This document shows positions 1 to 64,000 of a stretch of 64,000 nt of DNA, piece after piece (the first letter of the stretch is position 1; every line of letters starts with the position of its first letter). The notes beneath the pieces are model-generated. The model made no database searches. It had not been told where the DNA came from and saw only the letters and a list, made by a program, of their open reading frames with translations. The stretch lies in the NCBI RefSeq assembly GCF_036320485.1, contig NZ_CP132911.1:3348001-3412000 (forward strand), read 5' to 3'. The position numbers and the translations under genes are program-made. Origin of the DNA: Dyella sp. A6. GTDB taxonomy: Bacteria > Pseudomonadota > Gammaproteobacteria > Xanthomonadales > Rhodanobacteraceae.

Positions 1-1
1 G

Positions 2-172
2 GACGAGCGCCAGGTCGTGATCAGCCTGAGTCCGGCCGGACGTGCACTCAAGAAACGCGCCAGCGCCGTACCCGGCGAAGTGTTGTGTGCATCCGGCTGT
101 GAACCTGACGCCCTGCGCAAGCTCAAACGCGAACTCGACAAGCTGCGCGGCCAGATCGCCGCCACCCCTTGA
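2..172 (+). CDS. ohrR: OhrR-type MarR family peroxide-sensing repressor, C-terminal part
   Basis: Only the last 56 codons are inside the window; the gene begins upstream of base 1. The fragment starts with the DERQV beta-wing sequence of MarR proteins, continues with the wing strand VISLSPAGRAL, and ends in a basic helix. It contains two cysteines (VLCASGC) where Xanthomonas-type OhrR carries its second, resolving cysteine. OhrR represses ohr until an organic hydroperoxide oxidises its N-terminal reactive cysteine, which lies outside the window. The next gene, 145 bases downstream on the same strand, is ohr, and this fits the family's usual pairing. The family is well supported; the full length and reactive cysteine cannot be checked here. 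Confidence 0.85.
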   Translation, partial: DERQVVISLSPAGRALKKRASAVPGEVLCASGCEPDALRKLKRELDKLRGQIAATP

Positions 173-203
173 TGGAACCGGACTTCCGCATTCTCTTCCG
201 GTC

Positions 204-240
204 ATATAAATAGTGCACGATTTATTATTGCGCAACATCT
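204..240 (+). promoter_or_regulatory. AT-rich candidate ohr promoter / OhrR operator
   Basis: An AT-rich island sits in the ohrR-ohr gap, in strong contrast to the GC-rich flanks. It holds GTGCAC and TTGCGCAA (228-235) dyads separated by TTTATTA. OhrR operators in related bacteria are AT-rich dyads upstream of ohr. The position fits, but no exact consensus match is claimed. Confidence 0.35.
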
Positions 241-316
241 AACGGAGACGAGCCATGCGCCTCCGCAAGCACCTGATCCACTGCCTGACGCCTTTCACCC
301 CAACGAGGTCACCACC

Positions 317-742
317 ATGTCCATCGAAAAAGTCCTGTATCGCGCCCACGCCAAGGCCACCGGCGGTCGCGACGGCCACGCCACCTCTTCCGACGGCGTG
401 CTCGACGTCCAGCTGACCGTGCCGAAGGAGCTCGGCGGCAACGGTGCCACCGGCACCAATCCCGAGCAGTTGTTCGCCGCCGGCTATTCGGCCTGCTTCA
501 TTGGCGCGCTGAAATTCGTCGCCGGCCAGGAAAAGCGTGTGCTGCCGGCCGACACCACCATCGAGGGCACCGTGGGCATCGGCCAGATTCCCACCGGCTT
601 CGGTATCGAGGTCGAGCTGAAGATCCATGTGCCCGGCCTGCCGCGTGAGGAGGTGGAAGCGCTGGTGCAGAAGGCGCATGTCGTGTGCCCGTACTCCAAC
701 GCCACCCGCGGCAACATCGACGTGACGCTGACCGTGGTCTGA
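317..742 (+). CDS. ohr: Organic hydroperoxide resistance protein Ohr
   Basis: This 141-residue thiol peroxidase reduces fatty-acid and other organic hydroperoxides in the cytoplasm, typically with lipoylated proteins as electron donors. All the family's catalytic residues are present: Arg18 in GGRDG, Glu50 in [10 protein letters not shown], peroxidatic Cys60 in YSACF, and resolving Cys124 in VVCPYS. The length is normal for the OsmC/Ohr family. GAGGT eight bases before the ATG supports the start. It lies directly after ohrR and is followed by a strong terminator. Lipoylated PDH subunits encoded a few kb away (lpd, aceF) could serve as its reductant, which is inference. Confidence 0.97.
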
Positions 743-765
743 GTCCGCGTTACTGGATGACAAGG

Positions 766-792
766 AAAGCCCGGGCAAGCCCCGGGCTTTGT
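766..792. terminator. Bidirectional terminator between ohr and the DUF6249 gene
   Basis: A perfect 10-bp inverted repeat, AAAGCCCGGG (766-775) and CCCGGGCTTT (781-790), encloses a 5-base loop. The A/T ends make it usable from both sides by the convergent genes. Confidence 0.85.
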
Positions 793-805
793 GCGCCTTC
801 GCGAA

Positions 806-1132
806 TCAGCGCAAGCGGCGCGAGATCGCGAAGAACGCCAGGTTGCCCAGACCCGTGGCGCCGGCCAGTACCGCGACCATGCCCGGGGTGACATCGTGCC
901 AGCCGAACCACTGGATCAGCCCGAAGCCCAGCGCCACCGACAGCAGCACGATGCCCCAGCGCAGCGAAGACAGCCGGCGGCGCAGCTCCTCGTCGCGCAG
1001 CATCGCGTCAATCAGTTCGGTCGAGCCACCGGACTCGACCATGCGGCGGCGGACGATCGCCTCCACGCAGACCTTGATCGCGTAGGCGATGGCGACAAAC
1101 AACGAAATCGGGACCAGAATGCCGAGATCCAT
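806..1132 (-). CDS. DUF6249 family small membrane protein
   Basis: The protein has 108 residues, with an N-terminal membrane helix ([15 protein letters not shown]), a charged cytoplasmic segment ([32 protein letters not shown]) and two C-terminal hydrophobic helices. This is the layout of DUF6249 proteins, whose function is unknown. The start is the internal ATG at 1132, because AGGAGA lies five bases before it; the upstream in-frame ATG at 1177 has no ribosome site. It is transcribed divergently from the ECF sigma gene, so the roughly 120-bp gap holds both promoters. Family members are often found next to sigma/anti-sigma pairs, so a role in that circuit is possible but unproven. Confidence 0.75.
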
Positions 1133-1198
1133 GAACTTCTCCTGATGGCAGGTGGAAATGGGTAGGTTCGGGAACATGGATACAGCCCGCCGCCGGAC

Positions 1199-1222
1199 GG
1201 TTGCAGCACGCGAGTTGCAACC
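1199..1222. promoter_or_regulatory. Inverted repeat in the sigma/DUF6249 divergent promoter
   Basis: GGTTGCA (1199-1205) and TGCAACC (1216-1222) form a dyad with a 10-base spacer, 30 bases before the sigma start codon. The spacing suits binding by a dimeric regulator. I do not recognise the motif. Confidence 0.3.
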
Positions 1223-1251
1223 GCAGCCCTGTTGCCTGCATCAGATGTCGC

Positions 1252-1827
1252 ATGGATGACATCCACCACCCCGACCGCGCGCTGGTCGACGCCGTGCTGG
1301 CCAACCGGCCGGGGGCGTTCGAGCGCCTGGTCCACACGCACCAGCGCCTGTGCTGGCATCTCATCCTGCGCATGGTGCGCGACCCGGAAGATGCCCGCGA
1401 ACTTTGCCAGGACACGTTCCTGCGCGTGCACCAGTGCCTGCACCAGTACCGCGGCGAGTGTGCGCTTAAGTCGTGGATCGGCCGCGTGGCCTACCACCTG
1501 GCCCTGCGCCACCTGCAACGCAAGCGCCTGCCGCTGGCCGGGACACACGACGACGACGGCGTGGCCCTGGTGGAAAACATCGGCGACGGCTTCGACCTGG
1601 AAGCCGCCTGCGCGGACGCGGAGATGTTGCATCACCTGCATGAGGCGATCGAGACGCTGCCGCCCTTGCAGCGCACCCTGCTGACGCTGTATCACCTTGA
1701 GGAGCTGTCGATTCCGGACATCGCCGAAATCACCGGCCTGCCCGTCGGCACCATCAAGAGTCATTTGTTCCGGTCGCGCCTGCGCGTGCGCGACGCACTT
1801 GCAACCCGGACAGGAGTTGCCGCATGA
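1252..1827 (+). CDS. ECF (sigma-70 family) RNA polymerase sigma factor
   Basis: The protein has 191 residues. Region 2 is near the N-terminus (FERLVHTHQRLCWHLILRMV, then PEDARELCQDTFLRVH). A low-conservation linker follows, then region 4 (LPPLQRTLLTLYHLEELSIPDIAEITGLPVGTIKSHLFRSRLRVR) with a clear helix-turn-helix. It would direct RNA polymerase to a small regulon, held in check by a cognate anti-sigma factor. The ATG at 1252 is chosen because the protein then begins just before the usual region 1.2/2 boundary. Its stop overlaps the next gene as ATGA, implying translational coupling to the membrane protein downstream. The signal sensed is unknown. Confidence 0.93.
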   Translation: MDDIHHPDRALVDAVLANRPGAFERLVHTHQRLCWHLILRMVRDPEDARELCQDTFLRVHQCLHQYRGECALKSWIGRVAYHLALRHLQRKRLPLAGTHDDDGVALVENIGDGFDLEAACADAEMLHHLHEAIETLPPLQRTLLTLYHLEELSIPDIAEITGLPVGTIKSHLFRSRLRVRDALATRTGVAA

Positions 1828-2288
1828 ACCACGACGACAAAGCTTCGCTCGACCCGGCGCAGGAGCGCGAATGGCAGGCACAGGAACGCGCCCTGCGTGC
1901 CGAGCGGCTGGGCCTGGACCCGCGCGGCGACGATGTCCGCGTGCGCCGCTACCGCGTGCTGTCGAAAGCCCTGCGCCAACCGCCGGCGGAAGCCCTGCCC
2001 GCGGACTTCGCTGCGCAGGTGGCTGCGCTGGCAGCACCCGCCACGCAGCCCCGGAAAACCCGCCATGGCGCACTCGAAACCGCCCTGCTCACCAGCCTGC
2101 CGGGTATCGCCGTCGTCGCCGGTGCGGTGGCGCTGGGATATGACGCGCAGGCATGGCTGCCCGCCGTCCGTGTGGCCGTGCCGGCGGTCGACCCGCAGTC
2201 GCTGCGCTGGCTGCTGGCGCTTGGTGGCTGCCTGGGACTTTCCTGGCTGCTGGAGCGCTGGCAACGGCATCGGCAGACGAACAGCTGA
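1824..2288 (+). CDS. Membrane protein, candidate anti-sigma factor
   Basis: The 154-residue protein has a charged N-terminal half of about 75 residues (many Arg, Glu, Asp and Gln) followed by two hydrophobic helices (about 89-109 and 127-145) and a short basic tail. It starts inside the stop codon of the ECF sigma gene (ATGA overlap), the usual arrangement for an anti-sigma factor. No zinc HxxxCxxC motif is present, so it is not a classic ZAS-domain anti-sigma. The assignment rests on position and topology, not on sequence family. A strong terminator follows, closing a two-gene operon. Confidence 0.6.
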   Translation: MNHDDKASLDPAQEREWQAQERALRAERLGLDPRGDDVRVRRYRVLSKALRQPPAEALPADFAAQVAALAAPATQPRKTRHGALETALLTSLPGIAVVAGAVALGYDAQAWLPAVRVAVPAVDPQSLRWLLALGGCLGLSWLLERWQRHRQTNS

Positions 2289-2308
2289 GTGCCGGCTCCG
2301 TCAGCCAC

Positions 2309-2338
2309 GAAAAAGCCCGGGCGAACCCGGGCTTTTTC
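2309..2338. terminator. Bidirectional terminator between the anti-sigma candidate and lpd
   Basis: A perfect 13-bp stem, GAAAAAGCCCGGG / CCCGGGCTTTTTC, encloses the tetraloop CGAA. Five T residues close the stem in either direction, serving the convergent lpd gene too. Confidence 0.92.
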
Positions 2339-2356
2339 AATGCCGGCATGCCTGGC

Positions 2357-4117
2357 TTACTTCTTCTTTTTCGGTATGTAGAGGTCGGTGATCGTGCCTT
2401 CGTAGACCTCGGCCGCCATGCCCACCGACTCGCCCAGGGTCGGGTGCGGATGAATGGTGAGGGAGATGTCGGCCGCTTCGCTGCCCATCTCGATCGCCAG
2501 CGCCAGCTCGGAGATCAGCTCACCCGCGTTCACGCCGACCACCGCACCACCGACGATGCGATGGGTTTCCTCGTCGAAGATCAGCTTGGTGAAACCTTCG
2601 GTGCGGGCGATGCCGATGGCGCGACCGGAAGCCGCCCACGGGAACTTGCCCACGCCGACCTTGAGGCCCTTTTCCTTTGCCTCGCGCTCGGTCACGCCGA
2701 CCCATGCCACTTCCGGGCTGGTATAGGCCACCGACGGGATCACCCGTGCGTCGAAATGGCTCTTCTCGCCAGCCACCACTTCGGCAGCCACATGTGCCTC
2801 GTGCACCGCCTTGTGGGCCAGCATCGGCTGGCCGATGATGTCGCCGATCGCGAAGATGTGCGGCACGTTGGTACGCAGCTGCGTGTCGACGTTGATGAAG
2901 CCGCGCTCGGTCACCGCCACGCCCGCCTTGTCGGCGCCGATCTTGTTGCCATTCGGCGAGCGGCCCACCGCCACCAGTACGCGATCGAACACCGCGGTCT
3001 CGGGGATGCTCTCGCCCTCGTACTTCACCTCGATGCCTTTCTTGGTGGCCTTGGCCTCGGTCACCTTGGTCTTGAGGTGGATGCCCTTGAGCTTGCCGCC
3101 AAGACGCTTGGCCAGCGGTTTGACCAGGTCGGCATCGGCGCCGGGGATGATCTGGTCCATGAACTCGACCACGGTCACTTCACTGCCCAGTCCCGAATAC
3201 ACGGTGGCCATTTCCAGGCCGATGATGCCGCCGCCCACGACCAGCAGTTTCTTCGGCACGTCCTTCAGTTCCAGCGCGCCGGTGGAATCCATGATGCGCT
3301 CGTCGTCCCACGGGAACGCCGGCAAGCGCACCGCCTGCGAACCGGCGGCGATGATCGCCTGCTCGAAGCGGATCAGCTTGGTACCCTCGGCCGTCACCAC
3401 TTCCATTTCGTGCGGCGAGACGAAACTGCCGGTGCCCTGCACGGTGCGCACCTTGCGCTGCTTGGCCATGCCGGCCAGACCGCCGGTGAGCTGGCCGACC
3501 ACCTTGGTCTTGAAGTCGCGCAGCTTGTCGATCTCGATCTTCGGCGCGCCGAAGCTGACGCCATGCGAGGCCATCGCCTCGGCCTCGTCGATCACCGCCG
3601 CGGCATGCAGCAGCGCCTTCGAAGGGATGCAGCCCACGTTGAGGCAGACGCCGCCCAGCGTCGAATAGCGTTCGACCAGCACGGTGTCCACGCCCAGGTC
3701 GGCAGCGCGGAAAGCGGCCGAATAGCCACCGGGACCGGAGCCCAGCACAACCAGCTTGCACTCGATATCGGCGGTCCGGCCGGACGCGCCGGCAGCCTGC
3801 GGGGCCTTGACCGCAGCCGGCGCAGGCGCGGCTGCCGGAGCGGCGGCGGGAGCAGCGGGTGCCGGCGCGGTTTCGCCGGCCGCCTCGAGCACCGCGATCA
3901 CGGCGCCTTCGGACACTTCATCGCCCAGCTTGACCTTGAGCGCCTTGATCGTGCCGGCCGCCGTCGACGGAATCTCCATCGTGGCCTTGTCCGATTCCAG
4001 GGTAATCAGGCTCTGGTCCTTGGCGACGCTGTCGCCGACGCTGACCAGGACTTCGATGATCGGCACGTTCTCGTGACCGCCGATGTCGGGAACCTTGATT
4101 TCGATGGTGTTGGCCAT
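2357..4117 (-). CDS. lpdA: Dihydrolipoyl dehydrogenase (PDH E3) with N-terminal lipoyl domain
   Basis: The 586-residue E3 reoxidises dihydrolipoamide with FAD and NAD+ in the pyruvate dehydrogenase complex. Residues 1-80 form a lipoyl domain with Lys44 in ESDKATM. An Ala/Pro linker runs to about 115. The FAD motif GSGPGG is near 127-131, the redox disulfide is Cys158/Cys163 in GGVCLNVGC, and the active-site pair is His558 and Glu563 in HPHPTLGE. The extra lipoyl domain makes it about 110 residues longer than E. coli Lpd, as known in Neisseria and Ralstonia. AAGGAA precedes the ATG. It is the last gene of the aceF-mscS-lpd operon, 20 bases after the channel gene. Confidence 0.97.
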
Positions 4118-4137
4118 GGTTAGTTTCCTTGGGTTTC

Positions 4138-5229
4138 TCAGGACGCCGCAGGGGGGGCGCCCGAATCTCTGGCAGATGAGTCACCGGCCTGGTCGGCCCG
4201 TGTCTCGGCAATGTCGCGGACGACGTCACGCACGGCATCGTTCTCGCCTGCGCCGCCGCCAACCGGCCCCGGCCTGGGGCCGGTCACCGGGGTGGCCCAG
4301 CTGCGCACGTGCAGGTCGCGCTGGGGGAATGGAACCTCGATCTCGTATTTTTCCAGTGCCGTGTGCAGTGCCCAGTTGTAGGCAGCCGTCACGGAACCGG
4401 GATGACGCGTGGCGTCGGCATCCAGCCAGACCACCAGCTGGAAATCCAGCGAGGAGTCGCCGAACCCGACTAGCCACACCTGCGGCGCGCGCGGGCCTTC
4501 CATCGACAGCGTGAACGGCACCTCGGCGGCGGCTTCAAGCGCGGCCTTTTTCACCAGCTCCTTGTCGGTGCCGTAGGCCACGCCGAAAGGCACCTTGATG
4601 CGACGCGAAACCTCGCGCAGGGTCCAGTTCACCACGCGGCCGTTCACGAACTCCGAGTTCGGCACCAGGATGTCGATGTTGTCGTTGGTGCTGACGCGGG
4701 TGGCGCGGATGTTGATGTCGCGCACATGGCCGTGCAGACCCGACGACAGCTCGACGAAGTCGCCCACCTTGAGGCTGCGCTCGAACAGCAGGATCAGCCC
4801 CGAGACGAAATTGTTGAAGATCGCCTGCAGGCCGAACCCCAGACCCACGCCCAGGGCCCCGGCGAACACCGTCATCTTGGCCATCGGTATGCCGGCGATG
4901 CTGAGCGCCCACAACGCTCCGACCACCATCAGCAGATAGTGCAGCAGACGCTCGACCGTGTAGACCGACGAACGATTGATGTGCTCGTGCCGCTCCACGT
5001 AGCCGTGCAGCAAGCCCTTCACCACCCGTGCCACCACCAGGAACGCCGCGAACAGCAGCAACGCACCCAGCACGGAACCGACGGTGACGTCCACGCCACC
5101 GAAGTGGACGCCCAGGCTCAACCACTTGCCGATCTGCCCGATACCGTGGCGCACCGTGTCGGGCACCATCGCAGCCGGCGCGGCAAACCACACCGTGCTG
5201 CCGATGATGTCGGGCGCGGCACGCGTCAT
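4138..5229 (-). CDS. MscS family mechanosensitive channel inside the PDH operon
   Basis: The 363-residue protein has three or more N-terminal membrane helices ([37 protein letters not shown]) and the glycine-rich pore helix of MscS channels ([24 protein letters not shown]). The conserved cytoplasmic beta domain follows ([24 protein letters not shown]...VPNSEFVNG) with the [11 protein letters not shown] end motif. MscS channels release solutes on osmotic down-shock. The start is the ATG at 5229, preceded by GGAGGGG; it lies 13 bases after the aceF stop and 20 bases before lpd. Co-transcription with PDH subunits is therefore likely, though the functional link is unclear. The Gly/Asn/Ala-rich C-terminal tail looks disordered. 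Confidence 0.9.
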
Positions 5230-5242
5230 CGCCCCTCCGTGG

Positions 5243-6880
5243 TCAGAGCAGCAGACGGCGGATGTCGCCGAGCTGCCGTGCCACGAACACGGCGAAGCGC
5301 GCGGCCAGCGCACCGTCGATCACGCGATGGTCGTATGACAGCGACAGCGGCAGCATCAGGCGCGGCGCGAACTCCTTGCCGTTCCACACCGGCTTCATGG
5401 CCGCCTTGGAAACACCGAGGATCGCCACTTCCGGCGCATTGACGATCGGCGTGAACGCCGTACCGCCGATGCCGCCCAGCGAGCTGATCGAGAAGCAGCC
5501 GCCGGACATGTCGGCCGGACCGAGCTTCTTGTCGCGCGCCTTCTTCGAGATCTCACCGAGTTCGGCGGCCAGTTCCAGCAGGCCCTTCTTGTCCACGTCG
5601 CGGATCACCGGCACCACCAGGCCATCGGGCGTGTCCACCGCGATGCCGATGTGGAAGTACTTCTTCAGGATCAGCTTCTCGCCGGTATCGTCCAGCGAGG
5701 CGTTGAACTGCGGGTATTCCTTCAGCGCCGCCACCACCGCCTTCATCTGGAACACCAGCGGGGTGACCTTGAGGTCCTTGTTCTCGGCACCGAGCTGCTT
5801 GCGGAAAGCCTCCAGCTCGGTGATGTCCGCATCCTCATGCTGGGTGACGTGCGGGATCATCGCCCAGTTGCGCGCCAGGTTGGCGCCGGAGATCTTCTGG
5901 ATGCGCGAGAGCGGCTTTTCCTCGATCTCGCCGAACTTGCTGAAATCCACCTTCGGCCACGGCAGCAGGTTCAGGCCGCCACCGGCGGCAACGGTACCGC
6001 CCTGCACCGGGCGCGCCCCCGAGGCCAGCGCATGCTTGACGTAGGCACTGACGTCCTCGCGCTGGATTCGGCCGCCACGACCGCTGCCCTTCACCTGATG
6101 GACGTCCACGCCCAGCTCGCGCGCGAAGGCGCGCACCGCGGGGCTGGCGTACGGCGCATCGCCCGGCATGACCAGGCCGGCATCGACCGGCGGACGCGGA
6201 GACGCGGCCGACGAGACGGCGGCCGGTTCGGCCCTGGCAGGCGACGGCGCGAGTGCGGGGGCCGGCGCAGCCTTGGGTGCCTCGGCCGGCGCGGGAGCCG
6301 GAGCCGGGGCAGCCGCGCCTTCGGCTTCGATCAGCGCGATCAGTGCACCCTCGGAAACCTCGTCGCCCACCTTCAGCTTCACGTCCTTGACCGTACCGGC
6401 AAACGGCGCGGGCACTTCCATCGTGGCCTTATCCGATTCCAGCGTGATCAGGCTCTGGTCCTTTTCGACGCGGTCGCCGGCCTTGATCATCACCTCGATC
6501 ACCGGCACGTTCTCGTGACCGCCGATGTCGGGCACATGTACCTCGCGGACAGCCGGGGCCGATGCCGGCGCTGCGGCAGGAGTCGGCGCCGGGCTGGGAG
6601 CGGGTGCGGCAGCCGGGGCCGGCGCGGGTGCCGCAGCGCCCTCGGCCTCGAGCACGAGGATCAGCGCGCCTTCGGAAACTTCGTCACCGACCTTCAGCTT
6701 CACGTCCTTGACCGTGCCGGCGAACGGCGCAGGCACTTCCATCGTGGCCTTGTCCGATTCCAGCGTGATCAGGCTCTGATCCTTCTCGACCCGGTCGCCG
6801 GGTTTGATCATCACCTCGATGACGGGCACGTTCTCGTGACCGCCGATATCGGGTACGCGGACTTCTTTAAGGTCGGCCAT
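5243..6880 (-). CDS. aceF: Dihydrolipoamide acetyltransferase (PDH E2)
   Basis: The 545-residue E2 core transfers acetyl groups from lipoyl arms to CoA. It has two nearly identical lipoyl domains (Lys44 and Lys151, both in ESDKATM) joined by Ala/Pro-rich swinging linkers. A peripheral subunit-binding domain lies at about 243-281 ([24 protein letters not shown]), and the catalytic domain ends with His518 and Asp522 in [15 protein letters not shown] five bases before the ATG supports the start. It heads the operon aceF-mscS-lpd; the E1 gene aceE is near 21-24 kb, not adjacent. Two palindromes lie about 90-120 bases upstream and may be operators. Confidence 0.97.
6317..6544 (-). repeat. Second lipoyl-domain repeat copy in aceF
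   Basis: This block encodes residues 113-188 and is nearly base-for-base identical to the block at 6641-6868 (residues 5-80), with mostly synonymous changes. It is an in-frame tandem domain duplication, normal for E2 genes; the high DNA identity suggests recent duplication or gene conversion. Confidence 0.85.
6641..6868 (-). repeat. First lipoyl-domain repeat copy in aceF
   Basis: This is the partner of the repeat at 6317-6544, encoding the first lipoyl domain. The two copies could recombine and shorten E2 to one lipoyl domain. Confidence 0.85.
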
Positions 6881-6968
6881 GGGTTCTCCTGCGGATCAAT
6901 GGCGGCCGCGGGGGATGGCGGTCGCAAGGCTTCCATGATAGCGAACCGGCCAGCGTTGCGGGTGCTTC

Positions 6969-7002
6969 TGGACGTCCAAATCATCCATCCGCATACGTAT
7001 GC
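6969..7002. promoter_or_regulatory. Two palindromes upstream of aceF (candidate operators)
   Basis: TGGACGTCCA (6969-6978) and GCATACGTATGC (6991-7002) are separated by 12 bases, in the 294-bp gap between aceF and the second mscS gene. The first is followed by AATC, giving a 14-base match with the palindrome at 35971 ahead of an ABC ATPase gene. No regulator is identified. The rest of the gap shows no convincing gene. Confidence 0.35.
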
Positions 7003-7174
7003 ACGCGGAGTGGGGGCGCATCGCATGCGGCAAGCCCAGTCACGACAAGGCCTGACAGAGTCCGCAGGGAGTGCAGAGGCATCCGGCGACAGATTTCTCC
7101 TACATCGTCCGACCGGGCCGGAACGCCCAACGCGCGCGCAGCAGCACGCGCCAGGCGACCTCATGCGTGCCTGT

Positions 7175-8053
7175 TCAGCTGCCCTGCTGTGCGCCGACCG
7201 GCAGCACGCCCTGCACCACGGTCAGTTCACGCTGCGGGAACGGAATGCTGATGCCCTTGTCGTCGAAGCGCTCCTTGATCGCGCGCAGCAGATCGGTCTG
7301 CGTCGCCCAGATATCCGCACTGCGAGTCCACGCGCGGACCACCAGATCGACCGAGCTCTCGCCCAGGCCCTTGGTCCAGACACCGGGCTCCGGGTCCTTC
7401 AGGATGCGCGGGTCGGCCGCGAACAGTTCGCGGATCTCCGCCATCGCCGCACCGATGTCGTCCTTGTAGCCGATGCCTACGGTCAGCTCGAAACGACGCC
7501 GGCCGCGACGGTTGTAGTTGGTGATCGCATCGCCGCCCACCTTGCCGTTCGGCACGATCGCCTCGCGCCCGTCCGGCAACAGCAGCTGGGTGTGCATCAG
7601 GTTGATGTTCTCGACCGTACCGTCCACGCCGGCCACAGTGACGAAGTCGCCGACCCGGAACGGACGAAAGATGATCAGCAACACACCCCAGGCCAGGTTG
7701 CTCAGCGAGCCCTGCAGGGCCAGACCGACAGCCAGGCCGGCGGTACCCAGCGCGGCCACCAGCGGAGCCGACGGCACGCCAAGCACGCCCAGCGCCATCA
7801 CCGCCAGCAGCGCAACCAGTACACCATAGACAAGATTTCGCAGGAATCCGACCAAGGTGGAATCGAACTTGGCGCGCCCCATCGCACGCTCGGCGAAATT
7901 CGCGAGGCGCCGGGCCAGCCAGATGCCGATCACCATCAGGACCAGCGCACCCAGCACATTCATGCCGATGCGCACGGCAATGCCGACGTAATAGGAAACA
8001 GTGCCTGCCGCCGCATTCGGCGGGATGAGGCTGGCGGGTAGAAGAAAATGCAT
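7175..8053 (-). CDS. Small MscS family mechanosensitive channel
   Basis: The 292-residue protein has the compact E. coli MscS layout. Membrane helices lie at about 20-48, 68-92 and 95-125. The pore helix is glycine/alanine-rich (AALGTAGLAVGLALQGSLSNLAWG), and the beta domain begins FRPFRVGDFVTVAGVDGTVENI. The C-terminal alpha/beta domain ends in SIPFPQREL. It is an inner-membrane tension-gated safety valve. It is a paralogue of, but clearly different from, the channel inside the PDH operon. GGAG lies about ten bases before the ATG. It is on the same strand as aceF but 294 bases upstream, so it is probably a separate transcription unit. Confidence 0.93.
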   Translation of the reverse strand: MHFLLPASLIPPNAAAGTVSYYVGIAVRIGMNVLGALVLMVIGIWLARRLANFAERAMGRAKFDSTLVGFLRNLVYGVLVALLAVMALGVLGVPSAPLVAALGTAGLAVGLALQGSLSNLAWGVLLIIFRPFRVGDFVTVAGVDGTVENINLMHTQLLLPDGREAIVPNGKVGGDAITNYNRRGRRRFELTVGIGYKDDIGAAMAEIRELFAADPRILKDPEPGVWTKGLGESSVDLVVRAWTRSADIWATQTDLLRAIKERFDDKGISIPFPQRELTVVQGVLPVGAQQGS

Positions 8054-8582
8054 GAATCACGTGCTCCGTGGAACGAATACCCGTACAGCCTAGCAGCGCA
8101 GGCATGAAGCGCACGCCTTCACCGGCACGCCAAAGAAAAACCGCACCAGCCGGCCAGGCATGATGCGGGACGTCCGTGCGCACAGATGGGGCGCACCCTG
8201 TCTTGGGGAGTTCGCCGACGATCGCTGAAACCGGTACGCGCAGTGGGCCGGCGCGTCCACGGTGGTTTCAGCGGCATCAGCGCATGGCGCGTTGCCTTGC
8301 CGAGTTGTCAGCGTCCTTGTGCGGGACGATCAGCCGAGCGGAGCGCCATCCGGCAGGCGAGCGCTTCGCTTTCGTTGCAACCCCGGCTGAAAGTGATACC
8401 GCCGGATTCGACGTGCACGTCGTCGCTGCTGTTGACGCCACGCATCCATCCTGTCGACAGGTTCGGTCCGATGCGCCCTGGGAACATGGGCCAGCGGTCA
8501 TGCCCTGCCATCAGTCACGCACCTCGCACGGCACGAATGGCAGGGTGGGTCGTGACCGTACCGATCGGCGACGGCAATCGGT
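8054..8582. other. 529-bp gap with no confident gene
   Basis: The stretch between the mscS gene and the LtrA-family gene carries the mscS promoter side and GGACGTCC at 8168-8175. There is one small possible reading frame (8308-8511, listed separately). Nothing else is convincing. Confidence 0.5.
8308..8511 (-). CDS. Possible small protein of unknown function
   Basis: A 67-codon reading frame starts with ATG at 8511, preceded by GAGG about ten bases upstream. The product has no membrane segment, no recognised motif and two tryptophans. Codon third positions are moderately GC-rich. It overlaps another frame on the same strand, so coding is uncertain. It could be noise in a true intergenic region. 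Confidence 0.22.
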   Translation of the reverse strand: MAGHDRWPMFPGRIGPNLSTGWMRGVNSSDDVHVESGGITFSRGCNESEALACRMALRSADRPAQGR

Positions 8583-9806
8583 TCAGGCGTGCGGCTCGTC
8601 CGACGCCAGCTCGCGGCGCACCGAACGCAGCGAGGCGCTTTCCCACGCCGCCACCAGCACCAGCACCGCCGTGGTCGCCATGAACACGTCCGCCACCGTC
8701 AGCTTCTGTGCCAACAACGCCAGCAACCCGAGCAGCGCCAGGCCGACCATGTGGGAGAGCGGGAAATACGTGCTGTTGACGGTCTGCTTGAAGAGTGCGT
8801 TGCCCAGCAGATACAGCCCAGGCCCACCCAGCAATACCGCGAACGCGCCCGCGGCGGGCACCGCGTGCGGATGACCGAGCGCAAGGTCGTCGGCCACCGC
8901 GGCAACGATGATGCCCGCGACGATCAACAGGTGCAGGTAGGTGTAGGCCACCCTCGCCTGCCGACCGGGATCGGTCGAGCGCCGGATCGACCGGCTGCCC
9001 CGCTCGGCCCCAAGGTCGAAATAGATCCACCACATTGCCACGCTGCCTATAAAGCCGCCGACAAAGGCCTGCACGGTCGCGGCGTTCCAGCCCGCCTCGG
9101 CAAAACTGCTACCGGTGGCCAGCACCGACTCGCCCAGCGCGATGATCACGAACAGACTGCAGCGCTCGGCCAGATGCCCGCCTTCCACGTCCCAGTCGGC
9201 GGTGGTCGAGCGCCCCATGCCCGGCACCCGGAACCCCACGGCCGGCCCGAGGTATTCCACCATCAGCGCCGCCACCCAGCAGGCGGCGCGAAGCGGACCG
9301 TCGTGCCAGCCACCGGTCAGCCAGAGCACCCCGGATACCGAAAGCCAGAGCAGGATGCGCCGGAAATTCCGCGTGTTCGCCGGTGCCGCATCGCCCAGTG
9401 CCCACAGCGTGAAAAGCGTGCGTCCGACCTGCATGAACACATACGTCACCGCGAACAGCAGACCGTGTTCGCCGAACGCCTCGGGCAGTGCCGTGGAAAG
9501 CAGCAGGCCCGCCAGCATCATCGCCAGCAGCAGCAGCCGGACCGCCGGCCGTTCCGGATCCAGCCAGTTGGTCACCCAGCTGGTGAACACCCAGACCCAC
9601 CACACCGCCAGGAACAGCAGCAGTACCTGCAGCGCCCCGGTCGCATCCAGCCGGTGCAGCAAAGTGTGCGACAACTGGGTCACCGCGTAGACGAACACCA
9701 GATCGAAGAACAGCTCGATGCTGGTCACCTTGTGATGCCCGGCCGTCTGACGTCGACGCATCAGACCGGCGGGGCGGGACACACTGGAAGCAGAGGTGTC
9801 GCTCAT
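8583..9806 (-). CDS. LtrA family (low temperature requirement) membrane protein
   Basis: The 407-residue multi-pass membrane protein has about ten hydrophobic segments. It carries the LtrA-family opening (KVTSIELFFDLVFVYAVTQLS) and conserved HLAERCSLFVIIALGESVL and MWWIYFD segments. The family is named from a Listeria gene linked to growth in the cold; its biochemical role is not established. The start is the ATG at 9806, because AGGAG lies seven bases upstream and inside the longer GTG-initiated frame. It appears to be a single gene; its neighbours give no functional clue. Confidence 0.88.
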   Translation of the reverse strand: MSDTSASSVSRPAGLMRRRQTAGHHKVTSIELFFDLVFVYAVTQLSHTLLHRLDATGALQVLLLFLAVWWVWVFTSWVTNWLDPERPAVRLLLLAMMLAGLLLSTALPEAFGEHGLLFAVTYVFMQVGRTLFTLWALGDAAPANTRNFRRILLWLSVSGVLWLTGGWHDGPLRAACWVAALMVEYLGPAVGFRVPGMGRSTTADWDVEGGHLAERCSLFVIIALGESVLATGSSFAEAGWNAATVQAFVGGFIGSVAMWWIYFDLGAERGSRSIRRSTDPGRQARVAYTYLHLLIVAGIIVAAVADDLALGHPHAVPAAGAFAVLLGGPGLYLLGNALFKQTVNSTYFPLSHMVGLALLGLLALLAQKLTVADVFMATTAVLVLVAAWESASLRSVRRELASDEPHA

Positions 9807-9946
9807 CGACAGCTCCTGGCGGGACACGCGCCATCTTTATCACGCCGCCATCGCAACGACCATGCCCAGGGCAAGGCAGTCATCGGCGGCGAGGAACCGG
9901 TGCCTGAAGAACGAGTGAGAGGAGTCGTCTGGACCGAACGCCCGCG

Positions 9947-10414
9947 TCAGGCGCCCGCCGCGCGTGCCAGCAGGCTCATGTCGCGATGGATCGCATCCAG
10001 CCGCGGCCATTGCCGGTCGAGCAGCGGAACGGCATCTTCCGGCGCCTGTGCCAACGCCGCTTCGAAGCTGCGCAGCAGGGCTTCTTCTTCGCGCGCCAGC
10101 AGGCGGATCCATTGCGCGTCGGTGCGCGGCGGGGCGCGCCAGTGCCATGTATCGACCCGACGCTGGAAACCCTGTCTCCAGCCGGATGGCGATTCCGGCT
10201 GGGCACGTCGATGCGTACGCCACTCGGCGATCAGCTCGTCCAGCAGGTCCGCATTCTCCGTCAGTACCGTGCGCAACCCGGGTTCGCTCACGGCATCGAC
10301 GGCACGCGCATAGTCCGCACGCAGTCGCAGGCTGCGACGGATCAGATGGCGCCAGGGATGCGGCAGGGCGGGCGACACGCGGTCACTCCAGTGCGTGGTG
10401 AAACCGGGCGCCAT
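9947..10414 (-). CDS. DUF2383-like four-helix protein
   Basis: The 155-residue protein is predicted to be all-helical with no signal peptide. The pattern of four amphipathic helices (AVDAVSEPGLRTVLTENADLLDELIAEWRTH; REEEALLRSFEAALAQ; LLDRQWPRLDAIHRDMSLLARA) with a WHWRAP linker resembles the PA2169/DUF2383 family of ferritin-like bundles, which often accompany stress proteins. No complete di-iron ligand set is evident. The ATG has no good ribosome site, so the start is uncertain. The family call is moderate. Confidence 0.55.
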   Translation of the reverse strand: MAPGFTTHWSDRVSPALPHPWRHLIRRSLRLRADYARAVDAVSEPGLRTVLTENADLLDELIAEWRTHRRAQPESPSGWRQGFQRRVDTWHWRAPPRTDAQWIRLLAREEEALLRSFEAALAQAPEDAVPLLDRQWPRLDAIHRDMSLLARAAGA

Positions 10415-10486
10415 CTTTGCGCGTGACCGCTTAGCCCAGGATTAATCCCGGCAGGCACCCCGACAGGCATCGGCAACGCGCAGCTG

Positions 10487-11251
10487 TCATGGCGCGCCTG
10501 CGTCCGTCACCTGCAGCAGATCCAGCATGCGTCCGTCGCCCGCCGGTAGGCCTTGCTGCAGCGTTGCCAGCTGCCGGATATCCGGGCACAGCGCCGCCAC
10601 CTGCGGACGCAACACATTCATCCGCTGGCGCAGAAGCGCCGGACCGTCGGTCGCCAGCGCGGCGGCCCGATCACGCAACTCGGCTGCCCGCTGCAGGTCA
10701 CCGCCCATCGCAGCCGTGAGCGCCTGCCGCCCGAGATCGGCAACGATCAACGGCACGATGTCGGAAGCCAGCTCCTGCTCGTACTGCTCGGCCACGGCTC
10801 CGTGCCAATCGTGCGTGCTGTAGCTGGCAGCGATGCGCTGCTTGAGGCTGACCGCATCCGCCGCCAGGCGCTGGTCCAGCTCGACGCGGGTCGCCGTATC
10901 CAGGCCAAGACTGGCCGCCTGGGAGCGCACCGTCTGCACCGCCACGTCGACCCCGTGGTCGGCCACTGCTTTCACCCGTGGCACGAGGGCTCGGAGCAGG
11001 CGCTCGAAGCGGGCCAGGCGCACGCGCTCGCCCGCGCTCAACGGCACGGTACGACCGTCCACGCGCAGCACTCCGTCCTGCAGCCGGACCCGCTGCGGTG
11101 CGGGAGAGGCACGATCGAACAACAGGTACGCGGGCACCACCGTTAGGTCATAACTGCTGCTGACATGACAGGTCGTCGCCAGATCCTGCGCATGCAGCGG
11201 CAGGACCAGCAACAGCGACAGCACGGGCAACATCACACGCAACGGACGCAT
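10487..11251 (-). CDS. DUF2884 (YggN-like) periplasmic protein
   Basis: The 254-residue exported protein starts with MRPLRVMLPVLSLLLVLPLHA and a likely signal-peptidase site before QDL. The mature part has the DUF2884 pattern: a short beta-rich start (VRLQDGVLRVDGRTVPLS) followed by long helices. Two cysteines (TTCHVSS and ALCPDI) could form a disulfide. The ATG at 11251 is chosen over one 51 bases upstream because it places the signal peptide at the very N-terminus and has GGAAA in front. Function is unknown. It precedes no obvious partner gene. Confidence 0.8.
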   Translation of the reverse strand: MRPLRVMLPVLSLLLVLPLHAQDLATTCHVSSSYDLTVVPAYLLFDRASPAPQRVRLQDGVLRVDGRTVPLSAGERVRLARFERLLRALVPRVKAVADHGVDVAVQTVRSQAASLGLDTATRVELDQRLAADAVSLKQRIAASYSTHDWHGAVAEQYEQELASDIVPLIVADLGRQALTAAMGGDLQRAAELRDRAAALATDGPALLRQRMNVLRPQVAALCPDIRQLATLQQGLPAGDGRMLDLLQVTDAGAP

Positions 11252-11392
11252 CGGCGTTTCCAGGGGCACAGGTGGGTGCATGCGTAACGAGCGGTACGCC
11301 AACCGCCGCTGAATGTGCCCGGCCTGGCCGTTCGATCAGATCATTCAGCGGCCGCCACGCAGGGTCGGCAGCGGCTGCAGCGGGCTCGACGT

Positions 11393-11947
11393 TCAGCGAC
11401 GCCGATGGAACTGCGCGCGGACCTGCGGCTGCCCCAGTCGCCAGGCCAGCCAAGCCAGCACCGGAATCGCGGCGAACTTCAGGCCGAGGCCGATCCGGTA
11501 ACTGCGTCGCGCGTGGTCGAGCAACGCCTGCAACGCGAGCGTGGCCTGCGTACCGTCGGCGACCGCCATGTCGCTGGCCGACTGCACGAATTCATGCCAG
11601 CGCTCGAACATCCACACACCGCTGAGCGCCGACCATGCCGCCAGCACCACCGCCGCCACCTGCAGCGGAACCCGCGACCACGCCTGCTGCAGAATGCCGC
11701 CGGCACACAGCACGATCAGCACGAAAGCCGCCAGTAGATAAGCGATGTCCCAGGCCAGCTGCTGATGCAGGGAGGCGGTCACCGCCGGGCGCGGAGCCAC
11801 GTTCGCATGCAGCAATGCCCACACGCCCTGCGCATGATGCACGTACTGCAGGCAGCCGAATGCCGACAGCAGCAGCACCAGCCACAGCACGATACGCCAG
11901 ACCGAGAATTTGTTTGCGGAGGCACCCGTGCGCATCGTGAATGGCAT
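11393..11947 (-). CDS. Uncharacterised four-helix inner membrane protein
   Basis: The 184-residue protein has hydrophobic helices at about 16-36, 66-88, 93-112 and 152-172. It has a basic C-terminal end (RAQFHRRR). I do not recognise a family. Its ATG shares a base with the stop codon of a small frame upstream (TGATG at 11947-11949), which suggests translational coupling if that frame is real. It is on the same strand as the DUF2884 gene, about 140 bases upstream of it. Confidence 0.7.
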   Translation of the reverse strand: MPFTMRTGASANKFSVWRIVLWLVLLLSAFGCLQYVHHAQGVWALLHANVAPRPAVTASLHQQLAWDIAYLLAAFVLIVLCAGGILQQAWSRVPLQVAAVVLAAWSALSGVWMFERWHEFVQSASDMAVADGTQATLALQALLDHARRSYRIGLGLKFAAIPVLAWLAWRLGQPQVRAQFHRRR

Positions 11948-12234
11948 CAGGAATACACCTTCTCGAAGCGCCAGGAATGTGACTCGAACCCAACCAGAGA
12001 AATGGCGTACCTGGCATGACGCTGTCCACCCATCGATGTCAGCGCGCCTTCGATGGCAACCGGCGAGGTTGGCAAAGCCGGAGCGCCGGACAGCGTCGTC
12101 GGCAGGACCCGTGCAATCGATAGGGAATAGCGGTGTATCACGGGCTCTCCGGTCAGCACATCAATAAACGCAAACCCGCAGTTTACGCCGGCGAACAGCA
12201 AAAGGCGCCCCGCAGGGCGCCCTTCGTGTTTCAT
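11947..12234 (-). CDS. Possible small protein coupled to the membrane protein
   Basis: An open frame of up to 95 codons ends in a TGATG overlap with the start of the downstream membrane gene. Its nominal start overlaps the terminator of the secreted-protein gene, so any real start is likely further in (for example a GTG or the ATG near MGGQRH). No domain or membrane helix is evident. The overlap is the only positive evidence. Confidence 0.3.
   Translation of the reverse strand: MKHEGRPAGRLLLFAGVNCGFAFIDVLTGEPVIHRYSLSIARVLPTTLSGAPALPTSPVAIEGALTSMGGQRHARYAISLVGFESHSWRFEKVYS
12198..12226 (-). terminator. Terminator of the 12245-12706 secreted-protein gene
   Basis: A GGCGCCC/GGGCGCC stem with a CGCA loop is followed on the minus strand by TTTTGCTG. 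It lies just downstream of the minus-strand gene's stop codon. Confidence 0.75.
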
Positions 12235-12244
12235 GATGACAGGA

Positions 12245-12706
12245 TCAGCGGCGAGTGATGGTGAACTTGCCGACCGATATACCCAGATTCACGCCTTCAC
12301 CGGTACCGGCCAATGCCAACGAGGTGGTGCCCTTGGTCAGCACCTGGGCAGTGCCGCTCTTGACCACGCCCGCCTCGGCACCCGCCTCGACATAACTGCC
12401 GAACACGTCGTTGATGCTGCGCACGTGACTGATGTCGCCCTTGCCGTCGTCGATACGGAACTTGCCGGCGGTAAGACCACCACCGACCACGCTGATCTTC
12501 ACCGGCGCCGTCTGACCGTTGTTGCAGGTGATGAAGCCCTTGCCTTCGGCATGCTTGTAGATCACCGACCAGCCGGACAGGGTGAATTTGAGATGGCATG
12601 CCACATCGGCCGATTCGGCGGCCTGTGCCGGCGCGGCTGGCAAGATCGTCATCGCGCCAGCGCACAGCAGCAGGGCGGCGGTCAGTCCAAGGGTGTGCTT
12701 GCTCAT
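12245..12706 (-). CDS. Conserved secreted protein of unknown function
   Basis: The 153-residue protein has a clear signal peptide (MSKHTLGLTAALLLCAGAMTI...AQA|AES). The mature part has two cysteines (VACHLKF and FITCNNG) that could pair. Its glycine-rich, beta-looking C-terminal half includes GSYVEAGAEAGVVKSGTAQVLTKGT and ends LGISVGKFTITRR. This pattern resembles conserved periplasmic hypothetical proteins of Xanthomonadales; no function is known to me. It is divergent from the universal stress gene (220-bp shared gap) and is followed by its own terminator. Confidence 0.75.
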   Translation of the reverse strand: MSKHTLGLTAALLLCAGAMTILPAAPAQAAESADVACHLKFTLSGWSVIYKHAEGKGFITCNNGQTAPVKISVVGGGLTAGKFRIDDGKGDISHVRSINDVFGSYVEAGAEAGVVKSGTAQVLTKGTTSLALAGTGEGVNLGISVGKFTITRR

Positions 12707-12926
12707 GGGATCGTCTCCTTGTGTGCGGCGTCATCGCCGACTGTCGATCAGTTTTGGCCGGGCAAGGTGAACGCTCGTACAAGAGACCCCGATATCGTTC
12801 AGCGTCGACGCAACTATGTGATGAAAGCGTCCATAGCGGACCCGGCGCTTTGTGTTGATCATTCGCTAACAACCCATCGCGCACACTTGCGCACGAACCC
12901 GCAACACATCGCAACGAGGAAACAGC

Positions 12927-13340
12927 ATGCTGAAACATCTACTGGTCGGCTACGACGGCTCCGAATCATCGCAACAGGCCTTCCGACTGGCGATGGAAAT
13001 GGCCCGCGCGAACCAGGGGCGCGTCCTGGTCGCATCGATACTGCAGGTCGTCGAAGGAGGCGATACCTGCGCCCTGATGATGACCGAGACGGCCGAGCAG
13101 CGTACCCGCGACCTGGTCGACGAACTGAAGGCGATCGCCCCCGACACTTCGAGCCTGGTCGATGCGGAAATCGCCTTCGGCAGCCCAGGTGACGTGCTGC
13201 TGAGCCTGGTCAAACAGCACCACATCGATCACATCGTGATCGGCCACACCGGCCGTGGCACGCTCGCGCGCTGGTTGCTCGGTTCGGTGTCCGACGATGT
13301 GCTGAGCCGTGCCCACGTACCGGTGACCGTGGTCAGATAA
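12927..13340 (+). CDS. Universal stress protein (UspA family)
   Basis: The 137-residue single-domain protein opens with the Usp strand MLKHLLVGYDGSESS. It ends with the ATP-binding pattern GHTGRG...LLGSVSDDVL and the final strand VPVTVV, so it is probably an ATP-binding Usp. Family members act in the cytoplasm in survival of starvation, oxidative or anaerobic stress. GAGGAAACAGC before the ATG gives the start. A hairpin terminator follows, so it is a single-gene unit. No clear FNR box is visible upstream. Confidence 0.92.
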   Translation: MLKHLLVGYDGSESSQQAFRLAMEMARANQGRVLVASILQVVEGGDTCALMMTETAEQRTRDLVDELKAIAPDTSSLVDAEIAFGSPGDVLLSLVKQHHIDHIVIGHTGRGTLARWLLGSVSDDVLSRAHVPVTVVR

Positions 13341-13355
13341 GTCACCGCAGACCGA

Positions 13356-13384
13356 GTCGGCGCATGTTCATGCGCCGACATTTT
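13356..13384 (+). terminator. Terminator of the universal stress gene
   Basis: GTCGGCGCA (13356-13364) pairs with TGCGCCGAC (13371-13379) across a 6-base loop and is followed by ATTTTC. It lies 16 bases after the stop codon. Confidence 0.8.
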
Positions 13385-13458
13385 CAGGCCTTATGCTTCC
13401 CGACTGGATCTTTGGCACCTGGACGCTTTGACCCCGGGTGCACGCACGGGAGCAATGC

Positions 13459-14280
13459 TTGGACTACAACCCGACCTCATCCTGGAATGTCGAGCGTCTC
13501 GACTTCACACGCATCGATGTCGCCCGGGTGCGACACGACGAGGACATGTTCCTGCTGGTCTGCAGCGCATCGTTCGTGGAGAGCGGATCGGACCTGTACA
13601 CCCGCAGCCTGATCGCACACTTCGAGCGCGACCGGGAGCTGCGCGACTGGCTGAGCCAGCACTGGGAACGCGAGGAATTGCAGCATGGCCGCGCACTGGC
13701 CACCTACGTGCGCCACGTCTGGCCCGAATTCGACTGGGACGGCGCATTCAAGGGTTTCTTGGCCGACTACGGCGCGATCTGCACTGCCGCCCAGCTCGAA
13801 TCCAGCCGGGGCCTGGAACTGGCCGCCCGCTGCGTGGTGGAGACCGGCACGGCCAGCCTGTACCGCGCCCTCAACGACCTCGCCGACGAACCGGTGCTGC
13901 GCGAACTGACCGGCTGCATCAAGAGCGACGAGGTGCGCCACTACAAGCACTTCTACCAGCACTTCCTGCGTTACCGCGAGCAGGAAGGGCTGGGCCGCTA
14001 CCGGGTATTCCGCGCGATCCTGCGGCGGGTCAACGAAATCCGCCGCGAAGACGCCGACATGGCACTGCGCCACGTGTTCAACCAGTGCTACCCCGGGCAA
14101 GGCGTGGACGAGGTGGCCTTCCGGCGCGTTGCCGCACGCACGCAGGCGCTGCTGCGGCAACACATGCCCGCCGAGATGACCATGAAAATGCTGCTCAAGC
14201 CACTGGCCTTGCCGGCACGGTTGCAGAACGCGCTGGAACGTCCATTGACGAGCCTGAGCAGGAAGCTGTTCCTGGCCTGA
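13459..14280 (+). CDS. Ferritin-like di-iron protein (possible hydroxylase/desaturase)
   Basis: The protein is about 273 residues and mainly helical. The ligand spacing of ferritin-like di-iron enzymes is complete: Glu in SASFVESG, then ExxH in REELQHG, Glu in CVVETGTAS, and ExxH in SDEVRHY (positions 48, 80/83, 135 and 165/168 counted from a GTG at 13438). This is the pattern seen in acyl-ACP desaturases and related oxygenases. The substrate is unknown. Start choice: the TTG at 13459 has GGGAG seven bases upstream; an in-frame GTG at 13438 has none. It follows the universal stress gene and converges with a lipoprotein gene 21 bases away. Confidence 0.75.
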   Translation: MDYNPTSSWNVERLDFTRIDVARVRHDEDMFLLVCSASFVESGSDLYTRSLIAHFERDRELRDWLSQHWEREELQHGRALATYVRHVWPEFDWDGAFKGFLADYGAICTAAQLESSRGLELAARCVVETGTASLYRALNDLADEPVLRELTGCIKSDEVRHYKHFYQHFLRYREQEGLGRYRVFRAILRRVNEIRREDADMALRHVFNQCYPGQGVDEVAFRRVAARTQALLRQHMPAEMTMKMLLKPLALPARLQNALERPLTSLSRKLFLA

Positions 14281-14301
14281 CCTGCAGCCGGCGCCGCCGC
14301 T

Positions 14302-14757
14302 TCAGTCGCTCTTCGGCGCGGCCGCCGGCCGCGGCCTGCTGTCGATTTCGCGCTGTTTCGCCTGCTCGATCTTCAGCTTCGACACGTCGACCGGTCGGAT
14401 ATGCATGATGGTGCAGGGAATGTATCCCCGCCCCGTATAGACCCGGTCGAAGCGTGCCGACACCTGCCCGATGTACGAACTGAGGCCGATCGCATTGGCA
14501 AACTCCAGATTCTGGCAGGCGCCATCCAGATCGAGCAGCCAAGCCTTGTCCGGCCGGGTGTAGACCACCAGCCGGGTCTCGCTCAGCGGCTCCCACGACC
14601 ACATCGGCGCGAAGAAACGGAAGCTGTCCACCGGCGCGCCTGCAGCCGCCTCGTAAGCGGCCAGGCGTTGCTGCTCGCGTTGTGCAAGCGGCACGCTCGA
14701 ACAGGCGGCGACCAGGCCCGCCAACGCAACGGCGATCGTCAGACGCATACGTGACAT
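14302..14757 (-). CDS. DUF6491 family lipoprotein
   Basis: The 151-residue protein begins with a lipoprotein signal (MSRMRLTIAVALAGLVAAC). The lipobox LVAAC places the acylated cysteine near residue 19. The mature domain has two further cysteines (DGACQNL and YIPCTIM) and the RPVDVSKL segment typical of DUF6491 proteins. It is probably anchored in the outer membrane facing the periplasm; function is unknown. The ATG at 14757 is supported by AGGAGG nine bases upstream, and an upstream in-frame ATG is not. A second lipoprotein gene lies just upstream on the same strand. Confidence 0.8.
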   Translation of the reverse strand: MSRMRLTIAVALAGLVAACSSVPLAQREQQRLAAYEAAAGAPVDSFRFFAPMWSWEPLSETRLVVYTRPDKAWLLDLDGACQNLEFANAIGLSSYIGQVSARFDRVYTGRGYIPCTIMHIRPVDVSKLKIEQAKQREIDSRPRPAAAPKSD

Positions 14758-14817
14758 CACGGTACCTCCTGGGGGAACCCTGCACACAACGCGCCAATCC
14801 GTCCGGCGTGTACGCGG

Positions 14818-15573
14818 TTATTTGCGCTTGGCCGCGTGCTTGTGCATGGTCACCTTCTGCCATTGGGATGGCTGGAAGCCTGCCACCTCGTAGGTGAGCG
14901 TTTCGTGCTTGTCGCCATCCTGCAGGACCACGTCCATGGTGATCTTCTTGGTCTTTTCCAGCGCATCAATGAAGGCCTGGTCATCGCGGATGAACACCGC
15001 CGGCTCGCCGCCGTCAGGCCGGTAGGCCCTCAACTTGCGATGCTTGCCATCGAAGGTGGCCGGAATCAGGCAGTTGCCCTTGCACGCGAAACCCTTGCCG
15101 CTGCCGAACAGGAACACGCTCTGGCCCCAGTCCGAGTGCCGGCGCAGCACCAGACGCACGGCATCATTGCCGGCCGGCGTGCTGCTGTAGATCGCGGCCG
15201 TGGACTGCGTACCGCCCTCCATCGGCCCCACCTGGTAGAGCCACAGTCCCTGCAGGCGGCGCGTCTCGCTGACAGCCTGCCAGCGCTTCTGCACCGCCGG
15301 TAGGCTCTGCGCCACTTCCTTGGCTGCCGCAGTGCCCGGGAAGCGGTCCTCGATGTCCTGTCCCAGCGACGAGGCCATCTGATCGTTCTTGATCTTCAGC
15401 AGCTCGCGGTAGGTGGACAGTTCCTTGGCGGCCTGCGCCTCTTTCGCCTTCGCCTGCGCCTGTGCGGCAGTCATCGAGGGCGCCCCGCTGCCCTGCTGCG
15501 AACAACCGGCCAGCGCCAGCACACCGCATACGGCGGCTGCCGTGAGAGAAAGACGAAAGGTCGACCTGATCAT
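14818..15573 (-). CDS. Lipoprotein of unknown function
   Basis: The protein is 251 residues with a lipoprotein signal (FRLSLTAAAVCGVLALAGC, lipobox LALAGC). It continues with an Ala/Gln/Lys-rich helical stretch (AQAQAKAKEAQAAKEL) and a globular C-terminal domain (GGTQSTAAIYSS, CKGNCLIPATFDG, FIDALEKTKKITMDV). A CxxxC (CKGNC) could be redox-active or structural. The ATG at 15573 is preferred (GGGTG nearby); another at 15588 is possible. I recognise no family with confidence. It is in tandem with the DUF6491 lipoprotein gene. Confidence 0.72.
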   Translation of the reverse strand: MIRSTFRLSLTAAAVCGVLALAGCSQQGSGAPSMTAAQAQAKAKEAQAAKELSTYRELLKIKNDQMASSLGQDIEDRFPGTAAAKEVAQSLPAVQKRWQAVSETRRLQGLWLYQVGPMEGGTQSTAAIYSSTPAGNDAVRLVLRRHSDWGQSVFLFGSGKGFACKGNCLIPATFDGKHRKLRAYRPDGGEPAVFIRDDQAFIDALEKTKKITMDVVLQDGDKHETLTYEVAGFQPSQWQKVTMHKHAAKRK

Positions 15574-15650
15574 CGCTGCTGCACCCATGCGCGTGAAAAA
15601 CAGCGCCTAGCTTGGAACGAGCCACCGCCGCAGCGCAACCGGCGCGACGA

Positions 15651-16559
15651 TCAGGCCGCCGGCACCGGCTGGCCGAAGCGCTCGCGCAGCGCGCCGCGAT
15701 AGCGACGGCTGCACGGGATCGTCGCACCATCGCGCAGGTGCAGCCGGGCATCACCGGTATCGAGCGGCTCGATCTCGGCAAGGTAGTCCAGGTTCACGGC
15801 GTAGCTGCGGTGCACGCGCACGAAACGCGCCGGATCGAGCCGCTCATCGATGCCGGCCATGGTGGCGCGCAGCGGGTAGTCGCGCCCGCAGACATGCAGG
15901 TTCACGTAGTTGCCAGCAGCCTGCAGCCACTCGATCTCGCTGGCGTTGACCAGGAATTCCTTGCCCAGCTTACGCACCAGGAAGCGCTCGGGCCGGTCTA
16001 CCGGTTCCACTGGCGGCCCCTCGTCCGGCTCGGCGAGCAGCCGCGCCTCACCCTGCCAGCGCATCAGCACCAGCCGCCAGAGCATCACCATCGCGATGAT
16101 GAAGAAGTAGGTGCGGATGTCCTTTAGATATTCGTAGCCGAAGTCGGGCCACCAGGCGCCACGCTCGCCTGGCCACCAGGCGCCGAACTGGTAGCGCTGG
16201 CCCATCGCGGCGTAGGCGAGCTTGCGCACTGCCACCATGCCGGCCACGTGGCACAGGCTGAAGGCCACGCTGGCGACTAAATGCCGCGCCAGATTGCCGG
16301 CCCAGCGGTCCCGCTGCAGCGGCCAGCGCCGCAGCGCCAGCAGCACCATCGGAATCAGCAGCAGGATCAGCAGCGCGCTGCTGCCCTCCCATACCCAGGG
16401 CTCCCAGCCGGGCAGGCGCGCGTTGTCGATCCGTGCCACCACGCCGTTGAACACGGTGTTGACCAGCACCAGCAGCACCAGCGCCGCGATGCCCGCCGGC
16501 CGCCGCCAGCGCTGGAAATCCTGGTAGGTGAAGCCGGAGCGGGTCTGCATCCGCGGCAT
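15651..16559 (-). CDS. Membrane-bound LytTR transcriptional regulator
   Basis: The 302-residue protein has four hydrophobic helices in the N-terminal 165 residues (about 22-42, 58-78, 92-112 and 150-168). A C-terminal LytTR DNA-binding domain follows (about 190-297: FLVRKLGKEFLVNASEIEWLQAAGNYVNLH, RATMAGIDERL, FVRVHRSYAVNL). It probably senses something in the membrane and binds DNA directly, without a receiver domain. The start is taken as the ATG at 16559 (alternative 16550). A much longer antisense reading frame continues upstream but overlaps a real gene and is rejected. It is divergent from the exported flavoprotein gene, a plausible target. Confidence 0.85.
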   Translation of the reverse strand: MPRMQTRSGFTYQDFQRWRRPAGIAALVLLVLVNTVFNGVVARIDNARLPGWEPWVWEGSSALLILLLIPMVLLALRRWPLQRDRWAGNLARHLVASVAFSLCHVAGMVAVRKLAYAAMGQRYQFGAWWPGERGAWWPDFGYEYLKDIRTYFFIIAMVMLWRLVLMRWQGEARLLAEPDEGPPVEPVDRPERFLVRKLGKEFLVNASEIEWLQAAGNYVNLHVCGRDYPLRATMAGIDERLDPARFVRVHRSYAVNLDYLAEIEPLDTGDARLHLRDGATIPCSRRYRGALRERFGQPVPAA

Positions 16560-16694
16560 TCTACGCGCCGCAGCCCACCCCTGGCCTCCGCCGTTCGTCC
16601 CAGCGGCGGCGCCGCCCGTCATCTGGCGATGGATCGGGGCCGCCGTCCGTTCCAGCATGGGCCTCCCGACGTCTCTGCTCCGGAAGGATTCGCC

Positions 16695-18527
16695 ATGAAT
16701 CGACGCGACCTGCTCAAAGCCGCCCTCGCCGCCCCACTGCTCCCGCTGCTGGCGCGGGCGGGCGCCCTGCTTCCCGAAACCGTCGGCGCCATCGGCGGCA
16801 TCGGCGGCCCGGCAGGGCGCACCCTCGCCCGCATACGCCCCGGGCAGGCCAGCTGGCCGGCATCCGCCGAATGGGACGCGCTGCGCCGGGCCGTGGGCGG
16901 CCGGCTGCTGCAGCCGGTCTCGCCGTTCGCCCATTGCCCGTCCGACGCCTGCAGCGCGGCCCTGCACCAGTTGGACAACCCGTTCGCATTGGGGGACGAC
17001 CCTGCGCTGACCCAGACCAGCGGCTGGGCCGACGCCTGGACCTCGCGTCCCAGCGCCTGGGCGGTGGCGGCCGAATGCACCGCCGACGTGGTCGCCGCGG
17101 TGAACTTCGCCCGCCAGCACCGCCTGCGGCTGGTGGTGAAGGGTGGCGGGCACAGCTATCAGGGCACGTCCGATGCCCCCGATTCGCTGCTGGTCTGGCC
17201 GCGTCACATGAACAAGGTGACGCTGCACGACGCCTTCGTACCCCGCCACGGCGCCGGCCAGGTGGCGCCGGTGCCGGCGGTGACGCTGGAGGCTGGCGCA
17301 CTGTGGATCGATGCCTACCACGCCGTCACCACCCTGGGCGGACGCTACGTGCAGGGTGGCGGCTGCACGACGGTCGGCGTGGCGGGCCTGGTGCAGAGCG
17401 GCGGCTTCGGCAGCTTTTCCAAGCGCTACGGCAGCGCGGCCGGCAACCTGCTGGAGGCCGAAGTGGTCACTGCCGACGGCGTGGTGCGTGTGGTCAACGC
17501 CCACAGCGAGCCCGAACTTTTCTGGGCCATCAAGGGCGGCGGCGGCGGCAGCCTGGGCGTGGTGACCCGGCTGACCCTGCGCACGTTCGACCTGCCCGAT
17601 TACTTCGGTGCCGTCTTCGGGCGCATCGAAGCCGCCACGCCGGATGCCTACCGCGCGCTGATCCGGCACTTCGTGGCGTTCTACCGCAAGATGCTGTTCA
17701 ACCCGCACTGGGGCGAGCAGGCAGGCTTCCACAACGGCAACACCCTGAAGCTCGCGATGGTGTTCCAGGGCCTGACCGAGGCTGAGGCCAGGCAGACTTG
17801 GGCGCCGTTCCTGGCCTGGGTGAAGGCGCGGGGCGAATACACCGTCAGCGAACCACTGGCGGTCGCCGCGATTCCCGCGCGCCATTTCTGGGACGCGGAC
17901 TACTTTCGCCGGCACGCGCCGCAATATGCCGTGCCCGACAACCGCCCGGGCGCGCCCGCCTATCACATGGTCTGGCGCAACGACGTGGACCAGGTGGGCT
18001 GGTTCATCCACGGCTACCGCTCCGCCTGGCTGCCCGCCGCCTTGCTGCGGCCTGCACGTGAAGCGGAGCTCGCCGATGCCCTTTTCGCCGCCTCGCAGCA
18101 GTACGACTTCGCGCTGCACTTCAACAAGGGCCTGGCCGGAGCCCCGGCCGACGCCGTCGACCGCGCACGCGACACCGCCACCCACCCGCACATGCTGGAC
18201 GCCTTCGCGCTGGCGATCTGCGCTGACGGCGGAGCGCCCGCGTTCCCCGGCATGCCGGGCCCCAGCCCCGACCTGACCCGTGCACGCCGGCAGGCCACGA
18301 AGATCGACCACGCCATGGATGCGCTGCTCGAGGTCGCACCGGATGCGGGCTCGTACGTGTCCGAGAGCGACTATTTCCTGCGCGACTGGCAACAGCGTTT
18401 CTGGGGACCGAACTACCGGCGCCTGGCTGCCGCCAAGCGCCGCTACGATCCCGACGGCCTGTTCTTTGTGCATCACGGCGTCGGCAGCGAGGACTGGAGC
18501 GCGGACGGCTTCACCCGGCAGCGCTGA
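16695..18527 (+). CDS. Tat-exported FAD-linked oxidoreductase (BBE-like, bicovalent FAD)
   Basis: The 610-residue protein has a twin-arginine signal (MNRRDLLKAALAAPLLPLLARA), so it is folded before export. The FAD_binding_4 domain has His153 in KGGGHSYQG and Cys224 in GGGCTTVGVAG. These align with the two flavin-linking residues of berberine-bridge-type enzymes, predicting bicovalent FAD. The BBE segment lies at the C-terminus (NYRRLAAAKRRYDPDGLFFVHHG). Such enzymes oxidise sugars or alcohols; the substrate is not predictable. GGAAGG precedes the ATG. It is divergent from a LytTR membrane regulator. Confidence 0.9.
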   Translation: MNRRDLLKAALAAPLLPLLARAGALLPETVGAIGGIGGPAGRTLARIRPGQASWPASAEWDALRRAVGGRLLQPVSPFAHCPSDACSAALHQLDNPFALGDDPALTQTSGWADAWTSRPSAWAVAAECTADVVAAVNFARQHRLRLVVKGGGHSYQGTSDAPDSLLVWPRHMNKVTLHDAFVPRHGAGQVAPVPAVTLEAGALWIDAYHAVTTLGGRYVQGGGCTTVGVAGLVQSGGFGSFSKRYGSAAGNLLEAEVVTADGVVRVVNAHSEPELFWAIKGGGGGSLGVVTRLTLRTFDLPDYFGAVFGRIEAATPDAYRALIRHFVAFYRKMLFNPHWGEQAGFHNGNTLKLAMVFQGLTEAEARQTWAPFLAWVKARGEYTVSEPLAVAAIPARHFWDADYFRRHAPQYAVPDNRPGAPAYHMVWRNDVDQVGWFIHGYRSAWLPAALLRPAREAELADALFAASQQYDFALHFNKGLAGAPADAVDRARDTATHPHMLDAFALAICADGGAPAFPGMPGPSPDLTRARRQATKIDHAMDALLEVAPDAGSYVSESDYFLRDWQQRFWGPNYRRLAAAKRRYDPDGLFFVHHGVGSEDWSADGFTRQR

Positions 18528-18552
18528 AGCGCGCATGCCGGCGTGCCGGCAG

Positions 18553-18577
18553 CGTCCGTCCGGTTTGCGGACGGACG
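18553..18577 (+). terminator. Hairpin after the flavoprotein gene
   Basis: CGTCCGTCCG and CGGACGGACG form a perfect 10-bp stem with a GTTTG loop, 25 bases after the stop codon. There is no T-run, so it may be a weak or Rho-assisted terminator. Confidence 0.45.
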
Positions 18578-18633
18578 TCCACTTGTGGCGCCTGCGCCAG
18601 CACCGATAATAGGCGCGCCCCGCAAGGATTCCC

Positions 18634-19896
18634 ATGTCGCTCCCGTCCACGCCTTCGTCCGCGCTGCTGCGCAAACACCCCGCTTTCATCGCGTTCTGGT
18701 TCTCGCGCATTGCCTCCGGCTTCGGTTTCCAGATGCTGTCGGTGGCGGTGGGCTGGCAGGTCTATTCGATCACCGGGCGCGCCTTCGACCTGGGCCTGAT
18801 CGGACTGGTGCAGTTCATCCCCTCGGTACTGCTGGCGCTGCCGGCCGGGCACGTGGCCGACCAGTTCGAACGGCGGCGGGTGGTGCTGATCGGGCAGATC
18901 GTGGAATGGACGGCCATCGTGCTGCTGGCCGCGCTGACCCTGCTCGGCCGCATCCACGAGCTGGGCATCCTGCTGCTGGTGTTCGTGATCGGCGTGGCCA
19001 AGGCCTTCGAGGCGCCGTCGATGCAGTCGCTGCTGCCGGCGCTGGTGCCTACCTCGATCCTGCCGCGCGCGGTGGCGGTGAGCGGCTCGGCGTTCCAGAT
19101 GGCGATGATCCTCGGCCCCGCGGTGGGCGGCCTACTCTATGTGGCCGGGCCGGGCGTGGTGTACCTGACGGCCGCCGCGCTGTACCTGATCGCAGCGACC
19201 ATGATGGCGGTACTGCGTTACGAACAGGCACCGCCGAAACGCGAACCGGCCACGATGAAGACGCTGTTCGCCGGCGTGCATTTCATCCGCGAGCGCAAGG
19301 ACGTGCTGGGCGTGATCTCGCTGGACCTGTTCGCGGTGTTGCTGGGCGGCGCCACCGCGCTGCTGCCGATCTTCGCGCGCGACATCCTGCATACCGGCCC
19401 GTGGGGCCTCGGCCTGTTGCGCGCGGCACCGGCGGTGGGCGCACTGCTGATGTCGGTGTGGCTGGCCCGGCACGAGATGCAGCGCCGTGTGGGCATGATC
19501 ATGTTCGTCTCGGTGGCCGGCTTCGGCCTGGCTACGCTGGTGTTCGCCGTATCGACCATGCTGTGGCTGTCGCTGGCAGCCCTGTTCGCGCTGGGGGCGT
19601 TCGACATGGTGAGCATGGTGATCCGCGGCTCCCTGGTGCAGCTGGACACGCCGGACGCCATGCGTGGCCGCGTCAATGCGGTGAACTCGATCTTCATCAA
19701 CACGTCGAACCAGCTCGGCGAGTTCGAGTCGGGCATGCTCGCCGCCCTGGTCGGCGCGGTGAACGCGACGCTGCTGGGCGGCATCGGCACGCTGCTGGTG
19801 GTGGGGCTGTGGATGGGCATGTTCCCCAGTCTGCGGCGCAGACAATCGCTGCATGTGGCCACCGGCGATACGGAATCCAGTGCCGAAGTGATCTAA
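18634..19896 (+). CDS. MFS transporter (EntS-like, DHA3 group)
   Basis: The 420-residue protein has about twelve hydrophobic helices. It carries the MFS motif between helices 2 and 3 (LPAGHVADQFERRRVV) and the DHA3-like opening (PAFIAFWFSRIASGFGFQMLSVAVGWQVY). It is an inner-membrane, proton-driven exporter of an unknown small molecule. AAGGATTCCC precedes the ATG. It follows the flavoprotein gene on the same strand across a hairpin, and is followed by a GST gene 87 bases on. Co-regulation is possible but not shown. Confidence 0.9.
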   Translation: MSLPSTPSSALLRKHPAFIAFWFSRIASGFGFQMLSVAVGWQVYSITGRAFDLGLIGLVQFIPSVLLALPAGHVADQFERRRVVLIGQIVEWTAIVLLAALTLLGRIHELGILLLVFVIGVAKAFEAPSMQSLLPALVPTSILPRAVAVSGSAFQMAMILGPAVGGLLYVAGPGVVYLTAAALYLIAATMMAVLRYEQAPPKREPATMKTLFAGVHFIRERKDVLGVISLDLFAVLLGGATALLPIFARDILHTGPWGLGLLRAAPAVGALLMSVWLARHEMQRRVGMIMFVSVAGFGLATLVFAVSTMLWLSLAALFALGAFDMVSMVIRGSLVQLDTPDAMRGRVNAVNSIFINTSNQLGEFESGMLAALVGAVNATLLGGIGTLLVVGLWMGMFPSLRRRQSLHVATGDTESSAEVI

Positions 19897-19983
19897 ACGG
19901 CCATCGGCAACGTAACGGAAGCCATCACGGTCGCATCCCCGCCTGCCAGACCGGCAGCAGCGCCGTGAGCACCGGAGCCTGCC

Positions 19984-20652
19984 TTGATCGTCGTCCATCA
20001 TCTGAACAACTCCCGCTCACAACGCGTCCTGTGGCTGCTGGAGGAGCTGGGCCTGCCGTACGAGATCAAGCGCTACCGGCGCGACCCGAAGACCATGCTG
20101 GCACCGCCTGAACTGCGCGCGGTGCATCCGCTGGGCAAGTCGCCGGTGGTCGAGGACAGCGACCTGGTGCTGGCCGAGTCCGGCGCCATCGTCGAGTACC
20201 TGGCCGATCGCTACGGTGCCGGCACCCTGATACCGGAAACCGGTACGCCAGCACGACTGCGCTGTACGTACTGGCTGCATTACGCCGAAGGCTCGGCGAT
20301 GCTTCCGCTGATGTTGAAACTGGTGTTCCGCAGGGTCGAGAAGGCTCCCGCGCCATTCTTCGTCAGGCCCGTCGCACGCAGGATCGCCGCCCAGGTGCAG
20401 CAAAGCTTCATCGATCCGCAGATCGCGCTGCATCTGGATTACATGGAAGGCGAACTCGGCAAGACCGACTGGTTCGGCGGCGACCATTTCAGCGTGGCCG
20501 ACATCCAGATGAGCTTCCCGCTGGAAGCCGCTGCCGCACGCGGGGGCCTGGACGCCACCCGGCCGCGACTGCAGGCCTTTCTGGAGCGTATCCACGCCCG
20601 CCCCGCCTACCGCCGCGCGCTGGAGCGGGGCGGCGAGTACGTCCTGGGCTGA
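19984..20652 (+). CDS. Glutathione S-transferase family protein
   Basis: The 222-residue protein has a thioredoxin-fold N-terminal domain (about 1-80: IVVHHLNNSRSQRVLWLLEELGLPYE, HPLGKSPVVED, LAESGAIVEYLADRY). The helical C-terminal GST domain contains GDHFSVADIQMSF. The SRSQR turn holds the likely glutathione-activating serine. It probably conjugates or reduces electrophiles and peroxides with glutathione. It starts at a TTG with GGAG about eight bases ahead. It lies after the MFS gene. Confidence 0.92.
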   Translation: MIVVHHLNNSRSQRVLWLLEELGLPYEIKRYRRDPKTMLAPPELRAVHPLGKSPVVEDSDLVLAESGAIVEYLADRYGAGTLIPETGTPARLRCTYWLHYAEGSAMLPLMLKLVFRRVEKAPAPFFVRPVARRIAAQVQQSFIDPQIALHLDYMEGELGKTDWFGGDHFSVADIQMSFPLEAAAARGGLDATRPRLQAFLERIHARPAYRRALERGGEYVLG

Positions 20653-20729
20653 GCGCTCACCCGCGCTGTTTACGTGTGGCTCACGCGGAGGCTGGCACCG
20701 TGGGCTTCCAACGAACAAGGAGCCTGCGC

Positions 20730-21047
20730 ATGAGAAGGCAACGTGAACTGGAAAGCCACATGGAAGATCTCGGCGACCGTGTGCGTCGCCATGTCGACGA
20801 CGCCAGCGACGCGGCGCGCGGCTGGGTGAGCAAGGGCCGCAATGCGGCAGCGCGCTTCGGCAACCGCGACTACGGGCGGCGCATCTCCAACGCGGCAGGA
20901 GACTTCGCCGACGAAGCGAACTACCGGTACCGCCGGTTGCGTCGCCAGGTGAAGCGCCACCCGGTCGCCACCACCGCCATCGTGGCGGGCACGGTCGGCG
21001 CCCTGCTGTTGTTGTGGCGTGCCTTCGGGCGCACCGACGAGGAATGA
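20730..21047 (+). CDS. YqjD/ElaB/DUF883-like membrane-anchored protein
   Basis: The 105-residue protein has a highly charged helical N-terminal part (RRQRELESHMEDLGDRVRRHV, DDASDAARGWVSKGRNAAARF). A single C-terminal membrane helix follows (HPVATTAIVAGTVGALLLLWRAF). This tail-anchored layout is that of YqjD/ElaB proteins, which bind ribosomes at the membrane in stationary phase in E. coli. The ATG at 20730 has AAGGAG ahead; an ATG 54 bases earlier is less likely. A very strong terminator follows. Confidence 0.78.
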   Translation: MRRQRELESHMEDLGDRVRRHVDDASDAARGWVSKGRNAAARFGNRDYGRRISNAAGDFADEANYRYRRLRRQVKRHPVATTAIVAGTVGALLLLWRAFGRTDEE

Positions 21048-21067
21048 TCGCCCCCTGTCGCACCGCC

Positions 21068-21103
21068 AACGAAAAAGCCGCCCGGATGGGCGGCTTTTTC
21101 GTT
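21068..21103. terminator. Strong bidirectional terminator between the YqjD-like gene and aceE
   Basis: A perfect 16-bp stem, AACGAAAAAGCCGCCC / GGGCGGCTTTTTCGTT, has a GGAT loop. T-runs on both strands serve the two convergent genes. Confidence 0.95.
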
Positions 21104-21135
21104 GCTGATCCAGATGGCTCAGACCAGACAAACAC

Positions 21136-23829
21136 TCAGACCGTCAGCGGGTTGGGCTTGTCCGGATCGAGCTTGTACTCCTTGATCGCACGGGCCACGT
21201 CCTTAGCATTGACCTTGCCGTCCTTCGCCAGCGCCGACAGCGCTGCATGGGCGACCCAATAGCGGTCGACCTCGAAGAAATCACGCAGGTGCGCACGGGT
21301 GTCGGAACGACCGAAACCGTCCGTGCCCAGCACCGTGTAGCGCATGCCGTCGGGCATGAACGCACGGATCTGGTCCGCGTACTCGCGCACATAGTCGGTG
21401 GCGGCCACGGCCGGACCCTGGTGACCTTCCAGCAGGCTGGTCACGTACGGCACGCGCTGCTTGGCTTCCGGATGCAGGCGGTTCCAGCGCTCGGCGTCGA
21501 AACCGTCGCGGCGCAGCTCGATGAAGCTGGGCACCGACCAGATGTCGGCGCTGACGCCGAAGTCCTTCTCCAGCAGCTCGGCGGCAGCGATCACCTCGCG
21601 CAGGATGGTGCCGGAGCCCATCAGCTGAACGCGCGGCTCGCCCTTCTTCGGCTTGCCCGCATCCTTGAACAGGTACATGCCCTTGAGGATGCCCTCCGCG
21701 CTGCCTTCCGGCATGTCCGGATGCGCGTAGTTCTCGTTCATCACGGTGAGGTAGTAGTAGTGGTCCTCCTGGTCCTGGAGCATGCTGCGCACGCCGTCCT
21801 GCAGGATCACCGCTACCTCGTAGGAGAAGGTCGGGTCGTACGACTTCACGTTCGGGATCGCACCGGACATCAGGTGCGAATGGCCGTCCTCGTGCTGCAG
21901 GCCCTCGCCATTGAGCGTGGTCCGGCCGGCCGTACCGCCAACCAGGAAGCCACGCGCACGCGAATCGCCGGCAGCCCAGGCCAGATCGCCGATGCGCTGG
22001 AAGCCGAACATCGAGTAGTAGATGAAGAACGGCAGCATCGGCACGTTGCTGATGCTGTAGCTGGTTGCCGCCGCCATCCACGCGGCCATGCCACCCGCCT
22101 CGGAGATGCCTTCCTGCAGCACCTGGCCCTTCTGGTCCTCGCGGTAGTACAGCAGCTGGTCGGCATCCTGCGGGCGGTACTTCTGGCCGAACGGCGCATA
22201 GATGCCGATCTGGCGGAACATGCCTTCCATGCCGAAGGTGCGCGCCTCGTCGGCCACGATCGGCACCACGCGCGGCCCCACCTGCTTGTCACGCAGCAGC
22301 AGGTTGATGCCGCGCACGAATGCCATGGTGGTGCTGATTTCGCGCTCGCCGGTGCCCTTGGTGATCTGCTCGTAGGCAGCCAGGTCGGGGGCCTTGAAGC
22401 TCTCGTCGGCCTTGCGGCGACGCTGCGGCAGGAAACCGCCCAGCGCCTTGCGGCGCTCGAGCATGTACTGCACCTCGTCCGAGTCCTTGCCCGGGTGGTA
22501 GTACGGCACGTCCTTGAGCTTGTCGTCGGGAATCGGGATGTTGAAGCGGTCGCGGAAGTGCTTCACCGCCTCCTCGTCCAGCTTCTTCTGCTGGTGGGTC
22601 GGGTTCTGCGACTCGCCGGCCGCGCCCATGCCATAACCCTTCACCGTCTTGGCCAAGATCACCGTGGGCATGCCCTCGGTGTGCACGGCGGCGTGGTAGG
22701 CCGCGTACACCTTGTGCGGATCGTGACCGCCACGGTTGAGACGCCAGATGTCGTCATCGGACAGGTTGGCCACCATCGCGCGCGTCTGCGGGTACTTGCC
22801 GAAGAAATGCTCGCGCGTGTAGGCGCCACCGAAGGCCTTGCAGGCCTGGTACTCGCCATCGACGGTTTCCATCATCAGCTTGCGCAGCGTGCCGTCGGTA
22901 TCGCGCGCCAGGAGCGGATCCCAATAGCTGCCCCAGACCAGCTTGATGGCGTTCCAGCCGGCACCGCGGAACACGCCCTCGAGCTCTTGGATGATCTTGC
23001 CGTTGCCGCGCACCGGGCCGTCCAGGCGCTGCAGGTTGCAGTTGATCACGAAGATCAGGTTGTCCAGCTTCTCGCGGCCGGCCAGCGCGATCGCGCCCAG
23101 GCTCTCCGGCTCGTCGGTTTCGCCGTCGCCCATGAAGCACCAGATCTTGCGATCGGACTTGGGAATCAGGCCGCGATGCTCCAGGTACTTCCAGAACTGC
23201 GCCTGGTAGATCGCCTGGATCGGACCCAGACCCATCGACACCGTCGGCACCTGCCAGTAATCCGGCATCAGCCAGGGGTGCGGATAGGACGACAGACCGT
23301 GGCCCTTGCCGGCCACTTCCATACGGAACAGATCGAGCTGCTCCGTGCTGATGCGGCCTTCCAGGAACGAGCGGGCGTAGATGCCGGGGCTGGAGTGGCC
23401 CTGATGGAAGATCAGGTCGCCCGGATGCTCGGCGCTGGGTGCGCGCCAGAAATGGTTGAAGCCCACGTCGTACAGGGTGGCGGACGAGGCGAAGCTGGCG
23501 ATATGGCCGCCCAGCTCGCCCGGCTTGCGGTTGGCGCGCACCACCATCGCCATGGCGTTCCAGCGGATCAGCGTGCGGATGCGCCACTCCATCGCCGCGT
23601 CGCCCGACATCTTCGCTTCGTTGGCGGGGGCGATGGTGTTGACGTATTCGGTGGTGGGATCGAACGGCAGGTAGCCGCCGGAGCGGCGCGTGGTGTCGAC
23701 CATGCGCTCGAGCAGAAAATGCGCGCGCTCGGTGCCGTCATGTTGGATCACCGCATCGAGCGAGTCGATCCATTCGCGGGTTTCGGTGGGGTCGATGTCC
23801 TGGTTGAGGATATCGTCGAGCTGATCCAT
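21136..23829 (-). CDS. aceE: Pyruvate dehydrogenase E1 component, homodimeric type
   Basis: This 897-residue thiamine-diphosphate enzyme decarboxylates pyruvate and acetylates the E2 lipoyl arms. The ThDP/Mg motif is GDGETDEPES (234-243) with NCN at 263-265. Other family blocks are visible (GGHIASFASSATLYDVGFNHFW; HQGHSSPGIYARSFLEGR; YPHPWLMPDYWQVPTVSMGLGP). The ATG at 23829 is chosen because GGAGA precedes it and the protein then starts as E. coli AceE does. It stands alone, about 14 kb from aceF-mscS-lpd, and is followed by a strong terminator. The malic enzyme gene upstream is on the same strand. Confidence 0.97.
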   Translation of the reverse strand: MDQLDDILNQDIDPTETREWIDSLDAVIQHDGTERAHFLLERMVDTTRRSGGYLPFDPTTEYVNTIAPANEAKMSGDAAMEWRIRTLIRWNAMAMVVRANRKPGELGGHIASFASSATLYDVGFNHFWRAPSAEHPGDLIFHQGHSSPGIYARSFLEGRISTEQLDLFRMEVAGKGHGLSSYPHPWLMPDYWQVPTVSMGLGPIQAIYQAQFWKYLEHRGLIPKSDRKIWCFMGDGETDEPESLGAIALAGREKLDNLIFVINCNLQRLDGPVRGNGKIIQELEGVFRGAGWNAIKLVWGSYWDPLLARDTDGTLRKLMMETVDGEYQACKAFGGAYTREHFFGKYPQTRAMVANLSDDDIWRLNRGGHDPHKVYAAYHAAVHTEGMPTVILAKTVKGYGMGAAGESQNPTHQQKKLDEEAVKHFRDRFNIPIPDDKLKDVPYYHPGKDSDEVQYMLERRKALGGFLPQRRRKADESFKAPDLAAYEQITKGTGEREISTTMAFVRGINLLLRDKQVGPRVVPIVADEARTFGMEGMFRQIGIYAPFGQKYRPQDADQLLYYREDQKGQVLQEGISEAGGMAAWMAAATSYSISNVPMLPFFIYYSMFGFQRIGDLAWAAGDSRARGFLVGGTAGRTTLNGEGLQHEDGHSHLMSGAIPNVKSYDPTFSYEVAVILQDGVRSMLQDQEDHYYYLTVMNENYAHPDMPEGSAEGILKGMYLFKDAGKPKKGEPRVQLMGSGTILREVIAAAELLEKDFGVSADIWSVPSFIELRRDGFDAERWNRLHPEAKQRVPYVTSLLEGHQGPAVAATDYVREYADQIRAFMPDGMRYTVLGTDGFGRSDTRAHLRDFFEVDRYWVAHAALSALAKDGKVNAKDVARAIKEYKLDPDKPNPLTV

Positions 23830-24017
23830 GAAAGATTCTCCACGGCGCCATGCGGCGCAGCTGCTGATGTAAGGAGGCCGCCACCGGGGAATGCGGCAGT
23901 CTGACAACCAAGTCTAGCCCCCACGCGCGCGCCTGCCAATTAGACGTCCGTCCGTATAGCTCCATGCGCCCACGCATGGAAGCGCGCCAGCCATGCGGCC
24001 GGACGCGCTAGGAAAAA

Positions 24018-26309
24018 TCACCCTCGCCGTTCGCCTTGTGCGGCACGGATCTGCGCATCCACGGCGGCGATCGCGGTCATGTTGACCACGCGGCGCACGC
24101 TGGAGGCCGAGGTGATGATGTGCGCGGACTTGTCCACACCCATCAGAATCGGACCGATCGCCACCCCATCGGTCATCACCCGCACCATGTTGTAGGCGAT
24201 GTTGGCGGCATCCAGGTTGGGCATCACAAACAGGTTGGCCCGGCCCGACAGCGTGGTGCTGGGGAAGATGCGCCGGCGCAGCGTTTCGTCCCATGCGGTG
24301 TCGGCCTGCATCTCGCCGTCCATGTCCAGCTTGGGCGCGCGCTGGCACAGGATTTCGCGCACCTTGCGCATCTTCGCTGCACTGGCATTGTCGTGGCTGC
24401 CGAAATTCGAATGCGACAGCAGCGCCACCTTCGGCTCGATGCCGAACAGCTTGAGGCGATAGCAGGCCTGCATCGTGGCCTCGGCGATCTGCTCGGCACT
24501 GGGGTCGCACTGCACGTGGGTGTCGAGGAAGAACCACGCGCCCTTGTCGTTGATCACGCCGGTCATCGCCGAGGTGCACTGCACGCCCGGGTCCAGCCCG
24601 AACACGCTGCGCAGGTAGCCCAGTTTCTTGTGGTAGCGACCGACCAGACCGCAGATCAGCGCATCGGCCTCGCCACGCTTGACCATCATCGCGGCAATCA
24701 GCGTATGCCGCGAACGCATCAGGTTCTTGGCCGCGTCGGGGGTCACGCCACGGCGCTCCGTCATCGCGTGGTACTGCTGCCAGTACTCGTTGAAGCGCGG
24801 ATCGTCGTTGATGTTGGTCAGCTCGAAATCCACGCCCTCGCGCAGGCGCAGGCCCAGCCGCTTGATGCGCATGTCGATCACGTCGGGACGACCGATCAGG
24901 ACCGGGAAGGCCATCTTCTCGTCCACCACTGTCTGCACGGCGCGCAGTACGGTCTCTTCCTCGCCCTCGGCATAGACCACGCGCTTGCGGTCGGCGCGTG
25001 CACGCTCGTACACCGGCTTCATGATCAGGCCGGTGCGGTAGATGAACTGGCCCAGTTTTTCCTTGTAGGCGTCCATGTCGGCAATCGGGCGCGAGGCCAC
25101 GCCCGAATCCATCGCCGCCTGCGCCACCGCCGGCGCCAGCATCACCAGCAGGCGCGGGTCGAACGGGCGCGGGATCAGGTATTCCGGGCCGAAGGTCGGG
25201 GCTTCGCCGCCATAGGCGCCGGCCAGGTCGCCGGCCTCCATCCGCGCCAGCTCGGCGATGGCGCGCACGCAGGCGGTCTTCATCGCCTCGTTGATGGTGG
25301 TGGCACCCACGTCCAGCGCGCCACGGAAGATGTACGGGAAGCACAGTGCGTTGTTCACCTGGTTCGGGTAATCCGAACGCCCGGTGGCGATGATGCAGTC
25401 GGGCCGCACCTGCTTGGCGTCTTCCGGCGAGATTTCCGGGTTCGGGTTGGCCAGCGCCAGGATCACCGGACGGTCGGCCATGCTGGCCACCATTTCCGGC
25501 TTCAGGATGCCGCCCGCGGACAGCCCGAGGAACACGTCGGCGCCAGCCACGATCTCGGCAAGCGTGCGCTTGTCGGTGTCGCGCGCGTAGCGCTGCTTGT
25601 CCGGATCCATCTGGTCGCGACCGGTATAGAGCACGCCCTCGCGGTCGTAGGCCAGGATGTTCTCCGGCTTCAGGCCCAGCGCCACCAGCATGTCCAGGCA
25701 GGCGATGCCGGCCGCCCCGGCGCCGGCCGTGGCCAGCTTCACGTCCTCGATCTTCTTGCCGACCACTTCCAGCGCGTTGAGCACGGCTGCACCGACGATG
25801 ATGGCGGTACCGTGCTGATCGTCGTGGAACACCGGGATCTTCATCCGCTCGCGCAGCTTGCGCTCGACGATGAAGCACTCCGGCGCCTTGATGTCTTCCA
25901 GGTTGATGCCGCCGAAGGTCGGCTCCATCGCGGCGATGATGTCGACCAGTTTGTCCGGGTCACGCTCGGCCAGTTCGATGTCGAACACGTCGACGCCGGC
26001 GAACTTCTTGAACAGCACGCCCTTGCCTTCCATCACCGGCTTGCCGGCCAGCGGACCGATGTCGCCCAGGCCCAGCACCGCGGTGCCGTTGGTGATCACC
26101 GCCACCAGATTGGAGCGCGCCGTCATCTCGCTGGCTGCGTTCGGGTCGTCGACGATCGCCTCGCAGGCATAGGCCACGCCGGGCGAATAAGCCAGCGACA
26201 GGTCACGCTGGGTCAGCAGCGAGGTGGTCGGGCTGACAGTGATCTTGCCGGGGCGAGGATGACGGTGATATTCGAGCGCAGCGTGGCGCAGGTCTTCGGA
26301 GTGAGCCAT
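24018..26309 (-). CDS. maeB: NADP-dependent malic enzyme with C-terminal phosphotransacetylase-like domain
   Basis: The 763-residue MaeB-type enzyme converts malate to pyruvate and CO2 with NADP+. The malic N-domain ([28 protein letters not shown]) and NAD(P) domain ([26 protein letters not shown]) fill residues 1-420. A PTA-like domain from about 430 to the end ([30 protein letters not shown]) is probably regulatory, sensing acetyl-CoA, as in E. coli. The ATG at 26309 gives the usual MaeB start. It lies upstream of aceE on the same strand, a pyruvate-producing enzyme next to pyruvate dehydrogenase. Confidence 0.95.
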
Positions 26310-26502
26310 CGGAGATGTCGGTTCGATGCGTAAGGAGAGGAGCCGCAGCCTCGCGGCGCGCGTCATGGTAGCACCTGGACACGGCATCCCGGACGCAAAA
26401 TCACGCATCCGATGGCGCGATTCACATGCGAAACATCAGCGGCGGAAAAGACATGCAGCAGGCCCGCCGAGCGCGACCAGGAAGCCGCGCCCGGACAACG
26501 TG

Positions 26503-27768
26503 TCACACGCTGGCGGACAAGGTCTCCGGCTCCACGCGACCCATGCGGATGCCGTTCACGAACACCGAGAACGCCAGCTTGCCGGCCAGCCCCTGCGTCT
26601 GCTGCATCCAGGGCGGCAGCCAGCGCGGCGGCGCCAGGGTGCCGTCGAGGAAACAGGGCTCCAGGCTCAGCACATCCGCCAGTGCAAGCTTGCCGGCGAA
26701 CAGGTAGCGCAGCAGGTCCATGCGCCGTGCGCGGAATGCCCAGCGGAAGAAGGTGTGCACCGTGAGCAGCCCCGACAGGTAGACATTGTCCTTGGCGAAG
26801 GCCGAGCCCCCGCTGACCGGCACGCCACGGAACACCCGCTGGGCGGACCGGAAGCTGTCGGCCACGCCTTGCCCACGTTCGTGGAAGAACCGGTAGACCT
26901 CGACGAAATCGGCACCATTGAGCGCCAGGTCGATCGCCAGGATGCGCAGACTGATGCGCTTGAGCCGTGCGATGTCGATGGCTCCCGACATCAGCTCGGC
27001 AAACACCGCCAGGCCTTCCTGGGTCGCGGTGACGCGTGGCGAGGTACGCGCCAGCGAGCCCAGCAGCGGCTGCGCGCGGCCGTTCAATGCGGTCAGCGAA
27101 TGCACGAACGCCTCGTGCGCCAGCAGCTGGTGCCGGTCGTATTCGCTGAAACAGGTACCGCCGCGCAGGCGGATCCGGGTCGCGCCGGCGGCCGCCTTGG
27201 CGGTCAGCTCGGGATCGATGGTCACAGCGATCGTGCCCGGCCCGAAGAATGCGTCCAGCGCTGTGGCCAGCTCGTCGCGCAAACTGGCGGCCGGAATCTG
27301 CGCGCCGGCCTCGCGGCCGGGAAGGTCCGCACCCAGTTCGTCGGACAGCTCGACGAAATAGCGCGCCGCGTCCAGATTGCTGCGATCGCTACCGGGAATC
27401 GGGTCACCCGGCCTGCCGTACAGCGTGATCGAGGGTGCCGTGACGCCGCTGCTGCCGACCGCCTCGAGCATGCCGGCCGCGATACGCCAGGACTCGGCCG
27501 TGCGGCGCAGATAGGTGCACAGCGGGTCATCGCCGTCCGCGGCCTGCTCCACGGCGGCCAGCTCGGCCCGCGCCTCGGCCAGATCGGGACGCCGGTAGTC
27601 GACCTCGGGCAAGCTGTAACGTGCCTGTGCGTAGTCGGCGATCATCCGCTGCTCCAGCGACGCCGGCCAGGCCACCGTGCCAAGAATGTGGATGCCGCGC
27701 ACCGCGGCGAGCAGGCGCCGGTCGAGCTCCGCGCAGCGTTGCGACAACGCGGCCGCGATGCCGCTCAT
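26503..27768 (-). CDS. QEGLA-motif (DUF1704/TIGR02421) protein
   Basis: The 421-residue protein has the family's TQEGLAVFAEL motif and an upstream HEAFVHSLTALNG segment. HExxxH followed by a downstream Glu resembles a zinc-peptidase active site, although no activity is established. Family members have been annotated as 'flavohemoglobin expression-modulating'. The start ATG overlaps the stop codon of the small membrane protein upstream (ATGA at 27765-27768), indicating translational coupling. The operon order is rsgA, small membrane protein, QEGLA protein. Confidence 0.85.
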   Translation of the reverse strand: MSGIAAALSQRCAELDRRLLAAVRGIHILGTVAWPASLEQRMIADYAQARYSLPEVDYRRPDLAEARAELAAVEQAADGDDPLCTYLRRTAESWRIAAGMLEAVGSSGVTAPSITLYGRPGDPIPGSDRSNLDAARYFVELSDELGADLPGREAGAQIPAASLRDELATALDAFFGPGTIAVTIDPELTAKAAAGATRIRLRGGTCFSEYDRHQLLAHEAFVHSLTALNGRAQPLLGSLARTSPRVTATQEGLAVFAELMSGAIDIARLKRISLRILAIDLALNGADFVEVYRFFHERGQGVADSFRSAQRVFRGVPVSGGSAFAKDNVYLSGLLTVHTFFRWAFRARRMDLLRYLFAGKLALADVLSLEPCFLDGTLAPPRWLPPWMQQTQGLAGKLAFSVFVNGIRMGRVEPETLSASV

Positions 27769-27992
27769 GGCCGCTTCCTGTCGCTCTTGCGCAAGGTCCA
27801 CCGCGCCATCGACGCGGCCAGCAGCGACATGGCGGCGGCCGGCACGATCACCAGCAACGGGCCATCCCGGTGTGCGATATCCCGCCAGGCGCCGAAGGCG
27901 ACAAGCATGCCCAGCAGCAGCATGCCGATGCCGAAAACCCATGACATGCCCCCGGATATGCCCGAGGTCGCGCCGGCTCCGCCGCTGCGCAT
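27765..27992 (-). CDS. Small two-helix membrane protein
   Basis: The protein is 75 residues with two hydrophobic helices (WVFGIGMLLLGMLVAFGAW; PLLVIVPAAAMSLLAASM) and a basic tail (RWTLRKSDRKRP). Its first ATG is six bases after the rsgA stop. A second ATG at 27947, preceded by GGGGG, would give a 60-residue protein starting at the first helix. It is coupled by ATGA to the QEGLA gene. No family is recognised; the gene order suggests a membrane partner or a passenger in the operon. Confidence 0.7.
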   Translation of the reverse strand: MRSGGAGATSGISGGMSWVFGIGMLLLGMLVAFGAWRDIAHRDGPLLVIVPAAAMSLLAASMARWTLRKSDRKRP

Positions 27993-27998
27993 GGCCGG

Positions 27999-29054
27999 CT
28001 AATCCCGCTCGCGCTTGCCGCGTGGGCTGTGCGGCCGCTCGACCGGGCGGCCGCCGCGCTGCCGGCGCAGGCGCGCCTCCAGGGTGGCGGCCTGTTCCTC
28101 GCGCTCGTCGCGCAGCTTGAGATAGTTGCGCCAGCGCTCAGGTGCCAGCTCGCCGCTGTCCAGGGCGGCCTGCACGGCACAACCGGGCTCGCTGCCATGA
28201 CCGCAGTCGGCGAAGCGGCAGCTCTCGGCCAGCTCCTCGATATCGGCGAACAGGTCGAGGTTTTCCTCGCCGGTGAGCTTCAGTTCGCGCATGCCGGGCG
28301 TGTCGATCAGGCAACCGCCCGAGGGCAGCGGCAGCAGCGCACGGTGCGTGGTGGTGTGGCGACCGCGACTGTCGTGGGCACGCACCGCACCGGTCGCCAT
28401 CTTGTCGATGCCCAGCAGGGTGTTGGTGAGAGTGGATTTGCCGGCACCGGACGAGCCCACCAGCACCGCGCTGTCGCCCGGTTGCAGGTACTGCGCAAGC
28501 ACCGCCACGCTGGCCGGGTCCTTGCCGTTGATGGCATGGATCGGCGTGCCCTCGGGCAGGCGTTCGCGCAATGCGTCGATGCGCCCGATGGCATCCGCGC
28601 TGGCATCCAGCTTGCTCAGCAGCACCACCGGCTGCGCGCCGGAATCCTCGGTCAGTGACAGATAACGCTCGATCCGCGCCGGATTGAAGTCGCCGTCCAG
28701 CCCGGTCAGCACCAGCACGTAATCGATGTTGGCGGCGATCAGCTGGCGCTCGTAGCGCTCGCCGGCGGCCGCGCGCGACAACACTGTGCGCCGCGGCAAC
28801 ACCCGCACGATATGCGGCGGCTGCCCCGGCTCGACCTCCACGAAATCGCCGACGGCCGGACGCTCCGACGGGTCCAGTCCGCGCTTCAGGAAATGGCCGG
28901 CCGGCTGCGCGCCGAAGCTGTGTTCGCCATCGTGCAATTCATAGCCGGCGCGGTGCTGGGCGGCGACCCGTGCAAGCCGCAGGCCGTCCGCCGGCAGGGG
29001 GCCGTCACGCCAGCCGATACGGCGCAGACGCTCGATGATCTGGTGCTCCGTCAT
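27999..29054 (-). CDS. rsgA: Ribosome small-subunit-dependent GTPase A
   Basis: This 351-residue circularly permuted GTPase helps late maturation of the 30S subunit. The N-terminal OB-fold (VGDFVEVEPG...HIVRVLPRRTVLSRAAAG) is followed by G-motifs in permuted order: G4 LSKLD (146-150), G1 GSSGAGKST (200-208) and G3 DTPG (251-254). A C-terminal zinc knuckle has Cys279, Cys284, His286 and Cys292. Length is normal. It is the first gene of a three-gene operon with a small membrane protein and the QEGLA protein. Confidence 0.96.
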   Translation of the reverse strand: MTEHQIIERLRRIGWRDGPLPADGLRLARVAAQHRAGYELHDGEHSFGAQPAGHFLKRGLDPSERPAVGDFVEVEPGQPPHIVRVLPRRTVLSRAAAGERYERQLIAANIDYVLVLTGLDGDFNPARIERYLSLTEDSGAQPVVLLSKLDASADAIGRIDALRERLPEGTPIHAINGKDPASVAVLAQYLQPGDSAVLVGSSGAGKSTLTNTLLGIDKMATGAVRAHDSRGRHTTTHRALLPLPSGGCLIDTPGMRELKLTGEENLDLFADIEELAESCRFADCGHGSEPGCAVQAALDSGELAPERWRNYLKLRDEREEQAATLEARLRRQRGGRPVERPHSPRGKRERD

Positions 29055-29205
29055 GACGACGATCTTGCCTATTCACGGGTTGACCGAGAATAGCCCGGAA
29101 TCACACTCCGCGTCGCCCCGCCAGCCCTCGCGCTGCAATGCATCACGCTGCTAGCATCGGCGCGCCGGCGATGGTGCCGGGCAAGCATCGTGAAGGATCC
29201 CGGCG

Positions 29206-30450
29206 TTGTCAGCGATAAGTCCCAGCACGCACCTGGCGGATGTGCGATACGAAATCCGCGGCGCCCTCACCCGCCGCGCCCGCGAGCTGGAAACCGCGGG
29301 GCACCCGATCATCAAACTGAACATCGGCAACCCGGGCCGCTACGGTTTCGAGACACCGGCCCATCTGCGCGAAGCGATCGCCAGCCACCTGCGCGACAGC
29401 GAAGCCTATGGCCACGAACAGGGCCTGGACGAGGCGCGCGCGGCGATTGCGGCACAACAGCAAGGCCGGGGCGCACGCCATGTGACGCCGGAGCGCATCT
29501 TCGTCGGCAACGGCGTCAGCGAGCTGATCGACCTGAGCCTGCGCGCCCTGCTGCAGCCGGGCGATGAAGTGCTGCTGCCCAGCCCCGACTATCCGCTGTG
29601 GAGCGCCGCGACGATCCTCAACGGCGGCTCGCCGCGCTACTACCGCTGCCTGGCGGAAAACGGCCACCTGCCCAACCCGGACGAAATCGAAGCCCTGATC
29701 ACCCCGCGCACACGCGCCCTGGTCCTGATCAATCCGAACAACCCCACCGGCGCGGTATATCCGCATGCGCTGCTGGAACGCATCGTGGCAGTGGCGGCAC
29801 GGCACGGCCTGCTGCTGATGGCCGACGAGATCTATGACGAGATCCTTTACGACGACACGCCATTCCAGCCGCTGGCCGAAGTGGCCGGTGAGCACCCCTG
29901 CCTCAGCTTCGGTGGCCTCAGCAAGGTCTACCGTGCCTGCGGCTACCGTGTCGGCTGGATGAGTCTGTCCGGCCAGCCGGCGCACAGCGCCGAATACCGC
30001 GACGCGCTGCAGCTGCTGGCTGCGTTGCGGCTGTGCGCCAATGTCACCGCGCAATGGGCGGTGCCCGCCGCGCTGACCGGCAGCCCGACCATCCAGGCGT
30101 TGACCGCACCCGGCGGCCGCCTGCACGAGGCCCGCCGGGTGGTGCTGGAAGGCGTCGCTGCCAGCGACTATCTCGACGTGGTCGAGCCGGCCGGCGCGCT
30201 GTACGCCTTCCCGCAGGTCCGCGCCGACCGCATCGAGACGTTCGACGACCAGGCCTTCGCCCTGCGCCTGCTGGACGAGGAATCGGTGCTGGTCGTCCCC
30301 GGCTCCAGCTTCAACGTGACCGCCAGCCGCCACCTGCGGCTGACCCTGCTGCCGCAACCGGCCGACCTGGCCGAGGTGTTCGTGCGCATGGAACGCGTGC
30401 TGGCGCGGATGGCGGCCGCGCAGTCCGAACGCATCACCGCCGCGGCCTGA
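29206..30450 (+). CDS. alaA: PLP-dependent alanine aminotransferase
   Basis: The 414-residue class I/II aminotransferase closely follows AlaA: YEIRGALTRRARELE near the start, KLNIGNPGRYGFETP, and the PLP-binding lysine in FGGLSKVYRACGYRVGW. The family exchanges amino groups between alanine and 2-oxoglutarate, linking pyruvate and glutamate pools. It begins at a TTG preceded by AAGGATCC. Nine bases separate it from the SGNH hydrolase gene, so the two are probably co-transcribed. Confidence 0.9.
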   Translation: MSAISPSTHLADVRYEIRGALTRRARELETAGHPIIKLNIGNPGRYGFETPAHLREAIASHLRDSEAYGHEQGLDEARAAIAAQQQGRGARHVTPERIFVGNGVSELIDLSLRALLQPGDEVLLPSPDYPLWSAATILNGGSPRYYRCLAENGHLPNPDEIEALITPRTRALVLINPNNPTGAVYPHALLERIVAVAARHGLLLMADEIYDEILYDDTPFQPLAEVAGEHPCLSFGGLSKVYRACGYRVGWMSLSGQPAHSAEYRDALQLLAALRLCANVTAQWAVPAALTGSPTIQALTAPGGRLHEARRVVLEGVAASDYLDVVEPAGALYAFPQVRADRIETFDDQAFALRLLDEESVLVVPGSSFNVTASRHLRLTLLPQPADLAEVFVRMERVLARMAAAQSERITAAA

Positions 30451-30459
30451 ACGACCACC

Positions 30460-31065
30460 ATGAGCCTGCGCTACCTGGCCTTGGGCGACTCCTACACCAT
30501 CGGCGAGGGGGTCGCCCCCGACGGACGCTGGCCCGAGCAGTTGGCACGGCGCCTGCGCGACGCGGGCGTGCCGCTGCAGACACCACGCATCCTGGCCACC
30601 ACCGGCTGGACCACCGACGAGCTGTCCGCCGCAATGGATGCCAGTCGTCTGGAGCCGCCATACGACCTGGTCAGCCTGCTGATCGGCGTGAACAACCAGT
30701 ACCGCGGACGGACCGCGGATGACTACCGCGCGGAATTCCGGCGCCTGCTGGCGCGGGCGACCGGACTGTCCGGCGGGCGTCCCGGGCGCGTGCTGGTGCT
30801 GTCGATTCCGGACTGGGGCGTGACCCCGTTCGCCCGCCAGGAAAACCGTGACAGCACGCGGATCGGCGCCGAACTGGATGCCTACAACGCGCTGGCCCGC
30901 GACGAAACCTGCCGCCACGGTGCGCACTGGGTCGACATCACCCCGATCTCGCGGCAATGTCCCGCGCTGCTCGCCACCGACGGCCTGCACCCCTCGGCGG
31001 AGCAATATGCCCGCTGGGCCGAAGCCGCCCAGAATGCCGCCCGCGAGGCACTGCAGTCGTCCTGA
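30460..31065 (+). CDS. SGNH/GDSL family hydrolase
   Basis: The 201-residue enzyme has the SGNH blocks: GDSYTIGEG with the nucleophile serine, the oxyanion glycine around Thr-Gly-Trp, GVNNQYRG, and DGLHPSAEQY with the catalytic Asp-x-x-His. It has no signal peptide, so it is probably cytoplasmic. It hydrolyses an ester or thioester; the substrate is unknown. It lies nine bases after alaA in an apparent operon. Confidence 0.88.
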   Translation: MSLRYLALGDSYTIGEGVAPDGRWPEQLARRLRDAGVPLQTPRILATTGWTTDELSAAMDASRLEPPYDLVSLLIGVNNQYRGRTADDYRAEFRRLLARATGLSGGRPGRVLVLSIPDWGVTPFARQENRDSTRIGAELDAYNALARDETCRHGAHWVDITPISRQCPALLATDGLHPSAEQYARWAEAAQNAAREALQSS

Positions 31066-31151
31066 GCCGGCGTCGTCCGACCCGCGCTTGAAGCCGACCC
31101 GCTCCGCCGGCATATCGGCGGTATCATTGCGTTTCCCTGCCGGAGTCCAAC

Positions 31152-32057
31152 ATGTCCCTCGACACCCCCACCCGCGAACGTATCGAAACCCTGCTCAACG
31201 ACCACCGCGTGGTGCTGTTCATGAAGGGCCACCGTGCGCAGCCGATGTGCGGTTTCTCCGCCGCCGCGGTCAACACACTGAACGAGCTGCTGCCGGACTA
31301 CCACACGGTCAACGTGCTGGACGACCCGGCGATCCGCGAGGGCATCAAGGAGTTCGGCCAGTGGCCGACCATCCCGCAGCTCTATGTGGACGGCGAACTG
31401 GTTGGCGGCGCCGACATCATCCGTCAGATGTACGGCAGCGGCGAACTGCACCAGCTGTTCGGCGCGGCCGCACCGGACCGCACGCCGCCGGAAATCACCA
31501 TCACCGACAAGGCCGCCGAGGCGATCCGCCAGGGCACCGCGAACGCCGAAGGACTGGCGCTGCATCTGGAGATCGGTCCGGACCACAGCGCCGGCTTCCA
31601 GCTCGCGCCAGCCAGCGAGCATGACATCGTGGCGCATGCCAACGGCCTCGAAGTGCACTTCGACCCGGCCAGCGCGCAGCGCGCCAAGGGCATCGTGATC
31701 GACTGGGTCTCCACCATGCAGGGCGAAGGCCTCAGCCTGAAGTTTCCCGGCGCGCAGGACGTGAAGTCGCTGGACGTGCAGGAACTGGGCCGCCGGCTCG
31801 ATGCCGGCGACATCGTGCTGGTGGACGTGCGCCCTGCCGCCGCCCGCGCCATGCTGCCCGCGCTGGCGCAGGCCCGCATCCTGGAAGACGAAGGATACGA
31901 GGCCATCGCCAACCTGCCCAAGGACACCCCGCTCGCCTTCATCTGCCAGCGCGGCATCTCCAGCCAGGGCGTGGCCCAGCGCTTTGCCGCCCACGGCTTC
32001 AGCCAGGTGCACAACGTCGAAGGCGGCATGGAAGCCTGGAACGACCAGATCCACTGA
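31152..32057 (+). CDS. Monothiol glutaredoxin (Grx4-type) fused to IscA-like and rhodanese domains
   Basis: The protein is 301 residues with three domains. Residues 1-107 are a monothiol glutaredoxin with CGFS at 33-36 and WPTIPQLYVDGELVGG. Residues about 113-200 follow the IscA/HesB pattern (EITITDKAAEAIRQ, GFQLAPASEHDIV, GLEVHFDPAS, GEGLSLKFPG) but contain no cysteine, so this part cannot bind a cluster in the usual way. Residues about 205-301 are a rhodanese domain with Cys265 in CQRGISS. CGFS glutaredoxins carry [2Fe-2S] clusters with glutathione; the rhodanese suggests sulfur transfer. GGAG precedes the ATG. Similar fusions are known in Xanthomonadales. Confidence 0.92.
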   Translation: MSLDTPTRERIETLLNDHRVVLFMKGHRAQPMCGFSAAAVNTLNELLPDYHTVNVLDDPAIREGIKEFGQWPTIPQLYVDGELVGGADIIRQMYGSGELHQLFGAAAPDRTPPEITITDKAAEAIRQGTANAEGLALHLEIGPDHSAGFQLAPASEHDIVAHANGLEVHFDPASAQRAKGIVIDWVSTMQGEGLSLKFPGAQDVKSLDVQELGRRLDAGDIVLVDVRPAAARAMLPALAQARILEDEGYEAIANLPKDTPLAFICQRGISSQGVAQRFAAHGFSQVHNVEGGMEAWNDQIH

Positions 32058-32084
32058 ACCTTCAGAAGCAGGCGTCACTGTGCA

Positions 32085-32107
32085 GGCAGGGGCCGTCGGC
32101 CCCTGCC
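32085..32107. terminator. Hairpin between the Grx fusion and AMP nucleosidase genes
   Basis: GGCAGGGGCC and GGCCCCTGCC form a perfect 10-bp stem with a GTC loop, between two convergent genes. There is no T-run; a shared terminator is plausible. Confidence 0.5.
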
Positions 32108-32122
32108 TCGGCATGGCGGCCA

Positions 32123-32914
32123 TCAGTCGACGTCGATGTCTTCCTCGAAGCGCAGGTGTTTCACGCTGCGCCCGTTGCGCCGCACCAGTTTCAACGCCTC
32201 GATGCCGATGCGGATGTGCGACTCGACGAAATTCGCCGTGACATTGCGGTCGCTGAGCTCGGTCTTCACGCCCTCGGGAATCATCGGCTGGTCCGACACC
32301 AGCAGCAGCGCACCGCATGGAATCTTGTTGGCGAAACCCGCCGCGAAGATGGTGGCGGTTTCCATGTCGATGGCCATGCAGCGGGTTCGCCGCAGGTAAC
32401 TCTTGAAGGCGTCGTCGTGCTCCCAGACACGGCGGTTGGTGGTGTACACCGTGCCGGTCCAGTAGTCGTGCCCCAGGTCGCGGATCATGGTCGAGACGCC
32501 ACGCTGCAACTGGAACGCCGGCAGCGCCGGCACCTCCGGCGGCAGGTAGTCGTTGCTGGTGCCTTCGCCGCGGATCGCCGCGATCGGCAGCACCAGATCG
32601 CCGATCTGGTTCTTTCTCTTCAATCCGCCGCATTTACCCAGAAACAGCGCCGCCTTCGGCGAAATGGCACCGAGCAGGTCCATTACGGTCGCGGCATTCG
32701 GGCTTCCCATGCCGAAATTGATCAGGGTGATGCCATCGGCCGTGGCATTGGGCATGGGCCGATCGCGACCCTTCACCTCAACGCCATGCCATTCGGCGAA
32801 AAGGTCGACGTAATGGCCGAAATTGGTCAGCAGGATGTGCTGGCCGAACTGCTCCAGTGGCGTGCCGGTATAACGCGGCAGCCAGTTGGAAACGATATCG
32901 TGCTTGTCTTTCAT
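32123..32914 (-). CDS. amn: AMP nucleosidase
   Basis: The 263-residue phosphorylase-fold protein belongs to the short AMP nucleosidase group: LTNFGHYVDLFAEWHGV, INFGMGSPNAATVMDLL, ALFLGKCGGLK, and the substrate-pocket segment MAIDMETATIFAAGFA. It cleaves AMP to adenine and ribose 5-phosphate. E. coli Amn is longer and has an extra N-terminal domain that is absent here. The ATG at 32914, with AGAGA upstream, is preferred over a longer frame. It is a single gene on the minus strand. Confidence 0.9.
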   Translation of the reverse strand: MKDKHDIVSNWLPRYTGTPLEQFGQHILLTNFGHYVDLFAEWHGVEVKGRDRPMPNATADGITLINFGMGSPNAATVMDLLGAISPKAALFLGKCGGLKRKNQIGDLVLPIAAIRGEGTSNDYLPPEVPALPAFQLQRGVSTMIRDLGHDYWTGTVYTTNRRVWEHDDAFKSYLRRTRCMAIDMETATIFAAGFANKIPCGALLLVSDQPMIPEGVKTELSDRNVTANFVESHIRIGIEALKLVRRNGRSVKHLRFEEDIDVD

Positions 32915-33103
32915 GGAATCTCTTGAGGTCGGCACAGCAAACCGGTCGCTGTGCGTTACCGGCGACGCCACGCCGGCGAATTGCCAAAAGATCGTGCGCA
33001 CATCATAGACGCAGCAGGCAGCCGGCTGCATTCATTTTTGCGGATTCGCTCCACCGGTGTCGCGTGTTAAGGTTCGCCCCGCTGATCAAAGGGGGAACAA
33101 GCC

Positions 33104-34048
33104 ATGCGCATGGGTGTAGCAATTGATGCATCCTGCGACCTGCCGCAGGCATTTCTTCAGGAGCATGACATCACGGTCATGCCCATCGTGGTGCGCGTCG
33201 ACGATGCAACGTTCAAGGACGACCGTGCAACTGCCGAGATCCAGCGCTTCCTCGACCTGAAACTCGGTAGTCGCAGTCATTCGGCAGAAACCGTGCCCTG
33301 CTCGGTCGAGGACGTGCAGCAACTGTTCCTCGAGAAGCTGGTGCTGGAGCGGGACTGCGTGTTCTGCCTGACCATCAGTGCGACCCGCAGCCCGATCAAC
33401 GAGCACGTGATCAAGGCCAGCTTCAACGTGCTGAAGAACTACCGCAGCGTACGCGAACCCGCCGGCATCAGCGGGCCGTTCCTGATGCGCATCGTCGATA
33501 CGCGGACCATGTTCGCCGGCGCCGCACCGGTGATCGTGGAAGCCACGCGCCTGATCGCGGCCGAGCAGCCGCCGGCTGCGATCCGCGAACGGCTGGCGCA
33601 CATCGCCAACAACGCCTACGGCTACATGCTGCCGCGCGACCTGTACTACCTGCGTGCCCGGGCCAAGAAGAAGGGCGACAGCAGCGTGGGCCTGTTCAGC
33701 GCGGTGCTGGGTTCTACACTGGACATCAAGCCGATCCTGCGCGGTTATCGCGGCGAAACCGGACCCGTCGGCAAGGTCCGCGGGTTCGAACAGGGCACGC
33801 AGGCGCTGTTCGGCTACGCCGCCAAACGGGTCCACGCCGGACTGCTGGTGCCTGCGGTATGTGTGAGCTACGGCGGCGACCTATCGGAGCTGGCCGAGCT
33901 TCCGGGCTACGAGCGGCTGCGTTACGCCTGCCAGGAATGCGGTGTCGAACTGCTCGAAGCCCCGATGAGCATCACCGGCATGGTCAACGTGGGCGAAGGC
34001 GCGGTGACGCTCGGGTTCGCGGCCGAAGAGCACGTCGTCGACTTCTGA
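33104..34048 (+). CDS. DegV family protein
   Basis: The 314-residue two-domain protein opens with the DegV pattern (VAIDASCDLPQAFLQEHDITVMPIVV). It has the fatty-acid pocket segments SRSHSAETVPCS and FCLTISATRSP, then GSTLDIKPIL in the second domain. DegV/FakB proteins bind a fatty acid for phosphorylation by FakA-type kinases, or have unknown roles in proteobacteria. No kinase partner is nearby. GGGGGAACAAGCC precedes the ATG. A dyad follows the gene. Confidence 0.88.
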   Translation: MRMGVAIDASCDLPQAFLQEHDITVMPIVVRVDDATFKDDRATAEIQRFLDLKLGSRSHSAETVPCSVEDVQQLFLEKLVLERDCVFCLTISATRSPINEHVIKASFNVLKNYRSVREPAGISGPFLMRIVDTRTMFAGAAPVIVEATRLIAAEQPPAAIRERLAHIANNAYGYMLPRDLYYLRARAKKKGDSSVGLFSAVLGSTLDIKPILRGYRGETGPVGKVRGFEQGTQALFGYAAKRVHAGLLVPAVCVSYGGDLSELAELPGYERLRYACQECGVELLEAPMSITGMVNVGEGAVTLGFAAEEHVVDF

Positions 34049-34050
34049 AT

Positions 34051-34079
34051 ACCGTGACGCCGCGACCGATCGTCACGGT
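34051..34079 (+). terminator. Hairpin after the DegV gene
   Basis: ACCGTGACG (34051-34059) and CGTCACGGT (34071-34079) can pair across an 11-base loop just after the stop codon. There is no T-run, so termination is not certain. Confidence 0.4.
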
Positions 34080-34112
34080 GTCTCGCCGGCACAACGCGCA
34101 TAGAATGACCGC

Positions 34113-34751
34113 ATGATCCGACCTGGCATGCTGCTCCTGCTGGCCCTGGCCGTTGCGTCGCCGGCAACGGCCACGACGGTCTACAAGTGCGTCGCCGGCA
34201 ACGGCCAGGTGAGTTACCAGGGCACGCCCTGCCCGTCCGGCCAGAAGCAGCACACGCTCCAGTTGGTCAATCCACCACCGATCGAACCGGCGCCCGCGAC
34301 GTCGTCGCCCGCTGTCGCGCAGCAGCAGGCCATGCCGACCAGCGCGCCGCCACCGGAACCGGCGACCCCGGTCACGCCACCACCGCAAATGTATCGATGC
34401 GTGCGCGCCACCGACGGCACGACTTACCTCAGCACGAACGGGCACCCGGCTCCGTACCTCGCGCCACTGGGCATGCTCGGCATCGTCCCCAGCTCGTTGG
34501 CCCAGACCTACAGTGCCGCCAACCACATGGGACACGGCAAGGTCACCGCCGGCCTGGTCGCCAGCCGCTACACCACGGTGCGCGACGACTGCCGCGCACT
34601 GAGTCCACGCGAAACATGCCAGGCCCTTGAGGATGCGTACAACGCCAACCAGGCCAAGCTCTTTCGCGCCTTCCACGACCAGGAAGCGAGCCTGAAGCAA
34701 CGCCAGACCCAACTCGAATCGGAGCTCACGCACTGCCCCGGCAGCCACTAG
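34113..34751 (+). CDS. DUF4124 domain secreted protein
   Basis: The 212-residue protein has a signal peptide (MIRPGMLLLLALAVASPATA). A DUF4124 domain follows (TVYKCVAGNGQVSYQGTPCPSG; two cysteines). A Pro/Ala/Thr-rich linker (about 53-90) leads to a second domain with its own YRCVRATDGTTYLST repeat of the same pattern, and a helical C-terminus with cysteines. DUF4124 proteins are periplasmic or envelope-associated and of unknown function. No strong ribosome site precedes the ATG. A 7-bp inverted repeat, TTGCGCA/TGCGCAA (34762-34780), follows the stop. Confidence 0.82.
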   Translation: MIRPGMLLLLALAVASPATATTVYKCVAGNGQVSYQGTPCPSGQKQHTLQLVNPPPIEPAPATSSPAVAQQQAMPTSAPPPEPATPVTPPPQMYRCVRATDGTTYLSTNGHPAPYLAPLGMLGIVPSSLAQTYSAANHMGHGKVTAGLVASRYTTVRDDCRALSPRETCQALEDAYNANQAKLFRAFHDQEASLKQRQTQLESELTHCPGSH

Positions 34752-34818
34752 TTCCGGCACGTTGCGCACTCTTTGCGCAATGCGATCCAAGGCGTTGTTA
34801 CGCAAGGCGACCCGCGGA

Positions 34819-34864
34819 TTGTCCACAGGCTTTTCACCAGGGTTTCCCCAGACGCTGTGGAAAA
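34819..34864. promoter_or_regulatory. Two near-consensus DnaA boxes between convergent genes
   Basis: TTGTCCACA (34819-34827) and TGTGGAAAA (34856-34864, opposite orientation) each differ by one base from the DnaA box TTATCCACA. They lie in the 117-bp gap between the DUF4124 and SDR stop codons. Function is unknown and chance is possible. Confidence 0.3.
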
Positions 34865-34868
34865 CCCT

Positions 34869-35651
34869 TCAGAAGCCGTAGTTGAGAAATCCGCCGTCCA
34901 CCGCCACCACCTGCCCGGTGATGTAGCTGGCAGCAGGCAGACACAGAAAGGCGATCGCCGCGGCCACTTCCTCCGGCTCGCCGATCCGACGCAGCGGCGT
35001 ATGGTCCAGCACCTCGTCGAGGTAGTCCTCGTCCGCCAGCGCCGGCTCCGAGCGTTGCGTGCGGATATACCAGGGCGCCACCGCGTTGACGCGGATGCCG
35101 TCCACCGCCCACTCGACCGCAAGGTTGCGGGTGAGCTGGTGCAGCGCGGCCTTGGTCATGCCATAGGGCGACCCGGTGCGCACGTGGGTGACACCGGAAA
35201 CCGAACCGACATTGACGATCGCCGCATGGGCGTGCTGCACCAGCTGCGGGTGTGCCAGCCGGCACATCTCGAAGGCGGAAAACAGGTTCTGCTCGAAGAT
35301 CGAACGATAGTCTTCCGGCCGGTAATCGAGGGTCGCAGCCGGCCGGTTGCCACCCGCGTTATTGACCAGCAGGGACAGCGGCAGCCCCAGGTCGGCAACC
35401 CAGTCGAAGACCGCCATGCGGTCTTCCGCGTCACCCAGGTCAGCAGCGAAGCCCAGCACGTCGACCGATGGAAAATCGTCCGCCAGATCCAGCCTCACCT
35501 GCTCCAGATAATCCTCGTCGCGCGCCACCAGCAGCAGGTTCGCGCCCAGCCCGGCCAGCTCGCGCGCCACGGCGAGACCGATGCCCTTGCTGGCACCGGT
35601 GACCAGTGCGGTATGTCCGTGAAGTTGCCAGGCATCGGAGCGATTGTTCAT
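34869..35651 (-). CDS. Short-chain dehydrogenase/reductase (tropinone-reductase-like)
   Basis: The 260-residue Rossmann enzyme has the classical SDR motifs: cofactor loop TGASKGIG, NNAGGN, and the catalytic Ser (VGSVSG) with YGMTK. It ends with ITGQVVAVDGGFLNYGF. VARDED after the second strand suggests NADP(H) preference (Arg near the ribose). It oxidises or reduces an unknown carbonyl compound. There is no clear ribosome site before the ATG. It is divergent from the small lipoprotein gene at 35733. Confidence 0.92.
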   Translation of the reverse strand: MNNRSDAWQLHGHTALVTGASKGIGLAVARELAGLGANLLLVARDEDYLEQVRLDLADDFPSVDVLGFAADLGDAEDRMAVFDWVADLGLPLSLLVNNAGGNRPAATLDYRPEDYRSIFEQNLFSAFEMCRLAHPQLVQHAHAAIVNVGSVSGVTHVRTGSPYGMTKAALHQLTRNLAVEWAVDGIRVNAVAPWYIRTQRSEPALADEDYLDEVLDHTPLRRIGEPEEVAAAIAFLCLPAASYITGQVVAVDGGFLNYGF

Positions 35652-35732
35652 GCATCAAGCTTACACGAACGGCTTGTCCGGCCGGTGCCGCAGCGACACA
35701 CTTGGGTGCACCGACGAGATGGGGAACACACG

Positions 35733-35954
35733 ATGAAAATCGCACTTCCGTTGCTATGCGTGACAGCGCTGGCGGCCTGCTCCGGCAAACCCCCGGCACC
35801 CCGCACCGAGACCGCTAGCCAGGCGCATGCCGCTTCCACATCCGCGCCCTGGGACGCGATGACGCGGGACGAACAGCGCGCCCGCGATGTGCAGACGCTG
35901 GTCAACAAACAGGCCGCCCGGCAGAACAAGCAGATCGAGCAGCAGACACAGTAG
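35733..35954 (+). CDS. Small lipoprotein
   Basis: The 73-residue protein has a lipoprotein signal (MKIALPLLCVTALAAC; lipobox ALAAC, acylated Cys about 16). The hydrophilic mature part contains a coiled Gln/Arg/Lys-rich end (EQRARDVQTLVNKQAARQNKQIEQQTQ). GGGGA precedes the ATG. No family is recognised; short helical lipoproteins of this kind can bridge to peptidoglycan like Lpp, but that is inference. Confidence 0.75.
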   Translation: MKIALPLLCVTALAACSGKPPAPRTETASQAHAASTSAPWDAMTRDEQRARDVQTLVNKQAARQNKQIEQQTQ

Positions 35955-35967
35955 ATATGCCCTAATC

Positions 35968-35983
35968 ATTTGGACGTCCAAAT
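35968..35983. promoter_or_regulatory. 16-bp perfect palindrome upstream of the ABC ATPase gene
   Basis: ATTTGGACGTCCAAAT is fully self-complementary and lies 37 bases before the ATG of the ABC ATPase. The core TGGACGTCCAAATC also occurs upstream of aceF (6969-6982). It looks like an operator for a dimeric repressor; the regulator is not identified. Confidence 0.45.
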
Positions 35984-36019
35984 CTTGCAAGCACGGGTGT
36001 TTGCGGGCATGGTTCCGAC

Positions 36020-36850
36020 ATGACAACCGACAACGCCGTTCGCGCAGACCCGGCCAGTGCGCCACTACTCGATATCGACAAAGCCAGCGTTATGCAGGGG
36101 AATCGGCTGATCCTCGACCGGCTGACCCTGCGGGTGAACGCCGGCCAGCACACCGCGATCCTCGGACCGAACGGGTCGGGCAAGTCCACTCTGGTGAAAC
36201 TGGTTGCACGCCAGCTCTATCCGCTGGCACGCGGCGACGGCCGTGGACAGGTTCGCATCTTCGGCCGCGAGCGCTGGAACGTATCTGCGCTGCGCGGCCT
36301 GCTCGGCATCGTGTCGCCCGCCGTACAGCGCGACTACACCAGCGACATTCCACTGGAAGCGTTCGACGCGGTGATCTCCGGGTTCTTTGCCGCACGCGGA
36401 CTGGGACTGGATCACCGGGTCACCGACGGCATGCGCGAGCGAGCCCGCGAAGCGCTGGAGCAGCTTGATGCGGGCCACCTTGCCGGTCGCGAAATGGCCA
36501 GCCTTTCGACCGGCGAGGCCAGGCGTGTGCTGATCGCGCGCGCGCTGGTGCACCGGCCTCGCGCGCTGCTGCTGGACGAACCATGCGCCGGCCTCGACCT
36601 GGCCAGCCGCCGCCGCTTCCTGGAAAGCCTGCGCGCGCTGGCCCGCAACGGCACCACGCTGCTGCTGGTCACCCACCATATCGAGGAAATCCTGCCCGAG
36701 ATCGACCAGGTGGTGCTGCTGCGCGATGGCCGCGTGCAGCATCAGGGCAGCAAGGCGGACACGCTTGCCGATGCCGCGCTGAGCGAAACCTTCGGCATGC
36801 CCATCCATGCCCAGTGCCGGGGCGAGTGGTACACAGCCGCCGTCGACTGA
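36020..36850 (+). CDS. Stand-alone ABC transporter ATP-binding protein
   Basis: The 276-residue ABC ATPase has Walker A GPNGSGKST (about 49-57), signature LSTGEARR, Walker B ALLLDEPCAGLD and the H-loop VTHHIEE. Its sequence resembles the ModF/YlmA-type single ATPases (VSPAVQRDYTSDIPLEAFDAVISGFF). No permease or binding protein is adjacent, so it may serve a distant transporter or have a non-transport role. A perfect palindrome lies in its upstream region. Ribosome-site support is weak. Confidence 0.88.
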   Translation: MTTDNAVRADPASAPLLDIDKASVMQGNRLILDRLTLRVNAGQHTAILGPNGSGKSTLVKLVARQLYPLARGDGRGQVRIFGRERWNVSALRGLLGIVSPAVQRDYTSDIPLEAFDAVISGFFAARGLGLDHRVTDGMRERAREALEQLDAGHLAGREMASLSTGEARRVLIARALVHRPRALLLDEPCAGLDLASRRRFLESLRALARNGTTLLLVTHHIEEILPEIDQVVLLRDGRVQHQGSKADTLADAALSETFGMPIHAQCRGEWYTAAVD

Positions 36851-36907
36851 GCTGGCCGGATCATGCCCGGCGCGTCCATCGGGGACGCACCGGACACCGC
36901 TCACCGG

Positions 36908-38797
36908 TCAATGCGGCGTGCAGAAACAGTAGGCGTAGATGTTCGGCTTGCCGGGCTTGGCCTGGCGCAGCAGGGCAAGATCCGGCGCCATTGCGTTCAC
37001 CTGCGCCAGCCAGCGGGGCAGGCGGATGCCGTAGCTTTGCAGGGCCGAGACCATCGCATTGCGCCGCAGGCTCAGCATGAACCGGTCGAAGGTGCCCAAC
37101 GGCGGCTGCATGTAACGCACCGGATAATGCGCCCCCAGCTTGGCCAGACTGGCGGCGTCGGCAATGGCCGTGCCCAACCCGCCGAGCTGGTCGACCAGAC
37201 CACGCTGCAAGGCCTGCTTGCCGGTCCAGACGCGCCCCTGCGCGATCGCATCGATATCGGCAAAGCTCTTGCCGCGGGCGCTGGCCACGCCACCGACGAA
37301 GTCGCGGTACCCCTTGTTGATGATCGCCTGTATCACCCCGCCCACTTTGGGATCGAGCGGGCGCGTGATGTCGAACGCGCCGGCCATCGGCCCGGTTGCC
37401 ACGCCGTCGCTGACCACGCCGAGCTTGGCCAGTGTGTCGGGCACCGAGTAGTACATGCCGAAGATGCCGATCGAACCGGTGATGGTGTTCGGTTCGGCCA
37501 CGATGCGGTTGGCGTCCATCGATATCCAGTAGCCGCCACTGGCCGCCACGTCACCCATCGACACCACCACCGGGATACCCGCCTTGCGTGTCAGCTCCAC
37601 TTCGCGACGGATCTGCTCGGCGGCAAAGACTTCGCCACCGGGAGAATCCACCCGCAACACCAGGGCACGTGTGTGCTTGTTCTCGCGCGCGGCACGGATC
37701 AGCGCAGCGGTGGATTCGCCACCGATCTCGCCGGGCGGCTGCCGGCCGCCGCTGATGTCGCCCTGGGCCACCACGACCGCCACACCGGGCGACAGCAGGT
37801 CGCGATTCACGGGCAGGCTGGCCATGTAATGCGTCATGTCGACGGCGCGTATGCCATAGCCGCGCGGACCGGCCGGCACACCCTGCTTGCGCAGCATGGC
37901 AATCAGCTGGGCGCGGGTGGCGATGCCATCGATCAGGTGCTCGTCAAGCGCGAGTTTGGCCAGATCCCCATCGGTGCTGGCGATCTTGGCCGGCAGGTCG
38001 TCGACGTCGCTGCGCAGGGTGGCCGGGTCGATCCCGCGCAACGCCCCGACCTCGCTGAGATACTCGTCCCATAGTCCGCCCATCCAGTAGCTGTCGGCCT
38101 CTTTCGACGCAGCCGAGGCATGGTCGAGGATGTACGGCTCGGCCGCGCTCTTGAACTGCCCCACCCGGAACAGGTGCACCTGCACCCCCAATTTGTCGAG
38201 CAGATCCTTGTAGAACAGCCGGTAGTCCGACAGCCCGGTGATCATCAGCTCGCCCTGCGGATCGAGCAGCACGCGGTTGGCATGCGCCGCCAGGTAGTAC
38301 TGGTACTGGTCGAGACTCGGCGCCCACGCGATCACCTGCTTGCCGCTGGCACGGAAGCGATCGAGTGCGGCCCCGACCTCGCGCAGCGCGGCGAAACCGC
38401 CGCTGCGCAGCTGACTGGGATCGAGCACGATGCGACTGATGCGCGGGTCCTTCGCCGCGGCGTCGATCGCCGCGACCAGGTCTCGCATGCGCACCTGCTT
38501 CGGCGCCTCGCCCGACAGGCTGGCCAATGCACGCTGCAACGGCTGCACGGTGTACTGCTCCACCAGCTGCCCCTGCGGCCGCAGCACCAGCACGCTGTGG
38601 TCCAGCACCTTTTCGTTCATGTGGCTGCCGGCGTAGATGCCCAGCACCAGCAGCAGGATCAGGCCCAGTACACCGAAGAACACCACGTTGATGATGATCA
38701 GCCGCACCGCGTTGATACCGCGTCCGAACGTGCGCATGAACGCCCAGAATCCATTCGGCCGCCCTGGCCGGCGAAGAGGCGGTGGAGGCATGAGCAT
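36908..38797 (-). CDS. sppA: Signal peptide peptidase SppA, 67-kDa type
   Basis: The 629-residue membrane protease has one N-terminal helix (VRLIIINVVFFGVLGLILLLVLGIY, about 31-55) and two tandem S49 domains. The catalytic Lys216 is in RVGQFKSAAEPY of the first domain and Ser420 in GDVAASGGYW of the second. This matches the E. coli Ser/Lys dyad shared across domains. It degrades cleaved signal peptides at the inner membrane. AAGGATC precedes the ATG. The MATE gene lies upstream on the same strand, 66 bases away. Confidence 0.95.
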   Translation of the reverse strand: MLMPPPPLRRPGRPNGFWAFMRTFGRGINAVRLIIINVVFFGVLGLILLLVLGIYAGSHMNEKVLDHSVLVLRPQGQLVEQYTVQPLQRALASLSGEAPKQVRMRDLVAAIDAAAKDPRISRIVLDPSQLRSGGFAALREVGAALDRFRASGKQVIAWAPSLDQYQYYLAAHANRVLLDPQGELMITGLSDYRLFYKDLLDKLGVQVHLFRVGQFKSAAEPYILDHASAASKEADSYWMGGLWDEYLSEVGALRGIDPATLRSDVDDLPAKIASTDGDLAKLALDEHLIDGIATRAQLIAMLRKQGVPAGPRGYGIRAVDMTHYMASLPVNRDLLSPGVAVVVAQGDISGGRQPPGEIGGESTAALIRAARENKHTRALVLRVDSPGGEVFAAEQIRREVELTRKAGIPVVVSMGDVAASGGYWISMDANRIVAEPNTITGSIGIFGMYYSVPDTLAKLGVVSDGVATGPMAGAFDITRPLDPKVGGVIQAIINKGYRDFVGGVASARGKSFADIDAIAQGRVWTGKQALQRGLVDQLGGLGTAIADAASLAKLGAHYPVRYMQPPLGTFDRFMLSLRRNAMVSALQSYGIRLPRWLAQVNAMAPDLALLRQAKPGKPNIYAYCFCTPH

Positions 38798-38863
38798 GAT
38801 CCTTGCTGAGGAACGGCCAGCCTACCTGCTCACGCCACGGCCGTCAGCTGTCCAGTCGCGAGC

Positions 38864-40267
38864 TCAGGGCAAGGGCGGAATGCTGGGCAGTTCGTCCAGG
38901 CGGCTTTCGCCGACGAAGTGCGGATGCCGTGAGCTGCGCCAGAAGCGGGTGAACAGCAGCACGGCCGCCACGGTCAATCCGGCGATCAGGCCCATCCACA
39001 TGCCGCGCGCGCCCAGGCCGTGACGGAAAGCCAGCCACCAGCCCACCGGCATGCCCACACCCCAGTAGGCGAACAAGGTGATCGCCATCGGCACGCGGGT
39101 ATCCTTCAGCCCGCGCAGGGCGCCGTTCGAGACCACCTGGATGCCGTCGGAGAACTGGAACAGGCCCGCCAGCACCAGCAGCCGCGAGGCCAGCCCGATC
39201 ACCCGTTCGTCGTGGGTGTACAGCGACGCGATGAAGTGGGGCGCGCCCAGCATCAGGCCGGCCGACAAAAGTTGTGAAACCAGGGTCAGGCCGATGCCGC
39301 AGAAACCCGCATAGCGCACCCCCATCGGATCACCCCGCCCGACCGCATGCCCCACCCGCACGGTCGTCGCCATCGCCAGGCCCAGCGGAATCATGAAGAA
39401 TACCGAGGCCACGTTCAGGGCCACCTGATGGCTAGCCACCACGTCTTCGCCCAGCCGCCCGATCAGCAGCGCCGTGGCCACGAACAGCCCCGCTTCGGCC
39501 AGCAGGGTCACCGCCATCGGCAGGCCGATATGCAGCAGATGACCGATCGGCTTCCAGCGCGGCCACTCGAACCGGTCCAGCAGACCCAGTCCGCGGTAAT
39601 TGCGATGGCACAGCACATAGGTGGCGAAGCCGAGCATTTCCAGCCACAACGCGATGGCCGTCGCGATGCCGCATCCGCGCGCACCCTGCGGCGCCAGCCC
39701 CAGCTTGCCGAACATGAACACGTAACCCAGCGGCACCAGCAGGAACAACCCGCCGAAGCTGAAGTACATCGACGGCCGCGTCAGCGAGAGTCCCTCGGAC
39801 AGGCCGCGCAGAGCGAAATAGCAGGTCAGCGCCGGCGCTCCCCAGCTGATCGCATGCAGGAACTCGTTCACCGACACGTCTAGCGTTGGCGTCACCCCGA
39901 TCAGCTGGATCAGCGGTTCGGCATGTCGCACCGCGAACCACAGCAGCCAACCCAGCGTCAGCGCCAGCCACAGCGCCTGACGGAATACCGCGCCGATCTC
40001 GTGTCGCCGCCCCGCACCATCCAGCTGGGACACCGACGGCGGCACCGACATCATCACGCCGATACCGCTGACCACTACCAGCGACCAGATGCTGGCACCG
40101 ATCGCCACCGCGCCCAGCACATGCGCACTGTAGTGGCCGGACAGCATCGCATCGATCACGTTGCTGCCGATCGCGGCAAGCTGGGCCAGCATCAACGGAA
40201 GCGCGAGGCGCACGGTGGCGCCGATCTCGCGCACCATGCGGGTACGATCGGAAAAAATGGAGGTCAT
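38864..40267 (-). CDS. MATE family efflux pump (NorM-like)
   Basis: The 467-residue protein has about twelve membrane helices in two similar halves. It shows MATE features: PLMLAQLAAIGSNVIDAMLSGHYSAHVLGAVAIG in helix 1-2, and PMAVTLLAEAGLFVATALLIGRLGEDVVASHQVALNVAS in the second half. It exports cationic drugs or metabolites using H+ or Na+. The start is the ATG at 40267; the reading frame upstream of this overlaps the oppositely directed DUF3667 gene and is not coding. Together with sppA it may form a minus-strand unit. Confidence 0.92.
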   Translation of the reverse strand: MTSIFSDRTRMVREIGATVRLALPLMLAQLAAIGSNVIDAMLSGHYSAHVLGAVAIGASIWSLVVVSGIGVMMSVPPSVSQLDGAGRRHEIGAVFRQALWLALTLGWLLWFAVRHAEPLIQLIGVTPTLDVSVNEFLHAISWGAPALTCYFALRGLSEGLSLTRPSMYFSFGGLFLLVPLGYVFMFGKLGLAPQGARGCGIATAIALWLEMLGFATYVLCHRNYRGLGLLDRFEWPRWKPIGHLLHIGLPMAVTLLAEAGLFVATALLIGRLGEDVVASHQVALNVASVFFMIPLGLAMATTVRVGHAVGRGDPMGVRYAGFCGIGLTLVSQLLSAGLMLGAPHFIASLYTHDERVIGLASRLLVLAGLFQFSDGIQVVSNGALRGLKDTRVPMAITLFAYWGVGMPVGWWLAFRHGLGARGMWMGLIAGLTVAAVLLFTRFWRSSRHPHFVGESRLDELPSIPPLP

Positions 40268-40384
40268 GGCAGCCGGCTCTTGAGCTGCGCGATTGTACCC
40301 GACCGGCGGTCCAGGGCTGCCTCCGCCGGACCCCTTGTGCCAAGATCGCGCGGCACGTCGCATGCATGCAATGGGGAAAAGGGA

Positions 40385-41539
40385 ATGATGGAGCCGACGA
40401 CGATCGAGGGTCTGCACTGCGCCAACTGCGGCGAGTTGCTCAAGGGCGAGTTCTGCCATCACTGCGGGCAGTCCGTGCACAGCGTGCTCAAGCCGGTGCA
40501 CCACACCGCCGAGGAGATCGTCGAGACAGTGCTGCACGTCGACAGCCGCATCTTGCACACGCTGCCCGCACTGTTCCTGAAACCCGGCTTCCTCACACTC
40601 GAATACTTCGCCGGCCGGCGGGTACGCTACATCGCGCCGTTCCGGCTGATGTTCGTACTGTGCCTGCTGACCTTCTTCGTGCTGCATCTGGTCACCAACG
40701 AGAAAATATCGCGGACCTTCGAACAGCGGCAGACGACCGTATTGCTCGACCATGGCCAGGCGTTCGCACAGGCCAGCAATGCCGACGACGTCCGCAGCAT
40801 CCTGCAGAACAAGCTCGACGCACTGAATGCCGTGCAGACTTTCGGCGACAGCAGCACATTCGCGCAGGCCGCCAAGGCCAAGCAACAGCTGCTGGAGGCC
40901 GCCAACCGGCGATTGGCCGAACTGCACGCTCCGCCCCTGCCGCCGTCTTCCGTTGCCGCGGAAGGACACCAGACATCATCGTTCGACCATCCGATCAAGC
41001 CGATCCAGATCGGCTGGCTGCCCGGCTTCGCCAATCAGCGTCTGACGTCCATGCTGCAGCACCTCAGGGACAACTGGCACACCTATCAGCACGGCGATCC
41101 CGTCAGCAGCGAGGCCGCCAAGGAGCGCATGATCAGCGGCGTGTTCGGCAAACTGCCTGGTGCCATGCTGGTGCTGGTGCCGGTATTCGCCTTGCTGCTG
41201 AAGCTCTTCTATCTGTTCAAGCGCCGGCTGTACATGGAGCACCTGATCGTGGCCCTGCACAGCCACGCGTTTCTGTTCCTGTGGCTCTTGCTGTGTACCC
41301 TGCTGGCCCTTCTGGCAGGTTGGCTGGAGCCGCATGCCGCCTGGACGGCCTACCCGTTCAACTGGCTAGAACGCATCCTGGTGCTATGGGCCCCCGTCTA
41401 TCTGCTGCTGATGCAGAAGCGGATCTACCGGCAAGGCTGGTTGATGACCGTCGTGAAGTACTGGTTCATCGGCTGGCTTTATTTCTGGTTGTTGCTGGTC
41501 GTGCTCCTGGTCGCCGGAGCACTTGGCATCGCGCACTGA
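40385..41539 (+). CDS. DUF3667 family membrane protein with N-terminal zinc ribbon
   Basis: The 384-residue protein starts with a small zinc-ribbon-like motif (CANCGELLKGEFCHHCGQ). A DUF3667-type segment follows (LHVDSRILHTLPALFLKPGFLTLEYFAGRRVRYIAPFRLM). One membrane helix lies near 95, then a long soluble insert, then four C-terminal hydrophobic helices. Function is unknown. ATGATG gives two possible starts three bases apart; the purine-rich GGGGAAAAGGGA precedes them. It is divergent from the MATE gene and followed by a long regulatory-looking gap before priA. Confidence 0.8.
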   Translation: MMEPTTIEGLHCANCGELLKGEFCHHCGQSVHSVLKPVHHTAEEIVETVLHVDSRILHTLPALFLKPGFLTLEYFAGRRVRYIAPFRLMFVLCLLTFFVLHLVTNEKISRTFEQRQTTVLLDHGQAFAQASNADDVRSILQNKLDALNAVQTFGDSSTFAQAAKAKQQLLEAANRRLAELHAPPLPPSSVAAEGHQTSSFDHPIKPIQIGWLPGFANQRLTSMLQHLRDNWHTYQHGDPVSSEAAKERMISGVFGKLPGAMLVLVPVFALLLKLFYLFKRRLYMEHLIVALHSHAFLFLWLLLCTLLALLAGWLEPHAAWTAYPFNWLERILVLWAPVYLLLMQKRIYRQGWLMTVVKYWFIGWLYFWLLLVVLLVAGALGIAH

Positions 41540-41647
41540 CAAACAGCTGTTCGAACGCCGTCGCCGCGCCAGGCGAGATCGTTCGACACCAGGCTGCATG
41601 ACTGGGAAGCCTCCGCTCCGGACCAGGGTTTTGCACAGCGAAACCTA

Positions 41648-41672
41648 CTTGACACACGGGCTTGTCAAGCCC
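41648..41672. promoter_or_regulatory. Overlapping inverted repeats in the DUF3667-priA gap
   Basis: CTTGACA/TGTCAAG (41648-41654 and 41663-41669) overlaps GGGCTTG/CAAGCCC (41658-41664 and 41666-41672). The first half contains a perfect -35-like TTGACA, but no good -10 lies 17 bases on. This could be a regulator site. Confidence 0.3.
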
Positions 41673-41712
41673 TGGAAGCATGCATGACGTTGTTTTGATG
41701 GCCCATGCAAGT

Positions 41713-41840
41713 CATTGATTGAAAAGCTTATTCATGAATGATTAAAACTTGCGCAAGCCGTCCCCGGGACCGCCCCCATGCGCCTTGGGACATGCTCTCC
41801 CCGTTACATCCACAGACTTATCCACAGCTTTTGTGGATAA
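41713..41840. promoter_or_regulatory. AT-rich stretch and paired DnaA boxes upstream of priA
   Basis: An AT-rich segment (41713-41747, with ATTCATGAAT at 41730-41739) is followed by two perfect DnaA boxes: TTATCCACA (41818-41826) and, in opposite orientation, TGTGGATAA (41832-41840), separated by GCTTT. A degenerate copy (TACATCCACA) lies just before. The pair also forms a 10-bp hairpin. The arrangement suggests DnaA binding ahead of priA. The rest of the 447-bp gap has no gene. Confidence 0.6.
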
Positions 41841-41986
41841 GCTGAAAACCTGCGGAGACAGAGTGACTTATCGGTCTTTCATGAATTCGTCACGAGCTAT
41901 CGGCGGCAAGCGCCCGCCGAGTGAGCTGGTTGCATGCTGACAGCGCCGTGCAGCGGCACGCTACACTGAGCCCTTCCGAGGTTTGC

Positions 41987-44161
41987 ATGCCAGCCGTACT
42001 CCGCGTCGCCCTGCCGGTCCCCCTGCCCACCCTGTTCGACTATCTGCCGCCCGCCAACGGGCAGGCGGCTGTCGGCTGCCGTGTACTGGTGCCATTCGGC
42101 CGCAGCCGCATGGTCGGGGTGATCGTCGAAGTGGCCTCCGGCTCCAGTGTCGGCCATGCGCGTCTGAAGCCCGCACTGCGGATCCTCGACGACGAGCGAT
42201 TGCTGGACAGCGAACTGATGCAAAGCCTGGCCTGGGCCGCCGAGTATTGGCTGGCCGCGCCTGGCGAAGCCTACGCCAATGCGCTGCCGCTGGCGCTGCG
42301 CGAAGACAAGCCACTGCCCGCCATCCACCACGAGGCATGGCAGCTGACCCTGGCCGGACGCAGCGCCATCGATGCCGGCAGTCGTCGCGGCGGCAGTCTG
42401 GCCTTGTTGAACGCACTGGCAACCGGGCCACTGGCAGCCGAGACCTTGACCGACCAGTTGCCCGGCTGGCGAGCTGCCGCCCGTCGTCTGGCAGAGAGTG
42501 GCCTGATCGAGCGCATTGCGCAGCACGTCACGACTGCCACGCCGACCGCACCGGGGCCGCCCCTCAGCAGCGAGCAACAGACCGCGGTCGACAAGGTCGC
42601 ATCCGCCTTCGGTCGCTTCCAGCCGTTCCTGCTGGACGGGGTCACCGGCAGCGGCAAGACCGAGGTCTACCTGAGCCTGATCGCCAAGGCCCTGGCACAG
42701 GGTCGGCAGGCCCTGCTGCTGGTGCCGGAGATCGGGCTGGCGCCGCAAACCGTCCGCCGCCTGCGCGAACGGCTTGGCGTCCCGGTCGAAGTGCTGCATT
42801 CCAATCTCTCCGAAGGCGACCGCGCGCGCGCCTGGTTGCGTGCCGGCCAGGGCGAAGCGAGGGTCATCCTCGGCACCCGTTCGGCGATATTCACCCCCCT
42901 GCCGCAGGCCGGGCTGATCGTGGTGGATGAAGAACACGACAGCGCCTACAAGCAACAGGACGGCTTCCGCTACCACGCACGGGACCTGGCCATTGTGCGT
43001 GCACGGGCATTGGGCATACCGGTAGTCCTGGGATCGGGCACGCCATCGCTGGAGTCGCTGGCCAACGCCGACGCCGGCCGCTATCGCGCACTGCATCTGC
43101 GTGCCCGTCCCGGTGCCACGCGACCACCGCAGGTACAGATCGTCGACATGCGCGCACAACGGCTGGAACACGGGCTTTCGCCGACCCTGCTCGCGGCCGT
43201 CGCCGAGACCGTGGCGCGCGGCGAGCAGGTGCTGGTGTTCCGCAACCGCCGGGGCTATGCGCCGGTGCTGCTCTGCCATGCCTGCGGCTGGCACGCCGAG
43301 TGCCCGCGCTGCGAACATCCGATGACCGTACACGCCGGACGACGCAGCCTGATCTGCCACCACTGCGATAAGCGGATGCCTTTGCCAGAGCACTGCCCCG
43401 CCTGTAGCGCCGGCGAACTGAAACCCCAGGGTCAGGGCACCGAGCGACTGGAGGAGGCACTCGTCGCACGCTTTCCCGACGTACCGGTCCTGCGCATCGA
43501 CCGGGAAACGACGCGCCGCCGCGACAGCTTCGAACAACTGCTGCAGAACCTGCGCGACACAGCCAGGCCGACCATCCTGGTCGGCACGCAGATGCTGGCC
43601 AAGGGCCACGACCTGCCCAACCTGACCCTGGTCGCCATTGTCGGCGTGGACGAAGGCCTGCACAGCCTCGATTTCCGTGCAAGCGAACGCCTGGCGCAGA
43701 CCGTCGTGCAGGTGGCCGGTCGCGCGGGACGGGCGTCGAAACCCGGCCGGGTGCTGTTGCAGACCCACCACCCCGATCACCCGCTGCTGCGCCAACTGCT
43801 CGCCCAGGGTTACGCCACCGCCGCCCGCGAGCTGCTGACCGAGCGGCAGCTAGCCCAGTTACCGCCGTACGGCCACCAGATCCTGCTGCGTGCCGAGGCC
43901 ATGCAACGTGCCGCCGTCGACAGCTTCCTGGCCGAGGCGGTCGCGATACTTCCGACGAGCCACGGCCTGCAACTGGCCGGCCCCATGCCCGCGCCGATGC
44001 CATTGCGAGCCGGCCGGCACCGTGGCCAGCTTTTGCTGGAATCGCAGAGCCGACAGGCCCTGCACGCCACGGCACGCCCCTGGATGATCGCGCTCGCGCA
44101 ATGCCCCGCCTCGCGCAAGGTGCGCTGGTCGCTGGATGTGGATCCGATCGATCTTTACTGA
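41987..44161 (+). CDS. priA: Primosomal protein N' (replication restart helicase)
   Basis: This 724-residue DNA helicase reloads the replisome at stalled forks. The N-terminal DNA-binding domain starts LRVALPVPLPTLFDYLPP. Walker A is in GVTGSGKTEVY (about 218-228), the DEEH box near 312, and eight zinc-binding cysteines lie within about 429-475 (CHACGWHAECPRC ... CHHCDKRMPLPEHCPAC). Helicase motifs V-VI follow (GTQMLAKGHDLPNLTLV; VAGRAGRASKPG). The ATG at 41987 with GAGG upstream is preferred to an earlier in-frame ATG. Perfect DnaA boxes lie about 150 bases upstream. Confidence 0.97.
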   Translation: MPAVLRVALPVPLPTLFDYLPPANGQAAVGCRVLVPFGRSRMVGVIVEVASGSSVGHARLKPALRILDDERLLDSELMQSLAWAAEYWLAAPGEAYANALPLALREDKPLPAIHHEAWQLTLAGRSAIDAGSRRGGSLALLNALATGPLAAETLTDQLPGWRAAARRLAESGLIERIAQHVTTATPTAPGPPLSSEQQTAVDKVASAFGRFQPFLLDGVTGSGKTEVYLSLIAKALAQGRQALLLVPEIGLAPQTVRRLRERLGVPVEVLHSNLSEGDRARAWLRAGQGEARVILGTRSAIFTPLPQAGLIVVDEEHDSAYKQQDGFRYHARDLAIVRARALGIPVVLGSGTPSLESLANADAGRYRALHLRARPGATRPPQVQIVDMRAQRLEHGLSPTLLAAVAETVARGEQVLVFRNRRGYAPVLLCHACGWHAECPRCEHPMTVHAGRRSLICHHCDKRMPLPEHCPACSAGELKPQGQGTERLEEALVARFPDVPVLRIDRETTRRRDSFEQLLQNLRDTARPTILVGTQMLAKGHDLPNLTLVAIVGVDEGLHSLDFRASERLAQTVVQVAGRAGRASKPGRVLLQTHHPDHPLLRQLLAQGYATAARELLTERQLAQLPPYGHQILLRAEAMQRAAVDSFLAEAVAILPTSHGLQLAGPMPAPMPLRAGRHRGQLLLESQSRQALHATARPWMIALAQCPASRKVRWSLDVDPIDLY

Positions 44162-44191
44162 AGCGGGGGTGCCGTCTCGCCACAACGGCCA

Positions 44192-44224
44192 TCAAAAACG
44201 GAGACGGCCCGCATGCGGGCCGTC
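44192..44224 (-). terminator. rpoH terminator
   Basis: The 22-base palindrome at 44203-44224 (stem GACGGCCCG, loop CATG) is followed on the minus strand by TCCGTTTTTG. It lies 30 bases downstream of the rpoH stop codon and also separates rpoH from priA. Confidence 0.88.
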
Positions 44225-44253
44225 GATGGAACGTCTGCTGCAGAAGAAACGGC

Positions 44254-45111
44254 TCAGGCGGCGAACAGCCCGCGCATCTTCTTCATCGCATTGGCTTCGA
44301 CCTGACGGATGCGCTCCGCCGACACACCATACTCATCGGCCAGATCCTGCAGCGTCGCCTTGTCCTCATTCAGCCAACGGCGCTGGATGATGTCACGCGA
44401 GCGGTCATCCAGATTCTGCAGCGCAGCCGAAAGCGTCTCCATCTGGTTGTCCGCCTGGTCGGCATCGGCCACGTTGTCGTAGGGATCGGCACCTTCGTCG
44501 ATCAGGAACGCTTCCGGAGCCGGCTTGGCGTCGTCGTCGGCATCAGCCGGCGCCTCGAATCCGATATCGCGGCCGGACAGGCGCGATTCCATCTCGCGCA
44601 CCGTGGCTTCCGGCACGCCCAGGTCCCTGGCCACCACGCGCACTTCCTCGGCATTCATCCAGCCCAGGCGCTTCTTGCTCTTGCGCAGATTGAAGAACAG
44701 CTTGCGCTGCGCCTTGGTGGTGGCCACCTTGACGATGCGCCAGTTGCGCAGGATGAACTCGTGCATCTCGGCACGGATCCAGTGCACGGCAAAGCTCACC
44801 AGCCGGACACCCTGGTCCGGATCGAAACGCTTCACCGCCTTCATCAGGCCGATGTTGCCTTCCTGGATCAGATCCGCCAGCTGCAGGCCGTAGCCCGCAT
44901 AACCACGCGCGACGTGCACCACGAAACGCAGGTGCGACATCACCAGCTTCTTGGCTGAAGCCAGGTCGTCCTGTTCCTGGTAGGTGCGCGAGAGCGACTG
45001 CTCTTCTTCCTGGCTGAGCACCGGAATCCGGTGCACGGCCGAGATATAGGCGTCCAGGCTCCCGACCACGCTGGGGATCGGGAAATTGGCGGTCATCAGG
45101 GCTTGAGACAT
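44254..45111 (-). CDS. rpoH: RNA polymerase sigma-32 (heat-shock sigma factor)
   Basis: The 285-residue sigma factor directs transcription of chaperone and protease genes. Region 2 is [34 protein letters not shown]. The RpoH box QRKLFFNLR (135-143) identifies sigma-32, and region 4 contains [21 protein letters not shown]. An insert after region 3 is acidic ([13 protein letters not shown]). AGGAGG eight bases before the ATG is a strong ribosome site. A perfect CIRCE operator lies 29 bases upstream of the start codon, pointing to HrcA control in addition to any sigma-factor control. Confidence 0.97.
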
Positions 45112-45140
45112 GTACGGAACCTCCTGAATGAGGGGTCAGC

Positions 45141-45167
45141 TTAGCACTCTGGTACTTCGAGTGCTAA
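45141..45167. promoter_or_regulatory. Perfect CIRCE element (HrcA operator) in the rpoH promoter region
   Basis: TTAGCACTC (45141-45149), nine bases, then GAGTGCTAA (45159-45167) is identical in both arms and spacing to the CIRCE consensus bound by the HrcA repressor. It ends 29 bases before the rpoH start codon. HrcA usually represses groESL and dnaK operons; HrcA's activity depends on GroEL. Here it would tie sigma-32 synthesis to chaperone availability. Confidence 0.93.
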
Positions 45168-45649
45168 AGGTCGCGAAAGTTCCCGCCACCCATTTAATAA
45201 ACCAAATAGTACACGAAATGTATCTGCATGTCGAGATGTCCGTCGGCGCAATGGAGCAATGGCTGACGAACTCCAAACGCAAGCTCTCGCGACATGCCCT
45301 CAGACACATGTTTTACGGGTAACGGCCACGGGCAGATGCGTGTCGAGGAACGCGTGCACTCCCCCGCACTGATCCGGGAAATGCCCGCTACGCCGCTGGG
45401 CGCAAAGCGAAGCGCTGATCCGGCCAACTAATGGAAAGCGCCAACAGATTTTTCCGGTTTCACCATTGTCGCGCGCCACACCAAGCCCTCGGCGGACTTC
45501 GCGGACAGGTCCCGATTGACTGGACCTTGGCAGAACATGCCAAACTCCAGGCATCGGGGCTGCGCACCGGGTCGAATCGGTCAGTGACTGGAATCACTGC
45601 TGGCCACGGGTGCGCAGAGGAGTTCCAGGCAGCCGACCGAGGGGGTTTG
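45168..45649. other. Long gap between rpoH and the permease pair
   Basis: About 480 bases have no convincing gene. A distinctly AT-rich segment (45193-45236) just upstream of CIRCE is the likely rpoH promoter, read on the minus strand. TTGACT near 45515 could be a -35 for the permease genes, but no clear -10 is seen. Confidence 0.45.
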
Positions 45650-46972
45650 ATGATTGGGTACTATCTGGACTTGGCGCTCAACAGCGTCAAGCGCACGCCG
45701 ATCCTTACTGCTTTGATGGTGCTGGCGATCAGTCTGGGCATCGGCGCCACCATGACGATGCTGACCGTGCTGCATGTCATGACGGACGACCCCATGCCCG
45801 GTCGCAGCGCGCATCTGTATACCCCGCATCTCGACCCCTTGCCGCTCAAATTCACGAGTATCGCGACAGGCCGTGATGTCTCCGCGAACCTTACATGGCC
45901 GGATGCCATGGCCTTGCTCCAGGCGCATCGCGCCACGCGGCAGGCAGCGATGGCGGGCGGCCATCTGCTGGTACGTTCCGCAGATGACGGCGCGAAGGTC
46001 CGCCCGTTCTATGCAGACGGCCGTTACACCACGAAGGACTTCTTCGACATGTTCGGTGTGCCGTTCGAACACGGTACCGGCTGGACATCGAACGACGACG
46101 CGTCGAGCGCGCATGTGGTTGTGCTGGCGGACTCGCTGGCACAGAAGCTGTTCGGCAGCCATGACGCCATCGGCAAGATGGTGCAACTGGGCGACAAGGA
46201 TTTCCGGGTGATCGGCGTGACCGCGGACTGGCAGCCTTCGCCGATGTTCTATGCCGACGTCTCGTCCGACCACTACAGCAAGGGCGACCAGTTCTTCCTG
46301 CCGCTGTCCACCGCTGCCGACCTGGACCTGGACATCAACGGCAACATGGACACCTGGGTCGTCAGCCCTAGCGACGACTACATGCACAGCCCGACCGCGA
46401 CCTGGCTGCAGTTCTGGGTACAACTGGACACCCCGGCACAGGTCGCCGCGTACAGGCGGTTCCTGCGCAACTATTCCGAACAGCAACGGTCGCTGGGCCG
46501 CTTCCAGCGACCGGCCAGCAATGCGAAGCTCTACAGTCTGATGGGCTGGCTAGCGCACGAAAATCTGGTTCCTGACGACGTCCGCCTGCAGCTATGGCTG
46601 GCGTTGAGCTTCTTGTTCGTCTGCATGGTCAATATCGTGGCGCTGCTGTTGGCCAAGTTCCTGCGTCGCAGTGGCGAAATCAGCGTACGCCGCGCACTGG
46701 GTGCCAGAAAGCGTGACATTTTCGTGCAGTTCGGCATCGAATCGGCGCTCATCGGCCTGGGCGGCGGCATGCTGGGCGTGTTGATCGCAGAACTGGGCCT
46801 GTGGAGCGTGCGGCATCGCCCCGACGACTACGCCCACATCGCACGAATGGATCTATCGATGCTGCTTCTGACCCTGGTGCTTGCCGTTGTCGCCAGTGTG
46901 CTGGCCGGCTTGTTGCCTGCGTGGCGAGCCTGTTCCGTAGCACCCGCACTGCAATTGAAGAACAGCCACTAG
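45650..46972 (+). CDS. ABC transporter permease, MacB/FtsX type (first of a pair)
   Basis: The 440-residue protein has one N-terminal helix (PILTALMVLAISLGIGATMTML). A large periplasmic domain (about 45-310) contains the MacB-like ITADW/FRVIGV and FGVPFEHGTGW segments. Three C-terminal helices contain the FtsX pattern (SGEISVRRALGARKRDIFVQFGIESALIG). The ATG at 45650 is preceded by GAGGGGG. The second permease starts 25 bases after its stop. There is no ATPase or membrane-fusion partner beside them; the family pumps lipoproteins, peptides or toxins, or senses envelope signals. Confidence 0.88.
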   Translation: MIGYYLDLALNSVKRTPILTALMVLAISLGIGATMTMLTVLHVMTDDPMPGRSAHLYTPHLDPLPLKFTSIATGRDVSANLTWPDAMALLQAHRATRQAAMAGGHLLVRSADDGAKVRPFYADGRYTTKDFFDMFGVPFEHGTGWTSNDDASSAHVVVLADSLAQKLFGSHDAIGKMVQLGDKDFRVIGVTADWQPSPMFYADVSSDHYSKGDQFFLPLSTAADLDLDINGNMDTWVVSPSDDYMHSPTATWLQFWVQLDTPAQVAAYRRFLRNYSEQQRSLGRFQRPASNAKLYSLMGWLAHENLVPDDVRLQLWLALSFLFVCMVNIVALLLAKFLRRSGEISVRRALGARKRDIFVQFGIESALIGLGGGMLGVLIAELGLWSVRHRPDDYAHIARMDLSMLLLTLVLAVVASVLAGLLPAWRACSVAPALQLKNSH

Positions 46973-46997
46973 TCAGCTCGCACAGCACAGGACAATC

Positions 46998-48227
46998 ATG
47001 GAATTGCGTCCGATCATCTCCAGCCTCAGGCACCACGCGCTTACAGCCGCCCTGTTGACACTGCAGGTTGCCCTTACCTGCGCCATTGTCTGCAACGTGG
47101 CCTTCATGATCGCCAGACGCATCCAGCAGGTGTCGATACCGACCGGCATCGCGGAAAACGAGCTGTCCGTCATCCGCAGCCATGGCACCGGCACGGACGA
47201 TAATGCCGTTAATGCCGTTGCCCAGCACCAGACCGACCTGGCGGCGCTGCGCGCGATTCCCGGAGTCAGGTCGGTGGCGGCGGTGAGCTATGCGCTGCCC
47301 CTGAACAGGCAGGACGGGTTCGGCCTGGTCTGCACCACCCCGCAGCTGTCCCTGCACAGCAAGAGCTGCCAGATATCCAGCTTTTACGACGGCACACCCC
47401 ACCTGATCGACACACTGGGCCTGCATCTGACCGCAGGCAGGGATTTCCGATCCGACGAATTCGTCTCGAAGGACAATGATCATCCTCACGTCGTGATCAT
47501 CAGCCGTGCACTGGCCGACAGGCTGTATCCCGGCCAGGACGCCGTGGGCAAGATGCTTTACATGGGCAGGGGCCCCAACGCCCTTCAGGTGATCGGCATC
47601 GTCGCCGACTTGTTGCGCCCCCGACTGCGCGGCCCCGGCCAGAATCACCTGAGCCTGATCACCTCGCAATTGCCCAACAGCAACCGCGATACCTATGTGC
47701 TGCGAAGTGCGCCCACGGATCGGGAACGCATCCTGCAAGCTGCAACGAAAGCACTGTTCAAGACAGATCCCACCCGCATCCTCGATCCCAAGTATGTGCG
47801 GACGTTCACCCAGATTCGCGCCGCCTACTTTCAACGCGACACCACCATGATCGGCCTGTTTGTCGCGTCCGCCCTCGGCCTGCTGTTCGTCACGGCGCTG
47901 GGGATCGCCGGGCTGGCCAACTTCTGGGTACAGCAGCGACGGCGCAGCATCGGCATCCGTCGTGCCGTCGGCGCGACACGCAAGGACATACTCCGCTATT
48001 TCCAGACCGAGAACTTCCTGATCGTGACGACCGGCGTGGTGCTGGGCATGGCACTCGCGGTCACGCTGAACCTGCAGCTGATGAAGCACTACGAATTGCC
48101 CCGCCTTCCGCTGTGGTACCTGCCCATCGGCGCACTCGCACTGGAAGCGCTTGGCCAGATGGCTGTGTTCTTTCCGGCACGACGCGCCTCGCGCGTGCCG
48201 CCGCTGGAGGCCATCAGAGGACAGTGA
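46998..48227 (+). CDS. ABC transporter permease, MacB/FtsX type (second of a pair)
   Basis: The 409-residue protein has the same plan: N-terminal helix (ALTAALLTLQVALTCAIVCNVAFMI), periplasmic domain, and three C-terminal helices with RRRSIGIRRAVGATRKDILRYFQTENFLIV. The periplasmic domain contains two cysteines (LVCTTPQ and KSCQISS), absent from its partner, that may form a disulfide. It is probably a heterodimer with the preceding permease; both would need an ATPase from elsewhere in the genome. Confidence 0.87.
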   Translation: MELRPIISSLRHHALTAALLTLQVALTCAIVCNVAFMIARRIQQVSIPTGIAENELSVIRSHGTGTDDNAVNAVAQHQTDLAALRAIPGVRSVAAVSYALPLNRQDGFGLVCTTPQLSLHSKSCQISSFYDGTPHLIDTLGLHLTAGRDFRSDEFVSKDNDHPHVVIISRALADRLYPGQDAVGKMLYMGRGPNALQVIGIVADLLRPRLRGPGQNHLSLITSQLPNSNRDTYVLRSAPTDRERILQAATKALFKTDPTRILDPKYVRTFTQIRAAYFQRDTTMIGLFVASALGLLFVTALGIAGLANFWVQQRRRSIGIRRAVGATRKDILRYFQTENFLIVTTGVVLGMALAVTLNLQLMKHYELPRLPLWYLPIGALALEALGQMAVFFPARRASRVPPLEAIRGQ

Positions 48228-48369
48228 CCGGCCGCCGACGTGGTGGCCACACTCGCAAGCATGGGGCTGATGCGATCTAAGGCCGCATCTCCCCGCCTGA
48301 TGCCCACCACCCTACAATGGGAAAACGTATTGCGCCCATCATGGGCTGGCCCAGCAAGGGGAGAGCGGC

Positions 48370-49044
48370 TTGATCATCTGTGTACCCAACGTCCTTAGCG
48401 CCCAGGAGCTGGCCACCATCGGCGGCGAACTTGAGCGTGCCAGTTTCGTGGACGGCTCGACCACCGCCGGTTGGTCGGCCCGCGAGGTCAAGCGCAACCA
48501 GCAGCTCGACTTCAGCTCCGCCGACCACACGCGGCTGGCCACCATGGTGCGCGAGGCATTCATGCGTAATGCAATGCTGCAGGCAGCCACCCTGCCCTCG
48601 AACCTGACCCAGGTACTGTTCAACCGTTACGCCAGCGGCATGCACTATGGACCGCACGTCGATGCCGCGGTGATGGGTCCGATGGAAAACGCGGTCCGCA
48701 CGGATATCGCCATCACCATCTTCCTGTCTGATCCCAAGTCCTATTCGGGCGGCGAACTGACCGTGCTGAGCAACGGGCTGGGCTACGAGTTCAAGCTGGA
48801 AGCGGGTTCGGCCATTGCCTATCCGGCAAATACACTGCATCACGTCAAACCGGTCACCCACGGCGCACGCAACGCGGCCATCATCTGGGTACAGAGTCAG
48901 GTACGCGACCCCGCCAAGCGCGAAATCCTCTGGGACCTGGCCAATGCGAAGCACCAGGTCTTTACTCGCGAGGGCAAGAGCCCGACCTTCGACGCCGTCA
49001 GCAAGTCCCACGCGAACCTGATGCGCATGTGGGCGGAAACCTGA
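48370..49044 (+). CDS. PKHD-type Fe(II)/2-oxoglutarate hydroxylase (PiuC/YbiX-like)
   Basis: The 224-residue dioxygenase has the facial triad His96, Asp98 (YGPHVDA) and His157 (NTLHHVKPVT) and the 2-oxoglutarate arginine at about 167 (THGARNAA). Length matches the PiuC/YbiX family, which is often iron-regulated and sits next to TonB receptors; no receptor is present here. It starts at a TTG with GGGGAGAG ahead. A possible -10 (TACAAT) lies at about 48313. Confidence 0.92.
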   Translation: MIICVPNVLSAQELATIGGELERASFVDGSTTAGWSAREVKRNQQLDFSSADHTRLATMVREAFMRNAMLQAATLPSNLTQVLFNRYASGMHYGPHVDAAVMGPMENAVRTDIAITIFLSDPKSYSGGELTVLSNGLGYEFKLEAGSAIAYPANTLHHVKPVTHGARNAAIIWVQSQVRDPAKREILWDLANAKHQVFTREGKSPTFDAVSKSHANLMRMWAET

Positions 49045-49065
49045 CGCGGTTCCGGCAGATCCGGC

Positions 49066-49785
49066 TCAGGCGCTGCCGGCCTCGTCGGCCAGCGCAGCCC
49101 GCGACGGCAACGACCAGTCGATCGGCTCGCGGCCTTCCGCCTCGAGATACTGGTTGGCCGCCGAGAAGTGCCCGCAGCCGATGAATCCGCGGTGGGCCGA
49201 CAGCGGCGACGGATGTACCGATTTCAGCACGCAGTGCCGGTTGCGGTCGATCAGCTGCCCCTTGCGCTGCGCATAGCTGCCCCACAGCATGAACACGATG
49301 CCCTCGCGCTCACGGTTGAGCGCGTCGATCGCCGCATCGGTGAAGCCCTCCCAACCCTTGCCCTGGTGCGAAGCGGCTTGCCCCCGCTCCACGCTGAGCA
49401 CCGAGTTGAGCAGCAGCACGCCGCGATCGGCCCAGGGCGTCAGGCAGCCATGGTCGGGCGGCGCAGTACCCAGGTCGCGCTGGATCTCCTTGAAGATGTT
49501 CACCAGCGACGGCGGCGACGGTACCCCGGGACGCACCGAAAAGCACAGGCCATGCGCCTGGCCGGGGCCGTGGTAAGGATCCTGCCCCAGGATCACCACC
49601 CGCACCGCATCGAACGGCGTATGCGCGAAAGCACTGAAGATTTCCGGGCCCGGCGGATAGATCACCTTGCCGGCGCGCTTCTCGCTCCGCAGGAATTCGG
49701 CCAGCGCCCGCATTTCCGGGCGCTCCAGATAATCGCCGATACGGGCTTTCCAGGAAGGCTCCAGACGGATGTGGTCGCCGCTCAC
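49066..49785 (-). CDS. ung: Uracil-DNA glycosylase
   Basis: This 239-residue family 1 glycosylase removes uracil from DNA. The water-activating motif [14 protein letters not shown] contains Asp69, and the C-terminal [18 protein letters not shown] holds the catalytic His and intercalation loop. The length is typical. Its ATG overlaps the stop of the double-receiver gene (ATGA at 49782-49785), so it is translated from the same message. Confidence 0.96.
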
Positions 49786-50624
49786 GCCGCCAGCTCACGC
49801 TTGCGCAGATGCTGCGCGACGCGCAGCTGGAACAACAGCTTGGTGATCAACAGCGTCTCCTCCACCGGCTTTTCCACCAGATCATTGGCACCGGCCTTGA
49901 GCAGGGCCGCCTGGTTGGCCGGATTCTCGTCGCCGGTCATGACCAGCACCGGCAGCTTGCCCTTGCCGTAGTCGAACTGGTTGCGCACGTGTTCGAGCAG
50001 GTCGCCGCCGGTCAGCTCGCCTTTCAGGCTGACGTCGGTGAGTACCACGTCGGCACCGACCCGCCCCTGCGCGCGCTCGGTCTCGAGCAGGGCCAGCGCG
50101 TCCTCGACGCTGACCACGTGGCGAACGGTCAGGCCGATCTTCTCCAGCATGCGCCGCGTGGCCAGCGCGACCACCCGACTGTCCTCGACGTAAAGCACCG
50201 TGCCCTCGGCCGAGTTGTCCGGCCGCACATAGCCGCGTATGAATTCGGCCAGCGCCTGGAAGCCCAGCGACTTGTCGAAGTAGTCGGTGACATCCTCGCC
50301 GAGGCTGCGTCGATGCAGCCGCGCGTCCACGTCGCCGGACACCACCACGATCGGCACGTAGACCTGCGGCGCCGACTCGCGCACGTAATGCGCCAGCTCC
50401 AGCCCGTCCATGTCGGGCAAGCGCAGCGCAACGGTGATGAAATCGAATGTGCCCTCACCGAGCAGGCGCTTGGCCTCCTCGCCGCTGCCACTCTCGACGA
50501 CCTCGGCCTCGGGCAGCTCGGCGCGCAGCACACGCACGATGAGCTGCCGCACCACCCTGGAACCATCGACCACCAGCACCTTGGGTGCGGCACTGGCCAT
50601 GTGACTGCTGATACTTCCGCCCAT
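49782..50624 (-). CDS. Double-receiver response regulator, first receiver degenerate
   Basis: The 280-residue protein has two CheY-like receiver domains and no output domain. In the first (about 14-135), the phospho-acceptor position is Ala66 ([11 protein letters not shown]), and the acidic pair is reduced to Asp20-Gly21, while Lys118 remains, so it cannot be phosphorylated. The second (about 141-270) is intact: Glu147/Asp148, Asp197 ([10 protein letters not shown]) and Lys252 (EKPVEE). The start at 50624 has GGTGG upstream; an ATG at 50600 is also possible. It is coupled to ung by ATGA. Confidence 0.88.
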
Positions 50625-50644
50625 CCCCTATCCACCCGCCTGTT

Positions 50645-50656
50645 ACGGACGTCCGT
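50645..50656. promoter_or_regulatory. Palindrome upstream of the double-receiver gene
   Basis: ACGGACGTCCGT is a perfect 12-bp palindrome 20 bases before the start codon, with the same GGACGTCC core as the sites at 6970 and 35972. Its role is unknown and chance is possible. Confidence 0.25.
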
Positions 50657-50739
50657 GCTGACCTGCCCCGCATCGACGTCATCCCGGCGTCGGCGCATCT
50701 CCACCGGCACCGCACACGGCGCCGGCGAACGTGCCTATT

Positions 50740-51723
50740 TCATGCTGCCCGGCGCAATTGCCAGGCACTGACCAGTCGCGCGCCCAGCCAGCCAAGCACG
50801 CCTGCGGCGACCGGCACGGCCAGCAGCAACCATGGCGGAAGTCCGCCGATATGCAATGCACCGCCGTACGCCTGGCTCAAGCTGGCGACCGGCCCTGCCA
50901 GCGCCAGCTCGACCAGCAACGCCAGCACCACGGCCAACATGCCACTGAACAGGCCATACCAGATGCCGGCGTACAGATAGGGACGGCGCACAAAGGCTCG
51001 GCTGGCCCCGACCAGCATCAGCACGCCGATCTCGTCAGTGCGGCTGGCAATGTCCACGCGCACCGTATTGCCCACCACCAGCAACGCTGCCAGCGCAAGC
51101 AGACCGGCGAGGATCAGCACGATGCGGTTGCCCACGTCCAGCAGCGCATCCAACCGCTGCCGCCAGGCCCCGCTGTCCTGCACCATGTCGACGCCGTGCA
51201 GTCCGCGCAGATCGGTCGCGAGACGACTCACGCCTGCCGCGTCCAGACTGTCCCTGGGCTGCACCTTGAGAACGTATGGCAAGGGATTGTCGTCCAGCGA
51301 CTGCAGCGCGCTGGAGAAACCCTGCATCCTGGACAACTCGTCCAGGCCTTGCTGCGGGGTTTTCACCGTGACCCCCGCGACGTCGTCGTTCGCTTCGATC
51401 TGCTTGGCCAGCAACTGCGCCACACTGCCGGGCTGGCCGGGCTGCAGGAACACGCTGATCGCGGGGTTGCGGCCCAATGCGTCACCGAGATGCTGCACAT
51501 TGCCCAGCAGCAGATAGAAAGTCAGCGGCAAGGCCAGTGCCAGACCCATCACGGCAATCGTGAGCAGGGTGCCGAACGGTCGCGACGCCAGTCGTCGCAG
51601 GCTCGCCGCGGCACTCCAGCCGTGGTGCTCGCGCCAGCTCGCCAGCGGCCGGGCACGGGTGTGGCGACTCTGTTCGCCGTCTTCCGGCACGCCGCCGGAT
51701 GCAGTATCGACAGGCGCGCTCAC
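50740..51723 (-). CDS. ftsX: Cell division permease FtsX
   Basis: The 327-residue membrane protein has four helices. The first is at about 54-75 (TLLTIAVMGLALALPLTFYLLL), followed by an extracytoplasmic domain (NPAISVFLQPGQPGSVAQLL). The FtsX helix pair follows (VGNTVRVDIASRTDEIGVLMLVGAS). A cytoplasmic N-terminal extension of about 40 residues is present. With FtsE it regulates septal peptidoglycan hydrolases at the divisome. Its start overlaps the ftsE stop (ATGA). Confidence 0.95.
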   Translation of the reverse strand: MSAPVDTASGGVPEDGEQSRHTRARPLASWREHHGWSAAASLRRLASRPFGTLLTIAVMGLALALPLTFYLLLGNVQHLGDALGRNPAISVFLQPGQPGSVAQLLAKQIEANDDVAGVTVKTPQQGLDELSRMQGFSSALQSLDDNPLPYVLKVQPRDSLDAAGVSRLATDLRGLHGVDMVQDSGAWRQRLDALLDVGNRIVLILAGLLALAALLVVGNTVRVDIASRTDEIGVLMLVGASRAFVRRPYLYAGIWYGLFSGMLAVVLALLVELALAGPVASLSQAYGGALHIGGLPPWLLLAVPVAAGVLGWLGARLVSAWQLRRAA

Positions 51724-52397
51724 AGCACCTCCTCGGCCGCCACGTCCGCCACCAGGCGGCCATGATCCAGTACCACCACGCGCTTTCTCATGCGCTTGAT
51801 CAACGGCAGGTCGTGACTGGCGACCAGCACCGTGGTGCCTACCTTCTGGAAGCCGGCGAACAGTTCCATGATCTCCACCGCCAGTTGCGGGTCGAGATTG
51901 CCGGTGGGCTCGTCGGCGATCAGTACCGCCGGCCGCGTGACGATCGCACGCGCGATGCCGACCCGCTGCTGCTCTCCGGTGGACAGGGACACCGGCAGCT
52001 GTCGCTCATAGTCCAGCAGCCCCACCTTTTCCAGTGCGGCACGCACCCGGCGCCCGCGCTCCTGTGGCGTGATGCCGCCAATCACCAGCGGCAGCTCCAC
52101 GTTGGCGAACACGCTGCGGTCCATCAGCAGCCGATGATCCTGGAAGACCATGCCGATGCGCCGGCGCAGCTTCGGAATTCCGGGCGCATGCACCTTCGCC
52201 AGCGGCTGACCGTCCAGCACGATATGACCATGCGTGGGCCGCTCGATCAGCGCCAGCAGCTTCAGCAGCGTGCTTTTGCCGGCACCCGAATGGCCGGTGA
52301 CGAAGGCCATCTCGCCTTCCGCCACCTCAAAGGAAAGCTGCGAGAGCGCCTCATGGCCACCCTCGTAGCGCTTGCTCACTTGATCGAAGCGGATCAC
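51720..52397 (-). CDS. ftsE: Cell division ATP-binding protein FtsE
   Basis: The 225-residue ABC ATPase has Walker A GHSGAGKST, signature LSTGEQQRVG, Walker B AVLIADEPTGNLDP and H-loop ASHD. It starts IRFDQVSKRYEGG as FtsE proteins do. The start is a GTG at 52397 with GGGGA seven bases upstream; a longer in-frame extension lacks homology. It forms an overlapping pair with ftsX. Confidence 0.95.
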   Translation of the reverse strand: MIRFDQVSKRYEGGHEALSQLSFEVAEGEMAFVTGHSGAGKSTLLKLLALIERPTHGHIVLDGQPLAKVHAPGIPKLRRRIGMVFQDHRLLMDRSVFANVELPLVIGGITPQERGRRVRAALEKVGLLDYERQLPVSLSTGEQQRVGIARAIVTRPAVLIADEPTGNLDPQLAVEIMELFAGFQKVGTTVLVASHDLPLIKRMRKRVVVLDHGRLVADVAAEEVL

Positions 52398-52508
52398 CGC
52401 GTGTCCCCGAACCCTAAGCCCGCAATGCCGCCAAGGATACGGGAGCACACGTGAAACCAGAACCATGCAGGTCGCATTCCGTCGATCCCGACGGGCGACC
52501 GCGACGGC

Positions 52509-54275
52509 TCAGCGTCCGCTGAACAGCCGGCCAAGCCGACGGAACAGACCGGGCTTCTTGGCCGGCTTGGCAGCACCGGGCTGCACCTCGACCTGACGCG
52601 AGGGGCGATGATGACCGTCGGCAGCAGCAGGTTGCTCCTGTACCGGACGCTCGGCACTACCGGAGCGCCGGCCGCCGCGCGTGCCTTTGGCTGGAGCAGC
52701 CGGTGTGGCGGCCGGGGTCGGGGTACCGGCATGGGCTGCGGACTGCTCGGCGCCCGTCTCGTTGCGCCGCCGGCCCCGTCCACCGCGACGGCGACGGCGC
52801 TTGGGCGCGCCGTCCGCCGACGTTGCCTCGGCAGGGTTCGGCGACGCCTCGCCAGTCACCCCAGCCGGCACGCCCTCGGCGGCCGTTTGCTGTCGTGCCT
52901 CGGATGCATGGTGCGCCTCGCGGGGCTTGTGTCCGTCGGACGCGTTGCGACCGCCACGGCCACCACCGCCGCCGCGACGACGCGAATTTCCGCTGCGCCC
53001 GGAGGGCTTGGCATCGCCACGCGCTTCCACCTTGTCGCCGAACGCAGCGCTGTCGGCAGCCGCCGCGGCCGCGAACTCGGGATCGACCTCGCGCGGCTTG
53101 GGCATCACCAGCATGTCCGGCTCGATCGTGGCCACCGGGATCTTCTGACCGATATAGGTCTCGATGTCGGGCAGGCTCATCGCGTAGAGGTCGCAGGCGA
53201 AGCTGATCGCGTCACCCTCGGCGCCCAGTCGCGCGGTACGCCCGATGCGGTGCACATAGTCCTCGGCATCCTGCGGCAGGTCGTAGTTGAAAACGTGGCT
53301 GACCTCGGGAATATGCAGGCCGCGCGCCGCCACGTCGGTGCACACCAGCATGTCGAGCTGGCTGTCCTGGAAACGCTGCAGCAGCTTCTGGCGCTTCAGC
53401 TGCGGCACGTCGCCGGACAGCGCGCCGACCCGGTAGCCCTGGCGCTTCACCCGCTCGGTAATGCGCTCGGCGGCAGCCTTGGTGTTGACGAAGACGATGC
53501 TGCGGCTGGGCTTCTCGCGCTCCAGCAGATTCAGCAGCAACGGCATCTTCTCTTCCTTGGCAGGGAAGTAGACCACCTGGCGGACCCGGTCGGCGGTGAC
53601 GTTCTCGGTTTCCACCACCAGCTTCTCGGCTTCGTGCATGTGCTCGTAGGCTAGCTCCAGCACGCGGTGGCTCAGCGTGGCCGAGAACAGCAGCACCTGG
53701 CGCTTCTCGCGCGCCGGCAGGCGACGGAAGATGTAGCGCACGTCCTTGATGAAGCCGAGGTCGAACATGCGGTCGGCCTCGTCCACCACCATCACCTCGA
53801 CGCCGTTGAGGCTGAACACCTGCTGCTTGTAATAGTCGAGCAGGCGGCCGGGCGTGGCGATGATGATGTCGCAGCCGTCATGCAGCTGCTGGCGTTGCTT
53901 GTCGTAATCGACGCCGCCGTAGATCAGCGCGGTCTTCAGCCCGGTATGGCGGCCGATGTTGCGCGCGTCCTTGTCGATCTGGATGGCCAGTTCGCGGGTC
54001 GGCGCGATCACCAGGGCACGCGGGTCGCTGTCCTTGCGCTCGGCCACGGCCGGGGTGGTCAGCAGCCGGTTCATCAGGGCGACCAGGAAGGCGCAGGTCT
54101 TGCCGGTGCCGGTCTGTGCCTGTCCGGCCACGTCGCGGCCGGACAGTGCCACCGGCAGGGTCAGTTCCTGGATCGGCGTGCAGCGCGTGAAGCCGGCCTC
54201 GTCCAGGCCTTGCTGCAGCAGCGGATGAAGGTCGAAATTGGCGAAGAAAGTATCGGTGAGTACGGTCTGTGACAT
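52509..54275 (-). CDS. rhlB: DEAD-box ATP-dependent RNA helicase RhlB
   Basis: The 588-residue protein has the helicase core at about 10-400: Q motif ([18 protein letters not shown]), [26 protein letters not shown], and [14 protein letters not shown] long disordered C-terminal tail (about 415-588) is rich in Arg/Gly/Ala with [12 protein letters not shown] and [13 protein letters not shown], and ends in a short basic helix ([14 protein letters not shown]). E. coli RhlB is 421 residues, so the tail is about 165 longer; it is probably an RNA- or RNase E-binding region. The start is the ATG at 54275; the ribosome site is weak. Confidence 0.93.
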
Positions 54276-54473
54276 GTAAGTGATGACTTGAGGCGGGTGG
54301 CCGACACGCGGCGCGCCCGGTTCGCGGGCCGAACGACCCGGAACGGGTGAATGGATGCGGCGCAGCACGGCGGCGGTGGCGCCCGGGCCCTCTTGAGGTG
54401 GCTTTCCGGACGACCGCGACGACCGCGGGCAGCGCCGCACGACGTGGACAGGTTCCCGCGTCGGCCCCGCTGG

Positions 54474-54514
54474 CATTGGCGAGGCGGCTGCACCGTCCAG
54501 CCGCCTCGCCAATG
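54474..54514. promoter_or_regulatory. 17-bp perfect hairpin in the rhlB/trxA divergent region
   Basis: CATTGGCGAGGCGGCTG (54474-54490) and its exact complement (54498-54514) enclose the loop CACCGTC. There is no T-run on either side, so it is not an ordinary terminator. It lies about 200 bases upstream of rhlB, where it could form in the helicase's own leader RNA. Confidence 0.55.
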
Positions 54515-54549
54515 TCAACGGAACCATCCGCCCGCTGCCCTTGAATCGC

Positions 54550-54578
54550 TTGAATCGCGCCCCGAGTTACGCTGGAAT
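54550..54578 (+). promoter_or_regulatory. Candidate trxA promoter
   Basis: TTGAAT (54550-54555), 17 bases, then TGGAAT gives four-of-six matches at both -35 and -10 with ideal spacing, about 130 bases before the trxA start. Confidence 0.35.
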
Positions 54579-54705
54579 GGAGGCCTGCCGCAACGGCATC
54601 CCTTTCATGAGATACGGCCGCTCTTGCGCAATCCGGGCGCCTGAGTGTAGCTGATGCCGGCCGCGTGGTCGTCATTCCCCCTTTACGCCCTCCACGGAGA
54701 TCCCG

Positions 54706-55032
54706 ATGAGCGACCTGATTACCCATGTAAGCGACGATGCCTTCGAACAGGAAGTGCTCCAGTCCGAGACCCCCGTGCTGCTGGACTTCTGGGCCGAATG
54801 GTGCGGCCCGTGCAAGGCCATCGCACCCGTTCTCGACGATCTGGCCAAGCAGTACGAAGGCAAGCTGCGGATCGCCAAGATCAACATCGACGACAATCAG
54901 AAAACGCCCCGCACCTATGGTGTACGCGGCATTCCCACCCTGATGGTGTTCAAGAACGGCAAGGTCGAGGCCACCCAGATCGGCGCCGTCAGCAAGGGCC
55001 AGCTGGCCCAGATGATCGACAAGGCGCTCTGA
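54706..55032 (+). CDS. trxA: Thioredoxin 1
   Basis: The 108-residue thioredoxin has the active site WCGPC (Cys33, Cys36), the conserved [10 protein letters not shown] context, the cis-proline in GIPTLMVF, and the buried Asp near residue 27. It is the general cytoplasmic disulfide reductant, also needed by several enzymes and phages. GGAG lies ten bases before the ATG. It is followed by rho, the same trxA-rho order as in E. coli. Confidence 0.97.
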
Positions 55033-55038
55033 CGCCCC

Positions 55039-55074
55039 ACCCGCCGCGCCGCTTTACGACGCCGCGCGGCGGGT
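55039..55074 (+). terminator. Hairpin between trxA and rho
   Basis: ACCCGCCGCGC (55039-55049) pairs with GCGCGGCGGGT (55064-55074) across a 14-base loop. It is 7 bases after the trxA stop; GTTAGATTC follows rather than a T-run. It could attenuate read-through into rho. Confidence 0.5.
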
Positions 55075-55177
55075 GTTAGATTCAGCAAGACCGTCGGGAC
55101 CGTCCTGTCCCCTGCGCGCTCCGCGCGACGCTCAATCCCTCCTTTTTTCATCAACGGCGCCCCGCAGAGGTTTGCCC

Positions 55178-56911
55178 GTGTCCGATATCGAAAGCCAAGA
55201 ACCGACCGACGCCCAGGGCGCCGAAGCCAAGCCTGCGAGCGAACCCCGCCCGCGCGCCCCGCGCAAGACCGCCGCCAAGGCCAGCAAGCCCGAGCAGGCC
55301 AGCCTGCCGGTAGAGCCTGCGGCCCCCGCGCCAGCCCCGGCAGCAGCGCCGGCCCCGGCACCGGCAGCAGCACCCGAACCCGCTGCGCCCGCGCCATCTG
55401 CGGAAAGCGCTGCAGCACCGGCATCGGAAGCACGCGAAGGCGGCAATCCACCGCCCGCGTCCCAGGGCAACGGCAATAGTGGCGGCAACGAGCGCCGCAA
55501 CGAGCGCGATGGACGCGGCCGCCGCCGCCGCCATGAGCGCGGCCAGCGCCAGGGCAACCCGGGCAATCAGGGCAACGGCCACCCGCGCAACCCGCACGGC
55601 CTGCCGATGGACGACGACGAGAACGCCGACGCCGGCAGCAACGACCGCCTGATCAACCTCACCGAACTGAAGCGGATGAAGGCGCCGGAACTGCTGACCT
55701 TCGCCGAATCGCTGGGCATCCGCGAAGGCGTGGCACGCCAGCGCCGCCAGGACGTGATCTTCAACATCCTCAAGGCGCACGCCCGCTCCGGCGGCGGCAT
55801 CTGGGCCGAGGGCGTGCTGGAGATCCTGCAGGACGGCTTCGGCTTCCTGCGCTCGGCCGACGAAAGCTACCTGGCCGGCCCGGACGACATCTACGTCAGT
55901 CCCAGCCAGATCCGCCGCTTCAACCTGCGCACCGGCGACTACATCACCGGGCGCGTGCGCCATCCGAAGGAAGGCGAGCGCTACTTCGCCATGCTGCGCG
56001 TCGACGACATCAACGGCGATCCGCCGGAGGCGTCGAAGAACAAGATGCTGTTCGAGAACCTCACCCCGTTGTTCCCGCGCAAGGCCTACAAGCTGGAGCG
56101 CGGCAACGGGTCGAGCGAGGACATCACCGGCCGCATCCTCGACCTGATCGCACCGATCGGCAAAGGCCAGCGCGGCCTGATCGTCTCCCAGCCCAAGTCG
56201 GGCAAGACGATGATGCTGCAGAACATCGCCCAGGCGATCCAGTACAACCATCCCGAATCGCACCTGATAATCCTGCTGGTCGACGAGCGACCGGAGGAAG
56301 TGACCGAGATCGCCCGCACCGTGCGCGCCGAGGTGATCAGCTCCACCTTCGACGAGCCGGCCGTGCGCCACGTGCAGGTGGCCGAGATGGTGATCGAGCG
56401 GGCCAAGCGCCTGGTCGAGCACAAGAAGGATGTGATCATCCTGCTCGATTCGATCACCCGCCTGGCCCGCGCCTACAACACCGTGGTGCCCAGCTCCGGC
56501 AAGGTGCTCACCGGCGGCGTGGACGCCAATGCGCTGCAGCGCCCGAAGCGCTTCTTTGGCGCCGCCCGCAACGTCGAGGAAGGCGGCTCGCTGACCATCA
56601 TCGCCACCGCGCTGATCGACACCGGCTCGAAGATGGACGAGGTGATCTACGAGGAGTTCAAGGGCACCGGCAACATGGAAGTGCACCTTTCCCGCCGGAT
56701 CTCCGAGAAGCGCGTCTACCCGGCCATCGACATCAACCGCTCCGGCACCCGCCGCGAGGACCTGCTGATCGATCCGGACCTACTGGCCAAGATCTGGATC
56801 CTGCGCAAGTTGCTGCATCCGATGGACGAGCTGGCCGCGATGGAGTTCATGCTCGACAAGATGAAGAACACCAAGTCCAACGACGAATTCTTCAACTCGA
56901 TGAAGCGCTGA
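55178..56911 (+). CDS. rho: Transcription termination factor Rho with a long disordered N-terminal extension
   Basis: The 577-residue protein is about 160 longer than E. coli Rho. Residues 1-160 are low-complexity: first Ala/Pro/Glu-rich, then Arg/Gly/Asn-rich ([20 protein letters not shown]). The normal Rho follows: [23 protein letters not shown], the cold-shock RNA-binding domain ([32 protein letters not shown]), Walker A QPKSGKT, and the Q/R-loop region ending FNSMKR. It unwinds RNA to end transcription. It starts at a GTG with AGAGG upstream. Confidence 0.96.
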
Positions 56912-56934
56912 ACACCCTGCGCACGCTGCGAACC

Positions 56935-56966
56935 ACGAGGCCGGCCCCATGCCGGCCTCGTCGTTT
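56935..56966 (+). terminator. rho terminator
   Basis: ACGAGGCCGGC (56935-56945) pairs perfectly with GCCGGCCTCGT (56951-56961) across a CCCAT loop, followed by CGTTTCC. It lies 23 bases after the rho stop codon. Confidence 0.7.
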
Positions 56967-57061
56967 CCGGATCGCGCATTTTGCCGCGCCATGATGTCGG
57001 ACAGTCACGCCGGGGCGGTCCGGCTGCTAGCATCTGCGCTTCACATCCACCGATGGTCACC

Positions 57062-57727
57062 ATGCGCATACTGCTTGTCGAAGACGACTCCCTGGTATCC
57101 GACGCCATCACCCGCGGCCTGTCCTCGGAGGGCTACGTGGTGGACGCTGTGGACAACGCCGAAGGCGTGCCCGCGCGGCTGGCGATCACCCATTACGACC
57201 TGGCCATCGTCGACCTCGGGCTGCCCGGCATGGACGGACTGGCCCTGGTCCGTCATCTGCGCCGTTCGGGCAGCTCGCTGCCACTGCTGATCGTGACTGC
57301 CCGCGACCGCCTGGACGACCGTGTCAACGCACTCGACCTGGGCGCCGACGATTACCTCACCAAGCCCTTCGCGCTGCCGGAACTGGCCGCGCGCTGTCGC
57401 GCCCTGATCCGCCGCGCCGGCGTGGCCGGGTCCAACGAACTGAATGTCGGCGCGCTGCGCATCGACCTGGCCGGCAAACGGGTCACCGGCACCGATGGCA
57501 AGGCGCTGGACCTGACCCGGCGCGAATGGTCCATCCTCGAATGCCTGAGCCTGCACAGCGGCCGCGTGGTCAGCAAGGAGCGCCTGATGCAGGCGATCCT
57601 GGGCGGCGACGAGGAAATCTCCGGCAACGCGATCGAGGTCCACGTCTCCCGGCTGCGTGCCAAACTCGGTTCGGATGCCACGGTGCGCAGTATCCGTGGC
57701 CTGGGCTATCGCCTTGAAGACGCCTGA
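57062..57727 (+). CDS. OmpR/PhoP family response regulator
   Basis: The 221-residue protein has an N-terminal receiver with Asp51 (VDLGLPGMDG) and Lys101 (LTKPF). A winged-helix DNA-binding domain follows (LDLTRREWSILECLSLHSGRVVSKERL, SGNAIEVHVSRLRAKLG, RSIRGLGYRLE). It resembles the QseB/PhoP/PmrA group. The start is the ATG at 57062; an ATG nine bases earlier would add three residues. The sensor kinase gene begins inside its 3' end, so the two are made together. Confidence 0.95.
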   Translation: MRILLVEDDSLVSDAITRGLSSEGYVVDAVDNAEGVPARLAITHYDLAIVDLGLPGMDGLALVRHLRRSGSSLPLLIVTARDRLDDRVNALDLGADDYLTKPFALPELAARCRALIRRAGVAGSNELNVGALRIDLAGKRVTGTDGKALDLTRREWSILECLSLHSGRVVSKERLMQAILGGDEEISGNAIEVHVSRLRAKLGSDATVRSIRGLGYRLEDA

Positions 57728-59207
57728 GCGCAGCTTCACGCCCAGCATCCGTACCCGCCTGCTGGTCTACCTGCTGCTGCCACTGCTGGTGGTCATGGCC
57801 GCCAGCATCTGGATCGATCACCGCACCCTGGTTTCGCCGGTGTACGCCGCATTCGACCGCATGCTCACGCGGACGACCACCGAGATCGCCTCGCACATCA
57901 CCCGCGGCCCGGACGGACGACTCGCCGTCCACTGGCCCCCGCAGCCGCCGTCGCACTATGGCTGGCACCCGCATCCCGACCCCGATGACGGCGACAGGCC
58001 GCCGTTCTTCCACATGCCGCTGTTCGGACATCCGCCTGAGCCACACCGGTTCCGGCCACTCGAGCACTTCCGCTTCCGGGTCAGCGCGCCGGACGGGCGC
58101 ACGCTCGCCGGTACGCCCGACCTGGCCATCGCGCCGATCGGCAGACACGGCAGCGGTTACCTGGATACCGATTACCACGGCATGCCGGTACGCGTGCTCA
58201 GCATGCGTGCGACGGTGGCCGGTCAGCCGGTGGTGATTTCCGCCGCCGAATCCATGCTCTGGCGCAACCGCGTGATCAATCGCCTCGACCTGATGATCGG
58301 CATCAGCGACGGTCTGCAGCTGCTGCTGGTGCTGGCCATTGCCATGTTCGGCATCACCTTCGCATTGCGCCCGTTGCGCCGCCTGCGGGAAGAGATCGCC
58401 AGGCAGCCGCCCGAGGGACTGAAGCCGCTGACCATCGAACCGGTGCCGGCCGAGGTGCGCCCGCTGGTCGCCTCGTTCAACGGCATGCTGGTCACGGTGC
58501 GCGACTCGACCCGCGCCCAGCAGCACTTCCTGACCAATGCCGCCCACCAGTTGCGCACCCCCCTGACCGGCATCCGGGCCCAGCTCGACGTGCTGGCGCG
58601 CGAGCATGACCACGGCCCGCAGCACGCACGCATCGAAGCCATGCAGGAAGGCATCGACCGGCTGGCCCATACCACCAGCCAGTTGCTGGCGCTGGCGCGG
58701 GCCGAACCGTCGGCCCATCGCTCGGGCGACTTCACTGCATTGCAGTTGCCGACCCTGATCGGCGCGGTCGTCTCCACCATGCACGACCGCGCACTGGCCC
58801 GCGGTATCGACCTGGGCGCCGACTGTCGGCCCGCCCAGGTCGAAGGCATCTACTGGCTGCTCCACGAGCTGCTGGTGAATCTGGTCGACAACGCGATCCG
58901 CCATGCTCCGACCGGGGGCCAGATCACGGTACGCTGCGGCGTGGACGAAAACAGGCAGCCGTATCTGGAGGTGGAAGACGATGGCCCCGGCATCCCTCCG
59001 GCCGAGCGCGAACGGGTGCGCGAGCGCTTCTACCGCGCCAGCGGCCAGGGTCAGGGCAGCGGCCTGGGCTTGGCCATCGTCGAGGAGGTCGCCCGCCTGC
59101 ACCAGGCGTCCCTGTTCATTCTCGATGGCGCGGAAGGCGGTGCACGCATGCGGGTGGACTTCCCCGCATCGACCGATCAAGGCGCAGCCGCCCGCCAACC
59201 CGGCTGA
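57714..59207 (+). CDS. Sensor histidine kinase with a His/Pro-rich periplasmic domain
   Basis: The protein is about 497 residues. A first membrane helix (about 16-34), a periplasmic domain (about 35-195) and a second helix (LQLLLVLAIAMFGITFAL) precede the kinase core: phospho-acceptor His in NAAHQLRTPLTG, N-box LVNLVDNAIRHA, G-box DDGPGIP and GSGLGLAIVEEVA. The periplasmic part has eight His and many Pro between residues 73 and 118 (HYGWHPHPDPDD; FGHPPEPHRF), suggesting metal binding. The start is probably the TTG at 57714, 14 bases inside the regulator gene. Confidence 0.92.
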   Translation: MKTPERSFTPSIRTRLLVYLLLPLLVVMAASIWIDHRTLVSPVYAAFDRMLTRTTTEIASHITRGPDGRLAVHWPPQPPSHYGWHPHPDPDDGDRPPFFHMPLFGHPPEPHRFRPLEHFRFRVSAPDGRTLAGTPDLAIAPIGRHGSGYLDTDYHGMPVRVLSMRATVAGQPVVISAAESMLWRNRVINRLDLMIGISDGLQLLLVLAIAMFGITFALRPLRRLREEIARQPPEGLKPLTIEPVPAEVRPLVASFNGMLVTVRDSTRAQQHFLTNAAHQLRTPLTGIRAQLDVLAREHDHGPQHARIEAMQEGIDRLAHTTSQLLALARAEPSAHRSGDFTALQLPTLIGAVVSTMHDRALARGIDLGADCRPAQVEGIYWLLHELLVNLVDNAIRHAPTGGQITVRCGVDENRQPYLEVEDDGPGIPPAERERVRERFYRASGQGQGSGLGLAIVEEVARLHQASLFILDGAEGGARMRVDFPASTDQGAAARQPG

Positions 59208-59273
59208 CCGGCCGCACGTTGAATCCGCGTCGGCCGCCCCCATGCTGAGCGCTTCCCTGTAGAGGAATCCCCC

Positions 59274-60641
59274 GTGTCGATACCCAGCGCCGTGAAGAGC
59301 ACCCCGATCCAGGGTCGTCAGCAGCTTGTCGACTACCTTGCCGCCGGGGAAAAGCCACGGGAAGCCTGGCGCATCGGTACCGAACACGAGAAATTCGGCT
59401 TTCGCACCGACGACCTGCGTCCGCCTGCCTTCGAAGGGGAACACGGCATCCGCGCGCTGCTCGAAGGCATCGCCAGCCGCTACGACTGGGCGATCGCTCG
59501 CGAAGGCGACGCGCCGGTCGCGCTGTCCCGAAACGGCGCCTCGATCACCCTGGAACCGGCCGGCCAGCTCGAACTTTCCGGCGCCCCGCTGGAAAGCATC
59601 CACCAGACCTGCTGCGAGGTGAACTCGCACCTGGACGAAGTGCGCTCGGTGGCCAGCGACCTCGGCCTGGGCTTTCTCGGCATGGGCTTCCAGCCCAAGT
59701 GGCGGCGTGACGAGATGCCCTGGATGCCCAAGGGCCGCTACAAGATCATGCGCGAATACATGCCCAGGGTCGGCCAGCTCGGCCTGGACATGATGACGCG
59801 CACCTGCACCGTGCAGGTGAACCTGGATTTCGCCACCGAAGCGGACATGGTGCGCAAGTTCCGCACCAGTCTCGCGCTGCAGCCGATCGCCACGGCACTG
59901 TTCGCCGACTCGCCGTTCACCGACGGCCGGCCGAACGGCTACCTGTCCTACCGCTCGCACATCTGGACCGACACCGACCCGGACCGCACCGGCATGCTGG
60001 ACTTCGTGTTCGAAGACGGCTTCGGCTACGAGCGCTACGTCGATTACATTCTCGATGTGCCGATGTACTTCAGCTACCAGGACGGCCAGTACATCGACCT
60101 CGCCGGCCAGGACTTCCGCCGCTTCCTCCGTGGCGAGCTGCCCTCGCTGCCGGGCGTGCGCGCCACCATGAAGGACTGGGCCGACCACCTCACCACCGCC
60201 TTCCCGGAAGTGCGCCTGAAGCAGTATCTGGAAATGCGCGGCGCCGACGGCGGACCGTGGAACCGCCTGTGCGCACTGCCGGCGCTGTGGGTCGGTCTGC
60301 TGTACGACGACGAAGCGCTCGACGCGGCCTGGGACCTGGTCAGGGACTTTACCCGCACTGAACGTCATGCGCTGCGCGACGGCGTGCCGGAGCATGCGCT
60401 GAAACTGCCGTTCCGCCAGGGCACCGTGCGCGACCTGGCGCGCGAAACGCTGAAGATCGCGGCGCACGGCCTCAAGCGGCGCGCCCGACTCAACCGCAAT
60501 GGCGCCGACGAGAGCATCTTCCTGGAGCCGCTGATCGAAATCGTCGAAGCCAACCAGACCCCTGCCGAACGCAAACTGGAACTGTTCCACGGCGCATGGA
60601 ACGGCAGCGTCGATCCTGTGTTCCGGGAGTTCGCCTACTGA
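59274..60641 (+). CDS. gshA: Glutamate-cysteine ligase, plant-type
   Basis: The 455-residue enzyme makes gamma-glutamylcysteine, the first step of glutathione synthesis. Motifs fit the GCS2/plant-type class found in Xanthomonadales: [12 protein letters not shown] (ATP/metal site), [20 protein letters not shown] segment, [28 protein letters not shown] and [13 protein letters not shown]. It differs from the E. coli-type enzyme. It starts at a GTG with GAGGAA ahead. It follows the sensor kinase gene by 66 bases on the same strand. Confidence 0.95.
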
Positions 60642-60688
60642 CACTGACGACCGGTCGCGCCCGGCTGCGACAGTGCGCCACGCGGCAA

Positions 60689-60703
60689 ACCATGGACCAT
60701 GGT
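60689..60703. promoter_or_regulatory. Inverted repeat upstream of the outer-membrane protein gene
   Basis: ACCATGG-A-CCATGGT is a perfect dyad around one base, about 40 bases before the ATG and just after gshA. It may be an operator for the barrel gene; no regulator is assigned. Confidence 0.35.
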
Positions 60704-60741
60704 CTAGACTTTGCGACTTCCTCTGAACCGTTGTCCTCCCC

Positions 60742-61683
60742 ATGTCCAACCACGCGCCCGGCACCCGCCTGCTGGCAGGTGCGCTATTCCTGATCCTGCT
60801 GGTCCTGCCCCACCGCGTCCTGGCCTGTGCCTGCGGGTGCGGCATCTTCCAGGTCGGCACCACCGGCATGTTGCCGACCACCATGCAAAGCGGCACCACG
60901 ATCTACGCCCGCTTCGACGAACTGGACCAGAGCAAGGACTGGTTCGGCGACAGCAGCGCGCCCGCCAATGCCAACAGCGACCGGCACATCCGCACTCTGT
61001 TCCAGACCTTCGGCCTGCAGACGCTGTTCGGCCGTAACTGGGGTTTGCGGGTCGAGGTTCCCTACTGGCAGCGTCACTTCACCACTGCGGGCGATGCTGA
61101 CCAACTCGCCAGCTATGACCATGGCGCACTCGGCGACATCCGTGTCACCGGCAGCTACACCGGCTTCTCGCCCGACCGCTCGACCGGCCTGCTGTTCGGC
61201 CTGAAGCTGGCCACTGGCGACTGGACGTACGCCCACTTCGACCGCGATACCGAGATCGGCACCGGCACCACCGACCTGCTGCTGGGCGGCTATCACCAGT
61301 GGCGGTTCGGCGCCAATGCGGGCTGGGGTGGCTTTGCGCAAGGCATGGTCGACCTTCCGACGGCAGGCCGTGCCGGCTACCGGCCCGGCAATGAGCTGGA
61401 TGCCGCACTGGGCGTTTACCCTGTCGGCTGGAACCTGGCTCCGCGCATCCATCTCACCCCGATCCTGCAGGCACTTGTCTCGCTGCGCGACCACGATCGT
61501 GGCAGCGCTGCCGACCCGGCCAACAGTGGTTACCAGCGGGTACTGGCCTCACCTGCGCTGGAGCTGCAATGGTCCCGCCTGCGGGTGGATGCAAGCATCG
61601 CCGCGCCGCTTTACCAGCATGTGCGCGGCCACCAGCTGGTGGCTCCCTGGCAGAGTTCGCTGACCATCAGCTACATGCTGTAA
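60742..61683 (+). CDS. Predicted outer-membrane beta-barrel protein
   Basis: The 313-residue protein has a signal peptide (RLLAGALFLILLVLPHRVLA). The mature end is a cysteine-rich CACGCGIFQVGT motif. Alternating hydrophobic beta strands with tight turns fill the rest (RVEVPYWQRHF, DIRVTGSYTGF, LFGLKLATGDW). It ends in an ISYML strand. It resembles uncharacterised transporter/phenol-pathway-type barrels. Cargo is unknown. Its position after the two-component system and gshA, plus the cysteines, fits a metal or thiol link, but this is inference. Confidence 0.75.
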   Translation: MSNHAPGTRLLAGALFLILLVLPHRVLACACGCGIFQVGTTGMLPTTMQSGTTIYARFDELDQSKDWFGDSSAPANANSDRHIRTLFQTFGLQTLFGRNWGLRVEVPYWQRHFTTAGDADQLASYDHGALGDIRVTGSYTGFSPDRSTGLLFGLKLATGDWTYAHFDRDTEIGTGTTDLLLGGYHQWRFGANAGWGGFAQGMVDLPTAGRAGYRPGNELDAALGVYPVGWNLAPRIHLTPILQALVSLRDHDRGSAADPANSGYQRVLASPALELQWSRLRVDASIAAPLYQHVRGHQLVAPWQSSLTISYML

Positions 61684-61732
61684 ATGCCGCCCGCCGGCAT
61701 CGCTGCACCACGGATGCGATACCCCACAAAAG

Positions 61733-61761
61733 CACAGGCCCGCCATGAAGGCGGGCCTGTG
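61733..61761. terminator. Bidirectional terminator between the barrel gene and dcp
   Basis: CACAGGCCCGCC and GGCGGGCCTGTG form a perfect 12-bp stem with an ATGAA loop. On the minus strand CTTTTGT follows, so it chiefly serves dcp. Confidence 0.8.
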
Positions 61762-61783
61762 TACGACTGATGTGTACGACTGA
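61758..61783. repeat. Tandem 13-bp duplication
   Basis: TGTGTACGACTGA occurs twice head-to-tail without a gap, overlapping the terminator's right arm. It is probably a replication slippage event and lies outside any coding sequence. Confidence 0.8.
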
Positions 61784-61798
61784 AAAGCGACGGATTGC

Positions 61799-64000
61799 TT
61801 ACTTCTTCGGCGCGTCCTTCAGACCGCGGTCGATCAGCATCGGCTCGATGCTGGGGGCCTTGCCGCGCCAGTCCTTGTACATCTTCGCCAGGTCCTCGGT
61901 GTTGCCGCGCGAGAGGATCATGTCGCGGAAACGCTGGCCGTTGGCGCGGGTCAGGCCACCGTGCGCCTTGAAGTCCGCATAGGCATCGTCCGCCAGCATC
62001 TCGGTCCACAGATAGGCGTAATAGCCGGCGGCATAGCCGTTGCCCCAGATGTGCTGGAAATAGCTGGAGCGATAGCGCGGCGGCACGTAGCTGAGATAGA
62101 CACCGTCCTTCTTCAGCGATGCTTCCTCGAACTTGTCCGCATCCTGCTTCGGCGCGCTGGCCGGCAGCATGTGCCAGTTCATGTCGAGCAGGGCCGCGGA
62201 GACCAGCTCGGTCATGTCGTAGCCCTTGTTGAACATGCCGGCCTTGCGCATCTTCTCGACCAGCGCCTTGGGCATCGGCTTGCCGGTCTTGTAGTTCACC
62301 GCGTAATGCGCGAACACCTTGGGGTTGGTCGCCCAGTGTTCGTTGAACTGCGAGGGGAACTCGACGAAGTCGCGGGCGGTGTTGGTGCCGGAAAGGGTCT
62401 GGTATTCCTCGTCGGCAAACATGCCGTTCAGCGCGTGCCCGAACTCGTGGAACATGGTGATCACGTCATCCATCGACAGCAGCGCGGGCTGACCCGGCGC
62501 GGGCTTGGTGAAGTTGGCGACGTTGTAGATCACCGGCTTGGTGCCGAGCAGCTTGGACTGGTAGACGAAGTTGTCCATCCAGGCACCGCCGCCCTTGTTG
62601 TCGCGCTTAAAGTAATCGCAGTAGAACAGCGCCAGAGGCTTGCCGTCCTTGTCGTAGACCTCGAACACGCGCACGTCTGGCTGGTACACCGGAATGTCCT
62701 TGCGTTCCTTGAAGGTCAGCCCGTACAGCTCGTGGGCCGCATAGAACACGCCGTTCTTGAGCACGTTGTCGAGTTCGAAGTACGGCTTGAGCTGGTTCTC
62801 GTCCAGGTCGTACTTGGCCTTGCGCACCTGCTCGGCGTAGTGCTCCCAGTCCCACGGCTGCAGCTTGAAGGTGGGCTTGTGCAGCTTGGCCTGGTCCTTG
62901 TCGATCTGCTTCTGAATCTCGGCAGCCTCGGCCTTGGCGCGTGCCACCGCAGCAGGCGTCAGCTTGGCCATGAACTTCATCACCGTGGCGGGGTTCTTGG
63001 CCATCTGGTCCTGCAGCTTCCAGGCGGCGTAGTTCGGGAAGCCCAGCAGCTTGGCCTCCTCGGCGCGCACCTTGGCCAGCTTCTCGATGGTGTCGCGGGT
63101 ATCGTCCGGACCGCCCTTCTCGGCGCGGTTCCAGGAGGCTTCGAACAGCGCCTTGCGGGTCGCGCGGTCATCGAGGTCGCGCAGCAGCGGCTGCTGGGTG
63201 GTGTTCTGCAGCGGCAGTACCCACTTGCCGGTCAGGCCACGTGCCTTGGCGGCCTGCGCTGCGGCATCGATCTCGGCGTTCGAAAGGCCGGCCAGCTGGG
63301 CCTTGTCGTCGATCACCAGCGCGCCGTCCTTGGTGGCGGCCAGCAACTTGTTGGTGAACTGGGTGCTGAGCGTGGAGTCTTCCTGGTTCAGCTTCTTGAG
63401 CTTGGCCTTGTCCGCGTCGGACAACTTGGCACCGGCCATCACGAAGTTGCGGTGGACCACCACCAGCAGGCGCTGGGATTCGGGGTCGAGCTTCAGCGAA
63501 TCGCGCTCGTCGTAGACCTTCTGGATGCGCGCGAACAGCTTGTCGTTGAGGTAGATCGCGTCCTGGTGCGCGGCAAGCCTGGGCGCTTCCTCTTCCTGCA
63601 CCTTCTGCAGGGTCGGGTCGGTATTGGCGCCGGTGACGCCGTTGAACACCGCCATCACGCGGTTCAGCAGCACACCGGTCTTCTGCAGCGCCACATAGGT
63701 GTTCTCGAAGGTCGGCGGTGCCGGATTGTTGGCGATCTTGTCGACTTCGGCGAGCTGGCGCTTCATGCCCTCATCGATCGCCGGCTGGTAATCGCTGTCC
63801 TTGATCTTGTCGAACGGCGGCGCCTGGAACGGCAGCGTGCTGGCGGTGAAGAACGGGTTGCTGGCCGTGGCGTCGGCCACCGGTGCGGCAACGCTGGCCG
63901 CCTTGGCCGGCGCGGTGGAAGTCGGGGCGGGTGCCTTCTTCGCGGCGTCGCTGGAGTGCGGCTGCGAACAGGCGGCAAGGGCAATGGACGTGGCGATCAC
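61799..64000 (-). CDS. dcp: Peptidyl-dipeptidase Dcp (M3 metallopeptidase), lipoprotein; 5' end cut by window
   Basis: 733 residues are visible; the gene reaches the window edge, where a GTG codon cannot be trusted as the start. The visible N-terminus is a lipoprotein signal end (IALAAC) followed by an Ala/Pro-rich linker, so the enzyme is probably anchored in the envelope. The M3 domain has the zinc site HEFGHALNGMF with the downstream Glu in DFVEFPSQFNEHW. The C-terminal part matches Dcp (FQHIWGNGYAAGYYAYLWTEMLADDAY). It removes C-terminal dipeptides from peptides. A terminator follows. Confidence 0.92.
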   Translation of the reverse strand: MIATSIALAACSQPHSSDAAKKAPAPTSTAPAKAASVAAPVADATASNPFFTASTLPFQAPPFDKIKDSDYQPAIDEGMKRQLAEVDKIANNPAPPTFENTYVALQKTGVLLNRVMAVFNGVTGANTDPTLQKVQEEEAPRLAAHQDAIYLNDKLFARIQKVYDERDSLKLDPESQRLLVVVHRNFVMAGAKLSDADKAKLKKLNQEDSTLSTQFTNKLLAATKDGALVIDDKAQLAGLSNAEIDAAAQAAKARGLTGKWVLPLQNTTQQPLLRDLDDRATRKALFEASWNRAEKGGPDDTRDTIEKLAKVRAEEAKLLGFPNYAAWKLQDQMAKNPATVMKFMAKLTPAAVARAKAEAAEIQKQIDKDQAKLHKPTFKLQPWDWEHYAEQVRKAKYDLDENQLKPYFELDNVLKNGVFYAAHELYGLTFKERKDIPVYQPDVRVFEVYDKDGKPLALFYCDYFKRDNKGGGAWMDNFVYQSKLLGTKPVIYNVANFTKPAPGQPALLSMDDVITMFHEFGHALNGMFADEEYQTLSGTNTARDFVEFPSQFNEHWATNPKVFAHYAVNYKTGKPMPKALVEKMRKAGMFNKGYDMTELVSAALLDMNWHMLPASAPKQDADKFEEASLKKDGVYLSYVPPRYRSSYFQHIWGNGYAAGYYAYLWTEMLADDAYADFKAHGGLTRANGQRFRDMILSRGNTEDLAKMYKDWRGKAPSIEPMLIDRGLKDAPKK

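Follow-up and report, generated by a model that had tools for sequence, protein, structure and literature searches.

Heat-shock control by a repressor (HrcA/GroEL) and by sigma factors (sigma-32, sigma-E) is often presented as a choice between two systems, or as two inputs acting side by side at groESL. The activity of HrcA depends on GroEL. In Escherichia coli, the rpoH promoter P3 is sigma-E dependent and of the GGAACTT type, the consensus for sigma-E promoters being GGAACTT-N15-17-TCnnA. To our knowledge, E. coli has neither HrcA nor CIRCE, and it was not among the control genomes that matched the hrcA profile used in this work. A 2003 study by Permina and Gelfand, which by its title reportedly covers beta-, gamma- and epsilon-proteobacteria, may already include cases of CIRCE upstream of rpoH from the beta or gamma group. 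A subsequent paper, whose profiles derive from that study, gives in its table 8 a perfect CIRCE ahead of rpoH of Geobacter sulfurreducens, at -51, as a sequence prediction (PMC545781).

The rpoH locus of Dyella sp. A6 that we describe here resembles that of G. sulfurreducens in having a perfect CIRCE ahead of rpoH, but G. sulfurreducens is a single delta-proteobacterium, and an overlap with a sigma-E promoter is not mentioned in the parts of that paper available to us (PMC545781). As the Geobacter case was published in 2004, the novelty that the original prediction implied for a CIRCE at rpoH is reduced. In the available part of a sigma-factor study in Xanthomonas campestris, rpoH is essential and the term HrcA is absent from the main text (PMC6085468). 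Within the accessible portion of the open-licence literature, outside which most subscription journals lie, we found no report that rpoH of this lineage is under the control of HrcA, and none of a sigma-E promoter overlapping CIRCE. The locus is like the groESL and hrcA-grpE-dnaK operons of the HrcA/CIRCE system in its operator, in the repressor family encoded in the genome, and in the presence of a groESL site too; it is unlike them in that the target is the gene for a heat-shock sigma factor and the spacer of the operator appears to hold a promoter -10. With E. coli rpoH P3 it shares a predicted GGAACTT-type sigma-E promoter at rpoH, which here, unlike in E. coli, would lie under an HrcA operator.

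Results

We analyzed a stretch of 64 kb (the window), in which rpoH occupies positions 44254..45111 on the minus strand and encodes a heat-shock sigma factor (sigma-32) of 285 aa (TIGR02392, 411.3 bits against a cut-off of 323.1; NF005143, 433.5 bits). The original prediction placed a perfect CIRCE 29 bases 5' of the rpoH start, and this was borne out. The predicted HrcA operator, at 45141..45167 on the minus strand, shows no mismatch to the consensus TTAGCACTC-N9-GAGTGCTAA, with both 9-bp arms perfect and a 9-bp spacer; it reads TTAGCACTCGAAGTACCAGAGTGCTAA on the rpoH strand (45167-45141) and lies near a predicted promoter, 29 bases from the rpoH ATG (45111). The sequence AGGAGG at 45120..45125 (minus strand) marks a ribosome-binding site. 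This CIRCE was the sole match with up to three mismatches in the window, and shuffled versions of the window contained a mean of 0.02 such matches (n = 100; two shuffles with one match each). Beside rpoH, on the plus strand at 45431-48227 of the window, there are two adjoining ORFs whose products, judged by eye, resemble FtsX/MacB-like permeases.

The host genome comprises 3.72 Mb in one contig. When the whole genome was scanned for CIRCE with up to three mismatches, two places only were found: the site at rpoH, and a site with one mismatch at 549890, which precedes genes resembling groES-groEL (read by eye). The same scan found no CIRCE at hrcA itself. The original prediction hinged on the presence of hrcA, and the genome does contain one match, which at 313.6 bits is well above the cut-off of 197.2; the repressor gene and the predicted operator occur together, as in an HrcA/CIRCE regulon.

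We then compared genomes of two families, each sampled from a larger group. A search for rpoH found it in 96 of the 97 from the host's own family (Rhodanobacteraceae) and in 97 of the 99 from a sister family, and we scanned the upstream regions of all 193 rpoH genes up to 300 bp from the start. CIRCE with up to three mismatches was found ahead of rpoH in 94 of the 96 own-family genomes, where 73 sites are perfect and 16 have one mismatch, and the conservation in close relatives that the original prediction called for is therefore present. The arms of these sites are conserved, and the spacer and flanks vary. Two own-family genomes (G238 and G351) keep hrcA and have no CIRCE at rpoH. Dyella flagellata, which among the matches listed is the closest named relative by rpoH (91%), has a perfect CIRCE there, likewise 29 bases from the start.

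In the sister family, CIRCE with up to three mismatches was found in 76 of 97 genomes, a figure that undercounts the sites, since a fixed mismatch limit excludes some symmetric variants with further changes and some sites with an eroded left arm. Many sites of this family have the symmetric form TTAGCAGTC-N9-GACTGCTAA, and in some the left arm is eroded (CCGGCAGTC and similar; four to five mismatches). Xanthomonas pisi shares this eroded left arm, from which we infer that the sister family includes the xanthomonads. When either C or G is accepted at position 7 and at the base paired with it, and as many as four mismatches are tolerated, 84 of 94 sister-family sites pass.

A wider set consisted of the best 80 named rpoH loci, mostly from beta- and gamma-proteobacteria, with a few from the own and sister families. 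One locus (L073) has no upstream sequence and another (L061) has only 63 bases of it. CIRCE with up to three mismatches was present at 42 of the 79 loci of these best 80 that have upstream sequence, which, together with the own-family result, rules out an oddity of a single strain. The four most distant loci (L080-L083) have no CIRCE.

The presence of CIRCE at rpoH follows that of hrcA. Among the best 80 loci, hrcA was matched in 40 of the 42 genomes with CIRCE at rpoH versus 6 of the 37 without it. Three of those 40 matches fall below the family cut-off, one being divergent (L029) and two being fragments (L065 and L072); the two genomes with CIRCE at rpoH and no hrcA match (L012 and L057) are metagenome assemblies, and the six genomes of the converse kind have hrcA and no CIRCE at rpoH. 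The divergent case is Pseudoalteromonas luteoviolacea (L029, G275), which has a perfect CIRCE at rpoH and whose only hrcA match scores 117.5 bits. At the level of the order, in a split of 250 genomes made by reading two tables and with CIRCE counted genome-wide rather than at rpoH, CIRCE occurred anywhere in 122 of 125 genomes with hrcA versus 19 of 125 without; sites with three mismatches carry little weight in this comparison, because a reversed control pattern also matches many of these genomes.

Within the own family, hrcA scores above the cut-off in all 97 genomes, and CIRCE at rpoH is thus conserved alongside its predicted repressor. Four of the 99 sister-family genomes have no hrcA match, and CIRCE with up to three mismatches precedes rpoH in 1 of these 4 versus 75 of the 93 with hrcA, the remaining 18 of the 93 having an rpoH site with more than three mismatches. 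Two genomes of one genus without an hrcA match (G387 and G424) have a decayed rpoH CIRCE with six mismatches, and a third (G013) retains at rpoH no more than a remnant, in which the spacer is longer; the fourth (G449) has no hrcA match, yet keeps an rpoH CIRCE with one mismatch. The first three are natural losses of hrcA that are useful for comparison. Related genomes are not independent, and the Fisher values given below consequently overstate significance.

A second element overlaps the operator. On the minus strand, a predicted sigma-E-type -35, GGAACTT (45177..45183), starts 16 bp before the start of CIRCE, and a predicted -10, TCGAA (45156..45160), completes the form GGAACTT-N16-TCGAA, which agrees with the motif of the sigma-E (RpoE) regulon and is conserved in relatives. 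The predicted -10 (TCnnA) combines the two letters that end the left arm of CIRCE with the three that open the spacer. In both families, GGAACTT is best matched 16 or 17 bases ahead of the CIRCE start at most sites. In the own family, 73 of 94 sites have a -35 with at least six of seven letters at -18 to -14, and 9 of 94 score four of seven or fewer there; in the sister family, the corresponding figures are 64 of 84 and 10 of 84. At least six letters are present in 0.4% of shuffles for the own family and 0.1% for the sister family. At the CIRCE loci of the wider set (best 80), 17 of 42 score below five of seven.

The CIRCE consensus leaves the spacer unconstrained (N9), yet its third position, which would be the last base of the -10, is A at 157 of 178 rpoH sites versus 5 of 60 groESL-type sites listed for related genomes (Fisher 2e-30, a value that kinship overstates), where "groESL-type" denotes any CIRCE located elsewhere than at rpoH, its orientation being set by a left arm of TTGG or CTGG on the model of the host's own groES site. 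Gene context was read only for that own groES site, the other groESL-type sites being assigned by their arms; in one genome (G414), rpoH was not found and the choice of groESL-type site is a guess. A recount added four orientable groESL-type sites among those listed, none with A at position 3, giving 5 of 64; a further eight sites were not orientable, and only one of these (G055) has A at position 3 in either orientation. In the wider set (best 80), A is at position 3 in 22 of 24 loci with at least six of seven -35 letters versus 4 of 17 with fewer than five (one intermediate locus excluded). Here the A is associated with the -35 box rather than with CIRCE in general.

The host genome encodes a sigma-E homolog (rpoE; TIGR02939, 321.4 bits against a cut-off of 236.15), and ahead of rpoE there is a sequence of the same form as the predicted rpoH promoter, TGAACTT-N16-TCAGA, again agreeing with the sigma-E regulon. 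This putative promoter may serve as a model within the genome for that of rpoH.

In the upstream regions of sister-family rpoH genes (L123, L143 and L232, for example), we observed a conserved palindrome near GTTCCATGAATGGAAC directly 5' of the sigma-E-type -35, starting mostly 35-38 bases before CIRCE. At least 11 of its 16 letters are present at 59 of 84 sister-family sites versus 4 of 94 own-family sites, compared with about 1.7% of shuffles. It looks like another operator and is a candidate for one.

Discussion

The original prediction held that HrcA controls rpoH. This part of it stands, in that CIRCE at rpoH is conserved and tracks hrcA, and predicted control by HrcA is well supported by the genome comparison; the account was incomplete, having overlooked a predicted sigma-E-type promoter, the -10 of which falls within CIRCE. 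The operator, the conserved overlap with the predicted -35 and -10, and the link to hrcA are apparent in the sequences compared. We think it likely that CIRCE at rpoH is an HrcA operator laid over the core of a sigma-E-dependent promoter, and that HrcA blocks sigma-E RNA polymerase there until GroEL is titrated.

Free GroEL would keep HrcA active, and HrcA bound to CIRCE would cover the -10 and start region and block sigma-E RNA polymerase. HrcA on its operator should exclude the polymerase because the predicted -10 and the expected start both fall inside CIRCE. Titration of GroEL by unfolded protein would release HrcA from the operator, and rpoH would then be transcribed in proportion to the activity of sigma-E. 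The sigma-32 produced would direct expression of chaperone and protease genes, presumably including groESL, and the resulting GroEL would restore HrcA and shut the loop. A distal sigma-70-like promoter could provide basal transcripts, for which bound HrcA would also act as a roadblock.

This distal element, TCGACA-N17-TACTAT at 45206..45234 on the minus strand, is a consensus match only (9/12); the scan covered 651 bases, and 50 shuffles of these gave a mean of 0.1 such matches. Lying about 40 bp upstream, it would give transcripts that carry the whole of CIRCE, and it raises the alternative that HrcA represses rpoH through CIRCE at a sigma-70 promoter, either upstream or within CIRCE itself, by roadblock or occlusion without sigma-E input and with GGAACTT unused. 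CIRCE can indeed be read as TTAGCA-N18-TAAnnT, or TAAnAT where AT follows. The second and third bases after CIRCE are AT at 35 of the 42 wider CIRCE loci (best 80), mostly within TAAAAT or TAATAT at a spacing of 18 bp from TTAGCA, and the third base is T at 41 of the 42; the same AT follows 64 of 84 sister-family sites, and the 17 wider loci with a poor sigma-E -35 also fit this alternative. However, the AT is found at only 9 of 94 own-family sites, the host hexamer being TAAGCT, and a sigma-70 promoter leaves unexplained both the fixed spacing of GGAACTT and the A at spacer position 3. We regard this explanation as rather unlikely for rpoH of the host, and suggest that in lineages without the sigma-E box CIRCE and the bases that follow it could be read as a sigma-70 core promoter, TTAGCA-N18-TAAnAT.

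Two other explanations appear far less probable. The 9-bp stem of CIRCE folds in RNA, and a hairpin in the 5' leader of rpoH mRNA might affect stability or translation in the manner of a thermometer; but a transcript from the predicted sigma-E start would have the stem cut off, since that start would fall inside CIRCE, the tracking of hrcA by CIRCE at rpoH also tells against such a role, and the predicted fold leaves AGGAGG unpaired with the CIRCE stem. The predicted fold of the 149 bases of leader and start is only slightly more stable than those of shuffled sequences (z = -1.79, equalled or bettered by 10 of 200 shuffles), and a scan against Rfam gave no match up to E = 1. On this weak folding signal and empty scan, a role at the RNA level was set aside as very improbable. 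That CIRCE at rpoH has no function, being a relic or having arisen by chance, could be argued from the two hrcA-bearing own-family members that have no site; conservation in the rest of the family, most sites being perfect while spacer and flanks vary, rules this reading out for practical purposes, as does an expectation of 0.02 matches per window, and we give it hardly any credence.

Returning to an HrcA operator over a sigma-E-dependent promoter, we lean, on balance, toward a more general form of this proposal. In the two families of the order, and among some beta- and gamma-proteobacteria, the spacer of CIRCE at rpoH would encode the sigma-E -10. Through a single element of about 40 bp, transcription of rpoH would then need both sigma-E activity, which signals envelope stress, and the release of HrcA, which signals a shortage of chaperonin in the cytoplasm; in other lineages, CIRCE itself would form the sigma-70 core promoter. 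If this is true, the HrcA/GroEL and sigma-32/sigma-E systems are arranged as a cascade across a large proteobacterial group, with HrcA above sigma-32, and the whole sigma-32 regulon, rather than groESL alone, would respond to titration of GroEL. Two stress signals would meet at one switch on rpoH in the host and in most of the close relatives examined, and a cheap and direct test would be possible in an environmental species.

The sister family also offers a view of how CIRCE half-sites change. In several genomes (G136, G426, G402, G396, and others), the half-site has drifted to GACTGCTAA both at the groESL-type site and at rpoH, as is the case in 11 of 28 pairs. Among the groESL-type sites listed for this family, 33 were typed, and an rpoH partner was available for 28. 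At arm position 21, both members of the pair carry C in 11 of these cases and G in 5. In a further 9, the groESL-type site has G where the rpoH site has C, and the opposite combination does not occur; once the three pairs with T at rpoH are dropped, the Fisher value is 0.046, which kinship again overstates. Joint drift of the two sites is suggestive only; the change to GACTGCTAA suggests altered HrcA specificity in this lineage of the sister family.
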